A stretch of DNA of 64,000 bases from a virus: the IMG/VR virus record IMGVR_UViG_3300024999_000057, positions 1 through 64,000 of that record; one strand, given 5' to 3'. Position 1 is the stretch's first letter. Each line of letters opens with the position of its first letter. Under the pieces are notes generated by a model. That model saw nothing but the letters and a program-made list of their open reading frames with translations, had not been told where the DNA came from and searched no databases. This document shows, in pieces, positions 1-64,000 of the stretch. A program made the position numbers and the translations under genes.

Positions 1-100
1 TCACACCCTACAGCTCGCCCTCGGTCACACCCTACAGCTCGCCCTCGGTCACACCCTACAGCTCGCCCTCGGTCACACCCTACAGCTCGCCCTCGGTCAC
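1..100. repeat. Tandem repeat, 24-bp unit, four copies
   Basis: Four perfect copies of a 24-bp unit start at 1, 25, 49 and 73, followed by a 4-base partial copy. The unit contains CCTACAGCTCGCCCTCGG. The array begins at the first base of the window, so its true left end is unknown. No spacers, so it is not a CRISPR array. Role unknown; an iteron, a packaging-related repeat or an assembly edge are all possible. Confidence 0.9.
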
Positions 101-177
101 TGGGGAGTGGTGGCGGGGTGAAAGTTTTAATGAGAGCCAGGCGCCCTTACCCATTCACTCACACGCTACGAAGTAAA

Positions 178-191
178 ATTCAGATGTACAT
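178..191. promoter_or_regulatory. Degenerate ATTCA-N4-TGAAT site
   Basis: ATTCAGATGTACAT matches the recurring 14-bp palindrome with two mismatches in the right arm. It ends 9 bases before the -35 box of the promoter at 201-229, the same distance as the copy upstream of the promoter at 9733. Confidence 0.5.
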
Positions 192-200
192 ATTTTTAGC

Positions 201-229
201 TTGACAGGAACCAAGTATTACTGTAGTCT
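201..229 (+). promoter_or_regulatory. Sigma70-like promoter for the left accessory genes
   Basis: TTGACA (201-206), 17-base spacer, then TAGTCT (224-229). The -35 box is perfect and the -10 box is weak. It lies 33 bases upstream of the 262 gene, whose ribosome binding site AAGGAGG is at about 246-252. Confidence 0.55.
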
Positions 230-261
230 ACAAATAGCCAAGACAAAGGAGGACCCAAAAA

Positions 262-627
262 ATGTACAAAATATCCAAAGGAGACCAATTCAATTCATGG
301 ACTGTCTTGTCCCAAGCACCAACAAGACCCAACAATATAAAGCACTGGCTCTGCCGTTGTACCTGCGGCACCACCAGGGAGGTCTCACAACACAACCTGA
401 TCCACAATAAGTCGAAGAACTGCGGCTGCTTCAGGGTGGTATCCGAGCACACCAGGAAGCTACTCTCAGAAGCTAACAAGGGAGTACCGAAAAGACCTAA
501 GGGTTATCAGCATTCTGAGGAAGCCAAGGCGAAGATGAAGGCGTCCCAGGTGGCTAGGAGGGAAAGAGAGCGTGTTGAAGCAGAACCACAGGTTTCCTCA
601 GGTAAAAATGCTTCGCACCTCTCCTGA
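262..627 (+). CDS. Homing-endonuclease-like DNA-binding protein without nuclease domain
   Basis: 121 aa. Residues 1-60 form the CxC...CGC zinc-ribbon-like domain found at the start of phage HNH and AP2 homing proteins (WLCRCTCG...NCGC); the HNH gene at 27504 starts with the same domain (WLCLCNCG...SCGC). The C-terminal part (SEEAKAKMKAS) resembles the NUMOD3 DNA-binding motif of intron-type endonucleases. No HNH or GIY-YIG catalytic motif is present, so this is either a remnant of a homing endonuclease or a DNA-binding protein derived from one. AAGGAGG lies about 10 bases before the ATG. The last codons overlap the left arm of an 18-bp inverted repeat. Confidence 0.7.
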   Translation: MYKISKGDQFNSWTVLSQAPTRPNNIKHWLCRCTCGTTREVSQHNLIHNKSKNCGCFRVVSEHTRKLLSEANKGVPKRPKGYQHSEEAKAKMKASQVARRERERVEAEPQVSSGKNASHLS

Positions 628-640
628 GGAAACCTGTGGT
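585..640. repeat. Perfect 18-bp inverted repeat (hairpin)
   Basis: Arms 585-602 and 623-640 are perfectly complementary (left arm ACCACAGGTTTCCTCAGG) with a 20-base loop. The left arm lies inside the end of the 262 gene. No U-tract follows, so it is not a standard terminator. A related, imperfect version lies at 1401-1456. Confidence 0.85.
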
Positions 641-684
641 CTGAACTAGGCGAACCTGTGGTCTGAACTAGGCGAACCTGTGGT
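631..684. repeat. 22-bp tandem repeat, AACCTGTGGT core
   Basis: AACCTGTGGT occurs at 631-640, 653-662 and 675-684, separated each time by the same 12 bases (CTGAACTAGGCG). The first copy is also the end of the hairpin arm at 623-640, so the repeat has grown from the hairpin. Confidence 0.85.
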
Positions 685-755
685 TAATCCAAGATAACCA
701 AAACCCAGCGCAATCTCATACGGATCTTCCAACATTAAAATAGGAGCCAATTAAA

Positions 756-1151
756 ATGAAGACAATAATCCTGAATCACCCTGCAACTCCCGAGGAAGCT
801 ATCCAATTCACCCAGCACCTCCTCCAAAAGTTTCCTCTCAACCAAACCAACCAAATCAGCATCGAGTTTCTTCCCAGGAACTCCATTGGCAAAACTGCGT
901 ATGGTCGTTGCTACTATGTGAAGGCCAGGAACCTTAACGTCTGGATCAGGATTGCCCTTGGCGCCTCGAAGGAGAGGCGCCAGCTTCCTGATCTGCTTAA
1001 GACCATCGGGCACGAGTACTGTCACGCACTCCAACACGACCAGGGGAGAGATGCTTGCTGTGTCGAAGCTGATGAATTCGGATGGAGGGAGTCCAAAAAG
1101 TACCTGAATCTGACCGAAAAGCGAGATTCTGGGAGCAAAAGGGCTGCTTGA
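756..1151 (+). CDS. HExxH metallopeptidase-like protein
   Basis: 131 aa. The motif HEYCH (in GHEYCHALQHDQ, about residues 87-98) is a HExxH zinc site of the gluzincin/SprT type; a candidate third ligand is E104 (VEADEFGWRE). Such small phage proteins are usually annotated as putative metallopeptidases; the substrate is unknown. No signal peptide. The short AGGAG before the ATG supports the start. It stands alone between two repeat-rich spacers. Confidence 0.65.
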   Translation: MKTIILNHPATPEEAIQFTQHLLQKFPLNQTNQISIEFLPRNSIGKTAYGRCYYVKARNLNVWIRIALGASKERRQLPDLLKTIGHEYCHALQHDQGRDACCVEADEFGWRESKKYLNLTEKRDSGSKRAA

Positions 1152-1236
1152 TGCTTTCCTGCTCAGATTCCATAACTGTTCATAAAAACTGAACGCAGCA
1201 CAAATCTGAACAGCGCCTCCCCCTCTTGTACCTGGG

Positions 1237-1302
1237 TTAATGCTTCATATATGGTACGTTAAGCCTAGATTTGGCCCTTAATGATTCATACATGATACGT
1301 TA
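1237..1302. repeat. Pair of 25-bp direct repeats
   Basis: 1237-1261 and 1278-1302 share the pattern TTAATGNTTCATANATG followed by RTACGTTA, with three differences and a 41-base period. They do not match the ATTCA-N4-TGAAT arms. They look like paired protein-binding sites but no adjacent promoter is clear. Confidence 0.7.
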
Positions 1303-1400
1303 GGGAATGTGGTATTTGGATCGGAGGTGGGAGTTGGTTTCGCTGAAAATTTTGAGATGGGGTTTGGGAGGTATATATGATTAGAAGGACTCTTCAGGCA

Positions 1401-1456
1401 AACCACAGGTTTCCTCAATTTCTCCCGCTTCGCGCTAATCCTGAGGAGGCTTGTGG
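1401..1456. repeat. Second, imperfect copy of the ACCACAGG hairpin
   Basis: AACCACAGGTTTCCTCA at 1401-1417 is identical to the left arm at 585-600; the opposing arm at 1439-1456 (CCTGAGGAGGCTTGTGG) pairs with mismatches. Same size and spacing as the hairpin at 585-640, so this is a dispersed structured repeat. Confidence 0.7.
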
Positions 1457-1476
1457 CTGGGCTCGTGGCGCAATGT

Positions 1477-1490
1477 ATTCACATCCGAAT
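1477..1490. promoter_or_regulatory. ATTCA-N4-TGAAT site (1 mismatch)
   Basis: ATTCACATCCGAAT. It ends 8 bases before the -35 box of the 1499 promoter and pairs with the exact copy in the spacer of that promoter, giving a two-operator arrangement. Confidence 0.75.
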
Positions 1491-1498
1491 TTTTTCTC

Positions 1499-1527
1499 TT
1501 GACAAACATTCAGAAGTGAATTAAGAT
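1499..1527 (+). promoter_or_regulatory. Sigma70-like promoter with the palindrome filling its spacer
   Basis: TTGACA (1499-1504), a 17-base spacer, then TAAGAT (1522-1527). The spacer is three bases plus the complete palindrome ATTCAGAAGTGAAT (1508-1521), so a protein bound there would block RNA polymerase directly. The integrase promoter has the identical layout. It should transcribe the 1640-6842 gene set. Confidence 0.75.
1508..1521. promoter_or_regulatory. ATTCA-N4-TGAAT operator in promoter spacer
   Basis: Exact arms, ATTCAGAAGTGAAT, located between the -35 and -10 boxes of the 1499 promoter. Confidence 0.8.
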
Positions 1528-1639
1528 GCAATTCATCAAGAGGTCTGCCCGCCGCTAACGGGAGAGGCCTTTGTTTTGGCCGGACAAATTCACGTAGCGG
1601 AGCGAAGTGCGTAAGCACATCTGAATTAAGGAGAACATT

Positions 1640-2122
1640 TTGACGATCACGATCAAAGAAAGCAAGACGGCGGATTCTCGGACCTGTGGAGATCCGGCTA
1701 CAGTGACCAAGGAGATTTTGGCTGCTTCATCTGAGCAGCACATTGAGGACGTAGGGAAGGGGTTGGAGTTTATCAAGGGGCTTCTGGATGACGCCACGAA
1801 GTGGCATGACTTCGACAAGCTGAGTTACCTTCATGAATTCCACGCGGACTTCCAGACTGGGTTTGAGAAGCACGATTGGTGGGACCAGCACAAGAAGATT
1901 TCCAGGCACCACCTTTCGGCTGAAGAAGGAGTGCCTGAGGACGTGGACCTGATCGACGTGCTGGAGTTCATCGTCGATTGTGTCATGGCTGGGATGGCGC
2001 GGAGCGGGAGTGTTTATGATTTGGAGTTGCCTAGTGGGCTACTGGATCGGGCCTTTAGGAACACAGTGGAACTTTTAAAGGCTGAGGTTGTGGTGGAGAA
2101 GGAGGATTCGTGCAACGAATAG
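1640..2122 (+). CDS. Hypothetical phage protein rich in His/Asp
   Basis: 160 aa with a TTG start supported by AAGGAG seven bases upstream. The central part (KWHDFDKLSYLHEFH, KISRHHLSAEE, DVDLIDVLEFIVDCVMAG) is helical with repeated His and Asp residues, reminiscent of an HD-type helical fold, but a canonical H...HD...D set cannot be assigned with certainty. First gene after the operator-controlled promoter at 1499. A half-site of the palindrome (CACATCTGAAT, about 1616-1626) overlaps its leader. Function unknown. Confidence 0.7.
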   Translation: MTITIKESKTADSRTCGDPATVTKEILAASSEQHIEDVGKGLEFIKGLLDDATKWHDFDKLSYLHEFHADFQTGFEKHDWWDQHKKISRHHLSAEEGVPEDVDLIDVLEFIVDCVMAGMARSGSVYDLELPSGLLDRAFRNTVELLKAEVVVEKEDSCNE

Positions 2123-2140
2123 ATCTTTGGGCTTGGGGGA

Positions 2141-2434
2141 ATGGATTTGGGCTTACTAGAAAGCCCTACTGAAATCACAGTAGTTCGGGATGCCGTAGGA
2201 AAAGTCTCAGGACTCACTTGCACAGACACAGAAGGCAACCAGAGGTTCCTGCCTTTCGAGCGCCTTTATATTTCAGAGCGCGAGGTGAGCCGTGATTATG
2301 CAGGCAGAACCAAATCCGGCTGTCTGGGAGGCTGCAACTACGGAGGATTCAATCACCTCCCATTGGTGGACACCTTGATTGCGTGTGCCCCGTGTAAGCT
2401 GAAGTGGATAGAGGAGAATTTGGATGAATCCTAG
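2141..2434 (+). CDS. Hypothetical protein
   Basis: 97 aa, not recognised. The first half is a short beta-strand-rich stretch (EITVVRDAVGKVSGLTCTDTEGNQRFLPFERLYI); the second half has four Cys (SGCLGGC and ACAPC), possibly a metal site. It begins 19 bases after the previous stop and overlaps the next gene by 11 bases, so translation is probably coupled. Confidence 0.6.
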   Translation: MDLGLLESPTEITVVRDAVGKVSGLTCTDTEGNQRFLPFERLYISEREVSRDYAGRTKSGCLGGCNYGGFNHLPLVDTLIACAPCKLKWIEENLDES

Positions 2435-2588
2435 AACCTGCAAACGCTGCGGTACTGAGATGACCAAGCGGATTTCCATTCCTTGCCCTGGTGGTCGGAT
2501 TGGCTGCGCCGTAGCCCACTACCGGCTGACCTGCGACTGCGAGGATATTCCGCTGGAATTGTTGGAGGTGCATGATGTTCAAGACTAG
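2424..2588 (+). CDS. Small zinc-ribbon-like protein
   Basis: 54 aa. Two cysteine pairs (CKRC near residue 6 and CDC near residue 37) plus two further Cys (CPGGRIGC) suggest a treble-clef or zinc-ribbon fold. GGAGAA lies upstream of the ATG inside the preceding gene. It overlaps its neighbours on both sides (11 and 17 bases), typical of this compact operon. Function unknown. Confidence 0.6.
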   Translation: MNPRTCKRCGTEMTKRISIPCPGGRIGCAVAHYRLTCDCEDIPLELLEVHDVQD

Positions 2589-2745
2589 GTACCGAATCGT
2601 TCGAGATCGGGGGCGTGGATACGAGGTACAGGTGAAGCACGGGTGGTTCGGGTTTTGGCACATGCCTACGATAAACACGCTGTCCTCAATTGAAGAGGCT
2701 AAGGCTTACATAGAGGACCTAAAATTTGTCCTATACGTGGACTAA
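2572..2745 (+). CDS. Hypothetical protein
   Basis: 57 aa, beginning with two consecutive ATG codons; GGAGG lies upstream of them. Basic N-terminal half (RYRIVRDRGRGYEVQVKHGWFG) and an acidic helix at the end (SIEEAKAYIEDLKF). This looks like a very small one-domain protein of unknown role. Confidence 0.55.
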   Translation: MMFKTRYRIVRDRGRGYEVQVKHGWFGFWHMPTINTLSSIEEAKAYIEDLKFVLYVD

Positions 2746-2756
2746 AGGAGAATAAG

Positions 2757-2954
2757 ATGAGGACATTTGAGCTAACCGAGGAAGCAAGGGAAAGGATCAT
2801 CGCGGACCTTAAAGTGGTAGTGGAGGATCTTGAGTACCTCCAAAAAAGAAACGGGATGCTGGAGGACATGCTGGAAGTCCTCGGTGTTCCGGAGGAGCGC
2901 TGGTTCTCTGGGTACTCGGAGATGGTGAAAAAGTTGGGGGAGGCCCAAAAGTGA
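2757..2954 (+). CDS. Hypothetical coiled-coil protein
   Basis: 65 aa. Almost entirely helical with heptad-like spacing (ERIIADLKVVVEDLEYLQKR). AAAGGAG lies just before the ATG. It overlaps the next gene by four bases (GTGA), implying coupled translation. No recognised family. Confidence 0.6.
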   Translation: MRTFELTEEARERIIADLKVVVEDLEYLQKRNGMLEDMLEVLGVPEERWFSGYSEMVKKLGEAQK

Positions 2955-3151
2955 CCAAATGTACTTGGGTCGATTGCCCTGAAGATGGAATCAACCCGCA
3001 GTTTTCTAAAGATGGTAAAGAGTGGGCCTGTCTGTGTGACGAGCACCACTTGAAGTTGGAAGGGGATTTGGATTCTTTGGATGCCAGAAGAATTTTGTCA
3101 TCTTGGGTGAAGGCACAAGGCGGGGCTGCGAAAGCGGCGAGGAGGGTTTGA
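2951..3151 (+). CDS. Small Cys/His protein, zinc-binding type
   Basis: 66 aa, GTG start overlapping the previous stop. C4 and C9 (CTWVDC), C28 (WACLC) and the CDEHH cluster near residue 30 could bind zinc in a C4/C2HC arrangement. Basic C-terminus (AAKAARRV). Function unknown. Confidence 0.6.
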   Translation: MTKCTWVDCPEDGINPQFSKDGKEWACLCDEHHLKLEGDLDSLDARRILSSWVKAQGGAAKAARRV

Positions 3152-3152
3152 G

Positions 3153-3662
3153 ATGGAAAAGGCTCGGCTGAACTCGCACGAGAAAGCAATAGCTCCTGAG
3201 GACATGCCCAAGAACAATCCGCAGCGAGCGATGTGGCGGTGTTCGGCTGAGATTCATGCTGAGATGCGTAAAAGGGAAGTGGAAGGCCACTACATCCCGA
3301 TGTATATAGCCGACAACGCAAAGTATTTCGCGGAGCACTCGTACCAAAGCGCTACCTACGTCTGGAGAGAATGCTTCGGATTTGTTACTAGCGAAGAAGA
3401 GGATCTTTGGGACCGTATGGATTATGGGGCCTCCATCAGCCAGCCTCTCAACATCGAGGCTCTCGATTTCGCGAGAGACCTCCAGAAGATCATGTGCACG
3501 AAACTGAAGTTGAAGGATTACGAGACGGCTTACCTGCTGTTCTTCTCCGGGTGCAGTGCGAAGCAAGTCGCTGAGGAGTTGGACCTGCCAATCCAGACGG
3601 TCTATAGCAGGAGAGCCAAAATCGCCAAGATCCTTCAGAAGCACTACTACGAGGCCAATTAA
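3153..3662 (+). CDS. HTH protein, sigma-region-4-like C-terminus
   Basis: 169 aa. Residues 125-165 form a helix-turn-helix (SGCSAKQVAEELDLPIQTVY followed by SRRAKIAKIL) like sigma factor region 4 or LuxR-type domains. The HTH of the 9822 protein is similar in placement and ends alike (KHYYEAN versus KEFYLEE), so the two are probably paralogues. The N-terminal part is unrecognised. Plausible role: transcription regulation, or a terminase-small-subunit-like DNA-binding protein. Last base overlaps the next start. Confidence 0.65.
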   Translation: MEKARLNSHEKAIAPEDMPKNNPQRAMWRCSAEIHAEMRKREVEGHYIPMYIADNAKYFAEHSYQSATYVWRECFGFVTSEEEDLWDRMDYGASISQPLNIEALDFARDLQKIMCTKLKLKDYETAYLLFFSGCSAKQVAEELDLPIQTVYSRRAKIAKILQKHYYEAN

Positions 3663-3844
3663 TGGAACCTCACAACTTCGTCAAGCTCTACCGATCAATC
3701 CCTTGGCTCGTCTGTAGCAAATGCGGGCTCGTAAGGTTGAGAAATCCGTTCACAGATTGGTGCGTCCGGAATGGCTGCGATGCAGACGAGCGTTTCGACT
3801 ATGTGAAGATGCGAGATAAATTAACGAGACAGGAGGGGCTTTAA
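3662..3844 (+). CDS. Small zinc-ribbon protein
   Basis: 60 aa. CSKC (about residues 18-21) and C34...C39 (WCVRNGC) make a plausible C4 zinc ribbon. Start and stop overlap the flanking genes by one base each (TAATG). Function unknown. Confidence 0.6.
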   Translation: MEPHNFVKLYRSIPWLVCSKCGLVRLRNPFTDWCVRNGCDADERFDYVKMRDKLTRQEGL

Positions 3845-4023
3845 TGCCTTGGAACGTAGATGTGAAGAGCAACCTGAAGAAGCTGAAGCACAAGCCAAAG
3901 AGGGAGGCTGTCTGCTGCGGGGAGCCTTGCCCCGGCCACCCAGAAATGGTCTGCTGCCGCTTTAAAAACCACAAAGGTGCCCACGGTTCTTGGGGCGCGA
4001 GTTGGAAAATCGAGGAGGTTTAA
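3844..4023 (+). CDS. Small cysteine-rich basic protein
   Basis: 59 aa, ATG overlapping the previous TAA by one base. A Lys-rich first third (NLKKLKHKPKR) is followed by CCGEPC, CC and HxxxxH (HKGAH), a likely zinc-binding cluster. An RBS is provided by AGGAGGGG in the end of the preceding gene. Function unknown. Confidence 0.55.
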   Translation: MPWNVDVKSNLKKLKHKPKREAVCCGEPCPGHPEMVCCRFKNHKGAHGSWGASWKIEEV

Positions 4024-4025
4024 AA

Positions 4026-4301
4026 ATGGAAGTGATTTGTGATCACGCCGGGGTAGAGGGGTGTGCTCGGTGGTGCCCGCACAGGAAGAGGCACAAACTT
4101 GATGACACCTTGTTTTGTGATGAGGAGGAGTGCCGCGAGATCCAGAAGGTAGTCAAATGCATCCCGGTCGAAGCCAAAAAGGACCATGCTGATCTACTGG
4201 TCAGGCTCAAGGATCAGATCCAAGAAATCAACGGTTACAACGGCAGGATGAGCCAAATCCTGATCATGGAAGCTCTTGCGGCTCTGCTGGAGGCAAGATG
4301 A
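4026..4301 (+). CDS. Hypothetical Cys-rich protein
   Basis: 91 aa. The ATG at 4026 is preferred to an upstream in-frame start because GAGGAGG lies 8 bases before it. The N-terminal half has six Cys and two His (CDHAGVEGCARWCPHRKRH, then FCDEEEC), the C-terminal half is a helix. Ends with a 4-base overlap (ATGA) into the next gene. Not recognised. Confidence 0.6.
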   Translation: MEVICDHAGVEGCARWCPHRKRHKLDDTLFCDEEECREIQKVVKCIPVEAKKDHADLLVRLKDQIQEINGYNGRMSQILIMEALAALLEAR

Positions 4302-4537
4302 CCAAACAAAAGTTCTACGCAGTAGGCGCCCTGCACAAATCGGTGCTCGCTAGGATTAGTGGAGAGGAGCGTTCGATCCCACTCTCTTGGAGCGCCGGGA
4401 TGATCGGGATGATGCCTGTTTTCGATAACAGGCAAGCGGCTGAGGTGGAGGCGGGGGATAAGTTCGAGGTGGAGGAGTTTGGTGAGACGGATTCTTGCGT
4501 CATGATAAATTCAGATGTGAATTCAAAGGAGATTTAA
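4298..4537 (+). CDS. Hypothetical protein
   Basis: 79 aa, unrecognised. The residues NSDVNS at its very end are encoded by the palindrome ATTCAGATGTGAAT (4509-4522), which lies directly before the AAAGGAG of the next gene; the tail may therefore be dictated by the DNA site rather than by protein function. Confidence 0.6.
   Translation: MTKQKFYAVGALHKSVLARISGEERSIPLSWSAGMIGMMPVFDNRQAAEVEAGDKFEVEEFGETDSCVMINSDVNSKEI
4509..4522. promoter_or_regulatory. ATTCA-N4-TGAAT site
   Basis: ATTCAGATGTGAAT, exact, overlapping the end of the 4298 gene and ending 3 bases before the AAAGGAG of the 4538 gene. No promoter boxes fit around it, so here it is not a simple promoter operator. Confidence 0.8.
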
Positions 4538-4924
4538 ATGTCAAGTTTTACAAAGAAGGGCCTTTCGCTAAAAGAAGGCGACAAGGTGAAGTGGGATGGC
4601 CTCCCGTCAATCGTAGTTGCGGTAGCTGAGGAGGATGTGGAGTGCCCCTACAGGGTATTCAGTGAGAAGCATGAGATTTCTGGGTGGGTGAGTGGGGAGG
4701 TGCTTGTGTTGGTTGAAACGGCTAAGTATGAAGCGCCTGTGGTCGAGTTGCTGAAGGTCGGGGATTTTGTGGCGACTCCTGAGGGGAAGGGAGTTGTGCT
4801 GGAAGTGGATATATACGACGCAGGCCAGCCTTACCGCGTAGGTGTATTTAATTCCGGGGATGAGTGGCACTCAGAGAACGAAGTGACCCTCCTCGCCCGC
4901 CCTGACTACGGCATGGAGGTTTAA
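4538..4924 (+). CDS. Hypothetical protein, two KOW/SH3-like repeats
   Basis: 128 aa. Two similar beta-rich units: LKEGDKVKWDGLPSIVVAV (about 11-29) and LKVGDFVATPEGKGVVLEV (about 71-89), each followed by a YRV strand. This is the pattern of small SH3-like/KOW barrels. The next gene has the same unit twice (IGDKVRLKY and IGDLVNWNG), so the pair are tandem paralogues. Function unknown. Confidence 0.6.
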   Translation: MSSFTKKGLSLKEGDKVKWDGLPSIVVAVAEEDVECPYRVFSEKHEISGWVSGEVLVLVETAKYEAPVVELLKVGDFVATPEGKGVVLEVDIYDAGQPYRVGVFNSGDEWHSENEVTLLARPDYGMEV

Positions 4925-5413
4925 ATGAAACCCGAAATTGGAGATAAGGTTCGGCTTAAGTATTTCTCCCGTGATAAGGAAGGGATCATTTTTAAAGTCC
5001 CGAGTGAGACTTCCACTCTCTACAACATAGGCCTCGAAAATGGCACAACCATCTATGCCGAAGAGAGTGATATCACAATTCTCTTCCGGCCCGAGTACCA
5101 CTACGTCAACCGCTGTCTCTACAAAATAGGCGACCTGGTTAACTGGAATGGGGAGCATTGTTTGGTTGTAGGCCTAGTGAAGTTGGGCGAGTACAACTAC
5201 CGGATTTCTAGGACGAACTATGAAGGGGCTCTGACTTTCGCGAGAGAGCAGGACCTGAGTTTGGTTCATGCAGCGGAGCACCCTGAGGTTGGTGCTGCTC
5301 CCGAAGTTCCTGAATTCGAGCCTGTAGGTTGGCGGGGTTACCAGCCTGAGGTGCCTGATCCTCCCGCCCCGCCTGTGTTCACGGAGGCAGATGATGAACT
5401 GCTGCCTTTCTAA
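4925..5413 (+). CDS. Hypothetical KOW/SH3-like protein with acidic tail
   Basis: 162 aa. Two SH3-like units as in the preceding gene, then a Pro-rich linker (about 118-150) and the C-terminus EADDELLPF. An acidic stretch ending in a hydrophobic PF is the hallmark of SSB-type tails that recruit replication proteins; this similarity may be coincidental. The ATG directly follows the previous stop. Confidence 0.6.
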   Translation: MKPEIGDKVRLKYFSRDKEGIIFKVPSETSTLYNIGLENGTTIYAEESDITILFRPEYHYVNRCLYKIGDLVNWNGEHCLVVGLVKLGEYNYRISRTNYEGALTFAREQDLSLVHAAEHPEVGAAPEVPEFEPVGWRGYQPEVPDPPAPPVFTEADDELLPF

Positions 5414-5555
5414 CTGCGACTTCACCATTTCCAGGCTACAGGCTCAACTGGAACTATCCAAGAAAAGGGAAGCAGAACTTGAGGAGTTGTTGAAGGACGC
5501 CCGGAAATTAGCAGAAACTTATCGCGTTTTTACGCGGAGAACTATTCAGAAGTGA
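5391..5555 (+). CDS. Small coiled-coil protein
   Basis: 54 aa, starting with two ATG codons inside the end of the preceding gene (23-base overlap), with GGAGG upstream. After CCLSNC it is a charged helix (LQAQLELSKKREAELEELLK). The stop codon lies inside a copy of the palindrome (5544-5557). Function unknown. Confidence 0.5.
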   Translation: MMNCCLSNCDFTISRLQAQLELSKKREAELEELLKDARKLAETYRVFTRRTIQK

Positions 5556-5557
5556 TT
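5544..5557. promoter_or_regulatory. ATTCA-N4-TGAAT site (1 mismatch)
   Basis: ATTCAGAAGTGATT, overlapping the stop of the 5391 gene and directly followed by the AAAAGGAG of the 5572 gene. Confidence 0.65.
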
Positions 5558-5571
5558 AAAAGGAGTAGCAA

Positions 5572-6003
5572 ATGTTTAGAGACGCGAAAGTAGGAGAGCA
5601 AGTTTGGGATGTGCTGAGGGGATGGGGCAAGGTTTACGAAATCGAGGGTGCAAGCACTTGGCCCATCAAGGTTGAGTTCGAGAGGGGGTGTTCTGATTGT
5701 GAGTCCTACACCTACGAGGGAATGATGAGCACGGATGATCAGTATCCTGCCCTCTTCTGGGACGAGATCGTGATCAAGGCGCCAGAGAAGCCGGTTAGGT
5801 TAACCGAGAGGACTTTTGAGGGCTGGGCGAACCTCTACTACGCTGAGGAGCCTAAGTTTCACCCTACACAGCTTAACGCCGCACAGGCTGCGGCGGATAA
5901 CGTGCTCGGTACCTTCCCTGTGCGTGTTATTTTCTCCCAAGTTCCCGAGGGGTTCGACTTTTCGGAGGTTGGCGAAGTGAGGGACTTGAATGAAATCGCG
6001 TAA
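5572..6003 (+). CDS. Hypothetical protein
   Basis: 143 aa. Begins KVGEQVWDVLRGWGKVYEIEG, a pattern common to small phage proteins with an SH3-like N-terminal barrel; contains CSDC. The remainder (residues 75-143) is unrecognised. AAAGGAG precedes the ATG. Overlaps the next gene by 14 bases. Confidence 0.6.
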   Translation: MFRDAKVGEQVWDVLRGWGKVYEIEGASTWPIKVEFERGCSDCESYTYEGMMSTDDQYPALFWDEIVIKAPEKPVRLTERTFEGWANLYYAEEPKFHPTQLNAAQAAADNVLGTFPVRVIFSQVPEGFDFSEVGEVRDLNEIA

Positions 6004-6442
6004 CATCGCACGCTGCGCTCTCTGCGGCGACATCATCGAGTCCACCTACAGGCACCACTTTGTTTCGTGCAAGTGTGGCGAGATCAGCTTGGATGGTGGG
6101 ACAGATTATTGTAGAGGCGTAGGTAATCTGGAGAATTTCAAAAGGCTTACTGAGGAGGAACTTGCTGCCTGGGATTCGGTGACTACAGGGAGGTTGGAGG
6201 ATTGGACTTATGCTGGTGGGATTATTTACGGGACCATCTACGACGACAAGCTGAAGAGGTTCTTCGATGGAACTGAAATATCAACTTCTCCGGTGGTCTC
6301 TCCAGCGAAGGACCGTAAAGAGGGCAAGGTGATCCAGACCCGAGGTAGCACTTACCTTCTTGGTAAGAAGTTTGTTCAGAAGAAGGATTGGACTGCCGAG
6401 GTTGCTGAGGAAGCGGCTGAGGTTGGGGTTGGTGTGGTTTAG
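5990..6442 (+). CDS. Zinc-ribbon phage protein
   Basis: 150 aa. Residues 9-45 (CALCGDIIES...HHFVSCKCGEI...DGGTDYCR) match a small zinc-ribbon family that is widespread in phages, with CxxC and CxC ligands; the rest is unrecognised, ending in an Ala/Glu/Val-rich tail. Function of the family is not known to me. Confidence 0.65.
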   Translation: MKSRNIARCALCGDIIESTYRHHFVSCKCGEISLDGGTDYCRGVGNLENFKRLTEEELAAWDSVTTGRLEDWTYAGGIIYGTIYDDKLKRFFDGTEISTSPVVSPAKDRKEGKVIQTRGSTYLLGKKFVQKKDWTAEVAEEAAEVGVGVV

Positions 6443-6551
6443 GCGGAAGCGGGGGTTCAGAGTGTGTCGGTTAGCTGATGACAGGACGGCTTTACGTTCA
6501 GGTCTATAGGTGGGTTATGCCCGTCGCAACTTCTTTGGAAAGGAAAATCAA

Positions 6552-6842
6552 ATGAACATTAGAAAACATATGGAAATGCTGGGGCTGAAAGTTGAGGACA
6601 AAGTTACCGGATTCAAGGGCGTTGTCACATCTGTCAGCTTTGACCTGTATGGCTGCGTTCAAACAATCGTCAATCCAGGTGTGGGGGAAGACAAGAAGCC
6701 GGGTGACTCTCTCTGGTTCGACATTGGCCGGTTGAAGGTACTAGGATCTACGCCTGTCATGGATGTGCCTAATTTCGAGTATGGCGCAATAGCTGAAGGC
6801 AAAAAAGGCCCAGCAGAGAAGCCGATGTTTATGAAAGCATAA
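6552..6842 (+). CDS. Conserved phage protein
   Basis: 96 aa. The ATG at 6552 is preferred to an upstream in-frame start because GGAAAGG lies 9 bases before it. The core (DKVTGFKGVVTSVSFDLYGC, then KKPGDSLWFDIGRLKVL) matches a short conserved protein seen in many phages, predicted as a small beta-barrel; no function is established. Last gene of the left rightward operon, followed by the attP-like tRNA sequence and a terminator. Confidence 0.7.
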   Translation: MNIRKHMEMLGLKVEDKVTGFKGVVTSVSFDLYGCVQTIVNPGVGEDKKPGDSLWFDIGRLKVLGSTPVMDVPNFEYGAIAEGKKGPAEKPMFMKA

Positions 6843-6867
6843 CACGAATATGCCAGACGCAAGCGCT

Positions 6868-6892
6868 GTAGGTTCGATCCCTACCCTATAAA
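6868..6892 (+). other. tRNA 3' end (T-arm plus acceptor strand): candidate attP core
   Basis: GTAGG-TTCGATC-CCTAC (6868-6884) is a textbook T-arm with a 5-bp stem and 7-base loop, followed by 7 bases that could be the acceptor 3' strand (6885-6891). No D-arm, anticodon arm or matching 5' acceptor strand lies upstream, so it is only a tRNA 3' end. It sits beside the integrase stop. Integrases of this type commonly use tRNA 3' ends as att sites, so this is inferred to be the attP core. Confidence 0.65.
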
Positions 6893-6899
6893 AATGAAA

Positions 6900-6930
6900 G
6901 CCCTTGGGTTCTCCCAAGGGCCTTCTTTTA
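6900..6930. terminator. Bidirectional intrinsic terminator
   Basis: GCCCTTGGG (6900-6908), 4-base loop, CCCAAGGGC (6913-6921), then a T-rich run rightward; leftward a T-rich run also follows. It separates the left rightward operon from the convergent integrase gene. Confidence 0.85.
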
Positions 6931-8166
6931 TTCAAATTGCTCCCCAAATTTATCAGCATCCTTCCTCTTTTGCTCCCGATCCACGAATGAGTACTTCCTG
7001 CTCATGTTAATATCGCTGTGATCGAGGAAATCTGCGGTCTTCCTGATGTCCTGCGTAGCTTGGTAGTAGAAGGTCCCGGCTGAGTGCTTGGTGTCGTGGA
7101 ATCGCTTGTCTTCGAGCCCTGCTTCCTTTTTGACCTTCTGGAAAATGTTGTCCCAGTAGGATCTGGAGATGGGCACGTCCTTAGTCTCGCCGCAGAAGAG
7201 CCAATGGCTTTCCTGCTCCTTCTTGGTTAGTCCCTCCAGGTAGGAATCCAGCAGGCTCCTAAGCCGAGGGATCATGTCCAAGTAATGCGTGTAGTCGCCC
7301 CGCTTCCTCTTGCTTGCTGGAATGGCTAGAAGGTTTTCTTGGAGGTTCAGGTACTCCTTTTTTAATGAGCAGATGGTTTTCCTTCTGAGCCCTCCGAACG
7401 CCCCAAATCCAATTATTAGTGAAGCCCTTTTATCTACGAACTCCGCAGCCTCAAATAGCCTCGTCAATTCCCCCACCGTGTAAAACTTATCCTCCCTAGA
7501 ATCGTTCTCAGGCCACGCAGAAACCGCTTGAAGCTGATTATATTCCAGGTACCGCGTGTTGTCTGGAGCTACGATTTTGGACTTCACGAAGCAGTTGATC
7601 ATGTTGATGAGGGTTGACCTGGCCCGGTTCACGGTCGAGTTGGAGTGCTTCAGTTCATCCCTGCAGTAGACCATGTAGGACTGGAGGTGCTGAGGCAGGA
7701 GGTCCGCTACATAAACTGGGAGTCGGTCTGCTAACTGGCGAGGGAGGGGCTTGTCTGACTTCCAACTGAAATCTCGGAAGAAGGGGGTCAGGTTGCAGTT
7801 CAACCGCTGGACGTAGAAGGCACGGGTGTCCTCATTGGAGAGGCCTTGGAGGTAGGCGGTGTAAAGCTCTGTGGCGCGATCCCAGGTGAGCTTTTCCTTC
7901 TTCTGGTTCAGCTTGAAGCGATCATCTACGATCTGGCCCAGGACTTGGTTGAGCCGGTCTTCCGCCTGTTTCTTGTGGACGCTGATTTGCTCCGCTATTT
8001 GCTTCCCCTCGAAGGAGTAGGAAATGCTCCAGAATTTATCAGCCTCGTTTGTGGTGCTCCCGCATTTTTTGCAGGGAGGCAGCTTCTTAGGAGGGTCTGC
8101 AAATCGCTTCCTAGCACCACACTCGTAGCAGCGGACCACCTTAAAAATCGAACCTTTTTCGCGCAT
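6928..8166 (-). CDS. int: Tyrosine-recombinase integrase
   Basis: 412 aa. Start at 8166 is chosen because AAGGAGGG lies 7 bases upstream; the frame is open 21 codons further. Order: N-terminal zinc ribbon (CYEC...CKKC, 13-35) with an arm-binding-type domain, SAM-like core-binding domain (about 95-205), catalytic domain. Catalytic residues: R261 (GGLRR), a Lys in the 286-289 hairpin, H357, H383 (LDHSDI) and Y392. Box II reads H-D-T-K-H instead of the usual H-x-x-R, so the second catalytic Arg appears to be Lys. Integrates or excises the genome at the adjacent tRNA-like site. Its promoter carries an operator copy in its spacer. Confidence 0.93.
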   Translation of the reverse strand: MREKGSIFKVVRCYECGARKRFADPPKKLPPCKKCGSTTNEADKFWSISYSFEGKQIAEQISVHKKQAEDRLNQVLGQIVDDRFKLNQKKEKLTWDRATELYTAYLQGLSNEDTRAFYVQRLNCNLTPFFRDFSWKSDKPLPRQLADRLPVYVADLLPQHLQSYMVYCRDELKHSNSTVNRARSTLINMINCFVKSKIVAPDNTRYLEYNQLQAVSAWPENDSREDKFYTVGELTRLFEAAEFVDKRASLIIGFGAFGGLRRKTICSLKKEYLNLQENLLAIPASKRKRGDYTHYLDMIPRLRSLLDSYLEGLTKKEQESHWLFCGETKDVPISRSYWDNIFQKVKKEAGLEDKRFHDTKHSAGTFYYQATQDIRKTADFLDHSDINMSRKYSFVDREQKRKDADKFGEQFE

Positions 8167-8187
8167 GGGGTTACCCTCCTTGACTGA

Positions 8188-8216
8188 AATATAATTCAGA
8201 CGTGAATGGAAGTCAA
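8188..8216 (-). promoter_or_regulatory. Integrase promoter with palindrome in spacer
   Basis: Read leftward: TTGACT (8211-8216), three bases, the palindrome (8194-8207), then TATATT (8188-8193). Spacer is 17 bases. Layout is identical to the 1499 promoter. It lies 21 bases upstream of the integrase start codon. Confidence 0.8.
8194..8207. promoter_or_regulatory. ATTCA-N4-TGAAT operator of the integrase promoter
   Basis: ATTCAGACGTGAAT, exact arms, between the -35 and -10 boxes of the integrase promoter. Confidence 0.8.
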
Positions 8217-8226
8217 GCCTTGGCTG

Positions 8227-8246
8227 CAATAATTGAGCAATAATTG
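8227..8246. promoter_or_regulatory. Two CAATAATTG operator-like sites
   Basis: CAATAATTG at 8227-8235 and again at 8238-8246, one helical turn apart (11 bases), just upstream of the integrase promoter. Two further copies lie at 8579-8587 and 9032-9040, flanking the 8660 gene. Confidence 0.6.
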
Positions 8247-8322
8247 AAATTTCCCGAGTGTTCCCTATATCGGTTAAGTGGCTGGATTTGGTACTTTTCT
8301 TAGCTGAGTTAAGTAGTTATCA

Positions 8323-8336
8323 ATTCAGACGTGATT
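8323..8336. promoter_or_regulatory. ATTCA-N4-TGAAT site (1 mismatch)
   Basis: ATTCAGACGTGATT in the gene-free region upstream of the integrase. No convincing promoter boxes fit around it. Confidence 0.65.
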
Positions 8337-8411
8337 TTAAAAGGATGTGATTTAAGGAAGTCTTTGTAAATCTGTTGGTTAGAGGATTTGAGGCATTTCT
8401 GTTGATAAACC

Positions 8412-8442
8412 AAAGGCCCTCTTGAATCAAGAGGGCCTTTTG
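8412..8442. terminator. Orphan bidirectional terminator
   Basis: 12-bp perfect stem AAAGGCCCTCTT / AAGAGGGCCTTT with a 5-base loop and T runs on both sides. No gene ends here in either direction, so it may end a short untranslated RNA or insulate the integrase promoter. Confidence 0.85.
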
Positions 8443-8484
8443 ATAACTGATTGATGTTATTACCTAATTTGGCTTTAACAAATA

Positions 8485-8498
8485 ATTCATTTGTGAAT
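8485..8498. promoter_or_regulatory. ATTCA-N4-TGAAT site
   Basis: ATTCATTTGTGAAT, exact arms; the only other copy with this centre is at 61882-61895. Located between two terminators. Confidence 0.75.
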
Positions 8499-8609
8499 CA
8501 GAATCCGTTGCCTTACCGCTTGGCGACACCCCTATTTCAACTACTTACGCCGTTTATTTTTCCTTAGCAATGGTCTTGCAATAATTGAATCCGAATTGCT
8601 GCCTAACAA

Positions 8610-8654
8610 AAAATGCCCTGCCTTGCTTCGGTGAGTCGCAAGATAGGGCATTTT
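8610..8654 (-). terminator. Terminator of the leftward operon
   Basis: AAAATGCCCT pairs with AGGGCATTTT around a CTTGC/GCAAG inner stem; leftward the hairpin is followed by a run of T. It lies directly after the stop of the 8660 gene. Confidence 0.85.
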
Positions 8655-8659
8655 GAAAT

Positions 8660-9004
8660 TCATGTCAATATTCTTTTTCGTCTTTTTTTAGGCACAGGGT
8701 CTTGCCTGGATGCCGGGTGAAGTGACTTCAATTCATCCAGGAGGATCACAGGATCAAGCTGCCATCTTCCCCTCGGACCTGTCTTCCAGCCAGTAAGTTC
8801 GCCAAGTTCCAGCTTTCCCTTCAACCAGCGGTCGGACTTGCTTATTTTTAGAGAGGCTTGCTTTAGGCCAATCAGCAGGGGCTCTGGCTTGTTAGGGCTG
8901 AGGGCTTCGATGGCCGCTTGTAGAATTTTTAATGTCGCTGCGTGTACCTCGGCTTGGGCCTGAAGGAGCCCGAGGAGCGCTGCTGGGTCTGCCTGGATCT
9001 GCAC
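8660..9004 (-). CDS. Putative DNA-binding protein beside integrase (excisionase/regulator candidate)
   Basis: 114 aa. GTG at 9004 is preferred because AGGAGGG lies 8 bases upstream; a TTG ten codons earlier lacks a good site. A helical N-terminal half (LLGLLQAQAEVHAATLKIL), then a segment like a small winged-helix/MerR-type DNA-binding unit (SDRWLKGKLELGELTGW...GRWQLDP), then a very basic end (KKRRKRI). Position next to the integrase and flanking CAATNATTG sites make it a candidate excisionase or lysogeny regulator, by context only. Confidence 0.5.
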   Translation of the reverse strand: MQIQADPAALLGLLQAQAEVHAATLKILQAAIEALSPNKPEPLLIGLKQASLKISKSDRWLKGKLELGELTGWKTGPRGRWQLDPVILLDELKSLHPASRQDPVPKKRRKRILT

Positions 9005-9031
9005 TGGAAATGCCCTCCTGCAATAGTCTTG

Positions 9032-9040
9032 CAATTATTG
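9032..9040. promoter_or_regulatory. CAATTATTG operator-like site
   Basis: CAATTATTG in the leader of the 8660 gene; shares TCTTG before it and GAA after it with the copy at 8579-8587 on the other side of that gene. Confidence 0.45.
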
Positions 9041-9064
9041 AACTGGATTTTTAAACGATTACAG

Positions 9065-9217
9065 TTACTTCCAAGGCCACTTGAAGATCGGAGTCGAGTA
9101 GTTCTCCCTGAAAAACTTCCACGAGGCAAAGTGCGACCGACAGCAGAAGTCCAACTGGTACTTCTTGGAGTAGATCCCCTTGTGGTTGAACTGTGAGTGG
9201 CACCAGGCGCAGATCAT
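9065..9217 (-). CDS. Small Cys/His-rich protein
   Basis: 50 aa. CAWCH near the N-terminus and FCCRSHF in the middle give a likely C2-C2/H zinc site (the MYM/TRASH-like pattern CxxC...FCC...F). Aromatic, basic C-terminus (FKWPWK). AGGAG lies 8 bases before the ATG. Third gene of the leftward operon that starts at 9591. Confidence 0.6.
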   Translation of the reverse strand: MICAWCHSQFNHKGIYSKKYQLDFCCRSHFASWKFFRENYSTPIFKWPWK

Positions 9218-9238
9218 TTCTAGTCTCCTGAGCTGATC

Positions 9239-9412
9239 CTACTCCTCGCCTTCGTAAGTAACAAGTTGGAAGCACCTGCGTGGATTCTTGATGCAGGCCA
9301 CTTCAGGCGATTCGGTTGAGCACTCGGAGTGCGACTTGCAGTAGAAGCAGCACGTTTTATTTTCCATGAATGGGTCGAAGGGACAGCACGAGGATTTGCA
9401 ACTTGCGATCAT
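9239..9412 (-). CDS. Small cysteine-rich protein
   Basis: 57 aa with nine cysteines, many paired (CKSSCC, CCFYC). GGAGGTG lies just before the ATG, and the ATG overlaps the stop of the 9409 gene (ATGA). Metal binding is likely; function unknown. Confidence 0.6.
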   Translation of the reverse strand: MIASCKSSCCPFDPFMENKTCCFYCKSHSECSTESPEVACIKNPRRCFQLVTYEGEE

Positions 9413-9591
9413 TCCCCACCTCCGTACAAATCTTTAGCCCACCCAGAGCCCTTCAGGATAAAAGTTGGTGAAGAGACGGCGCGGTGCATGAAATTACCAC
9501 AGGCGCACATTTGAAATCCCACGAAGCCGTAGGCTTCTCGGACCTCCCTTGTTTTACTGCATTTGCTACATTTGTACTCGTACAGAGGCAT
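9409..9591 (-). CDS. FmdB-family zinc-ribbon protein
   Basis: 60 aa. MPLYEYKCSKCSK, then MCACG, then SSPTFILKGSGWAKDLY are the signature segments of the FmdB family of putative regulatory proteins (normally about 60-110 aa). AGGAG precedes the ATG. First gene of a leftward operon (9591 to 8660) driven by the promoter at 9675-9703. FmdB-like proteins are believed to be zinc-binding regulators; the role in a phage is not known. Confidence 0.8.
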   Translation of the reverse strand: MPLYEYKCSKCSKTREVREAYGFVGFQMCACGNFMHRAVSSPTFILKGSGWAKDLYGGGE

Positions 9592-9606
9592 TTTGGTAAA
9601 TCTCCT

Positions 9607-9620
9607 ATTCGGATATGAAT
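9607..9620. promoter_or_regulatory. ATTCA-N4-TGAAT site (1 mismatch)
   Basis: ATTCGGATATGAAT in the leader of the leftward operon, immediately before its ribosome binding site. Mirror-image position to the copy at 9796-9809 in the rightward leader. Confidence 0.7.
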
Positions 9621-9674
9621 TGTTCGGGTAAACGAAAGGCCCCGCTAAAGCCCTCGATACACCCTTTGATGAGG

Positions 9675-9703
9675 ATGTTACCTCAGGTCAGGCTCGGTGT
9701 CAA
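9675..9703 (-). promoter_or_regulatory. Leftward sigma70-like promoter
   Basis: Read leftward: TTGACA (9698-9703), 17-base spacer, TAACAT (9675-9680). It drives the FmdB-like operon and is divergent to the promoter at 9733-9760. The palindrome at 9710-9723 lies between the two -35 boxes. Confidence 0.7.
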
Positions 9704-9709
9704 GAAATA

Positions 9710-9723
9710 ATTCACATGTGAAT
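9710..9723. promoter_or_regulatory. Central ATTCA-N4-TGAAT operator of the divergent promoters
   Basis: ATTCACATGTGAAT, a perfect 14-bp palindrome including its centre, 6 bases from the leftward -35 and 9 bases from the rightward -35. Confidence 0.8.
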
Positions 9724-9732
9724 AAAAAACGC

Positions 9733-9760
9733 TTGACTTTTAATGAGAGTGTGGTATAAT
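9733..9760 (+). promoter_or_regulatory. Rightward sigma70-like promoter for the late region
   Basis: TTGACT (9733-9738), 16-base spacer, TATAAT (9755-9760). Perfect -10 box. It lies 62 bases before the start of the HTH gene at 9822 and so precedes the whole morphogenesis region. Confidence 0.8.
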
Positions 9761-9795
9761 TAAATTATTAATGAGGGAGAAGTATGCCCTCAACA

Positions 9796-9809
9796 ATTCA
9801 GATGTGAAT
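9796..9809. promoter_or_regulatory. ATTCA-N4-TGAAT site in rightward leader
   Basis: ATTCAGATGTGAAT, exact, in the 5' leader of the 9822 gene directly before its GGGAG. Confidence 0.8.
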
Positions 9810-9821
9810 GGGAGAAGAGAA

Positions 9822-10205
9822 ATGGTTAAAACGATTGGCCTGGACAAACTGAGGAAGGACAACAGCAACTTGTGGCGCATAGAGGGGGTGGGCCGCACAC
9901 TGATGGAGGAGTTGAAGAAGGTGAAGTTTAAAAAAGTCAAACCTAACCACATTGATGATCTGAGAAATTGGGTGGCAGTAACAGGGTACGGTGAGACGAA
10001 CCCTTACACAGAACTGGACAAGAAACTAGATTTGGAAAAGTTTGCAGACTCCCTTCCTGAGGAGTACCAGGAAATTTTCAATCTCTTCCTGGAGAATCTG
10101 ACTGTGCCTGAAATAAGTGTCGAATTGGGCATCCCGAAGCCTACGCTGTACTCGAAGCTGCGGTTCATAAATCAGTTGTACAAGGAATTTTACCTGGAGG
10201 AATAA
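9822..10205 (+). CDS. HTH regulator at the head of the late operon
   Basis: 127 aa. ATG at 9822 is preferred: GGGAG lies upstream and the palindrome would otherwise be translated (an in-frame ATG at 9771 exists). Residues 80-120 form an HTH (LTVPEISVELGIPKPTLYSK) like sigma region 4; the middle carries PEEYQEIFNLFLEN, as in sigma-like regulators. Paralogue of the 3153 protein. It overlaps the terminase small subunit start by one base. Likely roles: late transcription regulator or packaging accessory protein. Confidence 0.7.
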   Translation: MVKTIGLDKLRKDNSNLWRIEGVGRTLMEELKKVKFKKVKPNHIDDLRNWVAVTGYGETNPYTELDKKLDLEKFADSLPEEYQEIFNLFLENLTVPEISVELGIPKPTLYSKLRFINQLYKEFYLEE

Positions 10206-10726
10206 TGGAAGATCCAATAATTGGAACCAAATCAATTGTACCAAAAGACGCTGACGCTTTTGAACTAGCGGATTTCGAAACACCGCTTTCAACTTCAGCA
10301 GTACCTAATGTCATGTGGAGCATCGAGAAGCACAAAGTAGCTCAGATGATGGCTTTGTCAGGGTTATCCAAAGCTCAGATCAGCAGAGAAACCAAGGTTC
10401 CTATAGGAGCCATCAAGAAGTGGCAGGAAAGCTCGGAGTTCCGTGACTACGTAAACCAGTTGGTCCTCGAATCAGCAAATCTTATGAAGGCTACCCGCCT
10501 GCAGATCCTGACCAAAATCCTGAATGCCAGAATTGATGAAGCAGAAAAAACTGACGACTACGCTCGCCTCTCCAAAGCCGACACGGTGGACATCATCAAC
10601 GCGATCCGGAAAGAGACGGTCGAGGATGAGGAGAAGAAGGAGTCCAAGTATGTTCAGATCCTGGAGAAGATGGTGGAATTGACCCACCAGCCCAGGGTGG
10701 TATCTCTGCCTAACCAGCAAAATTGA
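10205..10726 (+). CDS. terS: Terminase small subunit
   Basis: 173 aa. HTH at about 57-85 (MMALSGLSKAQISRETKVPI, then GAIKKWQ) for recognition of packaging DNA, followed by long helices (LILTKILNARIDEAEKTDDY region) expected for ring assembly, and a short C-terminal segment. Size and position two genes before the large subunit fit. The first TTGATAC element begins at its stop codon. Confidence 0.75.
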   Translation: MEDPIIGTKSIVPKDADAFELADFETPLSTSAVPNVMWSIEKHKVAQMMALSGLSKAQISRETKVPIGAIKKWQESSEFRDYVNQLVLESANLMKATRLQILTKILNARIDEAEKTDDYARLSKADTVDIINAIRKETVEDEEKKESKYVQILEKMVELTHQPRVVSLPNQQN

Positions 10727-10753
10727 TACGTTTGGTATTTTTTTGGCCCTATA
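10723..10753 (+). promoter_or_regulatory. TTGATAC-N18-CCTATA element, copy A
   Basis: TTGATAC at 10723-10729 and CCTATA at 10748-10753. With copies at 15243 and 28034 it shares a TGG core and a T- or A-run between the boxes. Possible late promoter with unusual spacing. Confidence 0.5.
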
Positions 10754-10783
10754 AAGATATTGAGAACAAAATTCAATATCTTT
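10753..10783 (+). other. Hairpin before the 10798 gene
   Basis: AAAGATATTGA (10753-10763) pairs with TCAATATCTTT (10773-10783); flanking bases can extend the stem. It ends 14 bases before the ATG at 10798. Either a weak terminator or a translation control structure. Confidence 0.5.
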
Positions 10784-10797
10784 TATGGGGTCCTTAA

Positions 10798-11199
10798 ATG
10801 AATGCTTTTTTAGCCAAGATATTCGGCAACAGGCCTGGCGTCATTTTCAGGCTTTACATGGCAGCGGTGCTTTTTCAGTTTTCACTCCTAAGTTTCGCCT
10901 CAGTCGATTTGGCGGCAACGAATGATCTCTGCTTTGGTGCTTTCAACATGGTGCTGGATATCTCCTTCTGGCTCGGCGTGTTTTCATCGCTGGGCGCCTG
11001 TAGCTTGGCTTTTAGAAGCAAATACGTGAACTGGCCGCTAGGCATCCTACTCAGTGAATCAGCCGCAGTCCTCGCCTTCATCACCCTCAGCTATGACTAC
11101 TTGACCCGCAAGCCTCCGATCATCGCAGGTAGCGTTCTCTCCATAACCGCCGCTATTTTCCTGATTGGAGGCCTTATCTATGAGCGAAGAAATCCTTAA
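10798..11199 (+). CDS. Membrane protein, four transmembrane segments
   Basis: 133 aa. Hydrophobic segments at about 16-34, 48-68, 77-97 and 105-126, with a short basic C-terminus (YERRNP). No enzymatic motif. It is followed by an XhlA-like protein, so the two may form a holin-type pair separate from the lysis cassette at 44-46 kb; this rests on context only. Confidence 0.65.
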   Translation: MNAFLAKIFGNRPGVIFRLYMAAVLFQFSLLSFASVDLAATNDLCFGAFNMVLDISFWLGVFSSLGACSLAFRSKYVNWPLGILLSESAAVLAFITLSYDYLTRKPPIIAGSVLSITAAIFLIGGLIYERRNP

Positions 11200-11419
11200 T
11201 TACAAAATCGAGCAGCTTGTAGAGCGAGTAGAAAAGTTGGAGGAGCACCACGAAAGGTGTGCTCAGCCGGAAGAAGGAACTCTGGCTTTGATGAAGACTA
11301 GCTTGAAGGAGGACATAGGTAAGGTGGAGTCGAAGTTTAATTGGCTCATCACCTTGATTCTCACAACTGTGCTGGGTGCTTTAGTGACCATCTTTTTAAG
11401 TAAGATGGGGTTTAATTGA
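11180..11419 (+). CDS. XhlA-like coiled-coil/TM protein
   Basis: 79 aa. The ATG at 11180 is preferred (GGAGG 8 bases before). Residues 8-35 are a coiled coil (IEQLVERVEKLEEHHER) and 55-77 a single transmembrane segment near the C-terminus (ITLILTTVLGALVTIFL). This matches the layout of haemolysin XhlA-family proteins that act with holins. It overlaps the 10798 gene by 20 bases and its stop overlaps the HNH start. Confidence 0.65.
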   Translation: MSEEILNYKIEQLVERVEKLEEHHERCAQPEEGTLALMKTSLKEDIGKVESKFNWLITLILTTVLGALVTIFLSKMGFN

Positions 11420-12216
11420 TGATTGAGAAAACTTGTAGGACTTGTGGACATGTAGGGCCGGTGGAGGAGTTTATAAAGGGGTTGAATTGGTGCAAGAAAT
11501 GTAAAGCAGAATACTCCAAAACTTGGAAAAAGGCAGGAGGCAGTAACACAGAGATCAGGACGTGTAATTCGTGTGGTAAGACTGCCTCAGTAACTGAGTT
11601 TATCAATCACAGAAATACTTGCAAAATATGTGATAACAAACGCAACAATGAACGCAGGTACAGCGAAGATCCAAATAAAATAAAAATTTGTACAAAGTGC
11701 AACTATGAAGGTAAGGCCTCTGAATTTGAGCCCGGCAGGAATAGATGCAAGAAGTGCCTAAGTGACTACGGCAAAGTAGTCACCCCAAAGTGGAGGGCTA
11801 ATAATGCAGAACATGTTATGGCCTACGGTATCAGATACTACGAACAGAACAAAACAAGGCTGAGTGTTCAGAAGAAAAAGTGGGTCAAACTGAATATCGT
11901 TAAAGTGTATGCAAGCAACCGTAACAGGATAGCCCACCTTAAATCAGTACCAGGTCAGCACAGTGCGGAAGACATAGTATCTCTGCACACCCAGCAATTA
12001 GGTCTCTGCACTTATTGTAGGACGGAATTAGGTACTAACTACCACGTAGATCATATCATCCCCTTGAGTAGAGAAGGTTCGTCTAACTGGCCTTCCAATC
12101 TTCAGCTTTTATGCCCTCAATGTAATTGTTCTAAACACGACAAAAATCACGAGGAGTACTTAGAATACAGACGGTACAGAGGCCTCCCTGTGTTTGACAA
12201 TCAGGAGGCTGCATAA
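11419..12216 (+). CDS. HNH endonuclease with three zinc-ribbon repeats
   Basis: 265 aa; ATG at 11419 overlaps the preceding TGA. Three similar repeats of CxxC-x(15-17)-CxxC type at about 5-35, 45-75 and 88-118, then an HNH domain at about 190-240 (CTYC...YHVDHIIPLS...LQLLCPQCN). The zinc ribbons probably bind DNA. It lies directly before the terminase large subunit (TAATG overlap). HNH proteins next to terminase can assist packaging in HK97-like phages, but the zinc-ribbon layout resembles a homing enzyme such as the 15386 protein. Confidence 0.85.
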   Translation: MIEKTCRTCGHVGPVEEFIKGLNWCKKCKAEYSKTWKKAGGSNTEIRTCNSCGKTASVTEFINHRNTCKICDNKRNNERRYSEDPNKIKICTKCNYEGKASEFEPGRNRCKKCLSDYGKVVTPKWRANNAEHVMAYGIRYYEQNKTRLSVQKKKWVKLNIVKVYASNRNRIAHLKSVPGQHSAEDIVSLHTQQLGLCTYCRTELGTNYHVDHIIPLSREGSSNWPSNLQLLCPQCNCSKHDKNHEEYLEYRRYRGLPVFDNQEAA

Positions 12217-13817
12217 TGGAACTAAGAGCTAGACGCGGAGCCGGAAGGATCACCAAGAAGAAACCAGAGGTTGTGGAGTACTTCAGGTTCAAGGGCAGGC
12301 TAACCACCCCTGCCTTCATCGAAGTCTTGAACGACGCCGGAATACAGTTTGAACCGCATGACGGGCAGTGGCAGATAATTGATGCCTACGAAGAAAGGAT
12401 TCCGGCATCGGAATCTGTAATACAAATGGCACTTGAAAACGGCATCAATCTCGACTTTGAATATAAATATCGTGTAATTTCAGCTATTTGCGGTCGTCGT
12501 ATGGGCAAGAGCGTGATCGCGTCTGTACTTGGCGCTCAAGAAATGTTGGTGCCCAACGCCAGAGTTTTGATTGTTTCCTACACTTTTTCCAACTGCCAGG
12601 TCATCTACGACAACGTTAGAAAAATCATAGTAGATCTGCTCGGCAAGGACGAAATTGTAGCCGACAGACAGCAAGCAATGGAGTTGATCTTAAAAAATGG
12701 AGCCGAACTTAGGGTGGGCTCCAACGACTCTATCGACAGCCTTCTCGGAAAAGCTGTGTCATTACTGATAGTTGACGAGGCGAAGGTTTTCAAGGAGCAA
12801 ATTCTGGTCCGTGGGCTATTACCCATGCTACTCGACTACGCGCCCTTCAGTAGAACGGTCTTGATTTCTTCTCCAGAAAATAACTGGATAGAAGGCTGGT
12901 ACAAAAGAGGCCAGTCCGACGAGTATCCTCGGTACTGGTCCATCAACCTTCCGACCCACGCGAACCCCACAATTCCCCGAGAAGAACTTGACCAGATGAA
13001 GAAGGACCTCCCGCCTGAAATTTACGAACAAGAGGTTCTCGGGCTCTTCACCTCCAACGCAGGCCTAGTTTGCCGTGAGTTCACCAAGGAAAGAAACGTC
13101 TACAGGCCCGAAGATTACCCGTTCCTCTACGAGTGGCTTCATTCGGGAAATGTCATCATCAACATGATCGACTCAGGATATTCGCACTACTTTGCGTCGG
13201 TCTGGGTCATGTATGTCGAGGAGTTGGACACCTACTTCGCCTTCGCTGAGTATGCCAAGAATAAGACCCTGACTTCCGAACATGCCAGATACATCAACGA
13301 GTTCGAGGCCGAGAACGACATCCAGGTTGACATCCGGTTTGCCGACCCCGCCGCCAGTCAACAGTTAGCGGACTTCACGGAGTATGACCTCTACTTCAAC
13401 AAGGCTGCGAAGGTATTAAGAGAAACCATCAATAATCTCAATACTCTTTTCTTCCAGACTAGCGAGATCACAGGCAAGCCTCGGCTCCTAGTGAGTACTG
13501 AATGCCCCGAACTGATCAGGCAACTTTCCTCGGTCATCTGGAAAACTGGCAAAGACGACGAGCAGACCAAAGAACAGTCAGCTCAAGGCACCAAGCCGTT
13601 CACTCCAGACAAGGAAGGTCCTGTAGGAGGCGGAAACAAGACTGACTGGGACCTCTTCGACGCCTTTCGTTATGGCCTCTTTTCATTCATCAAAAATAAC
13701 CGGGTTGACGCAACGGTAATCACAACTGAAACCGGGAACCAACGAGACGCCTCCGAAGATGAATTCGACGAGATGCTATACTCACGGGGATGGTTCAGGT
13801 TCAGTGACTCCGTTTAA
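12216..13817 (+). CDS. terL: Terminase large subunit
   Basis: 533 aa. ATPase domain with Walker A CGRRMGKSV (92-100) and Walker B LLIVDEAK (183-190); RNase H-like nuclease with candidate metal ligands D319 (NMIDSG), D377 (RFADPA) and the Asp residues of TDWDLFDAF near 495. Translocates DNA into the prohead and cleaves concatemers with TerS. Full length for the family. It is separated from terS by two membrane genes and an HNH gene, which is unusual. Confidence 0.95.
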   Translation: MELRARRGAGRITKKKPEVVEYFRFKGRLTTPAFIEVLNDAGIQFEPHDGQWQIIDAYEERIPASESVIQMALENGINLDFEYKYRVISAICGRRMGKSVIASVLGAQEMLVPNARVLIVSYTFSNCQVIYDNVRKIIVDLLGKDEIVADRQQAMELILKNGAELRVGSNDSIDSLLGKAVSLLIVDEAKVFKEQILVRGLLPMLLDYAPFSRTVLISSPENNWIEGWYKRGQSDEYPRYWSINLPTHANPTIPREELDQMKKDLPPEIYEQEVLGLFTSNAGLVCREFTKERNVYRPEDYPFLYEWLHSGNVIINMIDSGYSHYFASVWVMYVEELDTYFAFAEYAKNKTLTSEHARYINEFEAENDIQVDIRFADPAASQQLADFTEYDLYFNKAAKVLRETINNLNTLFFQTSEITGKPRLLVSTECPELIRQLSSVIWKTGKDDEQTKEQSAQGTKPFTPDKEGPVGGGNKTDWDLFDAFRYGLFSFIKNNRVDATVITTETGNQRDASEDEFDEMLYSRGWFRFSDSV

Positions 13818-13834
13818 ACCCAAAAGGACACCAA

Positions 13835-15211
13835 ATGGGATGGTTCTTCAAAGAGAGAGCACATCAGCCTAGCGTGGCTGTGTACTCGACTCCTCCACGA
13901 CGCACGATTGACTACTCAGGCAAAGAAAACCCTGCCGACAAAATTACTTACACAGGCATAGGCCAAACCAAGTACGCCAGTGGATTACCTCCTTCCATCT
14001 TCGACAACCCGATCACAGCGGTTCGCTCTTATCCGGTAGTCTACTCGGTCATTTCAGCAATTTCCGACGCCATAGCTGGGTTGAACATCAAGGTCTATCA
14101 GCTTAAAGGTGGGCAGCGAACCGAGGCAATGGACCACCCCTTCTACAAAGTTTTCTCGAACCCTAATCCTTACCAAGGGAGTTTCGAGTTCCTCGAAGAA
14201 CTTGAGCAGGGGCTGGACACCTGTGGGAACGTCTACATCCTGAAGGAACCTGGACCTAACGGGGTCGAACTTTACATCCTCAATCCGAAGTACGTAGCGA
14301 TCCTTCCCGATCCTACTATTAAGGTCAAGGCCTACCGCTACTACATCAATGGTCAGTCTATGGATTTCCCCCCGGAGTCTGTCATCCACATCAAGTACAA
14401 CGACGTGGACGATCCGTACTACGGGATGCCTCCTCTGGCTACTGCGACCGACGTAATCACTTTTGAGAAGAACCGCATCGCGTTTGCCAATCAATATTTT
14501 GTGAACGGCGCAATTCCGGTTGGGGTCCTTGAGACCGAGCAGGTTCTCGGTGAGACTCTCCTGAAGAAACTCAGGAAGGAATGGAGTGGGATTCATCAAG
14601 GAGTGAGTAACGCCCACAAAGTGGGGATTCTTCAAGGCGGGTTGAAGTACCGCGCAGTGTCCTCCCCAATCAAGGATCTGGATTTCCCTGGTTTGAAGAA
14701 GATGTCCCGCGAAGACATTTTGGCGATCTTCAAAGTGCCTGAGTCCATTCTTGGTAATCAGGAAGGTACGGGTGCTAAAGAAGGCAAGGACGCAGTGGTC
14801 GCCTTCTGGCGCCAGTGCATTATCCCTAGGCTTCGTAGGATCGAAAGCGGTCTGAATCGCGGCCTCCAGATCGAGATGTTTGGGCAGGGCACGTTCGTCT
14901 TTGAGTTCAACCTGAAAGATGTCGTAGCTTTGCAGGACGACAGAGAATCATTGAGCAAATACCTCCAGACTCTGGTAGGTAGCTCGATTATGACCGCCAA
15001 TGAAGCCCGCGCCGTCATAGGCCTGCCTTTAAGTAAGGACCCCACCGCAGACGTTCTGATGGTCAACAACAGCCAATTCGGGAACGCTCTAATGCCGGTT
15101 GGAGACGTAGGAAATCAAGGCGCAGGCTCCAACGACAAGAAGCCTGGAGCAAAGCCGGGAGGGACTAAGCCTGTGAACGGAGAGAAGCCTAAGGCTAAAC
15201 CTGCGGCTTAA
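13835..15211 (+). CDS. Portal protein (HK97 type)
   Basis: 458 aa. Recognised by the portal segments VYSVISAISDAIAGL, NVYILKEPGPNG, VIHIKYND-DPYYGMPPL and FKVPESILG, in the usual order; the C-terminus is a Lys/Pro/Gly-rich disordered tail. Forms the dodecameric channel at the capsid vertex and docks terminase. AAAGGA precedes the ATG; between terL and the protease as in HK97-like phages. Confidence 0.93.
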   Translation: MGWFFKERAHQPSVAVYSTPPRRTIDYSGKENPADKITYTGIGQTKYASGLPPSIFDNPITAVRSYPVVYSVISAISDAIAGLNIKVYQLKGGQRTEAMDHPFYKVFSNPNPYQGSFEFLEELEQGLDTCGNVYILKEPGPNGVELYILNPKYVAILPDPTIKVKAYRYYINGQSMDFPPESVIHIKYNDVDDPYYGMPPLATATDVITFEKNRIAFANQYFVNGAIPVGVLETEQVLGETLLKKLRKEWSGIHQGVSNAHKVGILQGGLKYRAVSSPIKDLDFPGLKKMSREDILAIFKVPESILGNQEGTGAKEGKDAVVAFWRQCIIPRLRRIESGLNRGLQIEMFGQGTFVFEFNLKDVVALQDDRESLSKYLQTLVGSSIMTANEARAVIGLPLSKDPTADVLMVNNSQFGNALMPVGDVGNQGAGSNDKKPGAKPGGTKPVNGEKPKAKPAA

Positions 15212-15214
15212 AGT

Positions 15215-15228
15215 ATTCATATGTGAAT
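15215..15228. promoter_or_regulatory. ATTCA-N4-TGAAT site
   Basis: ATTCATATGTGAAT, perfect palindrome, 3 bases after the portal stop and 14 bases before TTGATAC element B. Confidence 0.8.
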
Positions 15229-15242
15229 TAAAAATTAGAAAA

Positions 15243-15274
15243 TTGATACAAAAATGGCAAAAAACATACCTATA
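15243..15274 (+). promoter_or_regulatory. TTGATAC-N19-CCTATA element, copy B
   Basis: TTGATAC at 15243-15249 and CCTATA at 15269-15274, with TGGCA and an A-run between. Lies 26 bases before the truncated protease start at 15300. Confidence 0.5.
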
Positions 15275-15299
15275 CATAAGATGAGGCATAAGGAGAATT

Positions 15300-15389
15300 A
15301 TGGAAAATAAAACGTTCAACCTCTTGACCAAATTCGAGGTCAAAGCAGCGGCATCCCCTCCTCACGATCCCGACACTGGGGGTGCTTGA
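15300..15389 (+). pseudogene. Truncated copy of the protease gene start
   Basis: Encodes 29 aa (MENKTFNLLTKFEVKAAA..., ending PDTGGA) and then stops. It matches the first 26 or so residues of the intact protease at 16159 (MENKNFNLLTRFEVKAAT...) closely in protein but much less in DNA, with many silent third-position changes. GGAG precedes the ATG. The stop TGA overlaps the TTG start of the HNH gene. It is interpreted as the original protease start, cut off when the HNH gene arrived, and may still be translated as a leader peptide coupled to the HNH gene. Confidence 0.85.
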
Positions 15390-16159
15390 GTTTGGTTGAC
15401 TTAAATGCCTTAACACGCGTGTGCAGTGAATGTGGCATAACAAAACCTAAAAGCGATTTTTACACCACCCGAAAAACTCATAAATGCAAAGAGTGCATTA
15501 AATTGACCACCCGAACCACCTGCAAGCATTGTGGAAAGCCAATAACAGGAGCGGGGCGGGAATTTTGTAGTAGGAGTTGTAAGGGCATTTTCCAGCATGG
15601 AGTCTCCAGGACTGCGGTTACTTGTAATTATTGTGGCATTACTTTTTACAAAAAGAATTCACATGCGAATAGATGCGAGACCCATTACTGCTCTAGAAAA
15701 TGTATGGACGACAATTACAAAGAGGTGGGTCGGATAGACAAGATATGCGAATCCTGTGGGAAGGCATACTCACCACCCGCCTACAGAAGTTCCAGTAGGT
15801 TTTGCTCAAAAGGATGTGAGTATGTGTGGAGGTCCACGTTGACAGGAGAAAAATCATCCTTTTGGAAAGGAGGAGTAACTTCTGAACTGGAGTTAGCCCG
15901 CACAACTAAAGAGTTGGCTCAGTGGAAAATTGATGTGTTCACGCGCGATGATTATACGTGTCAACACTGTGGGATAAGAGGAGGCAAACTTAACGCCCAC
16001 CACATAAAACGATTTAGGGATTTTCCTGATCTACGCACCGAGTTGTCCAACGGAATTACCCTTTGTGTTGATTGCCACAAAGTGGAAACTGCCAAGGAGC
16101 TTTCATCAGATTACCCTGCTAAAAAAGAAAAATTTAATCGCTGGAAGAAGGAGTCCTGA
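15386..16159 (+). CDS. HNH homing endonuclease with zinc fingers
   Basis: 257 aa from a TTG that overlaps the leader-peptide stop (a TTG two codons later is also possible). N-terminal two thirds hold four or more CxxC clusters (CSECG, CKHCG-FCSRSC, CNYCG-YCSRKC, CESCG-FCSKGC), then FWKGG, then an HNH domain (CQHCGIRGGKLNAHHIKRF...NGITLCVDCH). Typical of free-standing phage homing endonucleases. Its last base is the first base of the protease gene, and it contains a palindrome copy at 15657-15670. Confidence 0.88.
   Translation: MSLVDLNALTRVCSECGITKPKSDFYTTRKTHKCKECIKLTTRTTCKHCGKPITGAGREFCSRSCKGIFQHGVSRTAVTCNYCGITFYKKNSHANRCETHYCSRKCMDDNYKEVGRIDKICESCGKAYSPPAYRSSSRFCSKGCEYVWRSTLTGEKSSFWKGGVTSELELARTTKELAQWKIDVFTRDDYTCQHCGIRGGKLNAHHIKRFRDFPDLRTELSNGITLCVDCHKVETAKELSSDYPAKKEKFNRWKKES
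15657..15670. promoter_or_regulatory. ATTCA-N4-TGAAT site (1 mismatch) inside HNH gene
   Basis: ATTCACATGCGAAT, inside coding sequence (residues NSHAN). Confidence 0.55.
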
Positions 16160-17130
16160 TGGAAAATAAAAATTTTAATCTACTGACTAGATTTGAGGTC
16201 AAGGCTGCGACTGACCCTCCCCACGATCCAGCAACGTGTGACACTGGAGATTCCGAAGTAATCAAGATAGCAGGCTACGCGAACTTTTCTGGGGCTGTAG
16301 AAGAAGGCGATGTCTATTGCGATTTGGTCGGCGACTGCATAATCGCGAGTGGTATTGACGTAACGATCTGGAAGAAGAACCCCCAGATTCTACTCCAACA
16401 TAACCGCCAGGCCACAATCGGCAGAGGGATTTCCGTAGTCAAGAAGAAGGATGGTCTTTACATCGAAGCAGAGATCCACAAGGGCGCGATGGATGATGAA
16501 GATTTCTACCGCATCAAATCGGGGCTCATCTCCTACTTCTCCGTCGGATTTAGATCTCTGGCTGGTGAGTACAAAAAGATCGGAGATCGCCAAGTCTACT
16601 TCATCACGAAGTCACTTTTGCTTGAGGTCTCGTGTGTTGGAATTCCAGCGAATTCAGCATCTTCCTTCCAAATCATCAAATCCCTCCCCGACGATGGAGG
16701 TTTCTACGCAGGCGAACTTACAGGAAAAATTTGTCCCACCATTGAAAATGAAACTCAAGAACAAAAAGGAGTAGCAATGAAATTCGTTTCTACGCTCAGA
16801 GACACCCTGCCTGAGGCAGAGGTCAAACGACTGGAGGCCCTCGGGATGGGCGCGAAGCTTGAGGAGGAAATCGAGGTCGATGCGAAAGCATATGTGGCCG
16901 AGGTTGTCTTCAAGGCGCTCGCGGAAGTCACCGACGCAATGAAGGCCCTTCAGGAAGAAGTAGCCAAGCTGCAGGAGCAACTCAAGGAGGCGCCCGCAGA
17001 GGAGACCCCTGAGGAAATCCCGGAAGAGGAAAAAGAGGCACCTGCTGAGGAAGAACTCAGTGAGGAAGATGTGACCACCATGAAAGAGCTGCTTGTGCAG
17101 ATCGAAGAAATCAAAAAGGCGCTCGACTAA
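16159..17130 (+). CDS. Prohead protease fused to scaffold-like tail
   Basis: 323 aa. HK97-family (U35/S78) protease domain, about 30-175, with candidate catalytic H81 (LLQHNRQATIGRG) and S158 (LLEVSCVGIPANS). Residues 200-323 are an acidic coiled-coil, rich in Glu/Pro (AEEELSEEDVTTMKELLVQI), acting like a scaffold extension. Processes the capsid N-terminal region during maturation. The first 26 codons are duplicated, in diverged form, upstream of the HNH gene. RBS AAGGAG overlaps the end of the HNH gene. Confidence 0.92.
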   Translation: MENKNFNLLTRFEVKAATDPPHDPATCDTGDSEVIKIAGYANFSGAVEEGDVYCDLVGDCIIASGIDVTIWKKNPQILLQHNRQATIGRGISVVKKKDGLYIEAEIHKGAMDDEDFYRIKSGLISYFSVGFRSLAGEYKKIGDRQVYFITKSLLLEVSCVGIPANSASSFQIIKSLPDDGGFYAGELTGKICPTIENETQEQKGVAMKFVSTLRDTLPEAEVKRLEALGMGAKLEEEIEVDAKAYVAEVVFKALAEVTDAMKALQEEVAKLQEQLKEAPAEETPEEIPEEEKEAPAEEELSEEDVTTMKELLVQIEEIKKALD

Positions 17131-17162
17131 GAGAGCACAAACCAAACAGGAGATATCCAAAC

Positions 17163-18518
17163 ATGAGTAAAGAAATTCTTGAGCAGCTCCAGGGCGAAGT
17201 CGCCAACCTCACCAAAACTCTGGCTGATAAAGTCAATGCAAGCCAGACCGCAGAAGTCAAAGAACTGGGTGACAAACTGACCGCTCTCCAGGCTCAGATG
17301 ACTGAGAAGCGTCACCAGTTCGCGGTTGACCAGCATGTCACCAAGGAGAAGTCTGTTGAACTCGACCGCAAGATGGATGAGCTGTTTATCGCCTCCCACC
17401 TCCTGCGTACCGAATCCGGGCACCTGAATAAAGACGCCTACGGCGCGATCCTCACTATTCCGGAGTACCGGGACGCAGTGAAAGCTTCGGGCTTCACCGT
17501 CGATGCCCAGACCACCACGGGTTCCGCCACGGGTCTTGAATTCATCCCCACCGCTTTCTCCAGCACCCTGAAGGAAGAGATCTGGCTGAAGCTGGAAATC
17601 GCCAATCTGTTCTCCCGCATCAACATGCCTGCTCCTACCTACGTACTGCCGTTCTCTCCGGGTCGTGGGATTGCTCAGAGTGTTGCCGAGGGTGGTGCTC
17701 CGACCAAGGTTAAAGCAAGCACCGCGAAGCTGACCTTCGCTAGCCAGAAAATCATGTCCAACATCGAGTTCACTGACGAATTCGAGCAGGACAGCATTGT
17801 GTCTGTGCTGCCGTTCATCCGCAAGCAGCTCATCGACGGCTTCGCGCTCGCGCAGGAAACTATGTCCCTGAACGGCGACAAGAACGCTACGCTGCTCGCC
17901 AACGGCGCCTATGGTGCAACTGACTGCCGTACTCTGGTCGCAGGCATCCGTGCAGACGCCACCAACTCTGCCGCAGGTAACGCCGCTGTTTCGTTCGCCT
18001 CTGGCGGGTTCACAGCGGACAACCTGCGCTCCCTCAGGACCGCGATGGGCAAGTATGGCAAAACCCCCTCGGACCTCGCGATCATCGTTTCGATGGCTGA
18101 CTACAACAAGATGCTGGCTACCGCATGGAACAGCGGGGCATTCCAGATGCTCTACTCCTACGGCGCAGGCGCTACCCTCCTGACCGGCGAGATGGGCCGC
18201 TTCGACAACATCCCCATCATCGTCTCCGAACTGGTGCCGAAAGCCAACACCGGCTCCACTGCTGACCTCCCGGACGCACTTGGCGGTCTGAACGCTTCCG
18301 GCCTTCATGACTACACCACCGCAGCCAACAACGCCAAGAACACCTGCGTCCTGGTCAACAAGAACGCTTACATGTGGGGTGATCGCGACGCCTTCGCACT
18401 GGAGACCTTCCGCAACCCGTTCAACCAGACCCTGAACCTGATCGGTTCGCAGCGCCTCGACTTCCAGAAAGTCCTGACTGCTACCGACCCGACCTGCGCG
18501 GTAGGCATCAACTACTAA
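17163..18518 (+). CDS. Major capsid protein (HK97 fold)
   Basis: 451 aa. N-terminal delta-like scaffolding helices (about 1-70, LQGEVANLTKTLADKVNA) expected to be removed by the protease, then the HK97 fold with the E-loop and P-domain region (TGLEFIPTAFSSTLKEEIW, FSPGRGIAQSVAEGG, NIEFTDEFEQDS) and A-domain (YMWGDRDAFALETFRNPF). AGGAG precedes the ATG. Codon use is strongly biased, consistent with high expression. Followed at once by a palindrome copy and a strong terminator. Confidence 0.95.
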   Translation: MSKEILEQLQGEVANLTKTLADKVNASQTAEVKELGDKLTALQAQMTEKRHQFAVDQHVTKEKSVELDRKMDELFIASHLLRTESGHLNKDAYGAILTIPEYRDAVKASGFTVDAQTTTGSATGLEFIPTAFSSTLKEEIWLKLEIANLFSRINMPAPTYVLPFSPGRGIAQSVAEGGAPTKVKASTAKLTFASQKIMSNIEFTDEFEQDSIVSVLPFIRKQLIDGFALAQETMSLNGDKNATLLANGAYGATDCRTLVAGIRADATNSAAGNAAVSFASGGFTADNLRSLRTAMGKYGKTPSDLAIIVSMADYNKMLATAWNSGAFQMLYSYGAGATLLTGEMGRFDNIPIIVSELVPKANTGSTADLPDALGGLNASGLHDYTTAANNAKNTCVLVNKNAYMWGDRDAFALETFRNPFNQTLNLIGSQRLDFQKVLTATDPTCAVGINY

Positions 18519-18523
18519 AATCT

Positions 18524-18537
18524 ATTCAGATGTGAAT
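18524..18537. promoter_or_regulatory. ATTCA-N4-TGAAT site before capsid terminator
   Basis: ATTCAGATGTGAAT, 5 bases after the capsid stop; the terminator stem starts 1 base after it. Confidence 0.85.
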
Positions 18538-18538
18538 A

Positions 18539-18569
18539 GGGCGGGGGCCTTAGCTCCCCCGCCCTTTCT
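18539..18569 (+). terminator. Capsid gene terminator
   Basis: GGGCGGGGG pairs with CCCCCGCCC, followed by TTTCT. One of three terminators in the window directly preceded by the palindrome. Confidence 0.9.
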
Positions 18570-18589
18570 CATAGGAATACAGGAGATTT

Positions 18590-18961
18590 ATGGAACTCGC
18601 AGCTATTCAAACCTACAGAGAGCCGTCTTTCGAGATTTGGCCTGGAGGTGACACCATCGGCCTGGACATCTCTGAGGAGCACAAAGCGCAGATGCTTGCA
18701 GATTTTCCGCAGAAACTTCAGGTGATCGAAGATGTCGAGGCTTACTTGAAAGAGAAAACTGAAAGGCTCGCAGCAGAGGCCCAGAAGAATATGCAGGAGA
18801 TCTTGGATCAGTATGAAGATGCTGACATCTTCAACCCCAAGCCTATGACTGCCAAAGAAGACGCCTTCGAGAAGGACAAGGATTTTGCCCCAGAGACCAA
18901 AGAGGATGCCCTTGAAATTGAGACTCCAGAAGCCAAGCAGGGCAAGGGCAAGAGGAAATAA
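18590..18961 (+). CDS. Hypothetical protein between capsid and connector
   Basis: 123 aa. Acidic, helical, with a Lys-rich end (KQGKGKRK). The position suggests a capsid accessory or head-joining role, but no family is recognised. AGGAG precedes the ATG. Confidence 0.65.
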   Translation: MELAAIQTYREPSFEIWPGGDTIGLDISEEHKAQMLADFPQKLQVIEDVEAYLKEKTERLAAEAQKNMQEILDQYEDADIFNPKPMTAKEDAFEKDKDFAPETKEDALEIETPEAKQGKGKRK

Positions 18962-18964
18962 TCC

Positions 18965-19543
18965 ATGAGCTTTACCACAGTAGCTAATGTAAAGACCTTC
19001 CTGAACCAGGATGTACTCACCACGGCCCAGAACAGCACCATCTCGGCGTTGATTCTTTTGATTGACGGGGTGATCAGCAACTACTGTGGCTGGGCTATGC
19101 TGGCTAAGGATTACGAAGAGAAGAAGTTCAACGGCAACGGCGACACCGAGTTGGACTTGGGGGTTTACCCGGTCAATTCAGTGGAAGAAGTTCTGATCTA
19201 CGACGACCTCACCTACACCGTGTTCGAGGATGTGACTGCCGACATTGTTGCAGCGGAGGATGAAGGAGTCCTTCTCTTTAAGGATGGAAGCACGGTCTTC
19301 ACCTTAGGTAGAAGGAACATCTCGATATCTTTCAACGCAGGTTTTGCTGAAGAAGAGATGCCGGACGACCTCAAGTATGCTGCATCTTACTTGGTAGCCA
19401 TTGAGTACACCAAGATCGACAAAGAGACTTTGGGCGTATCGGCCCAGAAGTTTAACAATTTGGAAGAGAAGTTCGAAAGCGACGATCTTCCGATGCTAGT
19501 TAAAAGAGTTCTGGATCGCTATCGCAAAATTCTGGTTCTTTAA
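18965..19543 (+). CDS. Head-tail connector (HK97 gp6-like adaptor)
   Basis: 192 aa. Pattern of gp6-like adaptors: N-terminal helices (VANVKTFLNQDVLTTAQNST, then SALILLIDGVISNYCG), a beta-rich insert with LDLGVYPVNSVEEVLIY, and C-terminal helices ending DRYRKILVL. Forms a ring beneath the portal. Order after the capsid supports this. Confidence 0.8.
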   Translation: MSFTTVANVKTFLNQDVLTTAQNSTISALILLIDGVISNYCGWAMLAKDYEEKKFNGNGDTELDLGVYPVNSVEEVLIYDDLTYTVFEDVTADIVAAEDEGVLLFKDGSTVFTLGRRNISISFNAGFAEEEMPDDLKYAASYLVAIEYTKIDKETLGVSAQKFNNLEEKFESDDLPMLVKRVLDRYRKILVL

Positions 19544-19556
19544 AGGAGGATCTTGG

Positions 19557-20180
19557 ATGAGCAAATTTGCAGCAAGGTTATCCGCCAGAATCCTGAGAAC
19601 TCGGACAGGGACCATTGACGGAGAGCCCCGGATCATCAATCTGGATCGCAACGAGAGCTTCTACGGCTACGTCGAGATCAACACTCAGGCCACCTCCCCT
19701 GTCGCCCGAATCAAGACCCACAAAGCCTGGTTCATGCCAGATGCTCCTGTCGGGGATGGGGAACTGATTCAGGACCGCGCTGACGACAAAAAGTACTTGG
19801 TCATGTCTCTGAAGAAGGAAATAGATGGTGGGGTATGCGCCTACATAGACGGGACGGTTTATTTTGTGAATGTGCTAGCCAACATCGAGCGGTTCTCTGA
19901 TTCAAGTAGGAACTCGTTTGGTAGAGCTACCGAAGCTGAAGGTTCGATTGTGGCTTACGACGTGCCGATTATGACCTCCTCGATGTCGATGAACGTCAAT
20001 GAACAGAAGGACCAAAACCTCGCTGCTGAGAAAATCAAAGTGGTTATCCAGAGCAAAGTTGGGGTCCAGATAAACGACCGCCTGATTTGTGACTCAGGCA
20101 GCGTGTACAAAGTCAACAGCATCAACCGAGATGACTTGGTTGGGCTGTGGGTTCTGTACGTTGATGTGGACGTGCGCTAA
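19557..20180 (+). CDS. Head closure/stopper-type protein
   Basis: 207 aa, beta-rich. Expected place for the HK97 gp7/SPP1 gp16-like stopper between adaptor and tail completion proteins. C-terminal segments (IQSKVGVQINDRLICDSGSV, YKVNSINRDDLVGLWVLYVDV) resemble those barrels. Assignment relies mainly on gene order. AAAGGAGG precedes the ATG. Confidence 0.6.
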   Translation: MSKFAARLSARILRTRTGTIDGEPRIINLDRNESFYGYVEINTQATSPVARIKTHKAWFMPDAPVGDGELIQDRADDKKYLVMSLKKEIDGGVCAYIDGTVYFVNVLANIERFSDSSRNSFGRATEAEGSIVAYDVPIMTSSMSMNVNEQKDQNLAAEKIKVVIQSKVGVQINDRLICDSGSVYKVNSINRDDLVGLWVLYVDVDVR

Positions 20181-20782
20181 TGATTACTTCTATCAAGTTC
20201 AAGAAATCCGACTTGACCAGGATCACCCAAAAAATCAAGAAACTCGAATCCAACGTGATGGACACGAAGAAGCTCTTCTACGTAATCGAGCACTACGCGA
20301 AGGCGTACAGGAACGGGGTGATCAAGGCCATAGGGACCGTGGAGGCTTCTACAGACATGGAAGGTGGCGGTCATGCTTATCCGGTCATATCCTTCGAGGG
20401 GCTTACGGCATCACCTGCTGGCGGTTGGGAACCACTCTCACCCAGGGCTATCAACAGCAAGATCAAGCGTGGAGGCAAGGTCACTTTTTGGTACCAGACC
20501 GGGGAAGTCTTTGGGGCGGTTGGGCATTCAGTTCAGGTTGGCTCCTACTACTCCGACCGGGTAGCCAAGGTCTTCGCTGGGATTGATGGCGCAAGAGACG
20601 CAGAGGCCCTCAAACACGCCTTACTGACTGAGTTCGGTGGGGTGAACGAGAAGAACAAACGAGTTCCGGCTCGCGCCCTCTTCACAATCGCCAACGAGCT
20701 TTTCAAAACCAAAAGAAATGAAATCGAGAAAGCGGTCATGACCGCAGTTTTAGAGGGCGTCAACTGGGGAGGGACTAAATGA
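20180..20782 (+). CDS. Tail completion protein (HK97 gp10-like)
   Basis: 200 aa. Basic N-terminal helices (KKSDLTRITQKIKKLESNV), a middle with GGWEPLSPRAINSKIKRGG and a C-terminal EFGGVNEKNKRVPARALF...; the 'P-AR-F' ending is typical of the phage tail-completion/minor tail family that follows the stopper. Overlaps neighbours by 1 and 4 bases. Confidence 0.7.
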   Translation: MITSIKFKKSDLTRITQKIKKLESNVMDTKKLFYVIEHYAKAYRNGVIKAIGTVEASTDMEGGGHAYPVISFEGLTASPAGGWEPLSPRAINSKIKRGGKVTFWYQTGEVFGAVGHSVQVGSYYSDRVAKVFAGIDGARDAEALKHALLTEFGGVNEKNKRVPARALFTIANELFKTKRNEIEKAVMTAVLEGVNWGGTK

Positions 20783-21201
20783 CTCTGACCGACATAGAAG
20801 CGTCCTTCTTCCGGTACCTCTACGAGCAACTCGAAGTGCCCTTCGGCATCCGAGTGTTCGAGGACATCACCTTGGAGGAATACGCAGATTTAGAAAAGTG
20901 GGTCGTCATCGAAACCCTGACTAATCCTACGGGAGACCAGCCGAAACAACTTTTTTTCATCCACATGGCTACGCAAAACAACGCAAAGCAGTCGAAAGAG
21001 GTTCTGATCAGGCTGGTTGATCAGGTCATGAAGGTGGTCAACAAAGGCACCACAATGGTGGTCTACGACTACGATGACGGACAAGAAATAGGTGGGATGG
21101 AGGTTCAAGAAACCAGCCTCAGCCCTGTAATGCCCCACTTCAGCGGCGGGGCTTTTCGCAGCTTAACAGTCGGCGTAACTTACGTCGCTGAAACAAACTA
21201 A
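20779..21201 (+). CDS. Tail terminator protein (gpU-like)
   Basis: 140 aa. Alternating helices and strands, with a long last strand (GGAFRSLTVGVTYV) as in lambda gpU-like proteins that cap the tail tube. Position directly before the tail tube gene fits. ATGA overlap with the previous gene. Confidence 0.7.
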   Translation: MTLTDIEASFFRYLYEQLEVPFGIRVFEDITLEEYADLEKWVVIETLTNPTGDQPKQLFFIHMATQNNAKQSKEVLIRLVDQVMKVVNKGTTMVVYDYDDGQEIGGMEVQETSLSPVMPHFSGGAFRSLTVGVTYVAETN

Positions 21202-21214
21202 AGGAGATTCACCA

Positions 21215-22306
21215 ATGGCCGTATTAGGAAAAGATTATCAGCCGATTGTTAAAAATGCAGGAGACGTGTTGGTTGGCGTGGCCCAGGTGCGGGTCAGTAA
21301 GTCGTCTTACCGTCCTGCCGGGACTGCCGTTGTAGGTACCCCGATAGCCGCTTCCAAATCCAAAATCATCATCGACGAGTCCGATGGTGTGACCCCGGTT
21401 GTTTTACCTACCTCAGGGCTCCCCTCCGCAGTAGCAAATACCTGGACCGGGCAGCCTGTCACCGTGACAGGAACCTACACCGGGATCTACGACGGTTGCT
21501 TTATTGTCCGTGCTGGGGCGTACAACGACACCCTCGGGTCTGTGCTGGCTGCTACCGGGAAGGTTGAGGTCTTCGCCCCGAACGGTTTCAGGACCCAGCT
21601 TACCCTCGTAGGAGGGGCTGTAGCGGCTACTGAGATCGACCTGAACGACGAGTCAACTCCTACTGCATCCGGCCTGAGTATCGCTCTGGCATTCGGGGCA
21701 TCCCCTACAGCGCAGGTAGGTGACACTTGGACAGTTCCTGTCTGGTCTGGTTCGGCTATTGACCGCACCCAGACCTGCATCGTGACTCCATTCTCGATGT
21801 TCAGGGGTGCTAATGAGTCTGTAGGTGGCTTGACCGATTCTTCCTTCGCACCGAACATCGACTCCATCGTGAGCCTCGAATCGGGATTTCCCGCAGAAGT
21901 AATGGACAGGATTGTCACTAAGACCAGTGGACAGATTACCTTCCAGGCCCAGGAATTCATCAACAGCCAGATCCAGATCCTTAAGGACATGGTTTCGCAG
22001 ACCATCAACGAGGCTAAGATGTCTGCCTGCCCGGTCGAGGTTGTGGCGCGCACCAGAGGTAATACCCAGGTTTCCTTCTGGATTCCTAACGCAGGTATTT
22101 CCAAGGCACCTACCTACAACCCCAAGAACGAGTACTCCACTCTTCCGTGGGAGATGGAAGCAATCAACCAAACCGAGGTCTCCAAGAATGGGGATTTTGC
22201 CGCACTGCCCTCGTCCGGGAATCCGGCTGCTCCGAAAGAGTACGAGACGCTCCAAGCTTGGCTTCGCAACATCCCGCTTTACTCCGAACTCTACTATAAG
22301 CACTAA
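21215..22306 (+). CDS. Major tail (tube) protein
   Basis: 363 aa, large for a tube protein, with a Gly/Thr-rich insert (about 60-200: VTGTYTGIYDGCFIV, TLVGGAVAATEIDL) that may be an extra Ig-like or decoration domain. The C-terminal half (QEFINSQIQILKDMV, TYNPKNEYSTLPWEMEAINQ) is the tube-fold part. AAGGAG precedes the ATG. Followed by a palindrome copy and a strong terminator, as after the capsid gene. Confidence 0.8.
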   Translation: MAVLGKDYQPIVKNAGDVLVGVAQVRVSKSSYRPAGTAVVGTPIAASKSKIIIDESDGVTPVVLPTSGLPSAVANTWTGQPVTVTGTYTGIYDGCFIVRAGAYNDTLGSVLAATGKVEVFAPNGFRTQLTLVGGAVAATEIDLNDESTPTASGLSIALAFGASPTAQVGDTWTVPVWSGSAIDRTQTCIVTPFSMFRGANESVGGLTDSSFAPNIDSIVSLESGFPAEVMDRIVTKTSGQITFQAQEFINSQIQILKDMVSQTINEAKMSACPVEVVARTRGNTQVSFWIPNAGISKAPTYNPKNEYSTLPWEMEAINQTEVSKNGDFAALPSSGNPAAPKEYETLQAWLRNIPLYSELYYKH

Positions 22307-22330
22307 GTAGTTGATTTCATTCAACTTTTA

Positions 22331-22344
22331 ATTCAGATGTGAAT
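22331..22344. promoter_or_regulatory. ATTCA-N4-TGAAT site before tail-tube terminator
   Basis: ATTCAGATGTGAAT, 24 bases after the tube gene stop and 9 bases before the terminator stem. Confidence 0.85.
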
Positions 22345-22353
22345 TCAAAATCA

Positions 22354-22389
22354 GAGGGCGAGGTTGATCTCAGCCTCGCCCTCTTGTTT
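22354..22389 (+). terminator. Tail tube gene terminator
   Basis: GAGGGCGAGG pairs perfectly with CCTCGCCCTC around a 10-base loop, followed by TTGTTT. Confidence 0.9.
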
Positions 22390-22414
22390 CACGCGACATT
22401 CTCTTGGAGGAGAA

Positions 22415-22819
22415 ATGGCTAAGGCTAAAGTAGAACCTAAAGAAACCTGGAAACAAATCTCGGACAGAAAGTATCAGAGACTCAACGCCGAAGGCGAGTG
22501 GGTCACCATCGACGTGCCCTATGGCAAAATCGAGATGCTCCTCTCGGAGTTCCTCGGCAGAAATGGAATCATCGACCCTTCCGCGGGTATTGTAAAAACC
22601 GACCTGATGACTCTCATCAATAACTTCGGGACCATCGGCGACATCATGCTGACCGAGTTCGATGAGCAGGGCAAAGTGAAGACCCAAGGCAACGTCAAGA
22701 ATCTCTCGATGACCGAAGTGCCTGCACTCTTCACGATGGCGGTCCACATAATTGAAACTTTTATCAACGCGGTATCCTCGATGCAGGGAGCGGGGATGAC
22801 CGCAGCGGAAAACGAGTAA
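22415..22819 (+). CDS. Tail assembly chaperone (gpG-like)
   Basis: 134 aa. ATG at 22415 is preferred (GGAGGAG 6 bases before). Helical protein between the tail tube and tape measure genes, the position of lambda gpG. The frame stops at 22817-22819, but the -1 frame is open from 22756 through 23166, so a gpG-T-type fusion made by -1 frameshifting is expected. Chaperones the tape measure protein during tube assembly and is absent from virions in known cases. Confidence 0.8.
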   Translation: MAKAKVEPKETWKQISDRKYQRLNAEGEWVTIDVPYGKIEMLLSEFLGRNGIIDPSAGIVKTDLMTLINNFGTIGDIMLTEFDEQGKVKTQGNVKNLSMTEVPALFTMAVHIIETFINAVSSMQGAGMTAAENE

Positions 22820-22869
22820 GAAAAAAGGCTCCCGAGGAAGAGGACGATCCCCTCACCATTAACGACCTT

Positions 22870-23166
22870 TTGCATCTCCTCGCAGAATTCAACCCCCTCT
22901 CGGTTATCTACTACAAGTGGAATTACTCCTGGGACGAAATCAAACGACTTTACCAAGTCAAGACGAAGGATTGGGCTTCCAAAAGAAAGCTCGATTACGA
23001 GTTCCTGATTGACCTCGCGAGTGCAGCTTTGGGAGGCAAGAAAAAAGGGGAGGGAGAATACGGGTTGGATGGGGGAGATGGGTTGGATGAGATGACGCCT
23101 GAACAAGAGCAAGATTGGCGTGAGATTTTGGGTGATGCTGAGTTCGAGCGTCTGTACGGAAAATAA
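22870..23166 (+). CDS. Tail assembly chaperone frameshift extension (gpT-like)
   Basis: 98 aa from the only start-like codon in the frame (TTG at 22870, no ribosome binding site). The same frame is open back to 22756 and overlaps the gpG-like gene in -1, so it is most likely made as a fusion. Contains ASKRKLDYEFLIDLASAALGG and an acidic end. The candidate slip site GGAAAAC (22807-22813), just before the stop, is not a canonical heptamer. Confidence 0.75.
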   Translation: MHLLAEFNPLSVIYYKWNYSWDEIKRLYQVKTKDWASKRKLDYEFLIDLASAALGGKKKGEGEYGLDGGDGLDEMTPEQEQDWREILGDAEFERLYGK

Positions 23167-23175
23167 AGCAATCGG

Positions 23176-23223
23176 AATAGCGGGTTGAACTGGGTTAAGC
23201 CTCAAGTTTAACCCGCTATTTCC
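23176..23223 (+). other. Hairpin between chaperone and tape measure genes
   Basis: AATAGCGGGTT (23176-23186) pairs with AACCCGCTATT (23210-23220) across a 23-base loop that can itself form GGGTT/AACCC pairs with the outer arm. Only three T/C bases follow, so termination would be weak; a processing or attenuation role is possible. Confidence 0.6.
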
Positions 23224-23238
23224 GTATGGAGAGCATTT

Positions 23239-26200
23239 ATGTCGCAGAATGAGAAACTGGGAATTGAGATAAATATAGATTTGGGTAAGGCCAAGGAGCA
23301 GATCGACCGGCTGAATGGCTTGTTGGCGAAGCTTGGTCAGTCGCCAGACGCTGCTCAGAAGAGCTTGGAGAAGTTGACTGCTCGGATTGAGGCTTTGGGT
23401 AAGGCTACGGGCTTAGCTCCGGAAAAGGTCAAATCTTTGATGAAGGCTTTTGAGGACTCTTCCTCGTTCGAGAAGTTCTTCAAGAACTTAGGTAAGTTTG
23501 GAGAAGGAACTGAGAAAGTCCTGAATGCCGAAAAAGCGATGATCAGGCAGCGCAATAAGGACCTTGAAACCGCAGGCAATGAGCGGATGGTCCTGATCCG
23601 CAGGCAGACTCAGCAGGAGCTTGAAGAACGTAAAAGGGCTGTGCAGCAGATACAGGCTCAGTCCTCTCAGCAGCAGTTAGCTTGGAATGCAGCAGCCAGG
23701 ACTCAAGGCGCTAAGTACCAAGGGGTACAGGGCGGTTTCGTTAGGTCCTCTGTGCAGGCTCAGAATCTGAACCCTGAAGCCCTTGCCCATATTCGGGCAG
23801 AAGCTACAAAGATGAACGCAGCGCTCAGCCAAAGCCCGAAGCACGTAAATGTGCTGAATGGCGCACTCGGTAAACTAACTGCTCGGATCGCGGAGTTCTA
23901 CTCCATCCGAGGAGCGATGTTCGCAGTTACGAACCAGCTTCAGGAAGCCACGCGTTCCGCGATCTCCTTGAATCAGGCGATGTACGACATCGCGGCTATT
24001 TCGGGGGCTCCTGTAGACAGTGTGAACGTGTTCAGTGATGCCATCTTGAAGATCGCCAAGAACTCCAGGTTCACAGCGGATGAAGTATCCGGACTCATGA
24101 AGGTTCTCGCTCAGGCGGGCGTGAAGATGGAGCAGTTGCCTGCCGTGTCTGAAGCGGTTGGTATGTTCGCTACAGCCACAGGCTCCAGCCCTGCTGTTTC
24201 TGCAGATCTCACCACCACCGCGATGAACGTGTATGGCATCGCAGCGGAAAATGTAGCAAGAATCACGAATGCAATGACCGCTGCCCTGAACGAATCCAAA
24301 CTTTCAACGGAAGGTTTGGCTACGGCTTTCAACTACCTGGCTCCGCAAGCCGCGCAGATGGGCATGTCGATGGAGCAGACCCTTGGGATGATTGCGACCC
24401 AAGCCCAGGCAGGCATCGAGCCCTCTACAATCGGTACGGGCTTGTCTCAGTTGATAAAGGATTTGGCGGCTCCTAAGCCTCGCCTCAAGAAGCTTCTCGA
24501 AGTTTATGGGATCGATGAAGAGTCCATCGACACGACCAAGCACACCTTGGACGAAGTAGCCGACGTGTTCCGGAATCACAACGTCAGGGTGCAGGACCTG
24601 ATGGCTGCGATGGACACTCGTGTGGGCCGTGCGATGATCACCTCCATGACCCTCGGAGGAGATGCGTTCCGCCTGATGACCGAGAACGTCACAGGCACCA
24701 ACGCGACAATGATCGCCTTCGACAAATCCATGCAGGGTGCCCAGGCCCGCCTCAACGTGATCAAGCAGACCTTCGCGAGCACGGTGGTGACTTTAGGCCA
24801 GGGTGGGTTGGGTGGTGCCTTATCTATGCTCACCGAAGGAATTACTTCGTTCGTCAGGGGGCTCGCTTCCGCACCAGGACAACTCCTGTTGGTTGCTGCT
24901 GCAATTGGTGGGATTGTTTTGGCTGTGAAAGCACTGTCAGGGAGTCTAGTTCTTCTGGGCATCGCTGCTAGTGCAACAGGGATAGGCCAGTTGCTAGGAG
25001 CGGTGGTTTTGCTTGGCTTTGCTATAGGTAAGCTAGGCGACTACCTCCACAAAGAGGAAGATGCAATTAAGGCGAGCAACGAAGCCTTGACCAAAAAGAG
25101 GACCATCACTGGCGAGTATGTAAAGCTCCTGAACCGCGCTGCGACTGAAAACTCGTCCCATAATGAGTCGATGAAGGAGGCAGCTAAGCTTTATCGGGAA
25201 GAAGGCGAACTCGCCTTGCCCAAAATAGCCAAGCTCAAGGGCCAATCCATCAAGCTCAGTGCTGAACTTAGGACTGAAATTACTAAATTTGCAGAGAAGC
25301 ATCCGGAGTACTTAGAACTTCTGAACAAAGAAAAAATTAGTCTTACGGAACTCTACAACATTAAAGTTCGGATCAACAAGGAAAGCCAGGCTGATGATAT
25401 CTCGCGCCTGAATAAGGCAAACAGCATCCGCCGCGATATTTCCTCCTCTCAATCGGTTCTTGCTTTATATGAGCAGGAGTTGGTCAAATCAAAGAATTCT
25501 GGTGCGTATAATCCAGGCAGGACTAAAGACGACATTCAGCGTGACGTTGACAGGATGAAGAAAAGTATTGGTGAGTTGAATCTTTTACGCACTGAAACTC
25601 TGAAGCCTGTTCAAATGCCCTACGCGTCCGACGAATTAGGACAGGTCTTCCCAATTTTTGACAAGCCCAAACCGGAGAAGCCTGATAAACCACCTCCTTC
25701 ACACGCAGCGGAAGAAAGTGGCGTTGACATTCTCAAACGGGTCAAAAACAGGGAAGAGAAAAATCGCGAGGAACTCAAGCAGGAAGCTCTTCATCAAGCA
25801 CGTTTGACCGGTGAGGCGGAACTCCAAGCGCTACAAAAGGCTGGTGACGAAACCAAAGATAAAAAGCTTGCAGTAGAGAAACAGCTTGATGAGGAATATG
25901 CTGCCCGGAGGAAAGCGGAGAGGGCAGCAGCATTCGCGCAACTCGCGGGCGACTTCGGTGGTTCTGCTCAGTTGAATGCAGACGGGTCCTACGGCATCAC
26001 AGGTTACAACAAGAAAAAAGTCACTCCTGCCCAAGTTAAGTTGGGTCTTGCTGAAGTAGAAATGACACAGAAAGAACAAGAGAAAGCAGATCAGGCCAGA
26101 AAAATTAAAGAGCAGGCTGAGATTGCTAAGATGGCTGAAGCCAAGAAGGATGGGCATGGTCCTAAATCGCCCAACCTGATTGCAACACGGCTTGAAAAGC

Positions 26201-27501
26201 AGGACATGATGACAATGAAGTCCGTGCAGCAGCGGATTACATTGCGGAAGGAAGAGGCGTGGACAGCAGAAGAGGTAAATAAACTCGACCAAGAGTTACT
26301 AAGTGAAACAATTAAAATGGGGGAGATGAAGACACACAACCTCACAAAAGACAACGAGGAAATCCAGCTTTGGATGAAGAAGACGGAGCGCACGGAAGCA
26401 ACCCGCGCTGAGTTCGAGAAGTACACGGCATTACATGATAACAACATAGTGGCGATGGAGGCACAGAACGCACTACTCGCAGAGCAGCGCGAGGAACTGA
26501 AGCGGATAGCTTCCCTTACAGATTCCATTCGCTTCAGTCAGGGTGTTCGTGGCGCGTTTCGGGAGCAGACAGACACTGGGGCGCTTAGTGAGCGGTTCGG
26601 CTCCGACATCACCAACTCAGCATTCAACGGAATCACAGGCACCCTCAGCAACACCCTCTCCACCTTCACGCTGCCCGATCAAGATGCCATTGACAGCATC
26701 AAGTCCAAGATCAACGAGTTGAATGTTCAGAAGGCACAGATCCAGGCCTCAATTAGTTCGATCACGTCGAAAGGCGAGTTCATGACCGGCGCCGACAAGT
26801 CCGCGTTGAATGAGCAGGCGTCTGGATTGGAGGCGGTTAATGCTTCTTTAAGAGAGCAGGAAAAGTTGTTAGATAAGCAGGGCAATGCTTGGTCTCGTTT
26901 TAAAGATGGGCTTGCTGAGACCATGAAGCTGATCCTGAAGACGCTGCAAGAATACATAATCAAGCTGATGGTTGTGGCTTTGGTTAAGAAGATCGCGGGT
27001 GTCGCCGCAGGGTCGGGCGGTGAGGGAACTATCCCCGCTATCGAAAACGTAGGTGGGCAGGATATTGCCACAGGCCTGGCTGCTACAGGAGCCACAGGCG
27101 GTTTGGTAGGCACCAACAGGATTGGCAAGAACCCCTTGATGGCCTTTGCGTCAGGTGGATTAGTCCCGATGATGCCTGGGGCTGACCCCAACAAAGACAG
27201 TGTTCATGCACTTCTGCAGCCAGGTGAATTTATTTTACCGGCGTCAGTAACCCGGAAGGTGGGTATCGGATTCCTTGAAAACCTCCGAGCACAGAAATTT
27301 GCAGAAGGGGGTTTGGTAGGCGGAACCAGCAGAGGCAAAGGTAGTTCAGGAGAAATCCCAGTCAATTTAACTTTGATCAACGTAGCTGACGTAAATAGCA
27401 TCCCGCAGCAGCCAGTGGATGCAAATCAGGTTATCAACATCGTTAGTTTTGACATCAACAAAAAAGGCACCATACACAGAACAATGAAGCTAGCAATATA
27501 A
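23239..27501 (+). CDS. Tail tape measure protein
   Basis: 1420 aa. Coiled-coil N-terminus, then the TP901-1-type tape measure core at about 240-510 (AISLNQAMYDIAAISGAPVD, ADLTTTAMNVYGIA, STEGLATAFNYLAPQAAQMG), hydrophobic segments near 550-610 (LLLVAAAIGGIVLAVKALSG), long charged helices, and a Gly-rich C-terminal part (GGLVPMMPGADPNKDSVHAL). Sets tail length; at about 0.15 nm per residue a tail near 210 nm is expected (inference). Largest gene in the window. Confidence 0.93.
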   Translation: MSQNEKLGIEINIDLGKAKEQIDRLNGLLAKLGQSPDAAQKSLEKLTARIEALGKATGLAPEKVKSLMKAFEDSSSFEKFFKNLGKFGEGTEKVLNAEKAMIRQRNKDLETAGNERMVLIRRQTQQELEERKRAVQQIQAQSSQQQLAWNAAARTQGAKYQGVQGGFVRSSVQAQNLNPEALAHIRAEATKMNAALSQSPKHVNVLNGALGKLTARIAEFYSIRGAMFAVTNQLQEATRSAISLNQAMYDIAAISGAPVDSVNVFSDAILKIAKNSRFTADEVSGLMKVLAQAGVKMEQLPAVSEAVGMFATATGSSPAVSADLTTTAMNVYGIAAENVARITNAMTAALNESKLSTEGLATAFNYLAPQAAQMGMSMEQTLGMIATQAQAGIEPSTIGTGLSQLIKDLAAPKPRLKKLLEVYGIDEESIDTTKHTLDEVADVFRNHNVRVQDLMAAMDTRVGRAMITSMTLGGDAFRLMTENVTGTNATMIAFDKSMQGAQARLNVIKQTFASTVVTLGQGGLGGALSMLTEGITSFVRGLASAPGQLLLVAAAIGGIVLAVKALSGSLVLLGIAASATGIGQLLGAVVLLGFAIGKLGDYLHKEEDAIKASNEALTKKRTITGEYVKLLNRAATENSSHNESMKEAAKLYREEGELALPKIAKLKGQSIKLSAELRTEITKFAEKHPEYLELLNKEKISLTELYNIKVRINKESQADDISRLNKANSIRRDISSSQSVLALYEQELVKSKNSGAYNPGRTKDDIQRDVDRMKKSIGELNLLRTETLKPVQMPYASDELGQVFPIFDKPKPEKPDKPPPSHAAEESGVDILKRVKNREEKNREELKQEALHQARLTGEAELQALQKAGDETKDKKLAVEKQLDEEYAARRKAERAAAFAQLAGDFGGSAQLNADGSYGITGYNKKKVTPAQVKLGLAEVEMTQKEQEKADQARKIKEQAEIAKMAEAKKDGHGPKSPNLIATRLEKQDMMTMKSVQQRITLRKEEAWTAEEVNKLDQELLSETIKMGEMKTHNLTKDNEEIQLWMKKTERTEATRAEFEKYTALHDNNIVAMEAQNALLAEQREELKRIASLTDSIRFSQGVRGAFREQTDTGALSERFGSDITNSAFNGITGTLSNTLSTFTLPDQDAIDSIKSKINELNVQKAQIQASISSITSKGEFMTGADKSALNEQASGLEAVNASLREQEKLLDKQGNAWSRFKDGLAETMKLILKTLQEYIIKLMVVALVKKIAGVAAGSGGEGTIPAIENVGGQDIATGLAATGATGGLVGTNRIGKNPLMAFASGGLVPMMPGADPNKDSVHALLQPGEFILPASVTRKVGIGFLENLRAQKFAEGGLVGGTSRGKGSSGEIPVNLTLINVADVNSIPQQPVDANQVINIVSFDINKKGTIHRTMKLAI

Positions 27502-27503
27502 TA

Positions 27504-28037
27504 ATGCGTACTCCAGAGGATCTAACAAATAAAACCTTCGGCAGACTTCTGGTGCTTAAAAGAGCGCCAAATAAAAACGGAAGAACCTGCTGGCTCTGCC
27601 TGTGTAACTGTGGGACTTTTAAGGAGGTGCGTGCTGCTAGCCTGAAAAGAGGCAGCACCACCTCCTGCGGTTGTAAGCGAAGAGAAAGGTTCCACGAATT
27701 GATGAAGCAAGGGACCTTGAAGGGACGCGGCGTCGAGCACATGAAATGGGCAGGTGCTATTAAATCAAGAGATGGGAAATCCTGTTTCCTCTGTGAGCAC
27801 CCAAATAAGTTAGCCGCCCACCACCTCTATTCCTACCACGCTCATCCTGAATTGAGAATCGAGTTAACCAACGGGATCACTTTATGTGATCAGTGCCACA
27901 AAGAATTCCACAAGATGTTCTCGTTCAAATTTAATAACCCTGAGCAATTTACTGAGTTCCGGGAATATTATTTTGACCGGATGTATTCAGAAACGGATTT
28001 GAATTCAGATTGGCATATTTCTTTCCAAGAAAATTGA
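27504..28037 (+). CDS. HNH homing endonuclease
   Basis: 177 aa, ATG two bases after the tape measure stop. N-terminal WLCLCNCG...TSCGCKRRE domain as in the 262 protein, then HNH (CFLCEHPNKLAAHHLYSY, NGITLCDQCHKEFH). Inserted between the tape measure and the gpM-like gene. Its stop codon lies inside TTGATAC element C, and partial copies of the 14-bp palindrome occur near its end. Confidence 0.88.
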   Translation: MRTPEDLTNKTFGRLLVLKRAPNKNGRTCWLCLCNCGTFKEVRAASLKRGSTTSCGCKRRERFHELMKQGTLKGRGVEHMKWAGAIKSRDGKSCFLCEHPNKLAAHHLYSYHAHPELRIELTNGITLCDQCHKEFHKMFSFKFNNPEQFTEFREYYFDRMYSETDLNSDWHISFQEN

Positions 28038-28064
28038 TACATAAGTGGCTTTTTCAAACCTATA
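28034..28064 (+). promoter_or_regulatory. TTGATAC-N18-CCTATA element, copy C
   Basis: TTGATAC at 28034-28040 and CCTATA at 28059-28064 with TGGC and a T-run between. It lies 42 bases before the tail-tip gene set that starts at 28106. Confidence 0.5.
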
Positions 28065-28105
28065 CCAATAGTGAAGCAGCTTTTTTTCTTACTTGAGGAG
28101 AACCC

Positions 28106-28513
28106 ATGCCAACCCCAGTTTTCCCTACAAATTATACAACGGCTGGTCTGCCCTCTACCACAGGGACGGACCACAGACTACCCAATCCCGCCCGACCATT
28201 AACCGAGGCAATCAAGGTTCCCTCAATCACTTTTCAGGCGGATTCGGGACATACCCAGCGCAGGGTAAAAAGCAACCCCATAAAAGTCTGGGATTGCAAC
28301 TACCTGGCGCTCTACGCGAACCAGGCGCTAGCAATCGAGACCTTCTTTCTTCAAATGTATGGCTCTGTCACCTCTTTCGATTGGTGGCACCCAGTGACCA
28401 AAACAAAATACCACGTCCGTTTCCAGTCGGACACGCTCGAAAAAAAGTACATCGAGCACGGACCCAAAGGTCCCATATACACGCTCTCGTTTAAGCTGGA
28501 GCAGACGTGGTAG
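28106..28513 (+). CDS. Minor tail protein (lambda gpM-like)
   Basis: 135 aa. Segments FQADSGHTQRR, FFLQMYGSVTSFDWWHPV, YHVRF and YTLSFKLEQ fit the phage minor tail family of lambda gpM, a beta-rich tail-tip protein. GAGGAG precedes the ATG. Overlaps the JAMM gene by 7 bases. Order M-(K)-L-(K')-J follows lambda. Confidence 0.75.
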   Translation: MPTPVFPTNYTTAGLPSTTGTDHRLPNPARPLTEAIKVPSITFQADSGHTQRRVKSNPIKVWDCNYLALYANQALAIETFFLQMYGSVTSFDWWHPVTKTKYHVRFQSDTLEKKYIEHGPKGPIYTLSFKLEQTW

Positions 28514-28848
28514 TTCCTGTTGATCCTGAAGTCCTATCAAACCTTCAGAAAGAATGCACCAAATCGAATAAAGAAATCTGCGGAATTATCAGCACAAACC
28601 AAGAAGTCTTCTTCATCCCCAACATCTCCAAAACCCCGAGCAACTCCTTCCTGATGGACCAAGCACAGTACTTCCGGACCCTGAATTCCCTCTCCCGTTC
28701 AGGCCTTGGAGTACTGTGCCTTTTCCACACTCATCCTGGAGCTTCACCGGAGCCCTCGGAGAAGGACTTGGAGTTTATGAAGAAATCTGTCTATGCGATG
28801 CTGATTGTTTCGTCTACCTCTTGGAGGTACTTAGATGGCCCGGATTAA
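28507..28848 (+). CDS. JAMM/MPN metallopeptidase (gpK N-terminal half)
   Basis: 113 aa, GTG start. JAMM motif complete: E near residue 23 (KEICGII) and HTHPGASPEPSEKD (HxH-x7-S-x2-D). This is the zinc peptidase half of lambda gpK; the NlpC/P60 half is a separate gene at 29797. In this phage it lies next to a gpJ with an N-terminal ubiquitin-like gpI domain ending in GG, a plausible substrate. Acts in tail-tip assembly. Confidence 0.85.
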   Translation: MVVPVDPEVLSNLQKECTKSNKEICGIISTNQEVFFIPNISKTPSNSFLMDQAQYFRTLNSLSRSGLGVLCLFHTHPGASPEPSEKDLEFMKKSVYAMLIVSSTSWRYLDGPD

Positions 28849-29800
28849 TCACCCGCTTTTCCAGAAGAAAACCACCGAATCTTCACAAGGCAAACTTCTT
28901 CATCTGATAGAAATTGAAATCCCTGACAATCCTACTTTAAGGATCGTGGATAGCAACTGCGACATCTCGTTCGGTTCGGTGGTTTATTCTAAATTCCCGG
29001 TTCAATATTCCGGAACTACGATGTCCTCTGACGGCTCCATCGACAAAGCCACGCTGACCGTAGCGAACCCAGGTAGGGTTTTTCAGTACTACGTGAACGA
29101 CTTCAAAGCTTTGAGAGGAACCAGAGTCTCGGTTAAAACCACCTATGAATCCTTCGCGGATTTTACCTACACGTTTGGGGCCGATGGCTCGGTCACTCCG
29201 CAGGCAAACACTGATCCAGGCCCGGATTCAACAGCCTACATCGAGGACGCCTTCGTGGTGGACAGCTACACCTCCAACGAAACCTCGATTGTCTTCAACC
29301 TGGACCCGATTGTTGACTTCAATATTCGGCTTCCTCGGGTTGCCTTCAACTCCAACGTATGTCGATTCAGGTACAAAGATCCCCGGACCTGCATGTACTC
29401 TGGGAATCTAGCAACCTGCAAGAAGACGTTGGATGACTGCAAGCTTCATTTATTTGAAGTGGCTGATGCAGGAAGTACTACGATTGCTGCAGGGAGTTCT
29501 ATAGCGACTGTCACAAATCTGGTGACTCCGCGTGCAGGCGATTTTCTAACAATTGGATCGGAAGTATTTGAAATCGAAGGAGTTATTGAAGGTTCTCCAC
29601 TAACCAACCAGCCTACCTCGACCACGACTGATGGGCACAAAGTGGTCTACAAAAGGATTGTGTATCAAGGGGTTAGTATTCAATTGGCTTCTGTTTCTAC
29701 TTTAGGCACTTCAGGTATTGGGAAAATCGGTAGAGGAAATCACGAACGATACGGTGGATTTCCTGGGGTTCCCTCAGGAGTTCGAAGGATCAGGCTGTGA
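28835..29800 (+). CDS. Minor tail protein (lambda gpL-like, Cys4 domain)
   Basis: 321 aa. N-terminal part with VQYSGTTMSSDGSIDKATLT and NPGRVFQYYV as in gpL-type tail proteins; four cysteines at about 178-207 (NVCRF, RTCMY, ATCKK, DDCK) match the C-terminal iron-sulphur site known for lambda gpL. Final part binds the tail-tip complex. Overlaps the JAMM gene by 14 bases and the NlpC/P60 gene by 4. Confidence 0.85.
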   Translation: MARINHPLFQKKTTESSQGKLLHLIEIEIPDNPTLRIVDSNCDISFGSVVYSKFPVQYSGTTMSSDGSIDKATLTVANPGRVFQYYVNDFKALRGTRVSVKTTYESFADFTYTFGADGSVTPQANTDPGPDSTAYIEDAFVVDSYTSNETSIVFNLDPIVDFNIRLPRVAFNSNVCRFRYKDPRTCMYSGNLATCKKTLDDCKLHLFEVADAGSTTIAAGSSIATVTNLVTPRAGDFLTIGSEVFEIEGVIEGSPLTNQPTSTTTDGHKVVYKRIVYQGVSIQLASVSTLGTSGIGKIGRGNHERYGGFPGVPSGVRRIRL

Positions 29801-30171
29801 GGTTTTTAGCCTATCTTCAGATCCCCTACTGCCATAAAAAGTCGGACTGCTTCAGCCTGGTCAGGAAATTTTATGAAAATGAATTTCAAATTGAACTCCC
29901 TGACTTCGACTACGAGGAAAATTGGCACGACTCAGATCCGGATCTGATTTTCTTGAAAGCTAGTGAATTTGGATTTTTTGAAATTTCTGGTTTACCTGAA
30001 TTTGGCGACGTTCTGGTTTTGAAACACCGAGGGCTCCCAACTCATTTGGGCGTCGTAATCGACAAAGGGGATTTCCTCCACACAACTCTAAAAGGCACTG
30101 CCTGTCATTCACACGTTAGCGGGTTTTGGGCTGACAAGATTTGTGCAGTCCTCAGGTACAAAAAGGACTGA
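29797..30171 (+). CDS. NlpC/P60 peptidase (gpK C-terminal half)
   Basis: 124 aa, GTG start overlapping the previous stop. Catalytic Cys in KKSDCFSLVRKFY (about C18), His in THLGVVI (about H84) and a third polar residue after it, as in NlpC/P60 enzymes. In lambda this domain is fused behind the JAMM domain of gpK; here it is a separate gene on the other side of the gpL-like gene. Likely trims cell-wall peptides at DNA entry or helps tail assembly. Confidence 0.85.
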   Translation: MRFLAYLQIPYCHKKSDCFSLVRKFYENEFQIELPDFDYEENWHDSDPDLIFLKASEFGFFEISGLPEFGDVLVLKHRGLPTHLGVVIDKGDFLHTTLKGTACHSHVSGFWADKICAVLRYKKD

Positions 30172-30174
30172 ACC

Positions 30175-33100
30175 GTGAAAATACTTCTGGATAAAGAACT
30201 GATTCGCTACACCTCGCTTCAGGATGAAGTAGAAGTCTCAGGCACAACCGTGGTTGATGCCTTAGAAGACCTTTTTGGTAAATTCCCGCAGTTCCTGGTT
30301 TTCCTCACGGTGTATAAAGGCGCCGAAGCCGAGAAGACCTCGATCAAACTGAACGGCGAATACCTGTTCGATCCGAAGGACCTTCATCGGGTTGTTTGCG
30401 CTGAGGATGTTATTGAGTTTGGTAGGGATGTCCCTGAGGGTGAGAAGGGTGGGCTACAGATTTTAGCTGCGGTGGTTATTGCAGCAGTCAACACCTTGAC
30501 CATCAAGAATCCCTATGTATATCAGTTTGCTATAGCACTAGCCATCGGAGGTGCTGCCGACTTAATAATCGGCTCCCCCAAGCTCCCTACATTCGACTCA
30601 GGCAACTCCACCTCAGCCACCTACACCTTCTCTGGAATCAAGAATACGACGGTCTCCGGAACCCCGATCCCGATTGTCTACGGCAGGCACCGGGTTGGCG
30701 GGCACGTCCTGAACGCTTACGTGGATGTTCTAGGCAAGTACAGTTATCTTTATGTCCTGCTTGGTATTGCAGCAGGACCAATAAATAAGATTGAGCCTGA
30801 CAGCTTCGAAATCAATGAGCGTAAAGCAAACAATTTTCAGGACATAGCATTTTACTATAGAAAGGGGAATCAGTTTAATCTGCCTCCTTCGGACAACCCA
30901 CTCATACAACCAAAGGAAGTGAAGTTCCTAGAGGAAGTGCCCTATACAAGTTTTGATGGTACCTATCATAAATTTGTATTACCCAACGCAGGAGATGTAG
31001 ATGAGGTCTCTTTCGCGGTGTCCTACTGGGGAGGTACGTTTACCGCGCACATAGGTATATACAACTACAACGAGACTATTTTACTATATGAGACTACCAG
31101 TTCACTTTATAATTATGATAACCGAGTATGTTACTATGTTAATCACAATTTCGGAAGTATTCTTTCTGGTAATTTAGTAGTAAAAACTCGACTGGAACTT
31201 ACTGCGGTATACACACCAGAAGATGCAAAGATAATTGATTACGTGAGCGTTAACACTTCGGAAACTACCCTAGATAATTTAGCAGTAATGAAGGGGTTCA
31301 ACCAGATAGAGAATTCAATTAGCTTCAACCAGCTTATCCCTGACGAAGACCCTGACAACCAAAACATTGGAGCCATAGTCTCCACAGAAACTCCTGTGGA
31401 ATCTGTTAAAATTAGATTGAATGCGCTAGGTTTCTACTCGAAAAGCGGCAATGAGCACGCCGAGGTCCAATTTAAGGTCTACACCAAACAAAGCAATGCG
31501 ACTGACTGGAGCCTCTACAACTTCGCGGCAAATAAAGAGTCTGGGGTAGAAGATAAGGATTGGGACTACTTCAAAACTGACAAGCCATCCAAAACTGAAG
31601 TCTCCGTAGCGAGAACCATCACCCTACCCAGCATCGACTACTACGACATCAAGATCGTTAGAGTAACCCCGAGGAACGCTTCAGACATTACGATCTCAGA
31701 CGACATCTACTTAGCCGACCTTATAGAGATATCATCGGAAGGCTTGGCTTACCCTTGGGTCGCACTATTAGGAGCCAGGATCAGAGCTACGGATCAAATC
31801 TCAGGGAGCCTCCCCACGATCACGTCGATCATCGAAGGCTCCTGTGTGTCTCTGCCGACAGGCTACGTCAGCAAGTACGACCCTCTGACCAACCGCTCGA
31901 TCCGCTACTGGGAAGACACTTGGGATGGCACCATGAGCACCGATTCCGACCCCGATAACGTCATCTGGACCGACTCCCCCATCTGGTGCCTCTGGGACCT
32001 CTTGACCAACCCGATTCACGGCCTCAACGAGCATTTTAGTATTAAGCCGGAAAAGAAGAATCTGGTTCTGGCTAACCTAGTGCAGATGAGTTACTACTGC
32101 GACCAATATTTGTTTGAGGACGGTACGGTTGCTGCCTCCTACAACGAGGTCGATGATGAAGATGTGTTTCCTCGGGTAAGGTATTCGCTGAACCTGGTCA
32201 TCGACCAAAGCAAGTCAGCGAGAGAATGGGTCAACGTTATTTGCGCCTCGATGAACGCGTTGCTCTTCCAAGCAGATGGGATGGTCTACCTCGATGTAGA
32301 CCAGCCGAAGAACATCACGCAGATTTTCAACATGAGCAACATCAAGGATTATTCGCAGAGTTGTGCTTCGCTCAGAGCGATCCCCAATACTTACGAGGTT
32401 AGCTTTTACAACAAGGACAAGGACTACGATCAAGATTCGTTCTTGGTTGAGACTCCTGAGTACCAAGCAAGTGACTTAACCACAGAAGAACGCAAGCAGA
32501 CCCTGAGTTATATCGGGGTCACCGACGAGCGCCAGGTTAGAAATCTTTTGTTTAGGACGATGAACGTAGCGAGCAACACCGGGACCATCGTTAGTTTTAA
32601 GACCGGCACGGAAGGCCTGATGAGCACCGTATTTTCCGTGGTAGGCGTTCAACACGACGTACCCCAATGGGGCTCGGGTGGGCTTATTCAGGAAGTGGAA
32701 GATGCCGGATCTTCCTGGCTGGTCACCTTGAGTGATTCCTTCGTCTACACCTTACTTGAAGGAGATAACCTCTGGGGCCAATTGGCAATCAGCATCTCGA
32801 ACGCAGGAAAGGTTCCAGTTGAAATCGGAGTGGTTGAGCCTGGGGTTAACGGGACATATTCAGAAGTGAATATTTCTAAGACCTACGTGGATTCTGAGGG
32901 AGCAACCCAGAACTTCACTCCTGTAGTCGGAGCAACATACATCTTGGGCCAAGTCACCAACACGGTGAAACCATTCAAGATTCTGAATCTTAAAAGGGAC
33001 TCAGACGAGCTTACCGAAGTCACAGCCGTTGAATACTTAGAAGACGCTTACTCGGATGACGTCACTAACATGCCGGTCGTGGCAATGCCTTCGTTCAGCC

Positions 33101-33846
33101 AATTACCTCCCGTGGAGAAATCTTCTGTCACATCAGTCGTGGCTGAAGAGACCATCTACGTGGATACCACAGGAAACCTGAAGACCGGAGCCACGGTTTA
33201 CTACGCAGTTCAAAACAACCTCCTCTGGACAGGCTGCATCGTCTACTACGGGATCGCAGGTAATTACTCACTGACTCCTGTGGATAAAACCGGAATCGTG
33301 TTCATCCCGGAAATCTCTGAGGAAGGCGACTACGATTTCATCTGCATATCCCTTTACTCAGACGGGACCAGGCAAACCGTAGCAGATGCTCTGGCAGATC
33401 CCAAGCAGCCCTATACCTCCCTCCATCTCACGCCCTACGTGGAAAACACGGAGTTCCTTAAAGGAGTCTCTGGGCTTCAGTTGGTAGGCCAAGGGAACGA
33501 CTCTGAATTCGTAGGCAAAGACGCCAAGTTCACTTGGAAGAGGCCATCGGCTACTGACTTCGGGCTCAACTCGATTGCCTCAGATAATCCTCTGGGCGTT
33601 CAAAACGCCGACAGTTGGCTTAGAGAGTACCAAATTACCGTTAAGAACACGGACGGCTCGATTAGGCACACTACAAAGGTATATGCAGAGGCATACGATT
33701 ACAAATATGAGCAGAACTATGTGGACGGCTCAGGCAGACCTACTAGATCATTTTCGATAATTGTAGTTGCTGTCGATAGACTAGGTAGATCCAGTAAACC
33801 AGTTAGTATTACTGTCAATAATCCAGCGCCTGCTATATTAACCTAA
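30175..33846 (+). CDS. Tail tip/host specificity protein: gpI-type ubiquitin-like domain fused to gpJ
   Basis: 1223 aa, GTG start. Residues 1-93 resemble the beta-grasp domain of lambda gpI and end EGEKGG (GG at 92-93), as in ThiS/MoaD; a hydrophobic region (94-133, LQILAAVVIAAVNTLTI) follows, then gpJ (SGIKNTTVSGTPIPIVYGRH, AYVDVLGKYSYLYVLLGIAA), with an insert at about 220-540 and FN3-like end. Forms the central tail tip that contacts the receptor. In lambda gpI and gpJ are separate genes. A palindrome copy lies inside at 32858-32871. Confidence 0.88.
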   Translation: MKILLDKELIRYTSLQDEVEVSGTTVVDALEDLFGKFPQFLVFLTVYKGAEAEKTSIKLNGEYLFDPKDLHRVVCAEDVIEFGRDVPEGEKGGLQILAAVVIAAVNTLTIKNPYVYQFAIALAIGGAADLIIGSPKLPTFDSGNSTSATYTFSGIKNTTVSGTPIPIVYGRHRVGGHVLNAYVDVLGKYSYLYVLLGIAAGPINKIEPDSFEINERKANNFQDIAFYYRKGNQFNLPPSDNPLIQPKEVKFLEEVPYTSFDGTYHKFVLPNAGDVDEVSFAVSYWGGTFTAHIGIYNYNETILLYETTSSLYNYDNRVCYYVNHNFGSILSGNLVVKTRLELTAVYTPEDAKIIDYVSVNTSETTLDNLAVMKGFNQIENSISFNQLIPDEDPDNQNIGAIVSTETPVESVKIRLNALGFYSKSGNEHAEVQFKVYTKQSNATDWSLYNFAANKESGVEDKDWDYFKTDKPSKTEVSVARTITLPSIDYYDIKIVRVTPRNASDITISDDIYLADLIEISSEGLAYPWVALLGARIRATDQISGSLPTITSIIEGSCVSLPTGYVSKYDPLTNRSIRYWEDTWDGTMSTDSDPDNVIWTDSPIWCLWDLLTNPIHGLNEHFSIKPEKKNLVLANLVQMSYYCDQYLFEDGTVAASYNEVDDEDVFPRVRYSLNLVIDQSKSAREWVNVICASMNALLFQADGMVYLDVDQPKNITQIFNMSNIKDYSQSCASLRAIPNTYEVSFYNKDKDYDQDSFLVETPEYQASDLTTEERKQTLSYIGVTDERQVRNLLFRTMNVASNTGTIVSFKTGTEGLMSTVFSVVGVQHDVPQWGSGGLIQEVEDAGSSWLVTLSDSFVYTLLEGDNLWGQLAISISNAGKVPVEIGVVEPGVNGTYSEVNISKTYVDSEGATQNFTPVVGATYILGQVTNTVKPFKILNLKRDSDELTEVTAVEYLEDAYSDDVTNMPVVAMPSFSQLPPVEKSSVTSVVAEETIYVDTTGNLKTGATVYYAVQNNLLWTGCIVYYGIAGNYSLTPVDKTGIVFIPEISEEGDYDFICISLYSDGTRQTVADALADPKQPYTSLHLTPYVENTEFLKGVSGLQLVGQGNDSEFVGKDAKFTWKRPSATDFGLNSIASDNPLGVQNADSWLREYQITVKNTDGSIRHTTKVYAEAYDYKYEQNYVDGSGRPTRSFSIIVVAVDRLGRSSKPVSITVNNPAPAILT
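32858..32871. promoter_or_regulatory. ATTCA-N4-TGAAT site inside gpJ-like gene
   Basis: ATTCAGAAGTGAAT, exact arms, in frame so that it encodes YSEVN. No promoter boxes or ribosome binding site nearby. Confidence 0.7.
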
Positions 33847-33856
33847 AGGAGCATTT

Positions 33857-36800
33857 GTGATAGAACTAAATGCTGGAATTAAATTCTTCACTATTTCATT
33901 TTTACCATCAGTAGAAATGGATGTTGTTGGGTACACCATTCATGCAGTACATCAGGACGACTTGGTAAATGGTGATTTTGTACCCAGTGCTTCTACTCAG
34001 ATTAACGCAGGGCCTGAAACTACTTTTACTTACAAAGTATCTCAAGCTGGAACCTACTTTGTTAGAGCAGCCGCCTACGATTCATTTGAGGACACCAAAA
34101 ATATTAACTATAGTTCCCTCAATTGGACACCATTATATTCAGTTGCCGTTTCAAGTTTAGACCCTCTTGACTTGGTAGCTCCTGACACACCTACAGGTTT
34201 AACCTTAGACACTGGCTTAGATACCACGCAGGCTATCCAAGATACCACATTTATTACAGCTACTTGGAGTCAACCAGCAGACCCTACAGTAGACCTAGCG
34301 GGGTATTCAGTTCAACTCAAGAAGGGTGCTGAGGTTGACTATATTGAAACTGCTATAAACGGCAAGGACACCCTGACTACTAAATTTAGCGGGCTTGTGG
34401 CTAATACTAGTTACAGCGTCAGGGTGTCTGCCTACGATAAATGGGGTAACATCTCGGCGTACTCCCCCTGGGTGGCTATAACTACGACTAAGGACGAAAC
34501 TATACCAAATGATGTAGTTCTGTCTTCAGTTACTTCTGCCTTTAAAAATGTGTTCATCAGTTGGGTAGCATCTACTGACACCGATATCAATTACTACCAG
34601 ATAGACGTAGCGACTAACTCAGGATTTACCGTAGGGCTTCGTTCCTTTAACGTTACAGGGACAAGCCTAACCGTAGACGCTGTTTCTGGCTCAACTTACT
34701 ACGTAAGGGCCAAAGCTGTAGACTTCTCAGGTAACGTTTCAGTTAACTACAGCAACGTGCTGAACACAACCGCAGCGTTAGTTTCGGGTATAGATATAGC
34801 CGCCTTAACTTTGACAGCAAGTAATATCGCAAATGGAGAGATAGATTTAGGTGGAAGTAAAATAACCGGATTGCTGGCTAATGCAAATTTAGCTCAAATT
34901 ACTGACGCAACTAAGATTGCAGACAGCCTGATAATTACAAGTAAAATCGCAGACGCAGCAATACTAAGTACTAAGTTAGCGGCAGGAGCAGTAGACAATA
35001 CCAAAATTGCAGATGGAGCTATTAGCGCGGCTAAAGTGGCAGCCAGTGCTATAGACGCAACCAAGACCAGCATAGCCGCCATAAATAGCAGCACAGGTAA
35101 TCTTAATGCAGGCACTGTGTCCGCTTCGAATTTAGTCGCTAATGCAGTTACCGCCACCGCGATAGCAGCGAGCGCCGTGACCGCAGCAAAACTTAGTGTT
35201 GCCGCGATAGACCCCGCTTCCGGAAACCTAGCCGCTAACAGTGTAACCGCAGGTACAATTGCCGCAGGCACTATTGTTGCTGCTGACATAGCGGCTGACA
35301 CAATTACCGCAAGTAACATTGCTGCAGGGGCCATAGGCGCAACTGAAATTGCAGCGGGAGCCATAACAGCAGGTAAAATCGCAGCGGGGGCTATTGTTGC
35401 TGCTGACATAGCTGCCGACACAATTACCGCAAGTAACATTGCAGCGGGGGCTATCACAGCAGCGGAGTTATCCACTAATAGTGTTGTGGCTGGTAAGATA
35501 GCAGCCAATACCCTGACTGTAGGCGACGGGGTAATGGCTAACGCTTATATCACTTCTGCCCTTATTGCCAATCTTGCAGTAGGTTCAGCACAAATCCAGG
35601 ACGCCGCCATTACTAATGCTAAGATTGGAGCCCTCGCAGTAGGTTCAGCACAAATTCAAGATGCCGCCATTACTAATGCTAAAATAGGAACTTTGGCAGT
35701 AAATACGAGTAACATAGTGGATGCTGCCATAAGTACAGCTAAAATTGCAAACCTAGCAGTAGACGTAGGTAAAATTGCAGACGCCACTATTACAGATGCT
35801 AAGATAGCCAACGCTACGATTACCTCAGCTAAAATTAATGACCTATCCGCAGGTAAAATTACTACAGGGACTTTGGCTGCAACCTCAGTTATAGCTGTAG
35901 GGGATGATAGGGTTAAAATTGACGGAACGAATAAACGAATCACAGTTAACGATGGGACTTACGACAGGGTTATTTTAGGTAATACTGGAGCAGGATCTTA
36001 TGGCCTAGTCATAAATAACGCAGCAGGGCAATCCATATTTCACACAGATGGAAACATTGACGGAACTAAGATAGCAAACTTAGCTGTTACCGGTAGCGTA
36101 GCGGTAGGAGGCTCGGTGACAATCGGAGGCGCTACCCTTACGTTTACTGCACCTAATCCCGCAGGTATTGGTGCTGTGGCTGTTGACTTGAGCAACGCTC
36201 CCACAAGTATTTTGAACAGTAGCGTGACTGCGGACACGCTGAGTGTTGTTAAGACAGACGCCTCCAACGCCCCGTCAAGCATCCTCAACAGCAGCATCTC
36301 AATCAGTTCCACTGGGGTTTTGTCCGGAGGCGGCGGCGGGACCGTTACTTTATCAGGGTTGGGCTACACGATTCCCACCTACAATCTGATTACAGGAGGA
36401 CCTCCGGTTACCGCAGACAACACCAGTTCCATCTTAAGTAATGAAAGTGGGCAGGTGGGCACCTTAACACTGAACGCAGCCCTGACCATCAACTCCCTCC
36501 TGACCATCTCAGGAAGTGCCGCAGGAATAACTTCCGGGCTGGCAAGTTATTCTTCTGATGGTACCGGCTTCTGGATCAGCAAGGACACAAGCAACTCGCG
36601 AATGCGCGTGGGCACTGTGAGCGGTGGAGTTCTGACCAACGGGTTCGTTTGGGATGGGACTGCGTTTAAAGTGAGGGGGGCACTGAACGCAGATGATATG
36701 ACAGCCGGTACACTAAATGTTGATGATTTAGTCGCTCCCAACTCTATCATCAATCCGGAGTCTGCATACACGCCTGACGCAGTAATAATAACAACCGAAG

Positions 36801-37096
36801 CAGATATACAGTCCGTAACCATCGTAGCAACAGGTAAGCCCATTTTATTGACAGTCAGTTTCCAACAGTTAGGTGGAACGTCTGCTCAGTTACGCTTAAA
36901 AAGAACCACATCAGGAGTTACAACCACCTTACTAGGTCCAAATAGCCAAGATGGAACTCACGCAGGGTTTGTCAGTTTTTCTATTATGGATTCCCCCGCT
37001 GCTGGTACTCATATTTATAGCATAACCGGTACTAACATAAGTGTTCAGTACCGGTCGTTGGTCGCTATTGAACTCAAAACAAGCTCTCTGTCTTAA
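33857..37096 (+). CDS. Repetitive tail fibre with FN3 domains
   Basis: 1079 aa, GTG start, AAAGGAG upstream. Two or three FN3-like domains (about 1-310; SPWVAITTTKDETIPNDV), then a long Ala/Ile-rich repeat region (about 315-680) with a 10-residue period (IAADTITASNIAAGAI and variants), partly as near-identical DNA repeats (35275-35330 versus 35395-35450; tandem 60-bp units at 35581-35700), then a C-terminal receptor-binding region. Likely a side or tip fibre trimer. Its end overlaps the convergent lipoprotein gene by 4 bases. Confidence 0.82.
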   Translation: MIELNAGIKFFTISFLPSVEMDVVGYTIHAVHQDDLVNGDFVPSASTQINAGPETTFTYKVSQAGTYFVRAAAYDSFEDTKNINYSSLNWTPLYSVAVSSLDPLDLVAPDTPTGLTLDTGLDTTQAIQDTTFITATWSQPADPTVDLAGYSVQLKKGAEVDYIETAINGKDTLTTKFSGLVANTSYSVRVSAYDKWGNISAYSPWVAITTTKDETIPNDVVLSSVTSAFKNVFISWVASTDTDINYYQIDVATNSGFTVGLRSFNVTGTSLTVDAVSGSTYYVRAKAVDFSGNVSVNYSNVLNTTAALVSGIDIAALTLTASNIANGEIDLGGSKITGLLANANLAQITDATKIADSLIITSKIADAAILSTKLAAGAVDNTKIADGAISAAKVAASAIDATKTSIAAINSSTGNLNAGTVSASNLVANAVTATAIAASAVTAAKLSVAAIDPASGNLAANSVTAGTIAAGTIVAADIAADTITASNIAAGAIGATEIAAGAITAGKIAAGAIVAADIAADTITASNIAAGAITAAELSTNSVVAGKIAANTLTVGDGVMANAYITSALIANLAVGSAQIQDAAITNAKIGALAVGSAQIQDAAITNAKIGTLAVNTSNIVDAAISTAKIANLAVDVGKIADATITDAKIANATITSAKINDLSAGKITTGTLAATSVIAVGDDRVKIDGTNKRITVNDGTYDRVILGNTGAGSYGLVINNAAGQSIFHTDGNIDGTKIANLAVTGSVAVGGSVTIGGATLTFTAPNPAGIGAVAVDLSNAPTSILNSSVTADTLSVVKTDASNAPSSILNSSISISSTGVLSGGGGGTVTLSGLGYTIPTYNLITGGPPVTADNTSSILSNESGQVGTLTLNAALTINSLLTISGSAAGITSGLASYSSDGTGFWISKDTSNSRMRVGTVSGGVLTNGFVWDGTAFKVRGALNADDMTAGTLNVDDLVAPNSIINPESAYTPDAVIITTEADIQSVTIVATGKPILLTVSFQQLGGTSAQLRLKRTTSGVTTTLLGPNSQDGTHAGFVSFSIMDSPAAGTHIYSITGTNISVQYRSLVAIELKTSSLS

Positions 37097-37386
37097 TTAA
37101 CTGTTACATAGTCGTAAGAGCCTGTGTCTCGGTAGCATTTGATCTGGGTATCGGTGGCACTAACCCTTAGAACCGGAGGGATATACATATCACCGGGGAG
37201 TAAAATACCAGTGCCCTCAGTAATTACACTACTCGTAATTGAGCACGCTTGGATAGCAGCCTCTTGTGTTCCCAGGTCTCTAGTCCCAATTCCAATTTTG
37301 TAATTTTTAGCGGGCTCCACATAATCCGGATCTCCACAACCAGCCAACAACCCAACGACCAGCAAAATAATCATTTTTTTCATCAC
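37093..37386 (-). CDS. Lipoprotein moron (possible superinfection-exclusion protein)
   Basis: 97 aa. Lipobox signal peptide MKKMIILLVVGLLAGC with the acylated Cys at residue 16, then a small mature domain with two more Cys (QACSI, IKCYRD). Encoded against the direction of the fibre genes on both sides, with AGGAGGTG and its own promoter (37414-37442). This is the layout of moron genes expressed from a prophage; small lipoproteins of this kind in other phages block the receptor used by the phage. Function here is inferred from context. Confidence 0.75.
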   Translation of the reverse strand: MMKKMIILLVVGLLAGCGDPDYVEPAKNYKIGIGTRDLGTQEAAIQACSITSSVITEGTGILLPGDMYIPPVLRVSATDTQIKCYRDTGSYDYVTVN

Positions 37387-37413
37387 CCACCTCCTAGAAA
37401 TTTAATTAATCAA

Positions 37414-37442
37414 ACTGTACCTCAACCCAAACAACCTGTCAA
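37414..37442 (-). promoter_or_regulatory. Leftward promoter of the lipoprotein moron
   Basis: Read leftward: TTGACA (37437-37442), 17-base spacer, TACAGT (37414-37419). A degenerate palindrome copy (37450-37463, two mismatches) lies 7 bases upstream of the -35 box. Confidence 0.75.
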
Positions 37443-37494
37443 CATAAAAATTCACTTCTGCACATAAATTCACTCCACCAAAGGAGTCTCCTAG

Positions 37495-38796
37495 ATGGCG
37501 CAATACAAACTCGGAACAATTTCAATAACTAACGGAACCAACATCGTCACCGGGGCTTCAACACAATTTCTAGCAAATGTGGCTGTAGGCAACTCCTTCA
37601 AGGTCTCTGGAGTAAATGCTCTTTACAATGTGATCGCGGTGGACTCCGACACGCAGATTAGGATAAGCCCAAATTACGCCGGGACGACTGTTGCAGGAAG
37701 CCAGTACCAGATTTCTAAGGACTTCACGCCTAATTTAGGATTGGCAGAAATCGAGACAGGGGATTCCGAATTCGCGTTCCACCTGACCCACGAGGTCATC
37801 CGGAAGTTGGACGCGGCAATTCCTGATTATACCGATGCGTTGGCGGGGAAATCTCCTTTGGCTGGGCCTGGGGCTGCGCAGGCGTTTAGTGTGGGGGCTT
37901 TGAGTGCTGCGGGTGTAACGATAGCAGCAACCTCTCCTAAACTCAGCCTTAACGCATTTTCTGACGCAGCCAAGGGGCTTGTCTTCGTCTCAGACAATGA
38001 CGGCGGGATCATCCACAGTAAGGCAGCATTCCCGATGCTGAGGTTCGGTCATTCCACCAACGGCGGGACAACCATAGTTGAGGATATGCGATTAACAAAC
38101 ACAGGCAACCTCCTCATCAACACCCCTACAGACAACGGCTCTGGTGCGAAGTTGCAGGTGAATGGTTCTATAAACGCAGGAGACGTTAATAACGGCTCAT
38201 TTATAGCCGGGACCACGCCCACATACCAAGGTAAATTCACCTATGCCGCAGCAGGAGACACAGCACTATACATCGACCAAACATACGACAGTGCCAGTGC
38301 ATCAATAATGTTCAGAATGCGCACTTCTAGCACAAATATTAATACACCACTTTGCATAAAGGGTACGGGTACTGTACTTGTGAACACCACCACCGAAAAC
38401 GGCTCTGGCGCGGTGTTACAGGTTGCAGGCGCGGGTACATTCAGTGGTGCGGCTGTGTCAACGCCATTAGCAAGTGCAGTTACTATTGATACCGCTGGCG
38501 GCATTGGTCGGATTATGTGCTCAGAGGCGGGAGGTACGTGGAATGCAACACTCTCTGTCGTACCGTATGGTGGGAATCTCTTAGTAGGCACAACTACAGA
38601 CAATGGCTCTGGCGCGGTGTTACAGGCGAATGGGAATGTTACTTTCGCGGGCAACGTTAGGTGCAACATAGCCGCAGGACAAACCCTTACAGATAACTAT
38701 GATTTTCATATAGTAATGGTTGACAACACGCATATTCAGCTCGGGATGCGGGGGTCTGATGGTGTTATCCGCTCTGTCACCCTAGCACTCGCATAA
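37495..38796 (+). CDS. Tail fibre/spike protein
   Basis: 433 aa. N-terminal domain (GTISITNGTNIVTGASTQFL... VDSDTQIRISPNYAGTT) is typical of fibre proteins attached to the tail tip. The rest is repeated: NGSGAKLQVNGS, NGSGAVLQVAG and NGSGAVLQANG (DNA at about 38123, 38391 and 38595), each introducing a new 60-90-residue beta unit. AAAGGAG precedes the ATG. Receptor binding is likely. Confidence 0.8.
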   Translation: MAQYKLGTISITNGTNIVTGASTQFLANVAVGNSFKVSGVNALYNVIAVDSDTQIRISPNYAGTTVAGSQYQISKDFTPNLGLAEIETGDSEFAFHLTHEVIRKLDAAIPDYTDALAGKSPLAGPGAAQAFSVGALSAAGVTIAATSPKLSLNAFSDAAKGLVFVSDNDGGIIHSKAAFPMLRFGHSTNGGTTIVEDMRLTNTGNLLINTPTDNGSGAKLQVNGSINAGDVNNGSFIAGTTPTYQGKFTYAAAGDTALYIDQTYDSASASIMFRMRTSSTNINTPLCIKGTGTVLVNTTTENGSGAVLQVAGAGTFSGAAVSTPLASAVTIDTAGGIGRIMCSEAGGTWNATLSVVPYGGNLLVGTTTDNGSGAVLQANGNVTFAGNVRCNIAAGQTLTDNYDFHIVMVDNTHIQLGMRGSDGVIRSVTLALA

Positions 38797-38810
38797 AAGG
38801 AGCCATAAAA

Positions 38811-39086
38811 ATGGGCACACCCAACTATAACGAGAAGCCAGTTTCCGCTACCACTTGGGAACGCACATGTGCAATCAGGATTGAGAACACCTACGGCCAG
38901 ATGCCCTCCGTAATGACGGTTGAGGAAGTAATCACCGTAGATGCTGAAGGCGTGAAAGTTTCTGCCAAGCCCAACGGGAACCTCTGCCTGACCTTCGACC
39001 CTGAGAATGAAGATGACATGTTCGTCTACAACCATCTGAACGCGAAGACAATCGCTGCTAGAGAAGCACGAGACCTCAACCAATAA
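38811..39086 (+). CDS. Hypothetical protein in fibre region
   Basis: 91 aa, not recognised; acidic, with a beta-strand pattern (VMTVEEVITVDAEGVKVSAK) and a helical end. AAAGGAG precedes the ATG. Position between fibre genes suggests a fibre assembly or attachment protein. Confidence 0.6.
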   Translation: MGTPNYNEKPVSATTWERTCAIRIENTYGQMPSVMTVEEVITVDAEGVKVSAKPNGNLCLTFDPENEDDMFVYNHLNAKTIAAREARDLNQ

Positions 39087-39097
39087 AAGGAAATAAA

Positions 39098-39253
39098 ATG
39101 AACTTTCAGATCGAACTCGCAGAAAATGAAATCAACTACATTTTAGCTTCTCTCCAAGAAAAGCCCTTCAAAGAAGTCGTTGGGCTGATCGACAAGATCA
39201 TGAAGCAGGCGAATGCTCAGTTGGCTGAAAAGAAGGTTGAGGAGCAAGAATAA
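39098..39253 (+). CDS. Small helical protein
   Basis: 51 aa. AAAGG lies before the ATG. All-helical, charged (FKEVVGLIDKIMKQANAQLA). Its stop is two bases before a palindrome copy. Function unknown; small helical proteins of this type are common as minor tail or chaperone proteins. Confidence 0.6.
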   Translation: MNFQIELAENEINYILASLQEKPFKEVVGLIDKIMKQANAQLAEKKVEEQE

Positions 39254-39255
39254 GA

Positions 39256-39269
39256 ATTCAGATGTGAAT
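39256..39269. promoter_or_regulatory. ATTCA-N4-TGAAT site
   Basis: ATTCAGATGTGAAT, exact, between the 39098 stop and the GGAGGAG of the 39286 gene. Confidence 0.8.
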
Positions 39270-39285
39270 CCTTGGAGGAGCCAGA

Positions 39286-39618
39286 ATGAACCACAACGAC
39301 ACAATTGAGCAGGGCGCCACTTTCTATCGAGAGGTGGTCCTCTACACGGACATAAGCAAAACCACACCGATCAACCTCACTGACAAGACTCCCAGAGCCT
39401 CCCTCATGACTCAGAATGGCCTGCACGTGGCAGATTTCGGGTGCGCTGTTTTGGCTGCGTTAGAAGGCAAGATCGCTTGGACCATGCCTCGTGCTACCAC
39501 AGCCTCACTAGAGCCTAGGCAGTACCTCTACAATTTGGATCTTGACGACGCTGACGATATCACCACCGACCGGGCTTTGTCTGGGCAGATCACGGTGAAG
39601 ACCGGGCAGGTGCTTTAA
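39286..39618 (+). CDS. Hypothetical tail-associated protein
   Basis: 110 aa. Begins with a segment (TIEQGATFYREVVLYTD) followed by DKTPRASLMTQNG and a C-terminal LSGQITVKTG strand, a pattern common to small phage structural proteins encoded near fibres. GGAGGAG precedes the ATG; TAATG overlap with the next gene. Confidence 0.65.
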   Translation: MNHNDTIEQGATFYREVVLYTDISKTTPINLTDKTPRASLMTQNGLHVADFGCAVLAALEGKIAWTMPRATTASLEPRQYLYNLDLDDADDITTDRALSGQITVKTGQVL

Positions 39619-39845
39619 TGATCGCCGTGGTCGCGGCTAGAGCCATCTTCGGGCTGATTTTAGCTGGGCTAATCCATGCGTCGGTGGTCTCGGAGGAAAT
39701 CTATTGGGGTGTAAGAGCGCCTAGAGAAATTCATTCGCTGGTGCAAACTAGGCCTCCTGCCGTGACCGCTGAGGGAAACCTCTACGACGCAACAACCGGC
39801 GCGTTTCTATACGACGCAGTTACAGGAGCGCCTTTAATGGCTTAG
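39618..39845 (+). CDS. Hypothetical protein, one hydrophobic segment
   Basis: 75 aa. A hydrophobic N-terminal stretch (AVVAARAIFGLILAGLIHAS) could be a membrane anchor or signal; the end has a short repeat (YDATTGAFLYDAVTGAP). Coupled to the previous gene. Function unknown. Confidence 0.55.
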   Translation: MIAVVAARAIFGLILAGLIHASVVSEEIYWGVRAPREIHSLVQTRPPAVTAEGNLYDATTGAFLYDAVTGAPLMA

Positions 39846-39855
39846 TGAGGTGGAA

Positions 39856-41811
39856 ATGTCGGTTCAACCAATTTCATTACAATCAGTTTTAGAAGGGGCT
39901 CCTATTGAAGAGAGCCCTGAAAGCGGGGATTACTTAGTCTCCGTGCGTAGTGGTGTCATCCACAAGATCGGCTATTCCTCCCTCACCTTGTCTCCCTCTG
40001 AACGTGCTGCCAACGGTGAAGTGACTCAGATCCTCGGCTACCTCGCTGAGTCAGGTGATTTTGATACCCCGACATTAGCTTTGATAGAAGAAAAACGCAC
40101 TGCGGGTTGGCCTGACTATGCAATACACATTCGCATCATGGGTACATCTGTCGGGGGTCTTGGCACTTTTGTCGGGGTTTCTGCTGCAGCGAGTGTCGCT
40201 GAAATTTCTGGAGTAGGTGGATTAGCAGGACTAGGCTCTCTCGCGGGTATTTTTGTTTCGGCAGATGCTGCTGAAATTTCCGGCGTTGGTGTAGCAATTG
40301 GCCTTGGTTCTCTCACGGGTATCTCCGGGGCAATCAGTGTTGCTGAGATTTCAGGGGCAGGCATAGCACTAGGCACCGGGAATCTTGCCGGTGTGCAAAC
40401 CGCTTCGTCCATGAGTGATCTCGGAGGAATCGGCATTGCTGCTGGGGAGGGAATTGGGTCGGTTACCGGAGTCCTGGCTACATTGAGCGTGGCAGAACTT
40501 CTTGGCGCAGGAATCTCCTTAGGGATTGGGGCTTTGGCTGAAGTCGTTGTCGGAACCTCCGTAGAGGAAATTAGTGGTTCTGGTGAAGTAGTCATTCTAG
40601 GAACGGGCGAACTAACAGATGTGAGTGCTGGAACCAGTGTTGCTGAAATATCCGGTACCGGTGTAGCACTTGGGGCCGCTGATTTGACCAGTGTAACTGT
40701 ATCCACAGTGGTCGCTGAAATATCTGGAGTAGGTGAGGTTGTGTCTATTCCCGGCATTGCCTCCCTGACTGGAGTTACAACTTCATCGAGCAGTGGGACT
40801 GTGACTGGAGTTGGGGTTGTAGTTGGCATTGGGGCTGCTACTGGAGTGGCGGTTACATCATCTGTGGCTAGCGTCGGAGGGGTTGGTGCGGCATCCGCGC
40901 CCCTCGCACCTTCGGGCTTCTCCGTTTCTAACTCCCCCGCGCAGATTACGGCGGTATGGACAGACCTTACAGGAGAAACGAGCTACGAACTGTTCTATTC
41001 AACCAACTCAGGACTCAATGAGGCGACAGACGGGCTATCCGGTTACGTCTCAACAGTTGCTTACCCTGCTACGCCGCAATCGGCTGTCTCAGGACATATT
41101 ACAGGTATACCTGCGGGGTCTGTTCAGCACGTACTTAATGGGATGCTTACTCAGGGAACAACTTATTATGTGAGAGTAGGTGGAAGAAACGGTACAGTGC
41201 TTGGCACTCTAGCCGCCGCGTCTAGTGCTGCTGCTGCTGCTATTCTGTATGATGCTTTTACAGGAGAGGGCGCGTTAGGTAGTAATTGGGGGGCTAACCC
41301 CTATACCGGTACCGCAACAAAAACAGGGGGTAAGTTAGTATCGAACGGTAATGCAATACAGCGATGGACAGGCAGCTTCGGCTCAAATCAATTTTCACGC
41401 ATTACTGTTGATACGCTAGCAATTTCAGATAGCAGTGCTTACGGGGTGACTGTCAGAGATAACGGGAGCAAAACGTATTATGCCCTACGCACATATTGGG
41501 AGTCTAGGGAGAGCGATGGCTATTGGTACGACACCTACGTATTTGACATCATAAAAATTGTAGGGGGTGCCTATATAGGTTCCTTGCTTAACATTGAAGG
41601 TGGGCCGGACGCAAACATCACTCTTAAATTGGAAATTTCAGGTTCATTGTTAACAGCATACTATTCAACTAACAACGGGACGAATTGGACGTTAATTGAC
41701 TCCGTTACAGATAGCGTGTCACCTATAGCAACAGGCAATCCTGGCTTCTATGTCTCGGCTACAGGCGCAATACCTATAACATTAGATAATTGGTATGGTG
41801 GCACTCTATGA
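39856..41811 (+). CDS. Large repetitive tail fibre/adhesin with lectin-like end
   Basis: 651 aa; ATG at 39856 preferred (GAGGTGG upstream). After an 85-residue head domain it has about eleven 28-33-residue Gly/Ala/Ser-rich repeats with a core like VAEISGVGVAIGLGSLTGI (about 95-340), an FN3-like domain (about 345-455) and a C-terminal jelly-roll-type domain (about 460-651) with an ALGSNWGANPYTG start, resembling LamG/concanavalin folds. The repeat type recurs in the next gene, so the two share modules. Receptor binding likely. Confidence 0.75.
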   Translation: MSVQPISLQSVLEGAPIEESPESGDYLVSVRSGVIHKIGYSSLTLSPSERAANGEVTQILGYLAESGDFDTPTLALIEEKRTAGWPDYAIHIRIMGTSVGGLGTFVGVSAAASVAEISGVGGLAGLGSLAGIFVSADAAEISGVGVAIGLGSLTGISGAISVAEISGAGIALGTGNLAGVQTASSMSDLGGIGIAAGEGIGSVTGVLATLSVAELLGAGISLGIGALAEVVVGTSVEEISGSGEVVILGTGELTDVSAGTSVAEISGTGVALGAADLTSVTVSTVVAEISGVGEVVSIPGIASLTGVTTSSSSGTVTGVGVVVGIGAATGVAVTSSVASVGGVGAASAPLAPSGFSVSNSPAQITAVWTDLTGETSYELFYSTNSGLNEATDGLSGYVSTVAYPATPQSAVSGHITGIPAGSVQHVLNGMLTQGTTYYVRVGGRNGTVLGTLAAASSAAAAAILYDAFTGEGALGSNWGANPYTGTATKTGGKLVSNGNAIQRWTGSFGSNQFSRITVDTLAISDSSAYGVTVRDNGSKTYYALRTYWESRESDGYWYDTYVFDIIKIVGGAYIGSLLNIEGGPDANITLKLEISGSLLTAYYSTNNGTNWTLIDSVTDSVSPIATGNPGFYVSATGAIPITLDNWYGGTL

Positions 41812-43553
41812 CCCTTGAACTGTCAGAACCCGTAAGGGTTGGTGATTGGGAGCCTTTCTATTGCGGCACAGGTTACGCTGCTGATGGCTATTTCTACGTT
41901 TTTGGTGGAAATGCGACAGAAGAAGAGGGTGGTGCAGACAATTCCCCCTACACTCGTGTTGTACGATCACTAAACTTGTTGGATTGGGAAGACGTAGTTA
42001 GAGGTACGTCCATTGATTATCGCGCCCCAGATTGTGGCAAAATCCATCTACCTGATGGTAGGTCCGGTTATTGGGGTTGGTATTGCTATAGAGACAACAA
42101 TGCACAACTATACGCTGAAAATGCGTTGTATTACTATTTCCAGGAAACACACACACCATCAATAGACGACACTCTTTTCAGAAGGGTTGCTCCTACGTTA
42201 TCAAATGGCGGAAATTACTTCTTTGCCGCAGGTTTGGCCGCACTTCCAATCATAAGAGGTGACTATGTTTATTGGTTATCATGGTTGGACCCTACGCAAG
42301 CCATTCGTGAAGCTGCCATACCCAACGCGACTACCGGGAATAGGTTACGTATTTGGAGAGCACCCGTATCAAGCATAGGTCAAAATGACTGCTTTACTAC
42401 TTACGCCGACATAGGCCCAATCCCAAACTGTTACATGAGTGAACCGGACTGGGTAGAAACAAATTCTGGGGAAATAATCATAGTAGTGCGGGTTGAATCA
42501 AGCAACGCAACAGGGGGAAAGAAGGGAACATTTATTACACGTAGTTCGAACTTCCTTAATTGGTCAAGTCCTTCTTTTTTATGTAATGGGTTCCCACCGC
42601 AGATATTCAAAGATTTTGACGGGACTATCTATGTTGCTGCTGCTGAACGGGGTTCGGGATATGGGGGAAACAGATGGGATAGCACCTCCGGCAGTCAACA
42701 GGAGTGTTACGCTCTCACGTCAACTGATAACGGTGCAACCTTTTCAGCACCACAGGTCGTAGCGAACTTAAATGATGCCACAGGGGGGTATTCGTATTTT
42801 GGTAGGTACAAAAATAAACTAATTCACGGATTTTACCAAGACCCCTCAGGCAGCGAAGGACAGTATGTACAGACGCAAGCTGACGCGGGCTTAAACATTA
42901 CAATTAACGTAGTTGATTCACTTACATTACAAGCTACGGCAAACGGTCATGATATAACCGCTGACGGTTTGTGGTATAGCAGTAACCCCACAAGTGTCAA
43001 AGTTTTCAATGGGGTACTGACGCCTTTGTCAGATGGCAGTGTCACGATAACCTTCGACTATGCAGGATACCTAGCCACAACTGAATATGCACCGCCCGGA
43101 GTTGGTACCTGCGTAGGAGTTACAACCGGAACAAGCACAGGAGTGCTTACAGGGGCCGGTATCACAGTAGGAACTGGGTCACTCGCCAGCACTTCAGTCT
43201 CAGCTTCCGCAGCAACAATAATTGGTACAGGCGCAATCCTTGGGGCGGGTAACCTCTCCGGGACAGCAACCAATGCAACCACAGAGGCAGCAACAGGAAG
43301 CGGAGTTGCAATAGGCTTAGGACAACTCACTGAAATTTCCACTACAGCAACCACAGCTTCAATAGAAGGGATAGGCCAAGCAATTATCGAGGGGGCAGGT
43401 ACTGCTTCAGGAGTCACAGCAGAAACCAGCGTGGAATCCGTGACTGGCACTGGAGTGACTGCAAGTTCGATCAATCAAATCCGCGCCCCCAATAATCAGA
43501 TCATCGACCTTCGGGATGTCAACAATCAACCCATAACCATGCAGTATTTATAG
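41808..43553 (+). CDS. BNR/sialidase-like adhesin or glycan-active fibre protein
   Basis: 581 aa; ATG overlaps the previous TGA (ATGA). Residues 1-350 look like a beta-propeller of the glycosyl hydrolase type, with a clear Asp-box (STDNGATF) and repeated sheets. A Big2-like segment (about 355-425) and a Gly/Thr/Ser repeat region of the same kind as in the previous gene follow. Could bind or cleave host surface glycan; catalytic residues cannot be assigned. Confidence 0.7.
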   Translation: MTLELSEPVRVGDWEPFYCGTGYAADGYFYVFGGNATEEEGGADNSPYTRVVRSLNLLDWEDVVRGTSIDYRAPDCGKIHLPDGRSGYWGWYCYRDNNAQLYAENALYYYFQETHTPSIDDTLFRRVAPTLSNGGNYFFAAGLAALPIIRGDYVYWLSWLDPTQAIREAAIPNATTGNRLRIWRAPVSSIGQNDCFTTYADIGPIPNCYMSEPDWVETNSGEIIIVVRVESSNATGGKKGTFITRSSNFLNWSSPSFLCNGFPPQIFKDFDGTIYVAAAERGSGYGGNRWDSTSGSQQECYALTSTDNGATFSAPQVVANLNDATGGYSYFGRYKNKLIHGFYQDPSGSEGQYVQTQADAGLNITINVVDSLTLQATANGHDITADGLWYSSNPTSVKVFNGVLTPLSDGSVTITFDYAGYLATTEYAPPGVGTCVGVTTGTSTGVLTGAGITVGTGSLASTSVSASAATIIGTGAILGAGNLSGTATNATTEAATGSGVAIGLGQLTEISTTATTASIEGIGQAIIEGAGTASGVTAETSVESVTGTGVTASSINQIRAPNNQIIDLRDVNNQPITMQYL

Positions 43554-43564
43554 GAGTTTCAAAA

Positions 43565-43999
43565 ATGGCATACAACGCCGGAGTAACCCGTTATCAGAAG
43601 AAGAAGTGGATGGACGAGCTTGTGACCAAAATCGGTGCAGGTTCCCTCAAGATGTCCATCCACAGCACCACTACCACCTGGGATGCTACTACCGATCCCT
43701 CAACCCCGCAGGTTTATGGTACTACGGGCGAACTGACTTCGACTGGCACCGGCTACACCGCAGGCGGCTACGTGCTCACTGCAGCCAACCTCACTGCGAG
43801 CGGCAACGCCTACCAGCTTGATTTCGCAGATGTAGTTACCAGCGCAGGAACCATCGCAACCGGCACCTACTGCGGTTGTATCTACGACACTACGGACTCC
43901 AGCCGTGTTCTGGCGATCTGCACCATGACCGTCACTCAGGCATCCGCTGGTGGTGCAATGACCTTCACCATCCCGGCTAACGCCATTGCGCTGACCTAA
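43565..43999 (+). CDS. Hypothetical structural protein, probably abundant
   Basis: 144 aa. N-terminal helix (YNAGVTRYQKKKWMDEL) and a Thr/Ala-rich beta-sandwich-like remainder. GGAG precedes the ATG. Its strongly biased codon use and the palindrome-terminator pair behind it resemble the capsid and tail-tube genes, so it is probably highly expressed, perhaps a decoration or fibre protein. No family recognised. Confidence 0.65.
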   Translation: MAYNAGVTRYQKKKWMDELVTKIGAGSLKMSIHSTTTTWDATTDPSTPQVYGTTGELTSTGTGYTAGGYVLTAANLTASGNAYQLDFADVVTSAGTIATGTYCGCIYDTTDSSRVLAICTMTVTQASAGGAMTFTIPANAIALT

Positions 44000-44003
44000 T
44001 CAA

Positions 44004-44017
44004 ATTCAGATGTGAAT
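44004..44017. promoter_or_regulatory. ATTCA-N4-TGAAT site before terminator
   Basis: ATTCAGATGTGAAT, 4 bases after the 43565 gene stop; terminator stem starts 2 bases later. Confidence 0.85.
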
Positions 44018-44019
44018 TT

Positions 44020-44052
44020 AGAGCCGCTCTTGAATTAGAGAGCGGCTCTTTC
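44020..44052 (+). terminator. Terminator after the 144-aa protein gene
   Basis: AGAGCCGCTCT (44020-44030) pairs with AGAGCGGCTCT (44039-44049), followed by TTTC. Ends the fibre transcript before the lysis cassette. Confidence 0.85.
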
Positions 44053-44063
44053 AGGAGTAATAA

Positions 44064-44510
44064 ATGAAACCCAAGTGGCTGGAAATTGCAGAAAAAGAAA
44101 TTGGGGTGCAAGAAAAAAGGGGCGGCGAAAATCCAAGGATCATCAAGTACCACTCATCCACCTCGCTGAAAGCCAAGGAGGACGAAATTGCCTGGTGTAG
44201 TTCCTACGTAAATTGGTGTGTCACCCAAGCAGGTGTCAAAGGCACCAATTCGGCTGCTGCGATTTCGTGGTTGAACTGGGGTGTCCCAACAGAGCCCAAA
44301 GAAGGCGCCATCGTAATCATCAGACAGAAACAAAAGTCCAACGACAAAGCAACCGGAAGTTCTTCAGGGAATCATGTGGCTTTCTTCAAAGAGATAAAAG
44401 AAGGAAGGATTTTTCTTTTGGGCGGGAATCAGTCGGACCAGGTGAAAATTTCTAGTTTCGGTCTTGGGAGTTACGAGGTTCTTGGTTACAGGTGGCCTAC
44501 TCAGGCTTAA
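44064..44510 (+). CDS. Endolysin (CHAP/TIGR02594-type amidase)
   Basis: 148 aa. Pattern EIGVQEKRGGENPRIIKYH, EIAWCSSYVNWCV (catalytic Cys), GNHVAFF (catalytic His) and LLGGNQSDQVKIS matches the phage cell-wall hydrolase family known as TIGR02594. Cleaves peptidoglycan cross-links during lysis. AGGAG precedes the ATG. No signal peptide, so a holin is needed for release. Confidence 0.88.
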   Translation: MKPKWLEIAEKEIGVQEKRGGENPRIIKYHSSTSLKAKEDEIAWCSSYVNWCVTQAGVKGTNSAAAISWLNWGVPTEPKEGAIVIIRQKQKSNDKATGSSSGNHVAFFKEIKEGRIFLLGGNQSDQVKISSFGLGSYEVLGYRWPTQA

Positions 44511-44531
44511 TAAAATATTACGGAGATAAAA

Positions 44532-44889
44532 ATGAAAAAGATTATTTTGCTTCTGGCAGCACTTCTGGGTGCCCCCGCAGCCTTTGCCGCTTCACCGGGG
44601 GTTCCTCGAAAGGGACTTCAATAGTGCTGTCATCCAAGGAGGGGCGCCTAATGGTACTCTCTCGCAGACCCTAACTATCAACTCCACGACCATTGATGGC
44701 ACTAACTCGATCTGGTGGTCACTGTATCCGCCTACTGCTTGCAAGGTCCGGCTGATGCCTACTTCTGCGAAAGGATCTTACCCTCAATTCACGGCTCCTG
44801 TTGGGGTTAATCTCTCCAGATTTGTGAACAAGGCGACTCCTTTCATCAATTTCAGCGGATGTACTTCGGGAGAACTGCAGCGGAATTAG
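44532..44889 (+). pseudogene. Secreted protein with a one-base frameshift
   Basis: ATG at 44532 starts a signal peptide (MKKIILLLAALLGAPAAFA) but the frame stops after 30 codons. Ignoring one G in the GGGGG run at about 44599-44603 joins it to a frame running to 44889 (VIQGGAPNGTLSQTLTINST...), giving a 118-aa exported protein. Either a sequencing or assembly error, a broken gene, or a slippery tract that switches expression. Located between endolysin and lipoproteins. Confidence 0.7.
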
Positions 44890-44902
44890 GAGCCTTGAAT
44901 AT

Positions 44903-45073
44903 ATGAAATTATTTTTACTCCTTCCCCTTCTTACAGCCTGTTCCCTCAATTCAGTAGCGACTCCAAAAACCATAGCCCTTGAAGCGGGAACCTCAGTCCG
45001 ACACGACGTGGGCGATGTTCCCTCGAAGGTCAACACGATTTCCCTCAAGGCACTTTGGGAACTCAGAAAGTAG
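44903..45073 (+). CDS. Small lipoprotein (candidate outer-membrane spanin)
   Basis: 56 aa. Lipobox LLPLLTAC with the Cys at residue 13; short mature part with a Pro and no Cys. Size and position after endolysin suit an Rz1-like o-spanin, but no matching Rz-like inner-membrane protein is obvious nearby. Two lipoproteins in a row suggest a two-component outer-membrane lysis factor. Confidence 0.6.
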   Translation: MKLFLLLPLLTACSLNSVATPKTIALEAGTSVRHDVGDVPSKVNTISLKALWELRK

Positions 45074-45084
45074 GAGGTAAGAAA

Positions 45085-45282
45085 ATGAACTTAAAAATTT
45101 TAGTGCTGGCTTCCATCCTCCTGCTTCCTGGATGCGCTGCCCTAGAAACCACTGTAGAAATCCTCGACATTCTCGTACCCGACCCCGTTCCTGTCTGTGA
45201 TAGAGATTCGGTTGGAGTTGAGGTTGGTGGGGAGCAGTGCTTGAAGCTCTCGGATGGGAGTTATGTTTGGAGGTCTAGTTGA
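45085..45282 (+). CDS. Small lipoprotein
   Basis: 65 aa; ATG at 45085 preferred (GGAGG 8 bases before). Signal peptide with lipobox LLLPGC, acylated Cys at residue 17; mature domain has two Cys (PVCDRD, EQCLKL) likely disulphide-linked, ending GSYVWRSS. It resembles small exported lipoproteins common in phage lysis regions. Overlaps the lipase start. Confidence 0.65.
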   Translation: MNLKILVLASILLLPGCAALETTVEILDILVPDPVPVCDRDSVGVEVGGEQCLKLSDGSYVWRSS

Positions 45283-45854
45283 ATCCCGAACTTATAAAAA
45301 CCTGTGCGGTCCTCTGCGACCAAAGCTATTCAGATGTGAATCCAAATTTCGTCACTGTGGACGATTTAAGGTACGGGGTTTTTGAAACAGAGCACGGAAA
45401 AATAATCTGCATCCGGGGAACGGACAATCTGGAGAATTGGGGCGTGAACGCGAATGTTTTGCCCGCGAAGTCTTGTGGTGGTTTTCTAGCCCACAAGGGG
45501 TTCATAAAAGCCTACCGAGAACTCTGCTCGGGTGGGATGCCTACGACCAAAAATCCTTCCGTCATAGCAACTGGGCATTCTCTTGGAGGCGCCCTGGCAA
45601 CTCTGCTAGCAGAGCACACAGGGTGCAAATTAATTACTTTTGGATCACCAAGAGTTTATTGGAGATTTGGAAAAGCGCCTAAATTGGATTACATCAGGAT
45701 AGTAAGAGACGACGATCCGGTTCCAGAAGTTCCCAAGTTCCTCTACAGGCACACCCAGGAACCTCTTGTATTGAAAGACGGTGACCACAGGCATTTGCAA
45801 GTCAAGGATCATTTTATGAAGTCGTACCTTGAGGCTTTAAAGGAGTTAAAATGA
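45279..45854 (+). CDS. Class 3 lipase
   Basis: 191 aa, TTG start overlapping the previous stop. Alpha/beta-hydrolase with nucleophile S101 in GHSLGGA, candidate Asp in VRDDDPVPEV (144-146) and His in KDHFMKSYL (about H178), the class 3 lipase layout. Probably hydrolyses membrane lipids during lysis, since it lies in the lysis cassette with two lipoproteins; no signal peptide. A palindrome copy inside encodes YSDVN (residues 17-21). Confidence 0.85.
   Translation: MNPELIKTCAVLCDQSYSDVNPNFVTVDDLRYGVFETEHGKIICIRGTDNLENWGVNANVLPAKSCGGFLAHKGFIKAYRELCSGGMPTTKNPSVIATGHSLGGALATLLAEHTGCKLITFGSPRVYWRFGKAPKLDYIRIVRDDDPVPEVPKFLYRHTQEPLVLKDGDHRHLQVKDHFMKSYLEALKELK
45328..45341. promoter_or_regulatory. 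ATTCA-N4-TGAAT site inside lipase gene
   Basis: ATTCAGATGTGAAT, exact, 50 bases into the lipase coding sequence. Confidence 0.75.
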
Positions 45855-46036
45855 AAGCGGGATTGAAGAAGAGAATTGTTGGGCACAAGTTGTCCTCCAT
45901 TTTGGGAGTGGTAGGCGGGGCTGCGTTGGCGGGTGCTTCTGGTTATTATCAGGCGTCGGGTGGTTCTATGGCAGACTGGAAGCCGTATGCAGTTGCGGCT
46001 GGGGTTTCTGTGGTAGGGCTGCTGTACAAGAAATAA
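45851..46036 (+). CDS. Holin-like membrane protein
   Basis: 61 aa. A basic N-terminus, a first hydrophobic helix (SILGVVGGAALAGASGYYQA) and a second (PYAVAAGVSVVGLLY), ending KK. Two-TM class II holin-like layout. Last gene of the lysis operon; overlaps the lipase stop (ATGA). Confidence 0.7.
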   Translation: MKAGLKKRIVGHKLSSILGVVGGAALAGASGYYQASGGSMADWKPYAVAAGVSVVGLLYKK

Positions 46037-46063
46037 AAAGTTCCTTCCTCCAAGGGGAACGAG

Positions 46064-46098
46064 AAAGGGCTCCTGGGTTGGTTACCAGGAGCCCTTTT
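46064..46098. terminator. Bidirectional terminator between converging operons
   Basis: AAAGGGCTCCTGG pairs with CCAGGAGCCCTTT around an 8-base loop. Ends the rightward lysis operon and the leftward NrdD operon. Confidence 0.9.
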
Positions 46099-46110
46099 GG
46101 TTTTAGCGTT

Positions 46111-46278
46111 CTACATCCTCTCGTTGATTGCTTGCTGGATATAATCCAGGGTCGCTGCAATTAGCAGTTCGTTTGTCTCGGCGTCTCTGAGATCCGCGTA
46201 GATGATCCCTTGCCTTGTATCTTTTCCTCTTCGGAGGTTGGTGATTATGAGTTGGCGATTTTGGAGGTCTTTTGTCAT
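46111..46278 (-). CDS. Small hypothetical protein
   Basis: 55 aa. ATG directly follows the nrdG stop (TGAATG), so translation is coupled. Basic N-terminal half, helical C-terminal half (LLIAATLDYIQQAINERM). Last gene of the leftward nrd operon before the terminator. Function unknown. Confidence 0.6.
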   Translation of the reverse strand: MTKDLQNRQLIITNLRRGKDTRQGIIYADLRDAETNELLIAATLDYIQQAINERM

Positions 46279-46731
46279 TCAGAAGTCAACTCCCTTCTTG
46301 AAAATGTGTTGGTTGGTGGAAGCCAATTTAATCCCGTACTGTTCTTTCTCGCCCCTCAGGTTCTCCTCGTACCGACCGCACTTGAGGTAGGCCAAATATC
46401 GCTTAGCGAACTCTGGGACTTCCAAAGGCTTCAACCGGGTGAAGAGCCAGATATCCAAGCAGTGCCGGTCTAGGTACCACAGGAAGGTTTCGAGTTCTTC
46501 GTGGTCCTGATCGAAGGGTTCTCCTCCGAAGATCATGATGTTCTCGATGAGATCCGGGAATCTAGCAACCTTGTCGTTGATTTGCAGCAAGGACTCCTTC
46601 CAGTCAACTCCCTGATTAAAATCCCAGCTTTCCGGATTGTGGCAGTTTTCACAATGAGGGCCTTTGCACCCAGCCAAGTAAATATCTAGGCTTCTTGTTT
46701 CCAACGAGAACTGAGTTGTTAGGACGTTCAT
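46279..46731 (-). CDS. nrdG: Anaerobic ribonucleotide reductase activase
   Basis: 150 aa. Radical-SAM protein: AGCKGPHCENCHN holds the iron-sulphur cysteines (CX4CX2C spacing) with PESWDF, and GGEP lies at about 69-72, as in NrdG. It installs the glycyl radical on NrdD. Length fits the family. It directly follows nrdD (1-base gap). Confidence 0.93.
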   Translation of the reverse strand: MNVLTTQFSLETRSLDIYLAGCKGPHCENCHNPESWDFNQGVDWKESLLQINDKVARFPDLIENIMIFGGEPFDQDHEELETFLWYLDRHCLDIWLFTRLKPLEVPEFAKRYLAYLKCGRYEENLRGEKEQYGIKLASTNQHIFKKGVDF

Positions 46732-46732
46732 T

Positions 46733-48631
46733 CTATATCCCTGAGTAAAATTGCCTGTGGGGGAAATCCTGCTCGCGCCTAACTTTGTGCCATGATTTAA
46801 CCGAGGTCAGGAAACCCACAACGCGGGTCAGCTTGTCCACAATTTCTCCTCCGCATTCCGAGCAGGTCTCCGAGATCCCCACGGTCATGTGGCCGTTCTC
46901 GCATTTGTTCAGTAGGAAGTTGATCGCGAAGTAGATGACCCCAGCTTTAGCTGCAGCCTTAATCAAATCCACCACCAGCTTGGGATCTTCGATCTTCTGC
47001 TCCACGTTCAGGTGGCAGATGGAGCCCCCAGAGAAGTGCTTGTCGAAAAGCCCTTGGAGCATTATGCGATCCAACAGGTCCGCCTCGACCGTAAGGGGGA
47101 TAAACTGGTTGCTGTAGAGGTCGTAGCGACTATTGAACCCCAGCAACCGGTCCTTCTCCGCGAGCTTCACCGAAACATTTTCTCCAGGGATCTGCTCGCA
47201 ATTGTGGGGCGACTTGAGTTTCTTCTGCCACCTGTCGTTCTCGGAGTTGATCGTGTTCAGGATTGCCAGCACGAAATCCTGCCCGTCTCTGGTCATTATG
47301 TCATAGCCCATGATCTCACAGGCTTCGTTCAGGCCGTTAACCCCGCAGGTCGAGTATTGCTTGTTGAGGTCCATGAACCCATGAGAGTAAAGCGGGAGGT
47401 TCCCGTTCTCGATTCTCTTCTTGACGATGTGCCTTTTCGTGTTGTTGATTCGGGAGCACGTCCCAACTAACCGCTCTACCTCGGAGAAGAATTTCTCGGG
47501 GTCCTTTTTATACCGGAAGGCCAGCTTCGGCATGTTGATGGTGACTACACCGAGCGAGCCGATTTTGCTGGAGCCAGAACCGAAGGAGTTGAAGTACTCG
47601 TTGTCGGTCTCGCTGCGGAGGCGGCAGCACGAACTGAGCGTTGACGATTTCCCGGTGTAGATGTTGATGAAGCCGAATTCGAGGTTCCTCTCCGCGACCT
47701 GGTTGAGGAAGGTCTCGTCGTGGATTTCTCCTGAATCATCTACTGCGAAGCACGCAGTCGTTACCGGGAACGTAATGGCGGTTCTTCGCATTTCGGTGTT
47801 CATGACATCGAGGAAAAGCATCTGCAGCTTTTTCACGATCTCGATGTCTGGAGTGGTGCCGTCAGGGAAAACGTAGTTCGGACAGAGGCTCCCCAAGAAT
47901 TCCTCGTCGTAAACCGAGACATTCGTGAAGGGGCTCTGGGATGCCCTGAGCGGCTGATTGACGGTGTAGATGAAGGACACGAGATTCTCCTTCACATAAC
48001 GCCAGCAATCCTCTTCGCTCGCGAAGCTGAAGTTAGCGTCCATCTTGGTTGCCAAGATGTTCTTGACGTAGTAGCTCATGACGATCAGGAGATCCGCAAG
48101 TCCTGCTGCTCCCAGCGTCGAATTGCTGGCGAGCACGACGAACTGCTCCAGTTGCGACTTGAAGCTGTAGAGGTACTTGGGAGGCACCGAGGTGATTTTG
48201 CTGATCATCGGGAGCCCGAGAAGCATCACGTCGTAGGTCGAGTAGTTGAAGCAGTAGGCTTGGGACGATCCGATACCATGAACGTCATTCACGTAGATGT
48301 CCCCGCAGACCTGCATCTCGATAACCTCGTCAGATGTCTCCTTCCCGTAGAGCTTCTTGAAGTGCTTCCACAGCATGTAGTAGGAATTCAGCTTAAGGAA
48401 TGGCTTGGGCAACTCCGCGTTGTAGACGATGATGCTCATGTCGCCCAAGTTGGAGTTGGCGTCTATCGAGACATCAGCCGTAGTTTTAGCTGCGAAGAAA
48501 TCCTTGGAGAACTTGGGGAGGTCGAGTTGCTTCCCGATCCCATCCATATCGAAAAGCTTTTGTGGATACTTGGATTTGAGGAGATCCATCAATTCTTCGA
48601 ACTGAGGGTCGTAACTGAAGAAGATATTCAT
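46733..48631 (-). CDS. nrdD: Anaerobic ribonucleoside-triphosphate reductase (class III)
   Basis: 632 aa. NrdD-type reductase with conserved SLGVVTINMPKLAF, CGVNGLNEACE and a C-terminal zinc site (CENGH...CSECGG) followed by the glycyl-radical segment RVVGFLTSVKSWHKVRREQ, G in RVVGF being the radical site. Makes dNTPs from NTPs without oxygen, so the phage replicates in anaerobic cells. Operon with nrdG; preceded by a terminator for the upstream dut gene. Confidence 0.95.
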   Translation of the reverse strand: MNIFFSYDPQFEELMDLLKSKYPQKLFDMDGIGKQLDLPKFSKDFFAAKTTADVSIDANSNLGDMSIIVYNAELPKPFLKLNSYYMLWKHFKKLYGKETSDEVIEMQVCGDIYVNDVHGIGSSQAYCFNYSTYDVMLLGLPMISKITSVPPKYLYSFKSQLEQFVVLASNSTLGAAGLADLLIVMSYYVKNILATKMDANFSFASEEDCWRYVKENLVSFIYTVNQPLRASQSPFTNVSVYDEEFLGSLCPNYVFPDGTTPDIEIVKKLQMLFLDVMNTEMRRTAITFPVTTACFAVDDSGEIHDETFLNQVAERNLEFGFINIYTGKSSTLSSCCRLRSETDNEYFNSFGSGSSKIGSLGVVTINMPKLAFRYKKDPEKFFSEVERLVGTCSRINNTKRHIVKKRIENGNLPLYSHGFMDLNKQYSTCGVNGLNEACEIMGYDIMTRDGQDFVLAILNTINSENDRWQKKLKSPHNCEQIPGENVSVKLAEKDRLLGFNSRYDLYSNQFIPLTVEADLLDRIMLQGLFDKHFSGGSICHLNVEQKIEDPKLVVDLIKAAAKAGVIYFAINFLLNKCENGHMTVGISETCSECGGEIVDKLTRVVGFLTSVKSWHKVRREQDFPHRQFYSGI

Positions 48632-48662
48632 TTATGCTTGGTGCTCCTGTGGTGTTTGAAAT

Positions 48663-48692
48663 GAAAGGCTGGCAGTTCTCCACCAGCCTTTC
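48663..48692 (-). terminator. Terminator between dut and nrdD
   Basis: GAAAGGCTGG (48663-48672) pairs with CCAGCCTTTC (48683-48692); leftward it is followed by TTTC. Ends the upstream leftward operon. Confidence 0.75.
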
Positions 48693-48697
48693 TAAAA

Positions 48698-49135
48698 TTA
48701 AATTCCCGAATGGCCGAAGCCGCCCTGCCCTCTTTCCGATTCGCTCAGTTCGTCCACCTCTTCCCACTGGATCGTCTCGAACTTGTTCAGCACGAGTTGG
48801 CAGATCCTGTCGCCGGGATTGAGGGTGAACGGCTCGGTGCCGTGGTTGATCAGGATGGCACCTACGGTTCCACGATACGATTCGTCGATGGTACCCGGAG
48901 AATTAAGCACCGAAATGCCATGCTTCAACGCCAATCCCGACCTCGGGCGTACCTGTATTTCATACCCTTCGGGGATTTCCACACTAATCCCGAGGCTGAC
49001 CAATTTCCTGTCTCGGGGCCAGAGAGTAAGAGGCTTTTCGATAGCAGCCCTCCCGTCACAACCAGCATCCCCGATTCGGGCGTACACAGGTACTCCGAAA
49101 TCTGCCAGATTTTTAACCTTAACGGTTACAGGCAT
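48698..49135 (-). CDS. dut: dUTPase
   Basis: 145 aa. All five trimeric dUTPase motifs are present: GDAGCDGRA, RPRSGLALKHGI, NSPGTIDESYRG, GDRICQLVL and RGQGGFGHSG. Hydrolyses dUTP to dUMP and keeps uracil out of DNA. It directly follows the preceding gene without a gap. Full length. Confidence 0.96.
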   Translation of the reverse strand: MPVTVKVKNLADFGVPVYARIGDAGCDGRAAIEKPLTLWPRDRKLVSLGISVEIPEGYEIQVRPRSGLALKHGISVLNSPGTIDESYRGTVGAILINHGTEPFTLNPGDRICQLVLNKFETIQWEEVDELSESERGQGGFGHSGI

Positions 49136-49405
49136 CTACGCTGCCTCCCTGTCCCGATCTTGATACTCCCTGCACCATGTCTGGGTCAGTGCATCGACTT
49201 CGAGGTCAACCTCAACGAATTCGTCGGAGTTCTTCTGGTACTCCTTCCACTTCTTGTAGTCGGCCTTGATCGACTTCACGCTCACGTCGTACTTCTTGGC
49301 GAATTCAGTGAGGGCGTCCTTGATGTACGCGCCAATGTCCTTCTTCCTGGCTTCCTGTGCTTCGATGTCCCTGTAGAAGGGGATGAGTTCTTCGTGCTTA
49401 ATCAT
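49136..49405 (-). CDS. Hypothetical phage protein
   Basis: 89 aa, acidic and helical. A pattern like KKYDVSVKSIKADYKKWKEY suggests a short HTH-like helix pair. Overlaps its upstream neighbour by 8 bases and abuts dut. Function unknown. Confidence 0.65.
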   Translation of the reverse strand: MIKHEELIPFYRDIEAQEARKKDIGAYIKDALTEFAKKYDVSVKSIKADYKKWKEYQKNSDEFVEVDLEVDALTQTWCREYQDRDREAA

Positions 49406-49676
49406 TGAAAATCTCCAGTTTCTCTTTGATGTTCAGAAGTTGGTCCGCTGCGTTGTGAAGTTTCACAAGCTGCTTGTCGATGATGTGGGTCATGTAGCGA
49501 GCCTCGTCAGAAGTAAAGAGAGGCTCGCAGCCAGGGCAATCGCCTTCGGCCTCTTCATGGGAAATGAAAAGGACCGGCCCAGTGCAGATAGGGCAGACGT
49601 ACATGAAGCCATCGGGAACTTCGAATTCAACTGGTTCTGCTATCGGGTACTCGCATTTGCTGCAGTAATACGTCAT
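49398..49676 (-). CDS. Zinc-ribbon protein
   Basis: 92 aa. CSKC (5-8), CPIC (28-31) and CPGC (47-50) give three CxxC pairs, enough for a zinc ribbon plus a second site; the C-terminal third is a helix (LVKLHNAADQLLNIKEKL). Family not recognised. Confidence 0.65.
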   Translation of the reverse strand: MTYYCSKCEYPIAEPVEFEVPDGFMYVCPICTGPVLFISHEEAEGDCPGCEPLFTSDEARYMTHIIDKQLVKLHNAADQLLNIKEKLEIFND

Positions 49677-49690
49677 TCTGACAAGCTCCT

Positions 49691-50311
49691 TTAGGCTACG
49701 CTGATTTCAGCGGGTTCGATGTTAAGCATGTGGACATCCGGGTTCGACGATGCCATGTCCGCGAGATGGACGACGATTTCGTGGAGTGAGTACTCTTCAG
49801 GGAACGCTTTGACTGCGTGCGCCGGATTCTTCCTGATCGACCACCTACCCATGTGCCAGGCGATGCTTCCTGTGATGACAGAAAGCATCGGGACTTCCTC
49901 GCCCCTCTCTGCGTGGAACTCTCGCGCTGCTCTATGCACGAAGAGGGCAGAAGAAAAATCGTGATCCTTGGAGGTGTGCCTCTGCTTCACCTCGACGCCC
50001 TTCTCGTAGTCTGAGTATTTCAGGATGTCGTGGAGGAGGCACGCTGCGATCACCGCATCCATGTCGTCGTTCTCGAAGCCGTAGGCTCTCCCGAAACGAA
50101 TCCCGAAGGAGACAGTGGATTTCAGGTGGTTGACCAAGCCGTAGGGCTCAAGCCTACTCTGTGGTGGGTGGTATTTACCGGTCGAACTGCTAGCTACCTG
50201 AGTCAGGTACGTAGGCGCCTTCATAAGTGTGAACGCCACGAAATCCTGGATCAGCGGATTTTTGATTTGCTTCAGTTCAGCTTCAACTAATTCGATAATT
50301 TCTTCGCTCAA
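49691..50311 (-). CDS. HD-domain phosphohydrolase
   Basis: 206 aa. HD pattern: H62 region (LVNHLKSTV), ACLLHDILKYSD (HD about 92-93), and later His/Asp (IAWHMGRW, IVVHLADMASS). Likely metal-dependent phosphohydrolase of nucleotides. Lies among nucleotide metabolism genes (dut, nrdD), so a role in the nucleotide pool is plausible. Confidence 0.8.
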   Translation of the reverse strand: MSEEIIELVEAELKQIKNPLIQDFVAFTLMKAPTYLTQVASSSTGKYHPPQSRLEPYGLVNHLKSTVSFGIRFGRAYGFENDDMDAVIAACLLHDILKYSDYEKGVEVKQRHTSKDHDFSSALFVHRAAREFHAERGEEVPMLSVITGSIAWHMGRWSIRKNPAHAVKAFPEEYSLHEIVVHLADMASSNPDVHMLNIEPAEISVA

Positions 50312-50526
50312 TTTGTCTCTTTCTCCCTCACCTCAGCGACTCCGCTGAGGAAATCAATGTTGATGCAGGTGGTTCGTCCTGATTCAGTTTCGAGAGTCAG
50401 CCAACCCGCTTCTACTTGTTTCAGGACTCCTTCGTGCGGGACCAAGGAGCCGTACTTGTCGATCAACTGGACCTTCTTATTCAGAAGGGATTCGATCCCA
50501 GATTCAGGTTTCTTCTTCGGTGGCAT
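50308..50526 (-). CDS. Small hypothetical protein (SH3/LSm-like)
   Basis: 72 aa. Short basic N-terminus (PPKKKP) then a strand pattern (VQLIDKYGSLVPHEGVLKQV, GWLTLETE) resembling small SH3/LSm-type barrels. ATGA overlap with the HD gene and a 23-base overlap with the 50504 gene. Function unknown. Confidence 0.6.
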   Translation of the reverse strand: MPPKKKPESGIESLLNKKVQLIDKYGSLVPHEGVLKQVEAGWLTLETESGRTTCINIDFLSGVAEVREKETN

Positions 50527-50653
50527 CCTCTTCCTCCTCTCCTTCCCAACACCAGGCGTCTTCAGGAATCACCTGGTCCAAATTCAGTGTGCATTCGCCC
50601 CCGCCGTAATCGACGGGGGCCATTCTTGTGTACGGGCAATGCGAGTAGCACAT
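50504..50653 (-). CDS. Small acidic protein
   Basis: 49 aa. Cys residues near the N-terminus (MCYSHC), a third Cys (GGECTL) and a highly acidic end (WEGEEEEDATEEET). ATG directly follows the stop of the 50654 gene. Overlaps the next gene. Function unknown. Confidence 0.55.
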   Translation of the reverse strand: MCYSHCPYTRMAPVDYGGGECTLNLDQVIPEDAWCWEGEEEEDATEEET

Positions 50654-50941
50654 CTAGCGAACTGCCCTCCACTGGATTGTCGTGACTTCGACAGGCTCAA
50701 CTTCAGTGACTTCGACTTCCTCACTCCAGTCCTCGCTGCAGTAATACCAGTCGGAGTGGTAACTCCCTGACCTGGACTCGTAGAGGGAATAGTGTTTGTC
50801 CTCGAACTTGAAGATGATTTCCCTGCCTTGGTACTTGTAGTCCTGAATCCACTCACCCTCTTCGACGATCTCGAATCCTTCTGGAACATCTTCTTTGGTG
50901 ATGGCGAGCATCAGGTCTTTCGCGAATTTTCTAGTTTTCAT
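50654..50941 (-). CDS. Hypothetical protein, paralogue of the 50931 protein
   Basis: 95 aa. Shares with its upstream neighbour an N-terminal basic helix, VPEGFEI/VPEGYEL, a middle strand-rich part and the ending TIQWRAV/TFQWEAV. Tandem duplication is likely. Overlaps it by 11 bases. Function unknown. Confidence 0.65.
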   Translation of the reverse strand: MKTRKFAKDLMLAITKEDVPEGFEIVEEGEWIQDYKYQGREIIFKFEDKHYSLYESRSGSYHSDWYYCSEDWSEEVEVTEVEPVEVTTIQWRAVR

Positions 50942-51215
50942 TTACTGCCTCCCACTGAAACGTTTCCTCGTTCAAGTAGACCTCGTAACCAGGAACGTCT
51001 CCTTCCCAATTCACGAGGAATCCTTTAGGCCTCTCGCCGCCATTCCAGCAGCCTACTTGGTAGAACTTCCCTTCGTGCCCGAAGACGATATAGGTGCCCT
51101 TGCCCTTGGGTTCTTCGGGGTCCCACGAAAACGTAAGCTCCCGAAGTTCATACCCTTCCGGAACGATCTGGCCTGCGAGGGCAATGATGTCGTCCTTGGG
51201 AAAATATTTGGTCAT
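50931..51215 (-). CDS. Hypothetical protein, paralogue of the 50654 protein
   Basis: 94 aa. Start at 51215 chosen: GGAGGTG lies 7 bases upstream and the ATG overlaps the stop of the 51212 gene (ATGA). Ends TFQWEAVNEN, as the 50654 protein ends TTIQWRAVR. Function unknown. Confidence 0.65.
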   Translation of the reverse strand: MTKYFPKDDIIALAGQIVPEGYELRELTFSWDPEEPKGKGTYIVFGHEGKFYQVGCWNGGERPKGFLVNWEGDVPGYEVYLNEETFQWEAVNEN

Positions 51216-52216
51216 TTGTCCCACCTCCACAATTTGGATTTGTTGTAGTCGAATTTGCCCTGTGTGAACCCGATGGTCGCGAATCCGCGCACCCATTTCA
51301 GCCCGGTGGCTCTGTTGTTCAGGTAGTAAGGCTGGTCCATGCACGAGCAACCCGTTTCGATGTACGTTGCACCCATGCTGTCGTAGGAGCCAAGCTGGTG
51401 TGAGTGCCCGATCACAAAGGCGTTGAAGTCGATCCCCTGCTTAGATATGGCCCCTGCAGCACCAATTCCGGTCCTCATCGGGACTACCGTGAAGCGGGAC
51501 GGGTGGGCGAAAATGGTGTCCTTAACCTTGAGCCACCAGTTGTGGGCGTAGTGTACGTTCTCAAAGTGCTCCGACACGTTAGCCAGCAGATCGGCCTTGA
51601 TTAGGAACTTCATGCACTCGTATTGCAGGTTCCGCTGACAATAGCGCTCTACAACGTCATCGTGATTACCTCGTACAAGAAGCACTTGCTCGAAGTTGCT
51701 GCTGAACCACTGGATCATTTTCACGAGTTGCCCGTACTCGATCTCAGGATCTACGTGGACATTTTTGGCGTGCTTGGAGAAGAAGTCGCCGTGCGTGATA
51801 TCTCCGTTGAGTACCACAACCTTCACGCCGCGCTTCTGAGCCTCACGAACCGCAAACGTGATCATCTCGGTGTTGGCATAAGGGATCTCAATGTCAGAGA
51901 GCACCAGAATTTCAAACGTCTGGTACTTGCTGAGAATGTTGTCGATTTCCTCTTGGAACTGCTGGGCGCGGATGATGTTTCCGTACAACTTATCCTCGTT
52001 GAGGTAGTCGTCCGTCAGCACTAGCGCGTCTGCACTGTTAATTTTTGAAGCCTCGTACAAGCGCTTAGCTTCCTCCCAACTCCCGAAAACCCTCATGTAT
52101 GGAGCTTCGGTCACGTTGAACTCGGACCGCATCTGCCTTCTGGTGGGAATTGCTCCGTGTCTGTCCTCGTACTGCTGGATCAGATCCAGAAGATACTCTT
52201 TCGTGTAACTACTCAA
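51212..52216 (-). CDS. Calcineurin-like phosphoesterase with homing-associated N-terminal repeat
   Basis: 334 aa, TTG start with AGGAG 6 bases before. Residues 1-60 (PTRRQMRSEFNVTEAPYMRV, FGSWEEAKRLYEA) resemble the homing-endonuclease-associated repeat (HNH_repeat type). Residues 95-330 carry the phosphoesterase motifs SDIEIPY, NGDITHGD, RGNHDD, AHPSR and GHSHQ. Metal-dependent phosphodiesterase or phosphatase, acting on DNA or nucleotides. It lies in the replication/recombination block. Confidence 0.85.
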   Translation of the reverse strand: MSSYTKEYLLDLIQQYEDRHGAIPTRRQMRSEFNVTEAPYMRVFGSWEEAKRLYEASKINSADALVLTDDYLNEDKLYGNIIRAQQFQEEIDNILSKYQTFEILVLSDIEIPYANTEMITFAVREAQKRGVKVVVLNGDITHGDFFSKHAKNVHVDPEIEYGQLVKMIQWFSSNFEQVLLVRGNHDDVVERYCQRNLQYECMKFLIKADLLANVSEHFENVHYAHNWWLKVKDTIFAHPSRFTVVPMRTGIGAAGAISKQGIDFNAFVIGHSHQLGSYDSMGATYIETGCSCMDQPYYLNNRATGLKWVRGFATIGFTQGKFDYNKSKLWRWDK

Positions 52217-52224
52217 TTTGGCTC

Positions 52225-52650
52225 CTATTCAGATGTGAATTCATCTGGGCGAAATTCAGAAATAATAAGTTCCGCCCTTGGGTTTTCCTTGTCGATTCCG
52301 CCGAACTTGTACTCGATCTCCGGGATGAACGTGTAGTTATCGTCCTCCAGGAGCTTCAGTTCAATCAGCGCGTCATCTGCGAATTTCTGTACCACCGCTC
52401 CGATGTTTGCCAGATCGAACAGTCGCTTCGTCGAGTAGAAAATCGTGTAGGTGAATTTGTACGGAGGCTTGCCTAGCTTGCCCTCAGCCTTCTCGACTGC
52501 CTTCGCTACGATTTCCTTGTACAAGATCTTCAGCGCGTTGCTCTCGTGGTGCTGCCAGTTGCGGTAATTATTTAGTCCGAGCGAATACTTCTTCCCTGGC
52601 TTCGTCTTCCTTGGGATGGTCACCGTTAGTGGTAATATCAGTTGATACAT
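52225..52650 (-). CDS. RusA-like Holliday junction resolvase
   Basis: 141 aa. Core TKRLFDLANIGAVVQKFADD followed by LIELKLLEDDNY and a final GGIDKENPRAELIISE fit RusA-type resolvases, where the Asp residues bind Mg2+. Dimeric branch-junction resolvase needed to process recombining DNA before packaging. The HNH gene overlaps its first 83 bases. Confidence 0.75.
   Translation of the reverse strand: MYQLILPLTVTIPRKTKPGKKYSLGLNNYRNWQHHESNALKILYKEIVAKAVEKAEGKLGKPPYKFTYTIFYSTKRLFDLANIGAVVQKFADDALIELKLLEDDNYTFIPEIEYKFGGIDKENPRAELIISEFRPDEFTSE
52227..52240. promoter_or_regulatory. ATTCA-N4-TGAAT site at the end of the RusA-like gene
   Basis: ATTCAGATGTGAAT on the top strand, overlapping the last codons of the leftward 52225 gene and lying just upstream of the 52216 start. 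Confidence 0.8.
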
Positions 52651-53146
52651 ACTTGTACGCCTTGCCCAGCTTGATTCTACTAATTGTGGTTTGGGTTACC
52701 CCAAATTGTTTAGCTAGATCCCTGCCGGTTCCGTTGATGGAGAAATCTGATTTTTTAATTATCAGCACTTGCTCCAAGGTTAGTTTGGTGTTGAAGTTTC
52801 TCTCGCCGGTAGCACTCCTATTTCTAGTAACTCTGTCGTTCACGTTGTCTTGAGTTGTCCCTATTAGAAGATGTTCGGGGTTAACACAAAGAGGGTTGTC
52901 GCACGTATGCCTAACAACTTTGCCCGTAGGATCTTCACCCTTCAGAAAAATAACGGATAGTCTGTGTGCAAGCCTGTATTTTCCCCAAAGTTTGTAGAAT
53001 CCATACCCGTTACTATTAATTGTCCCTCTCCACCGCCAGCATTCATCCGGCCCTCTTTGCTCGATCAACGTCTTGAATTTTTCTACAGTGTTACTTGGTC
53101 GCCCTACTTGCCCTCCAGGGTTCCTAATTCTCTTCGCTATCCTCAT
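52568..53146 (-). CDS. HNH homing endonuclease
   Basis: 192 aa. The 53146 ATG follows the RBS-like AAAGGAG too closely; another start is possible and the frame is open to 53236. WRWRGTINSNGYGFYKLWGK, AHRLSVIFL and HTCDNPLCVNPEHL-GTTQDN form the classic phage HNH core; a C-terminal HTH (GRDLAKQFGVTQTTISRI) follows. It overlaps the ends of the upstream gene and the start of the RusA-like gene, a sign of recent insertion. Confidence 0.85.
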   Translation of the reverse strand: MRIAKRIRNPGGQVGRPSNTVEKFKTLIEQRGPDECWRWRGTINSNGYGFYKLWGKYRLAHRLSVIFLKGEDPTGKVVRHTCDNPLCVNPEHLLIGTTQDNVNDRVTRNRSATGERNFNTKLTLEQVLIIKKSDFSINGTGRDLAKQFGVTQTTISRIKLGKAYKYVSTDITTNGDHPKEDEAREEVFARTK

Positions 53147-54659
53147 CTCCTTTAATTTCCACTGGCAGAAATCGCCAGCATCCGTCTTCTCTCGCTTCGA
53201 TCCGGTGCCCCTTGTATTTATAAGGCACCATCTCAAGCATTTCAGGTTCCCACGACGATTTCCGCCGTTTCTTGCTCATCACACCCTTGGCTACGATCCA
53301 GTTCCCAACTCCATTGTGCTCAAAATAATACTTCATGTTTTTGTCGCAGATCGCACAGATCCCGGCGCCATGTGAAGGAGCATTTGTGCCCCCACAAAGG
53401 GTGCATTTTTCCAGCCGGGTGTGTTTTCCATGCAGCCTGTATCTTCGCCAAGGGGCCTTGTCCCAGAGGATCTTCCTACCAACACCGATCTTGGTCCCGC
53501 CTACTTTCAAGTAGAGGAATTCCAAGAGCTTGCCTTTCGCCGGCTTGATGTTGTTCAGGAGAGCGTTGTCCCTTCCCGCGAAGCTGAAAGCTACTCGGAA
53601 GAGATCCCCGTTGAACCAAACTAAAAACCCTTTGGCGTTCCCGCCTACGTGCCAGAATCGTTCTACGATTCCCACGGTCACCCTGACCTCAACCACATGA
53701 GATTCCCCGGTTCTGGCGGTATCCTGGTCGGTCAGCGTGAGGTACTCGCAATCCGAGTGCTCCATGACCTTGACGACTTCGCCCAAAACTTCCTCTTCCC
53801 GAAATGCGAGGCCCACATAATTGGGCGTGATCTGTGTCAAGAGGTTGTTGTCTTGAAACCTGCGCAGCTTCTCTACTCGCTCGGGAAACGGGGTCGTGGG
53901 CTTGCCATTGAGGGTCAAGGCAAACTCCTTCAGATTGTCGAAGTAATCGACTGGGTGAAACACGGTCCTTCCTGAATTCAACCGCCCCGCGTACCCCGTC
54001 AGGGTAAATCGTGGAGTTCCGATGTACTGCATATCCACGGGAAGTAATGGCTTAATTCCAACTAATTTTCCTGCTTCACACTCAAATGACCTAGTTGATC
54101 TGGGCTCCTTGGAAACCACCCCCAGCCTCATGTCGGGGGCCATAACAGCGGAGATGGCGACCGGGTAGTTCAACGCGGCGAAGCTTGTCTGGAGGGCCTC
54201 AGGTGCCTTATAAATTTCGAAGGTGTTAACCACACCAAGGTCGAGCGAGGTCTGAATCTCCATGACGGGCAATCCTTTGGTAAAACTTTTTGAAACTAGC
54301 GAGAGGTAAAACTCGCGGTCGATCCTGCTGGTCTTCGCTAGAAATCGAATTAACTCTGACTCCCTCGTGCGAGTCACAGTTTTCCGGTTGAAGAACCTGA
54401 CGACTTCCAGAAATCCACCGAATGATGCCTCAGAAATTTCTAGTTCCGGGACTGAGTGGTACCTGGAGTCGTCGATGGCCTTGAACCGAAAATTCAACAT
54501 GCAGAACCAGCAGGCGAAAGTGAGGAGCCATTCGGATTCCTCTGGAAGCTTCAGAACCCCCTCAGCGAATTGCCTCCGTTTTTCCTTAGGTGACCTGAGT
54601 TCAACCAAGGAATTCCTGAAGTTCAAAACTTCTTCGATGTTGGAAAGTTCGATTTTCAT
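53124..54659 (-). CDS. Unknown protein, ligase-like N-terminal half
   Basis: 511 aa. Residues 60-150 (GFLEVVRFFNRKTVT, then DREFYLSLVSKSFTKGLPVM) resemble the DNA-binding domain of ATP-dependent DNA ligases; later segments RFTLTGYAGRLNSG and FHPVDYFDN sit where ligase nucleotidyl motifs would lie. No KxDG active-site motif is seen. A zinc pair (CTLCG...CAICDKN) lies near 425-445. It could be a divergent or inactive ligase in the gp46-like recombination operon. 4-base overlap with the SbcC-like gene. Confidence 0.5.
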   Translation of the reverse strand: MKIELSNIEEVLNFRNSLVELRSPKEKRRQFAEGVLKLPEESEWLLTFACWFCMLNFRFKAIDDSRYHSVPELEISEASFGGFLEVVRFFNRKTVTRTRESELIRFLAKTSRIDREFYLSLVSKSFTKGLPVMEIQTSLDLGVVNTFEIYKAPEALQTSFAALNYPVAISAVMAPDMRLGVVSKEPRSTRSFECEAGKLVGIKPLLPVDMQYIGTPRFTLTGYAGRLNSGRTVFHPVDYFDNLKEFALTLNGKPTTPFPERVEKLRRFQDNNLLTQITPNYVGLAFREEEVLGEVVKVMEHSDCEYLTLTDQDTARTGESHVVEVRVTVGIVERFWHVGGNAKGFLVWFNGDLFRVAFSFAGRDNALLNNIKPAKGKLLEFLYLKVGGTKIGVGRKILWDKAPWRRYRLHGKHTRLEKCTLCGGTNAPSHGAGICAICDKNMKYYFEHNGVGNWIVAKGVMSKKRRKSSWEPEMLEMVPYKYKGHRIEAREDGCWRFLPVEIKGDEDSEEN

Positions 54660-56890
54660 TGCTGAATTGATGTCGTTCCGTCCTCGTGTTTAGTAGCTCT
54701 GATTATGCTCGTGTAGGTCATCGGCAGCGCCAGTTCGGAGTGAGCGATAATGGCGATGCAGCGGCCCTGCTCCTTCAGGTAGCCCAGCACCTCAAAAAGT
54801 CCAGCCTTCCCCTCTTCATCCAACGACCCGAAGATTTCATCGAGGCAAAGCACGTTGAACGAAGAGGAGCCTGTGGCTTCCAAAATTTCCAACGTAGCGA
54901 AGAGGCAGGACATCTTGACCCTCGCCTTCTCACCCTCCGACCAGTTCGCCCACTTGACCGTCTTGTGGCTGTCGGTGACCGTGAATTGGACCTCACCATC
55001 TTCATCGAGATAGAAGACGCACGCGATTCTTCCCGAGGTGATCATCTCCGAATATTTCCGGATCAGGATGTTGAAGCTCCTCAGGAACCTGTCGATTTTC
55101 CTGACTCGGTAACCCTTCGGCCCGAGGATTCCCAACCAATTCCTGATGTCCTCCAAGGTACTTTCTGCCTGAAACAACTCATTTCTGGAAGCGTCCAATC
55201 GGAGCAATAAATCCCGGTTGTTTTCCTCGACCTGACGATTAAGTTCTTTTCGGGCTCTCGATAAAGCGTTGTGGTCCTTGGCCTTGGTTACTTCAGTATC
55301 AATTTGGGAAACCTCGTTTTTTACTGAAATCAACTTAGAAACCAATTCGCCCAACTTCAAATCAATAGCCATCAAAACCAGAGGATCAACCTCAACCGCA
55401 GGACCAACTTCAGCTTTCAACCGGTTCAACTCGAACTGCCTCTGCTCGAACTGCAGGTGCTCCATCCCGATTAATACCGCTTCCTGCAAGTTCAATTGAA
55501 TCCGACGCTTGCGATCCTCGAAGCAACTCACATCAAGCTGAGCTTGATTCCCGTCGATCTTGGTATCCGGGTTGGCTTCGAGCTTTTCAAGCTCCTGAGT
55601 TTTCCTGGTGATTTCCTGCCAAGCCTTCTGGATGAGGCGGTACTTTGAGAGGGAGGACTCGCATTTTTCGATGAGAGCATTGTCGGCTTCGATCTGAGCA
55701 GAAAGCTCTTCGATCTGCCCTTCAAACTGCGTCGAGTCAACCGAATGTCCGCAGGTAGGGCAGGCACAGGACTTCGCGGAATTCTCAAGGCTCAGGCGCT
55801 CCGATCCCTTCTGACTTCGGGCAACCTGCGTCTTCGTCTTGAGGTTCTCGATCTTCCTCAGTTGCTCCTCAGCGAACTCTGCTTCAACTTCAGGAGTTTC
55901 CAATTTGGAAAGTTCTTCCCTCAATGGAAGCAGCCGCTCGATCTGAGGCTTGGCCTTTTCGTACCTAGCGAGAACCCCTTGAGCCTCTTGAAGCTTGGAT
56001 TCGGTGAACCTGAGTTCTTCCTGAAGCTTAGTTGCTCTGCTTTGTGCGTCTTCCTTCGATAAAGAGGGGAGTTCGAAGGTTTTAATCTCGTCTTCTAACT
56101 CCTGAATCTTCTCTTGTGTCGCTTGGTTCGCCTCGGCTTTTTTCAATAGCTCTGTGAGATCGCTTCGATCTCTGGAGAGTTCCAGTTGCTGAGCTTTCAA
56201 GTTATCAACTTCAACCCAAAGATTCTTCAGTCTGGATTCAAGCTCAGCAACCTCGACTTCCTCAAGTTCAGGCTGAGGATGAACCACGCCCTGCTCCATC
56301 AACTCGATCTGCTTCTGGAGCATCAGGATCTTGCCATGCTTTCCTGCGAGAGCCTTTTCCTTCTCCTTCATCCGGTCGAATTCAGCGTCGAGTTCATCCA
56401 GGCGATTGACTCTGGAGATGAACTTTTTCCTCTCGCCATCGGAGGAGGATTCGAGGAGATTCAAGGAGCTTTTCGGGCTCTGGTAAACGAGATCCACGAA
56501 AGTTGAATAGTCGGTTTCGAGGACCTCTTCGAGGAACTTCAGGTTGTCCGGGATTCGCTTCAGGTGCCGCTTGTGCTTCGCTCCGTTGACCTCTTCGTAA
56601 ATCTCGATCTCACCGGTCTTCTTCGAGTTCTTGACATACCACTCGGAAGCGCCCTTGGTGAACCAGATTTCGATCTCATAAGGCTGGCCTGTGATCTCGT
56701 TATTCACGTCGTCTACTTTGGTGCCCTTCGGGTTCTTGTTGAACAGGCCCTGGATCAGCGTCAGGAAAAGGCTCGTCTTGCTGGCGCCGTTGTTGCCGAT
56801 GACCGAGTGAATTCCATTCTCGAACGTGAAGTCGAGGTACTTGTAGGCGAAGCAGTCTCGGGCCACTACTCGGGTGAACTCGACTACCAC
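54656..56890 (-). CDS. SbcC/Rad50-like ATPase (T4 gp46-like)
   Basis: 744 aa. Walker A GNNGASKTS (32-40), long coiled coils, zinc hook CPTC (377-380), signature WSEGEKARVKM (about 655) and Walker B FNVLCLDEIFGSLDE (about 695). With the SbcD-like nuclease (57963) forms a DNA end-processing complex for recombination-dependent replication. The two genes are separated by four small genes. Overlaps neighbours by 4 and 7 bases. Confidence 0.93.
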   Translation of the reverse strand: MVVEFTRVVARDCFAYKYLDFTFENGIHSVIGNNGASKTSLFLTLIQGLFNKNPKGTKVDDVNNEITGQPYEIEIWFTKGASEWYVKNSKKTGEIEIYEEVNGAKHKRHLKRIPDNLKFLEEVLETDYSTFVDLVYQSPKSSLNLLESSSDGERKKFISRVNRLDELDAEFDRMKEKEKALAGKHGKILMLQKQIELMEQGVVHPQPELEEVEVAELESRLKNLWVEVDNLKAQQLELSRDRSDLTELLKKAEANQATQEKIQELEDEIKTFELPSLSKEDAQSRATKLQEELRFTESKLQEAQGVLARYEKAKPQIERLLPLREELSKLETPEVEAEFAEEQLRKIENLKTKTQVARSQKGSERLSLENSAKSCACPTCGHSVDSTQFEGQIEELSAQIEADNALIEKCESSLSKYRLIQKAWQEITRKTQELEKLEANPDTKIDGNQAQLDVSCFEDRKRRIQLNLQEAVLIGMEHLQFEQRQFELNRLKAEVGPAVEVDPLVLMAIDLKLGELVSKLISVKNEVSQIDTEVTKAKDHNALSRARKELNRQVEENNRDLLLRLDASRNELFQAESTLEDIRNWLGILGPKGYRVRKIDRFLRSFNILIRKYSEMITSGRIACVFYLDEDGEVQFTVTDSHKTVKWANWSEGEKARVKMSCLFATLEILEATGSSSFNVLCLDEIFGSLDEEGKAGLFEVLGYLKEQGRCIAIIAHSELALPMTYTSIIRATKHEDGTTSIQQ

Positions 56891-57069
56891 TCCTCTTCCT
56901 CCTTTTTAAGCTTAATGGATTCAGTGCATTCAAATTGAGCGATGTCTTCAATTCCAAGCAAACACTCCGCGCACAATTTGTAAGTGGCACCAGGAGCTGA
57001 TTGTCTCTGGATTTTAAAAATTATTTCTTCTGGCCCAGCACCACAATTATCACAGACCCCTAGTCCCAC
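56884..57069 (-). CDS. Small zinc-ribbon protein
   Basis: 61 aa, GTG start overlapping the end of the 57060 gene. CDNC (6-9) and CAEC (33-36) form a C4 zinc ribbon; acidic end EEEEW. Between the SbcC-like and SbcD-like genes. Function unknown. Confidence 0.65.
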   Translation of the reverse strand: MGLGVCDNCGAGPEEIIFKIQRQSAPGATYKLCAECLLGIEDIAQFECTESIKLKKEEEEW

Positions 57070-57317
57070 TCCTCTTCCTCCTGAGGAATCGTGTAGGATT
57101 TCTCCTTAACGACCCTGCCCACGAAGAGGCCAAGGAAAAGGACTTGGAAGGCGAACCCCCTCAACGACGGAATGAAGAGGAAGGGGAAAATCATGTCGTC
57201 CAGGTAGCCCATCGCGGAAAACTCGAAGTCGATTCCGAAGAGCCTTAACCTGAGAGCTACGGTCCTGTTGGGCTCGTTCAGGGAACCTTCGATTTCAAAT
57301 AAATCTGAGAATTTCAT
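57060..57317 (-). CDS. Membrane-associated hypothetical protein
   Basis: 85 aa. A hydrophobic segment at about 41-69 (MIFPFLFIPSLRGFAFQVLF, LGLFVG) that could span the membrane, acidic end (PQEEEEWD). Overlaps both neighbours. Function unknown. Confidence 0.6.
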   Translation of the reverse strand: MKFSDLFEIEGSLNEPNRTVALRLRLFGIDFEFSAMGYLDDMIFPFLFIPSLRGFAFQVLFLGLFVGRVVKEKSYTIPQEEEEWD

Positions 57318-57595
57318 TTTAGTCCTCCGAACACAAACGACTCCCCGAAATCGGTAATCAAGATGTAAGTCCTACCAGGGCGCACGTAACACTTCTCCTC
57401 TAGCCACAGGCGCAGGAGCACGACAACTTCTTCCCAAGTTTCTGGTTCGTCAGTGTCGTAGTAAGAAGGCCACGGATTGAACCAATCAACCATCTGCATA
57501 ACCACAGGCTTACTTCCGTCGAAGCAGAACCCCTCCGGGTATTCGAGGGGAAGTTCGAACACGCGGCAAAAATTTGTTTCTTCTGTGGGCCTCAC
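57314..57595 (-). CDS. Hypothetical protein
   Basis: 93 aa, acidic, aromatic-rich (WFNPWPSYYDTDEPETW), with a strand-rich end (RTYILITDFGESFVFGG). ATGA overlaps on both sides. Function unknown. Confidence 0.6.
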   Translation of the reverse strand: MRPTEETNFCRVFELPLEYPEGFCFDGSKPVVMQMVDWFNPWPSYYDTDEPETWEEVVVLLRLWLEEKCYVRPGRTYILITDFGESFVFGGLK

Positions 57596-57966
57596 ACCAC
57601 CTCCCCTGAGAAGAGCAACTTCTCAACTGAATCCCAGTCCACGAAAGGACGTTCGAATTCATCAAGCCCTTTGCAAAGGGGAACCCCTAAAGCCGCGTCG
57701 TCGATGTAGAGGTGTGCGTAGATTTTGGGGCTTTGGGTCCAGCGTTTCTGCCCCGGATTCTCGTTGATGCTCCAGAGTTCAATTTCGTTTTCCTTGAACC
57801 AAGCCACAGCGTCTTCCAATTCTTTGCCACTCCGCATCGTGTAGAGGATGAGTTGGTGGCCTTCGCCAGTGAGCTTTTTAAGAACGGGCTGCGCTCCGAT
57901 TTCTCTCCCAATCTTCGGGTACTCGTGCGTTACGCAGGTACCGTCGAAATCAACTGCGATTATCAA
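57592..57966 (-). CDS. HAD-family phosphatase-like protein
   Basis: 124 aa. HAD motifs: DFDGT (6-10), TMRSGKE with motif II Thr (about 43), and YIDDAALG (motif IV). Small Cap-less HAD similar to a bacterial family of predicted hydrolases; likely acts on a phosphorylated nucleotide or nucleic acid end. Sits between the SbcC/SbcD-like genes. Overlaps by 4 bases on both sides. Confidence 0.85.
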   Translation of the reverse strand: MIIAVDFDGTCVTHEYPKIGREIGAQPVLKKLTGEGHQLILYTMRSGKELEDAVAWFKENEIELWSINENPGQKRWTQSPKIYAHLYIDDAALGVPLCKGLDEFERPFVDWDSVEKLLFSGEVV

Positions 57967-58961
57967 GCTGCCTCCTTGTAGACCATCATCATCCGGTCGA
58001 TTTTATTTTCGTCGTACCCAAGTTCCTTCAGATAGGAAGCCAGTTCCTCGTCGAGCGAGGCGTTGATGATTTCTTCTTGCTCTCCTGAATCCTGAACCAA
58101 AACCTGCAAAGCCTCAGGCACCTTCACCAACTTGACGTTGGATTGAGGCGCTGAAATGGTCTTCAACTCAGGCACGGTGCCGGTGACCTCGATCCGGTAG
58201 AAGTCGGTTTCGTTTAAAGCAGGAAATTCCTCATCCGCTCGAATTCGGATCTGAATTAGTGAGGGCAAATTTGTGGCTATTCGCTCGTACTTCGCGGTGC
58301 CCTTGTCAAGGGTCAGGAGGACAACTCCGGTATCGACCGAGGTTTGAAACTCCTTGTTGACCGGGTGGTTCGTGTAGACGAGCTTGCCTACTGAGTAGGG
58401 GGCGTGAATATCTGAACAAATAGCCAAATCGAAAGGCTCCAGCAAATGATCGACATCAATTTCCTCCTTGACGAACTGGTTGTAGTTGCATCGGAAGTGA
58501 GAGATCAAAATGTTCAGCTTGGTGCCAGTCACTGTGGGTCCAGAATAGGTGCCCAAGGAACAATGATTTACAAAGTGCAGCGTGCAATTTTCGTCAGGCA
58601 GGTGATGAACCCAAGGCTTCGCTTGGTAATTCAGCTTGATCGTCTTGTCCTTGCCCATGTCCAGGTACTGGAAAGTGTCCTTGCCTGGCCCGATCTGTTC
58701 GTGATTTCCAGAGATCAAGTAGACTTCGATACCGGCCTCACGACACATCCTGAAGAAGATAAAAGCAAGCTCTTGCTCCTCAAGCTCGGGCTCACATTTC
58801 TCCCAAAGATCCCCTGCTATGATCAACTCCGCGTGGTTGTGCAGGCAGGCCTCGATCAGGAACTCGAAGAGTTGCATGTAGCGGTCGATCTGCCAAGCGA
58901 AGGGAGCCTCTTTGCGAAGCCAAATGTGCCAATCCCCGCTGCAAAGAAATTTTCTAGCCAC
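57963..58961 (-). CDS. SbcD/Mre11-like nuclease (T4 gp47-like)
   Basis: 332 aa. GTG at 58961 preferred (GGGGAGG upstream; protein then starts ARKFLCSGDWH); an ATG at 58985 is possible. Metallophosphoesterase motifs SGDWHIWL, AGDLWEKCE, SGNHEQIG, ISHFRCN and CSDIHAPY match Mre11/gp47. Nuclease of the SbcCD-like complex. Overlaps its upstream neighbour by 8 bases. Confidence 0.9.
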   Translation of the reverse strand: MARKFLCSGDWHIWLRKEAPFAWQIDRYMQLFEFLIEACLHNHAELIIAGDLWEKCEPELEEQELAFIFFRMCREAGIEVYLISGNHEQIGPGKDTFQYLDMGKDKTIKLNYQAKPWVHHLPDENCTLHFVNHCSLGTYSGPTVTGTKLNILISHFRCNYNQFVKEEIDVDHLLEPFDLAICSDIHAPYSVGKLVYTNHPVNKEFQTSVDTGVVLLTLDKGTAKYERIATNLPSLIQIRIRADEEFPALNETDFYRIEVTGTVPELKTISAPQSNVKLVKVPEALQVLVQDSGEQEEIINASLDEELASYLKELGYDENKIDRMMMVYKEAA

Positions 58962-59364
58962 CCGACCTCCCCACTCCCATCGCACATTTTTTGAACTCCA
59001 TTTCCTGCAACGGCTTCAACGTGGGATCACAAGGAAGGCTGGTAAGCCCGAAGCAGTTCAGCCTCACGTCGGTTTCGACCCAGACTTCATCTACGAGGCC
59101 TCCACGCATAACCTGATAACCAGGAACCACAAATCCTTCCGCCTTCTCCAAAAGCCCAACAAGAAGCTCGCCTTCGATGATCAGCTTGTTGTCCAAGACC
59201 TTCGCTGAGTCCACGAAGCCAACCTTGACGTGCTGGTTGAAACCATCAAGAATCGGAATCTCCTTCCCTTGTACGGCCTCAGCCATCTGGTAGAGAGCTT
59301 CAGGCGCAAACCTGTCTCCTTTGAGATCTACTGCGGTTGATGCTGCTTCTGCGATGAATCTCAT
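58954..59364 (-). CDS. Hypothetical protein
   Basis: 136 aa. Strand-rich with IPILDGFNQHVKVGFVDSAK and LIIEGELLVG, weakly like the barrel of U35 proteases but without a recognisable Ser/His pair. Function unknown. Overlaps the SbcD-like gene. Confidence 0.6.
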   Translation of the reverse strand: MRFIAEAASTAVDLKGDRFAPEALYQMAEAVQGKEIPILDGFNQHVKVGFVDSAKVLDNKLIIEGELLVGLLEKAEGFVVPGYQVMRGGLVDEVWVETDVRLNCFGLTSLPCDPTLKPLQEMEFKKCAMGVGRSGG

Positions 59365-59601
59365 TTAAGCCACCTCGTCTTCCGGCAGATCCTTGTCACA
59401 GCCGAACAAGGTGTCCATCCCGTACTCCTCATTGGCTTCGCAGGCAATGTCGCCCAGGATCGAATCAATCTCTTCGAGAGCATCGGTGTCGATCTCGTCG
59501 AAATTGCGAAGGCCACATAGCCGGTCGAGGACGTAGGCCCGAGCCTCTTTGAGCCGCTCCGGGTCGATTGCGAGATGATAAATTTTGAATTCTTCGTTCA
59601 T
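59365..59601 (-). CDS. Small acidic protein
   Basis: 78 aa; ATG at 59601 preferred (AAGGAG 9 bases before). Very acidic C-terminal half (EIDTDALEEIDSILGDIACE). The gene directly precedes the 58954 gene (TAA overlaps nothing). Function unknown. Confidence 0.65.
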   Translation of the reverse strand: MNEEFKIYHLAIDPERLKEARAYVLDRLCGLRNFDEIDTDALEEIDSILGDIACEANEEYGMDTLFGCDKDLPEDEVA

Positions 59602-59917
59602 TTTGGATCTCCTTAAATTAGGCGGCAGACTTCCACGCGGTCTGCCAGCGCTGCCTGAATAACTACCGTAGAGTACAGGCTCCTCCCCTTTCACACGCTC
59701 AGGTCACTCATGTTAGGCTTGGGTACAACTACCGTAGAGCACAGGTTTGAGCTTCAAGCTCTCAGCAGCTGAGAACCTCAGAGGCTTGCGCTCCAAATCC
59801 GGTTGTACCAGCTACCAGCCTTAGCCAAATTAGGCCATGCCCTCAATGACGTGCTACTTGTCCGCGCTGCTTGCACCTCATGTTCCGAGGGAGAGGATCG
59901 GCGGGGTGATCTCGTTC
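59602..59917. repeat. Gene-free region with 19-bp direct repeat
   Basis: AACTACCGTAGAGTACAGG (59661-59679) and the same with one change (59727-59745), 66 bases apart. Hairpins GGCAGAC/GTCTGCC (about 59625-59650), GAGCTT/AAGCTC and CTCAG/CTGAG (about 59745-59785) also occur. No coding frame with a ribosome binding site is seen. Probably a leader and control region for the 59365 operon; a noncoding RNA is possible. Confidence 0.55.
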
Positions 59918-60127
59918 CTACAGAAAGGCCTGCTTCATTTTCTCAGCGAGCCTGGTTGCTTCCAGACTTTCACCAAGGTGCTTCTCGCGATCATTCATCA
60001 GATCTGAAATCTTGGTTTCGATACCATCTGCGATAGCGTCGTGCTTCGAGGAATGAAGTTCGAGTTCCTTGACAGCCTTCTGGAAGGTACCCATAATTTC
60101 GTCGATGGTTTTACTTTTGAGGAACAA
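59918..60127 (-). CDS. Small coiled-coil protein
   Basis: 69 aa, TTG start with AAAGGAG upstream. Helical throughout (IDEIMGTFQKAVKELELHSS, LGESLEATRLAEKMKQAF). Similar short helical proteins are common in phages. Function unknown. Confidence 0.6.
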   Translation of the reverse strand: MFLKSKTIDEIMGTFQKAVKELELHSSKHDAIADGIETKISDLMNDREKHLGESLEATRLAEKMKQAFL

Positions 60128-60145
60128 TTTATTCTCCTTTCCTGG

Positions 60146-60253
60146 TTATTTTTTAATCCATCTCCAAGCTACAACTACTCCGCAAGCGAAGCCACCTGAG
60201 CCAATAATCAAACACCCGATCACGAATGTGCTTACATCCACCAGCACACTCAT
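60146..60253 (-). CDS. Tiny single-TM protein
   Basis: 35 aa. One transmembrane helix (FVIGCLIIGSGGFACGVVVA) and a basic end (WRWIKK). ATG overlaps the stop of the 60250 gene. May act with the neighbouring lipoprotein at the envelope. Confidence 0.5.
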   Translation of the reverse strand: MSVLVDVSTFVIGCLIIGSGGFACGVVVAWRWIKK

Positions 60254-60633
60254 TTCACGGTGTCCTCATCGGAGCAGCCCACGAGTTCCGGCTTGTATCC
60301 ACAGAAAACCTTGACTTCCCTGAAGCCACCATTCTGCTGCGGGACCATGCCTACGGAGGTGACGAGGCCATTGAAGTTGCTGTCGGAGGGCCTCACGTTG
60401 ACGAGGGCGCCACGCTCTTTCGTCAGCACGATGTTGCCATCCGCTTCCTTGCGCTGAACAGGCCATTCCTTCTCGAAGTACCTCTTGGCGTTGATTTCAG
60501 CCAGCGTGCGCTCCTCTGCGGTCAGTGCATGGACGTTGGCTACGGTCGCTGCGACTTTTTCATCAGCGGACTTTTTGCAGCCTGCGGAAAATGCAGCTAC
60601 CACGATCAGCGCGAAAATTACGAGTTTGTTCAT
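60250..60633 (-). CDS. Lipoprotein
   Basis: 127 aa. Signal peptide with lipobox AAFSAGC, Cys at residue 19; mature domain with two Cys (VFCGY, LVGCSD). AAGGAG precedes the ATG. Exported lipoprotein in the replication block; an exclusion or envelope-modifying role is possible but no family is recognised. Confidence 0.75.
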   Translation of the reverse strand: MNKLVIFALIVVAAFSAGCKKSADEKVAATVANVHALTAEERTLAEINAKRYFEKEWPVQRKEADGNIVLTKERGALVNVRPSDSNFNGLVTSVGMVPQQNGGFREVKVFCGYKPELVGCSDEDTVK

Positions 60634-60661
60634 TTTTTGGTCTCCTTTTTAATTTTTGGTT

Positions 60662-60826
60662 TTAGTTCCTGGTGCTCAGTATGTGCATCATGAGCATGTT
60701 GAAAGTTGCTTGAGAGTAATCCCCTTGGATCAGCGCCACAAGTCCTGCGATCCCAGACATGATTGCCACAACCTGCGTAACCACTACCCAACCCGCTACG
60801 AGTAAATCTTTGGTTTCTTGTTTCAA
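60662..60826 (-). CDS. Small membrane protein
   Basis: 54 aa, TTG start with GGAGAGG upstream. One or two hydrophobic helices (LLVAGWVVVTQVVAIMSGIA, GLVALI). Lies just after a hairpin at 60844-60890. Function unknown; small membrane proteins of this kind can act as holin-like or inhibitor proteins. Confidence 0.5.
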   Translation of the reverse strand: MKQETKDLLVAGWVVVTQVVAIMSGIAGLVALIQGDYSQATFNMLMMHILSTRN

Positions 60827-60843
60827 AATTTTTACCTCTCCCA

Positions 60844-60890
60844 GAACAACTCCGCAGGCTCAGAGGAGGGAAAGGCCTGCGGAGTTGTTC
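60844..60890. other. Strong 16-bp hairpin
   Basis: GAACAACTCCGCAGGC (60844-60859) pairs perfectly with GCCTGCGGAGTTGTTC (60875-60890). A T-run follows only rightward, while the nearby genes run leftward, so it may act as an RNA-processing or attenuation element after the 60896 gene. Confidence 0.7.
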
Positions 60891-60895
60891 ACTTT

Positions 60896-61825
60896 TTAGA
60901 AAACGATGTTGTCGAATTCGGCGTCTTGTGCTCCTGCACCCAAGCCACCAGAATTGCCAGCCCCTTTGCCCTCGATACTCATTCCGGCAGGCAGAGCTTT
61001 CTGCGCTTCTTCCTTGCGGGTAGCCGAGATCAGCTTGCGCTGAGTCTCGAAGCCCCTCACGGACTCGTCAACCGCCTTAACGGTCTCGGTCAGCAGCTTG
61101 CGCTCTTCGAGGGGATACGGGCGATCCTTCTGGAGGATTGGGGTTATGATCCAGTAGACGTTCGTGCCGTTGACCTGCTGCTCGGTGGTCAGGAGGGTCG
61201 GGAAGAAGTACAGCGGGAACTTCCCAGCCGAATCCAGGTACTGTTTGAAGGGCAGGAAGCTGGTGCCCTTGAAGTACATGATCGCGCCTTTTGTTTCCTC
61301 ACCGATCTTCACCTCGACGAAGACCTGATACTGGCAAGTGCATTTTTCCGCCTTGTCAACGTCCTTCGCACGGCGTGGGCATTTCCCGGACATGCACTCG
61401 AAGCCGAGATTGTCGCCTGCGGCTTTCTCGCCGGGATCGAGCACGAGCTGGCTCTGACAAATATGCTTCTTCACGTCCTTGACTTTGGTGCCATCCGGGA
61501 AGAAAGAAAACTTGGTCCCGAATTTGACCACGGTGATCTCCGGGTTAGCCCCGCAGTCGATGCCGATGTCTTCAACAATCGTGTTTTTCCCGTCCTGCTT
61601 GGTGATCTGGTTGTACACGAAGTTCCCCATCGGAACGGTGTTGCCTTTGGCGTCTTTAATCGGGAACTTGTTGATCTTGAGCGTCGGGGTCTTATCGAAC
61701 GAAGCGTTGGTGGCCTGTCCGGTCGCACCAAGTATTTCCCGGATTTCGTCAGGAGTCATTCCTTCAAAAAGGTCTGCCAGATTTACAGATGCTGCTGCGT
61801 TAGTTTTTTCAGTTGCTTTTGCCAT
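60896..61825 (-). CDS. Candidate ssDNA-binding protein with acidic C-terminal tail
   Basis: 309 aa. A central beta-rich region (about 50-220) with many Cys (GIDCG, HICQSQ, FECMSGKCPRR, KCTCQYQV), like zinc-stabilised phage SSBs, and a Gly-rich linker ending DAEFDNIVF, an acidic stretch capped by hydrophobic residues as in SSB tails. The gene sits among recombination genes behind a palindrome copy. Assignment to the SSB role is inference. Confidence 0.55.
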   Translation of the reverse strand: MAKATEKTNAAASVNLADLFEGMTPDEIREILGATGQATNASFDKTPTLKINKFPIKDAKGNTVPMGNFVYNQITKQDGKNTIVEDIGIDCGANPEITVVKFGTKFSFFPDGTKVKDVKKHICQSQLVLDPGEKAAGDNLGFECMSGKCPRRAKDVDKAEKCTCQYQVFVEVKIGEETKGAIMYFKGTSFLPFKQYLDSAGKFPLYFFPTLLTTEQQVNGTNVYWIITPILQKDRPYPLEERKLLTETVKAVDESVRGFETQRKLISATRKEEAQKALPAGMSIEGKGAGNSGGLGAGAQDAEFDNIVF

Positions 61826-61881
61826 TTTGAGATTTTCCTTAAATAATTTGAGATAGTTGGGTTCCCTCCCTGATTTTTGAA

Positions 61882-61895
61882 ATTCATTTGTGAAT
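61882..61895. promoter_or_regulatory. ATTCA-N4-TGAAT site
   Basis: ATTCATTTGTGAAT, exact arms, in the leader of the 60896 gene between the upstream terminator and the gene. Confidence 0.75.
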
Positions 61896-61901
61896 TGTTG
61901 G

Positions 61902-61932
61902 TGGAAAAGAGGAGCCCTCCGAAGAGGGCTCC
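61902..61932 (-). terminator. Terminator after the 61941 gene
   Basis: GGAGCCCTC (61911-61919) pairs with GAGGGCTCC (61924-61932); leftward followed by TCTTTTCC. Confidence 0.85.
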
Positions 61933-61940
61933 AATCAAAA

Positions 61941-62330
61941 CTACAGCGCGTCTACCATCGCCCTAAGCTGCTCAAGGGATGCACCCAGGAGCTTCTCGTC
62001 TTCCTTCTGGGCGATGATCGACATGAGTTTCTGCTTCTTCTCCTTGGACTCCTTGATCCTCTCAGCAGCCTCGGCCTCGTTCAGCCTGACTTCGATGACC
62101 CGCTTGATGACCTCGAACTTGAGTTGGAGTACGGCGTCGAGATTCTTGCTCTTGACGACGAAGCTCTCGGTGTCGCTGTCCTTCAGCTTGCGGTGTAGGT
62201 CCTTGGCAATATTGTCTAGGCAGGCGCCGTTGTTGACTGCGGTGAGTGGGAGATCCCATAGGTCCTCGGTGCTGAGGTTGCCCTTGGGAGACTCGAAGCG
62301 AATTTTCATCCTGCTGGCTTTTTCGAACAT
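61941..62330 (-). CDS. Conserved phage protein
   Basis: 129 aa. The sequence KIRFESPKGNLSTEDLWDLPL followed by a helical, charged second half (LKFEVIKRVIEVRLNEAEAA, EKKQKLMSIIAQKEDEKLL) matches a short protein conserved in many phages near replication genes. Exact role unknown. AGGAGG precedes the ATG. Confidence 0.7.
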   Translation of the reverse strand: MFEKASRMKIRFESPKGNLSTEDLWDLPLTAVNNGACLDNIAKDLHRKLKDSDTESFVVKSKNLDAVLQLKFEVIKRVIEVRLNEAEAAERIKESKEKKQKLMSIIAQKEDEKLLGASLEQLRAMVDAL

Positions 62331-62341
62331 TTTTCTTCCTC

Positions 62342-63967
62342 CTAGAAGTTGATTTTGAGGGTGCGAGTGAAGCTACCCTTGACTCTGCAAAGTACGCTGC
62401 TGCGCTGCGTTGAGGAGAACCCGATGCCACTGAGTTGGTTCTCGGATTCCTCGACCTTCATCTTGGAACCGACGACCTCGAAGACCTTCCGGTGCGCGTT
62501 CAATTCCTCGTTCAGGAACTCGTTGTAGAAGCCCCTGGCCTTGCCCTCGTTCACACACTGGTCGAGCATGAAGAAGAAGTGCTTGTTGCCTACGCCGTGC
62601 CCGTCCCAGTGGTTCGGGGAGTGCATCAGGACGTTGACCTTGTGAAAGGTCTGTGTCGGGAGGCCCCAGACGACTTTCGAGGTCTGCGAAGAAGGCAACG
62701 ACTTGATGATCTCGAAGCCGTCCTTGTGGCTGTACTTGATCTGGGCGACCTCAACGTATTCGCCTGAGCGCATCGCCTTGGGGTAGACGAAGTTGTGGGT
62801 GGTTCCGCCGAACTCGATCTCCACCTCGAACCCAACGTCGCTGCTATTTCTCGACTGGTACTGGTTGACCTGCAGCGTGTAACCGCCCTCGCGCATCCGG
62901 CGCTTGTCGGCGTAGTAGATGTTCTCAGCAGGATCGGTCCTCATCCCGTCTGCACCGTTTGCGTCCAGGTCGAGGCGCCCACCGTTCGGAGATAGCTTGC
63001 GACGATTCGAGTAGTAGATTCTCTGCCCGTTGGGCTCAACCATGTGGAAATCGAGGTCGTCGGTGTTGTTCCACGCCAGCCTGCAGCAGAGAGCCCCATC
63101 GACCTTCCCACCAGCCTTCTTGACGCGCTCCTTGATCGAGTCCGCCACATCCCCTGTGTACGACCACGAGAAGTTGTTCGGCCACTTGAACATGCCCTTG
63201 GCATCTGCTTCGATGGGTGCGATCAGGCTGACCATGTTCCCGGCGTGCTTGTTCTCAAGCAGGATCTCCAGTGACTCCACCTTCGGTAGAACATTGGAGA
63301 TGAATTCTGTGATCCCGATTTCTTCAACTCGGTCGAAACTTTTCATGTTCTCGGGAACCGCACTAGCCAGTTCCTCGAAGACGTTCATCCGCTGCTTGGA
63401 TTCACGGTTCGCGAACAGGATGTTGTTCACGGTGATGTCCTCGGTGACCGCGTACCTGCGTTGGAGGGCAGAGGTTAACCCGAGTTCCTCGATTGTCCTC
63501 TGTGCCTTCTCGATCATGCCTTTGGTGATCAGAGCAGTTGGGCGCTTGTAGTTGCTGGGCGCCACCTTTGCCTCGAACGAACCCACAGACGGCTCCAAGT
63601 CCTTGCCTTCGGAGAGGTCCACCAGCAAAGTCCCGATGACCGTGCCACGAATCTTGGAGACGGACTGCGGAACGCTCTTCAGCTTTGACCAGCAGAAGAT
63701 GTCGTGCTGCGAAGACGGAAGCTTGGAGAATTCCTTCTTCAGCTTCAAGAAGCTCTCCACAGCGAACTTGTGCTCCTCGCCACGGTACAGCGAATTCTGA
63801 GCGATCAACTCCAGTACCGTGTCGATGGAATCCATCGATATTTCCTTGAGGCTCCTCAGGAAAACGTCCTTGGTGCTCCTGGACTCGGACAGTCTGGAGC
63901 CGATGTCGAGCCCTTTGACCACTCGGTCGGTCGGGACCTTGATGTAGAAGTGTTCCCAGGTAAGCAT
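62342..63967 (-). CDS. YfaP/DUF2135-like protein, replication block
   Basis: 541 aa. N-terminal helical half unrecognised; about residues 290-400 hold the YfaP-like pattern CRLAWNNTDDLDFHMVEPNG, GGRLDLDANGADG, DPAENIYY and GGYTLQVNQY, a beta-sandwich with Asp-rich, possibly Ca-binding loops. It has no signal peptide. Upstream GGGAGAA supports the start. Role unknown; similar large phage proteins occur next to the 129-aa and SSB-like genes. Confidence 0.65.
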   Translation of the reverse strand: MLTWEHFYIKVPTDRVVKGLDIGSRLSESRSTKDVFLRSLKEISMDSIDTVLELIAQNSLYRGEEHKFAVESFLKLKKEFSKLPSSQHDIFCWSKLKSVPQSVSKIRGTVIGTLLVDLSEGKDLEPSVGSFEAKVAPSNYKRPTALITKGMIEKAQRTIEELGLTSALQRRYAVTEDITVNNILFANRESKQRMNVFEELASAVPENMKSFDRVEEIGITEFISNVLPKVESLEILLENKHAGNMVSLIAPIEADAKGMFKWPNNFSWSYTGDVADSIKERVKKAGGKVDGALCCRLAWNNTDDLDFHMVEPNGQRIYYSNRRKLSPNGGRLDLDANGADGMRTDPAENIYYADKRRMREGGYTLQVNQYQSRNSSDVGFEVEIEFGGTTHNFVYPKAMRSGEYVEVAQIKYSHKDGFEIIKSLPSSQTSKVVWGLPTQTFHKVNVLMHSPNHWDGHGVGNKHFFFMLDQCVNEGKARGFYNEFLNEELNAHRKVFEVVGSKMKVEESENQLSGIGFSSTQRSSVLCRVKGSFTRTLKINF

Positions 63968-64000
63968 TTCTCCCGAATCTGCCTGCTGGAAATTTTTGTC

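Follow-up and report, generated by a model that had tools for sequence, protein, structure and literature searches.

A dispersed 14-bp palindrome at promoters and ribosome binding sites suggests genome-wide self-silencing in a putatively temperate phage

Two divergent promoters and three copies of a palindrome lie at positions 9607-9809 of the analysed stretch. This stretch, from here on the window, comprises positions 1-64,000 of the virus record IMGVR_UViG_3300024999_000057, which has a full length of 102,669 bases (102.7 kb). Both promoters are sigma70-like, were read directly in the sequence and are kept in relatives. The leftward promoter (9675-9703, minus strand), TTGACA (9703-9698)-17-TAACAT (9680-9675), has 10 of 12 consensus matches. 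The rightward promoter (9733-9760, plus strand), TTGACT (9733-9738)-16-TATAAT (9755-9760), has 11 of 12, and an extended -10 TG is present. Between the two -35 boxes, at distances of 6 and 9 bp, lies a perfect palindrome, ATTCACATGTGAAT (9710-9723), which is shared by both promoters. A further copy is located in each leader. On the left, ATTCGGATATGAAT (9607-9620, minus strand) abuts the Shine-Dalgarno sequence of the gene that opens the leftward operon, an FmdB-like zinc ribbon (9409-9591, minus strand; PHROG 1076, E 0.0025), 15 nt from its ATG. On the right, ATTCAGATGTGAAT (9796-9809, plus strand) abuts the ribosome binding site of the first gene of the rightward operon (9822-10205, plus strand), 12 nt from its ATG. 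By domain and profile match, this gene encodes a sigma70 region-4-like helix-turn-helix (HTH). The structural region starts behind it on the plus strand (10205-13817), from the terminase small subunit (10205-10726) to the large subunit (12216-13817), and the whole terminase, portal and capsid region lies downstream of the rightward promoter. A conserved hairpin, TGAGGG...CCCTCA (9768-9792), opens the rightward transcript directly before the leader operator. The first rightward gene differs in its N-terminus (9822-9850) among the relatives L009, L012 and L015, and the leader upstream of 9822, with its promoter and operators, is near-constant despite this.

The relatives used for comparison come from the same metagenome series, have terminases 71-100% identical to that of this phage, and all carry the motif. 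In three of them, all three sites, both promoters and their order are preserved, and both -35 and both -10 boxes are still recognisable. The left leader site is identical in these three relatives, and the right one is also identical in relatives. The six-base core of the central site varies across the phage and its relatives (ACATGT, ACATAT, ATATCT, ACATCT), with the outer ATTC and GAAT fixed. The original prediction had described this arrangement from a first reading of the DNA: promoters back to back, a perfect palindrome between their -35 boxes, and one copy in each leader just before the ribosome binding sites. All of these features were found again. All three copies are present, but the left one is not exact, being a three-mismatch variant of the central copy; its sequence is the same in every relative. 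The mirror-image layout that had been proposed is only approximate, as the start-to-start spacings are unequal, with 103 and 86 bp in this phage and 104/79, 105/79 and 103/79 bp in the relatives. The approximate symmetry arises because the leader sites are anchored to Shine-Dalgarno sequences.

Copies of this 14-mer occur throughout the record. Allowing up to three mismatches, it has 23 matches in the window, as compared with 2.8 ± 1.7 in shuffled sequences. Across the record, sites within two mismatches number 35, versus 0 for a reversed control. ATTC-N6-GAAT occurs 41 times in the 102.7 kb, and the same half-sites with spacers of 2-5 or 7-13 bases give 0-4 copies. The outer ATTC and GAAT of the 41 sites are fixed by the search pattern itself; 37 of the 41 also fit ATTCR-N4-YGAAT. 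The commonest cores are AGATGT, ACATCT, ACTTCT and AGAAGT. Asymmetric cores were found in both gene-sense orientations, with no fixed orientation relative to the genes. Noncoding DNA makes up 8.6% of the positions, and 29 of the 37 good sites lie wholly within it; a few sites fall inside genes. Off-pattern copies, such as those at 75766 and 82667, are not conserved and look like chance occurrences.

Conservation follows the palindrome rather than its surroundings. An 82.5-kb relative has 32 motif copies, and 28 sites are orthologous. At these sites, the outer eight bases were changed at 3 of 224 positions (1.3%) and the six core bases at 9 of 168, as compared with 138 of 1054 (13%) for the flanking 40 bases. 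This is a tenfold difference between outer bases and flanks (p = 3e-9), in a comparison that slightly favours the motif, since the window sites were picked by motif match. Searches via helicase or portal, and a nucleotide search of annotated phages, found no more distant phage relatives.

The sites occur in two contexts. The first is at promoters: a site lies no more than 30 bp from eight of 15 intergenic near-consensus promoters, in one of two recurrent registers, and some such promoters have none. In the spacer register, the 14-mer fills the space between -35 and -10 and abuts the -10 (sites 1508, 8194, 96774 and, weaker, 64395). In the upstream register, 6-9 bp separate its end from the -35 (1477, 9710 for either promoter, 64425, 64530 and 92828). 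Upstream and spacer sites can be paired 30-31 bp apart, about three helical turns. One such pair, conserved and 31 bp apart (1477-1527, plus strand), sits on the promoter TTGACA (1499)-17-TAAGAT (1527), with one site (1477-1490) upstream of the -35 and the other (1508-1521) filling the spacer. The conserved integrase promoter, TTGACT-17-TATATT (8188-8216, minus strand), holds the operator 8194-8207 in its spacer, abutting the -10.

The second context is the leader. Fourteen sites lie 8-18 nt before a start codon, versus 0.6 expected and 2.4 for random placement in noncoding DNA. All 14 are at 10-16 nt and touch or nearly touch the Shine-Dalgarno sequence. They are often inside operons, and most have no nearby promoter. 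Examples are 4509-4522 (plus strand), within an operon and 15 nt before the ATG at 4538; 39256-39269 (plus strand), 16 nt before the ATG at 39286; and 52227-52240 (minus strand), 10 nt ahead of the gene start at 52216 and extending into the end of the gene upstream. Other copies are dispersed between genes: ATTCATTTGTGAAT at 8485-8498 and again at 61882-61895 (minus strand), ATTCATATGTGAAT just past the portal gene (15215-15228, plus strand), one just past the capsid gene (18524-18537, plus strand), and those at 22331-22344 and 44004-44017 (both plus strand). The copies at 18524, 22331 and 61882 are kept in relatives.

The presence of an integrase gene suggests that the phage is temperate. This tyrosine integrase (6928-8166, minus strand; Pfam Phage_integrase, E 1.1e-20) is 91% identical in a relative and is the single tyrosine recombinase seen in the record, where it is annotated as integrase. 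Among 84,980 bacterial species genomes, a search with the terminase and the integrase revealed no close prophage. For the terminase large subunit, T5-like phages are distant relations (26-29%), odd company for an integrase-bearing phage. Genes for HNH homing-type endonucleases are scattered over the genome (window 262-627, 11416-12216 and 52571-53236; L005:5650-6192).

From the sites, their contexts, their conservation and a predicted MarR fold, we infer that the palindromes are probably the binding sites of one dimeric protein with which a temperate phage silences itself genome-wide, a MarR-fold protein being the likeliest binder. The promoters bearing operators are near consensus, and therefore would need shutting off rather than activation, which points to repression. 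A dimer bound in the spacer would exclude the polymerase, and one just upstream of the -35 would probably hinder polymerase loading, either by itself or together with another bound dimer; initiation would be blocked in both cases. A site upstream of the -35 is not the textbook position of a repressor, and this counts against repression. The leader sites, many of them inside operons, could act by analogy with the "stoperators" of mycobacteriophage L5, as roadblocks to polymerase that leaks past the promoters. At 9607-9809, one shared upstream site would guard both promoters, and one leader site would back up each of them. The first reading had set the FmdB-like operon against the late region. 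Control of a small leftward operon against the terminase, portal and capsid genes is supported, as is a type of site shared by both arms. That this site recurs at the promoters on either side suggests joint silencing of the leftward operon and the structural region rather than opposition between them.

The most likely binder, judged from sequence, is a 118-aa MarR-like protein of the phage (record 89853-90209, minus strand; L006:6557-6910). It carries the MarR winged-helix signature (Pfam MarR_2, E 1.2e-8, above the curated cut-off; PHROG 9665, E 3e-20), and the phage also encodes a 116-aa paralogue assigned to the same PHROG. The predicted model (pLDDT 80) shows a complete MarR fold, in which dimerisation helices at both termini surround the winged helix, and its best PDB matches are MepR, MarR, MexR and SlyA (probability 1.00, TM about 0.6). 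Two sites 18 bp apart, with off-consensus cores, lie in the intergenic leader of this gene. They are unchanged in a relative while the neighbouring DNA has diverged, as expected for autoregulation. Upstream of the paralogue, the promoter of the operon (record 90717-90689, TTGACA-17-TATTCT) is near-consensus, conserved and free of sites. The protein would thus be made from an operator-free promoter and tuned by the two leader sites. The off-consensus cores of these two sites speak against this binder, as does the 14-bp length of the palindrome, which is slightly below the usual 16-20 bp of MarR sites (PMC10458429). Distant homologues adjoin the integrases of the temperate T7-like phages LUZ100 and RHph_I20, and MarR-based control of lysogeny has been proposed for them (PMC10134795). 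The co-occurrence of motif and MarR gene in the relatives does not discriminate between binders, because all relatives are close and from one environment.

Other features were observed elsewhere in the record. The RtcB ligase (record 87764-89776, minus strand; L006:4468-6477) is interrupted from Cys71-Leu onwards by an insert of some 300 residues, with intein-like motifs and the ending ...FITGNC, which is absent from the RtcB of a relative. Two conserved, operator-free rightward promoters are found in a leftward region (record 97049-97200 and 98066-98220; L006:13750-13901 and L006:14767-14921). Downstream of each lies one of two related non-coding stretches with TTATACCCCTAGTA...GGGTAGGG in common, possibly paralogous phage small RNAs. 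The second stretch folds strongly (z -2.9, and -6.2 in the relative, L021:4995-5095) and had no match in Rfam. An Imm5-like protein (record 101445-102125, minus strand; L006:18149-18826) has long YAARAAAYAA-type repeats.

The same DNA operators could have a different binder, which we regard as rather unlikely. Further conserved DNA-binding proteins of the phage are a 51-aa ribbon-helix-helix protein, a 130-aa double-HTH protein and the MarR paralogue. The ribbon-helix-helix protein, the paralogue, or a host regulator such as LexA could occupy the sites. The ribbon-helix-helix gene has a leader site and is 94% conserved, but it belongs to an operon with a lytic transglycosylase and is not beside the integration genes. 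For a host regulator, about 40 sites would be unusual. Scanning DNA with the spacer-type site as a pattern retrieved mainly unrelated prophages, probably of Acinetobacter, with CI/Cro switches; the scan for the leader-type site had no matches. In those prophages (L026-L064, e.g. L032:3520-4569), a CI/Cro pair is accompanied by clustered ATTCA-N4-TGAAT sites, in the same promoter register. Such lambda-type operators share with ours both the consensus and the position abutting the -10 in the spacer. Since XRE-type CI/Cro pairs use this consensus in other prophages, the site sequence does not identify the repressor family, and the XRE repressors there have apparently converged on this operator sequence. 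However, those prophages have a few sites, clustered at one CI/Cro region and served by XRE repressors, and a genome-wide spread was not seen among them. In our phage, the sites are dispersed, with no XRE gene beside clustered operators. Searched over its full length with HTH_3 and HTH_19, the record yielded no CI-type XRE repressor; the only match, a weak one to HTH_3, belongs to an HNH endonuclease and was rejected as a candidate.

Genome-wide silencing by a MarR-fold dimer has also to be weighed against the switch that was first proposed for 9607-9809, in which looping or cooperation among the three copies would select either the leftward operon or the late region. The conserved order of three sites bracketing two divergent promoters would suit such a unit, yet we consider it improbable. 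The site occurs about 40 times and mostly elsewhere in the record, and leader copies are a genome-wide habit, present also before ribosome binding sites for which no promoter was found; a special role for the three-copy layout is not supported. Furthermore, the right-hand spacing of 86 bp is 79 bp in the relatives. With this 7-bp offset, 0.67 of a turn, the right arm does not keep its helical phase while the sites are kept, which argues against looping with a fixed geometry.

Reading the palindrome as a phage promoter element or an activator site, for a phage sigma-like factor or for activation, is very unlikely. Two phage proteins with sigma region-4-like HTHs, and sites just upstream of a -35, would fit, but only 10-16 nt separate the leader copies from the start codon, too few for a promoter of that gene, the promoter copies are on sigma70 promoters that are already near consensus, and the spacer copies would block the polymerase. 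Hardly any credence can be given to an RNA hairpin controlling translation or mRNA stability from the leaders, since its position directly 5' of Shine-Dalgarno sequences and a possible 5-bp stem are set against several copies that lie upstream of promoters or in spacers and so are not transcribed from them, a stability of only -0.5 to -1.5 kcal/mol (0 kcal/mol for the conserved leftward leader, where an A-C mismatch persists in the RNA sense), and a loop that is not fixed in the gene sense.

Repressor sites that are scattered over a genome and stop elongation have been established chiefly in cluster A mycobacteriophages such as L5. These have more than 20 sites genome-wide, mostly in short gaps between genes and in part in promoters (PMC9283540, PMC6550527). 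As in L5, the repressor-type sites of our phage are dispersed over the genome of an integrase-carrying phage, in promoters and short intergenic gaps. A further parallel is the site upstream of the repressor's own gene, for which autoregulation was proposed in cluster A (PMC9283540, PMC6550527). In contrast, the sites of L5 are 13-mers without symmetry that follow the direction of transcription and bind a monomer, the L5/TipsytheTRex-type repressor with an HTH and a stoperator domain. Those described here are symmetric 14-mers without fixed orientation, and their candidate binder has a MarR fold.

Other known systems resemble ours in part. The repeated element of SPbeta, recognised by the repressor MrpR (YopR), is a 15-bp motif in promoter regions, and its repressor has a tyrosine-recombinase fold devoid of catalytic residues; leader sites inside operons, as found here, are not described in the part of the source available to us. 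In LUZ100 and RHph_I20, the integrase is adjoined by a small MarR homologue (about 30-35% identity) with a proposed role in lysogeny (PMC10134795). Unlike our phage, both have their own RNA polymerase, and a de novo palindrome search found no dispersed palindrome network in either. The palindromes obtained de novo in these two phages and in a Limnohabitans phage, which all have MarR homologues, were rejected as cognate operators, as they were either repeats with conserved asymmetric flanks like promoters of phage polymerases or too few in comparison with shuffles. T1-like phages (TLS, T1, Stevie) have about 20 intergenic repeats before genes, which their authors compared with stoperators (PMC11447400, PMC4319613). 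Unlike the sites of our phage, these are 21-22 bp long, asymmetric and oriented, and belong to virulent phages; their function is unknown.

Going beyond silencing itself, it is conceivable, and proposed here tentatively, that temperate phages with T5-related terminases have evolved a stoperator-like system independently, with about 40 symmetric 14-bp operators and a MarR-fold dimer. This dimer would block both initiation and elongation, the latter at the many sites before ribosome binding sites inside operons. If true, a role would be found for the MarR-like proteins that recur, without proven operators, in integrase-carrying T7-like phages. In addition, symmetric sites and another repressor fold would put to the test whether roadblocking needs oriented sites and a two-domain monomer, or whether a plain dimer is enough.
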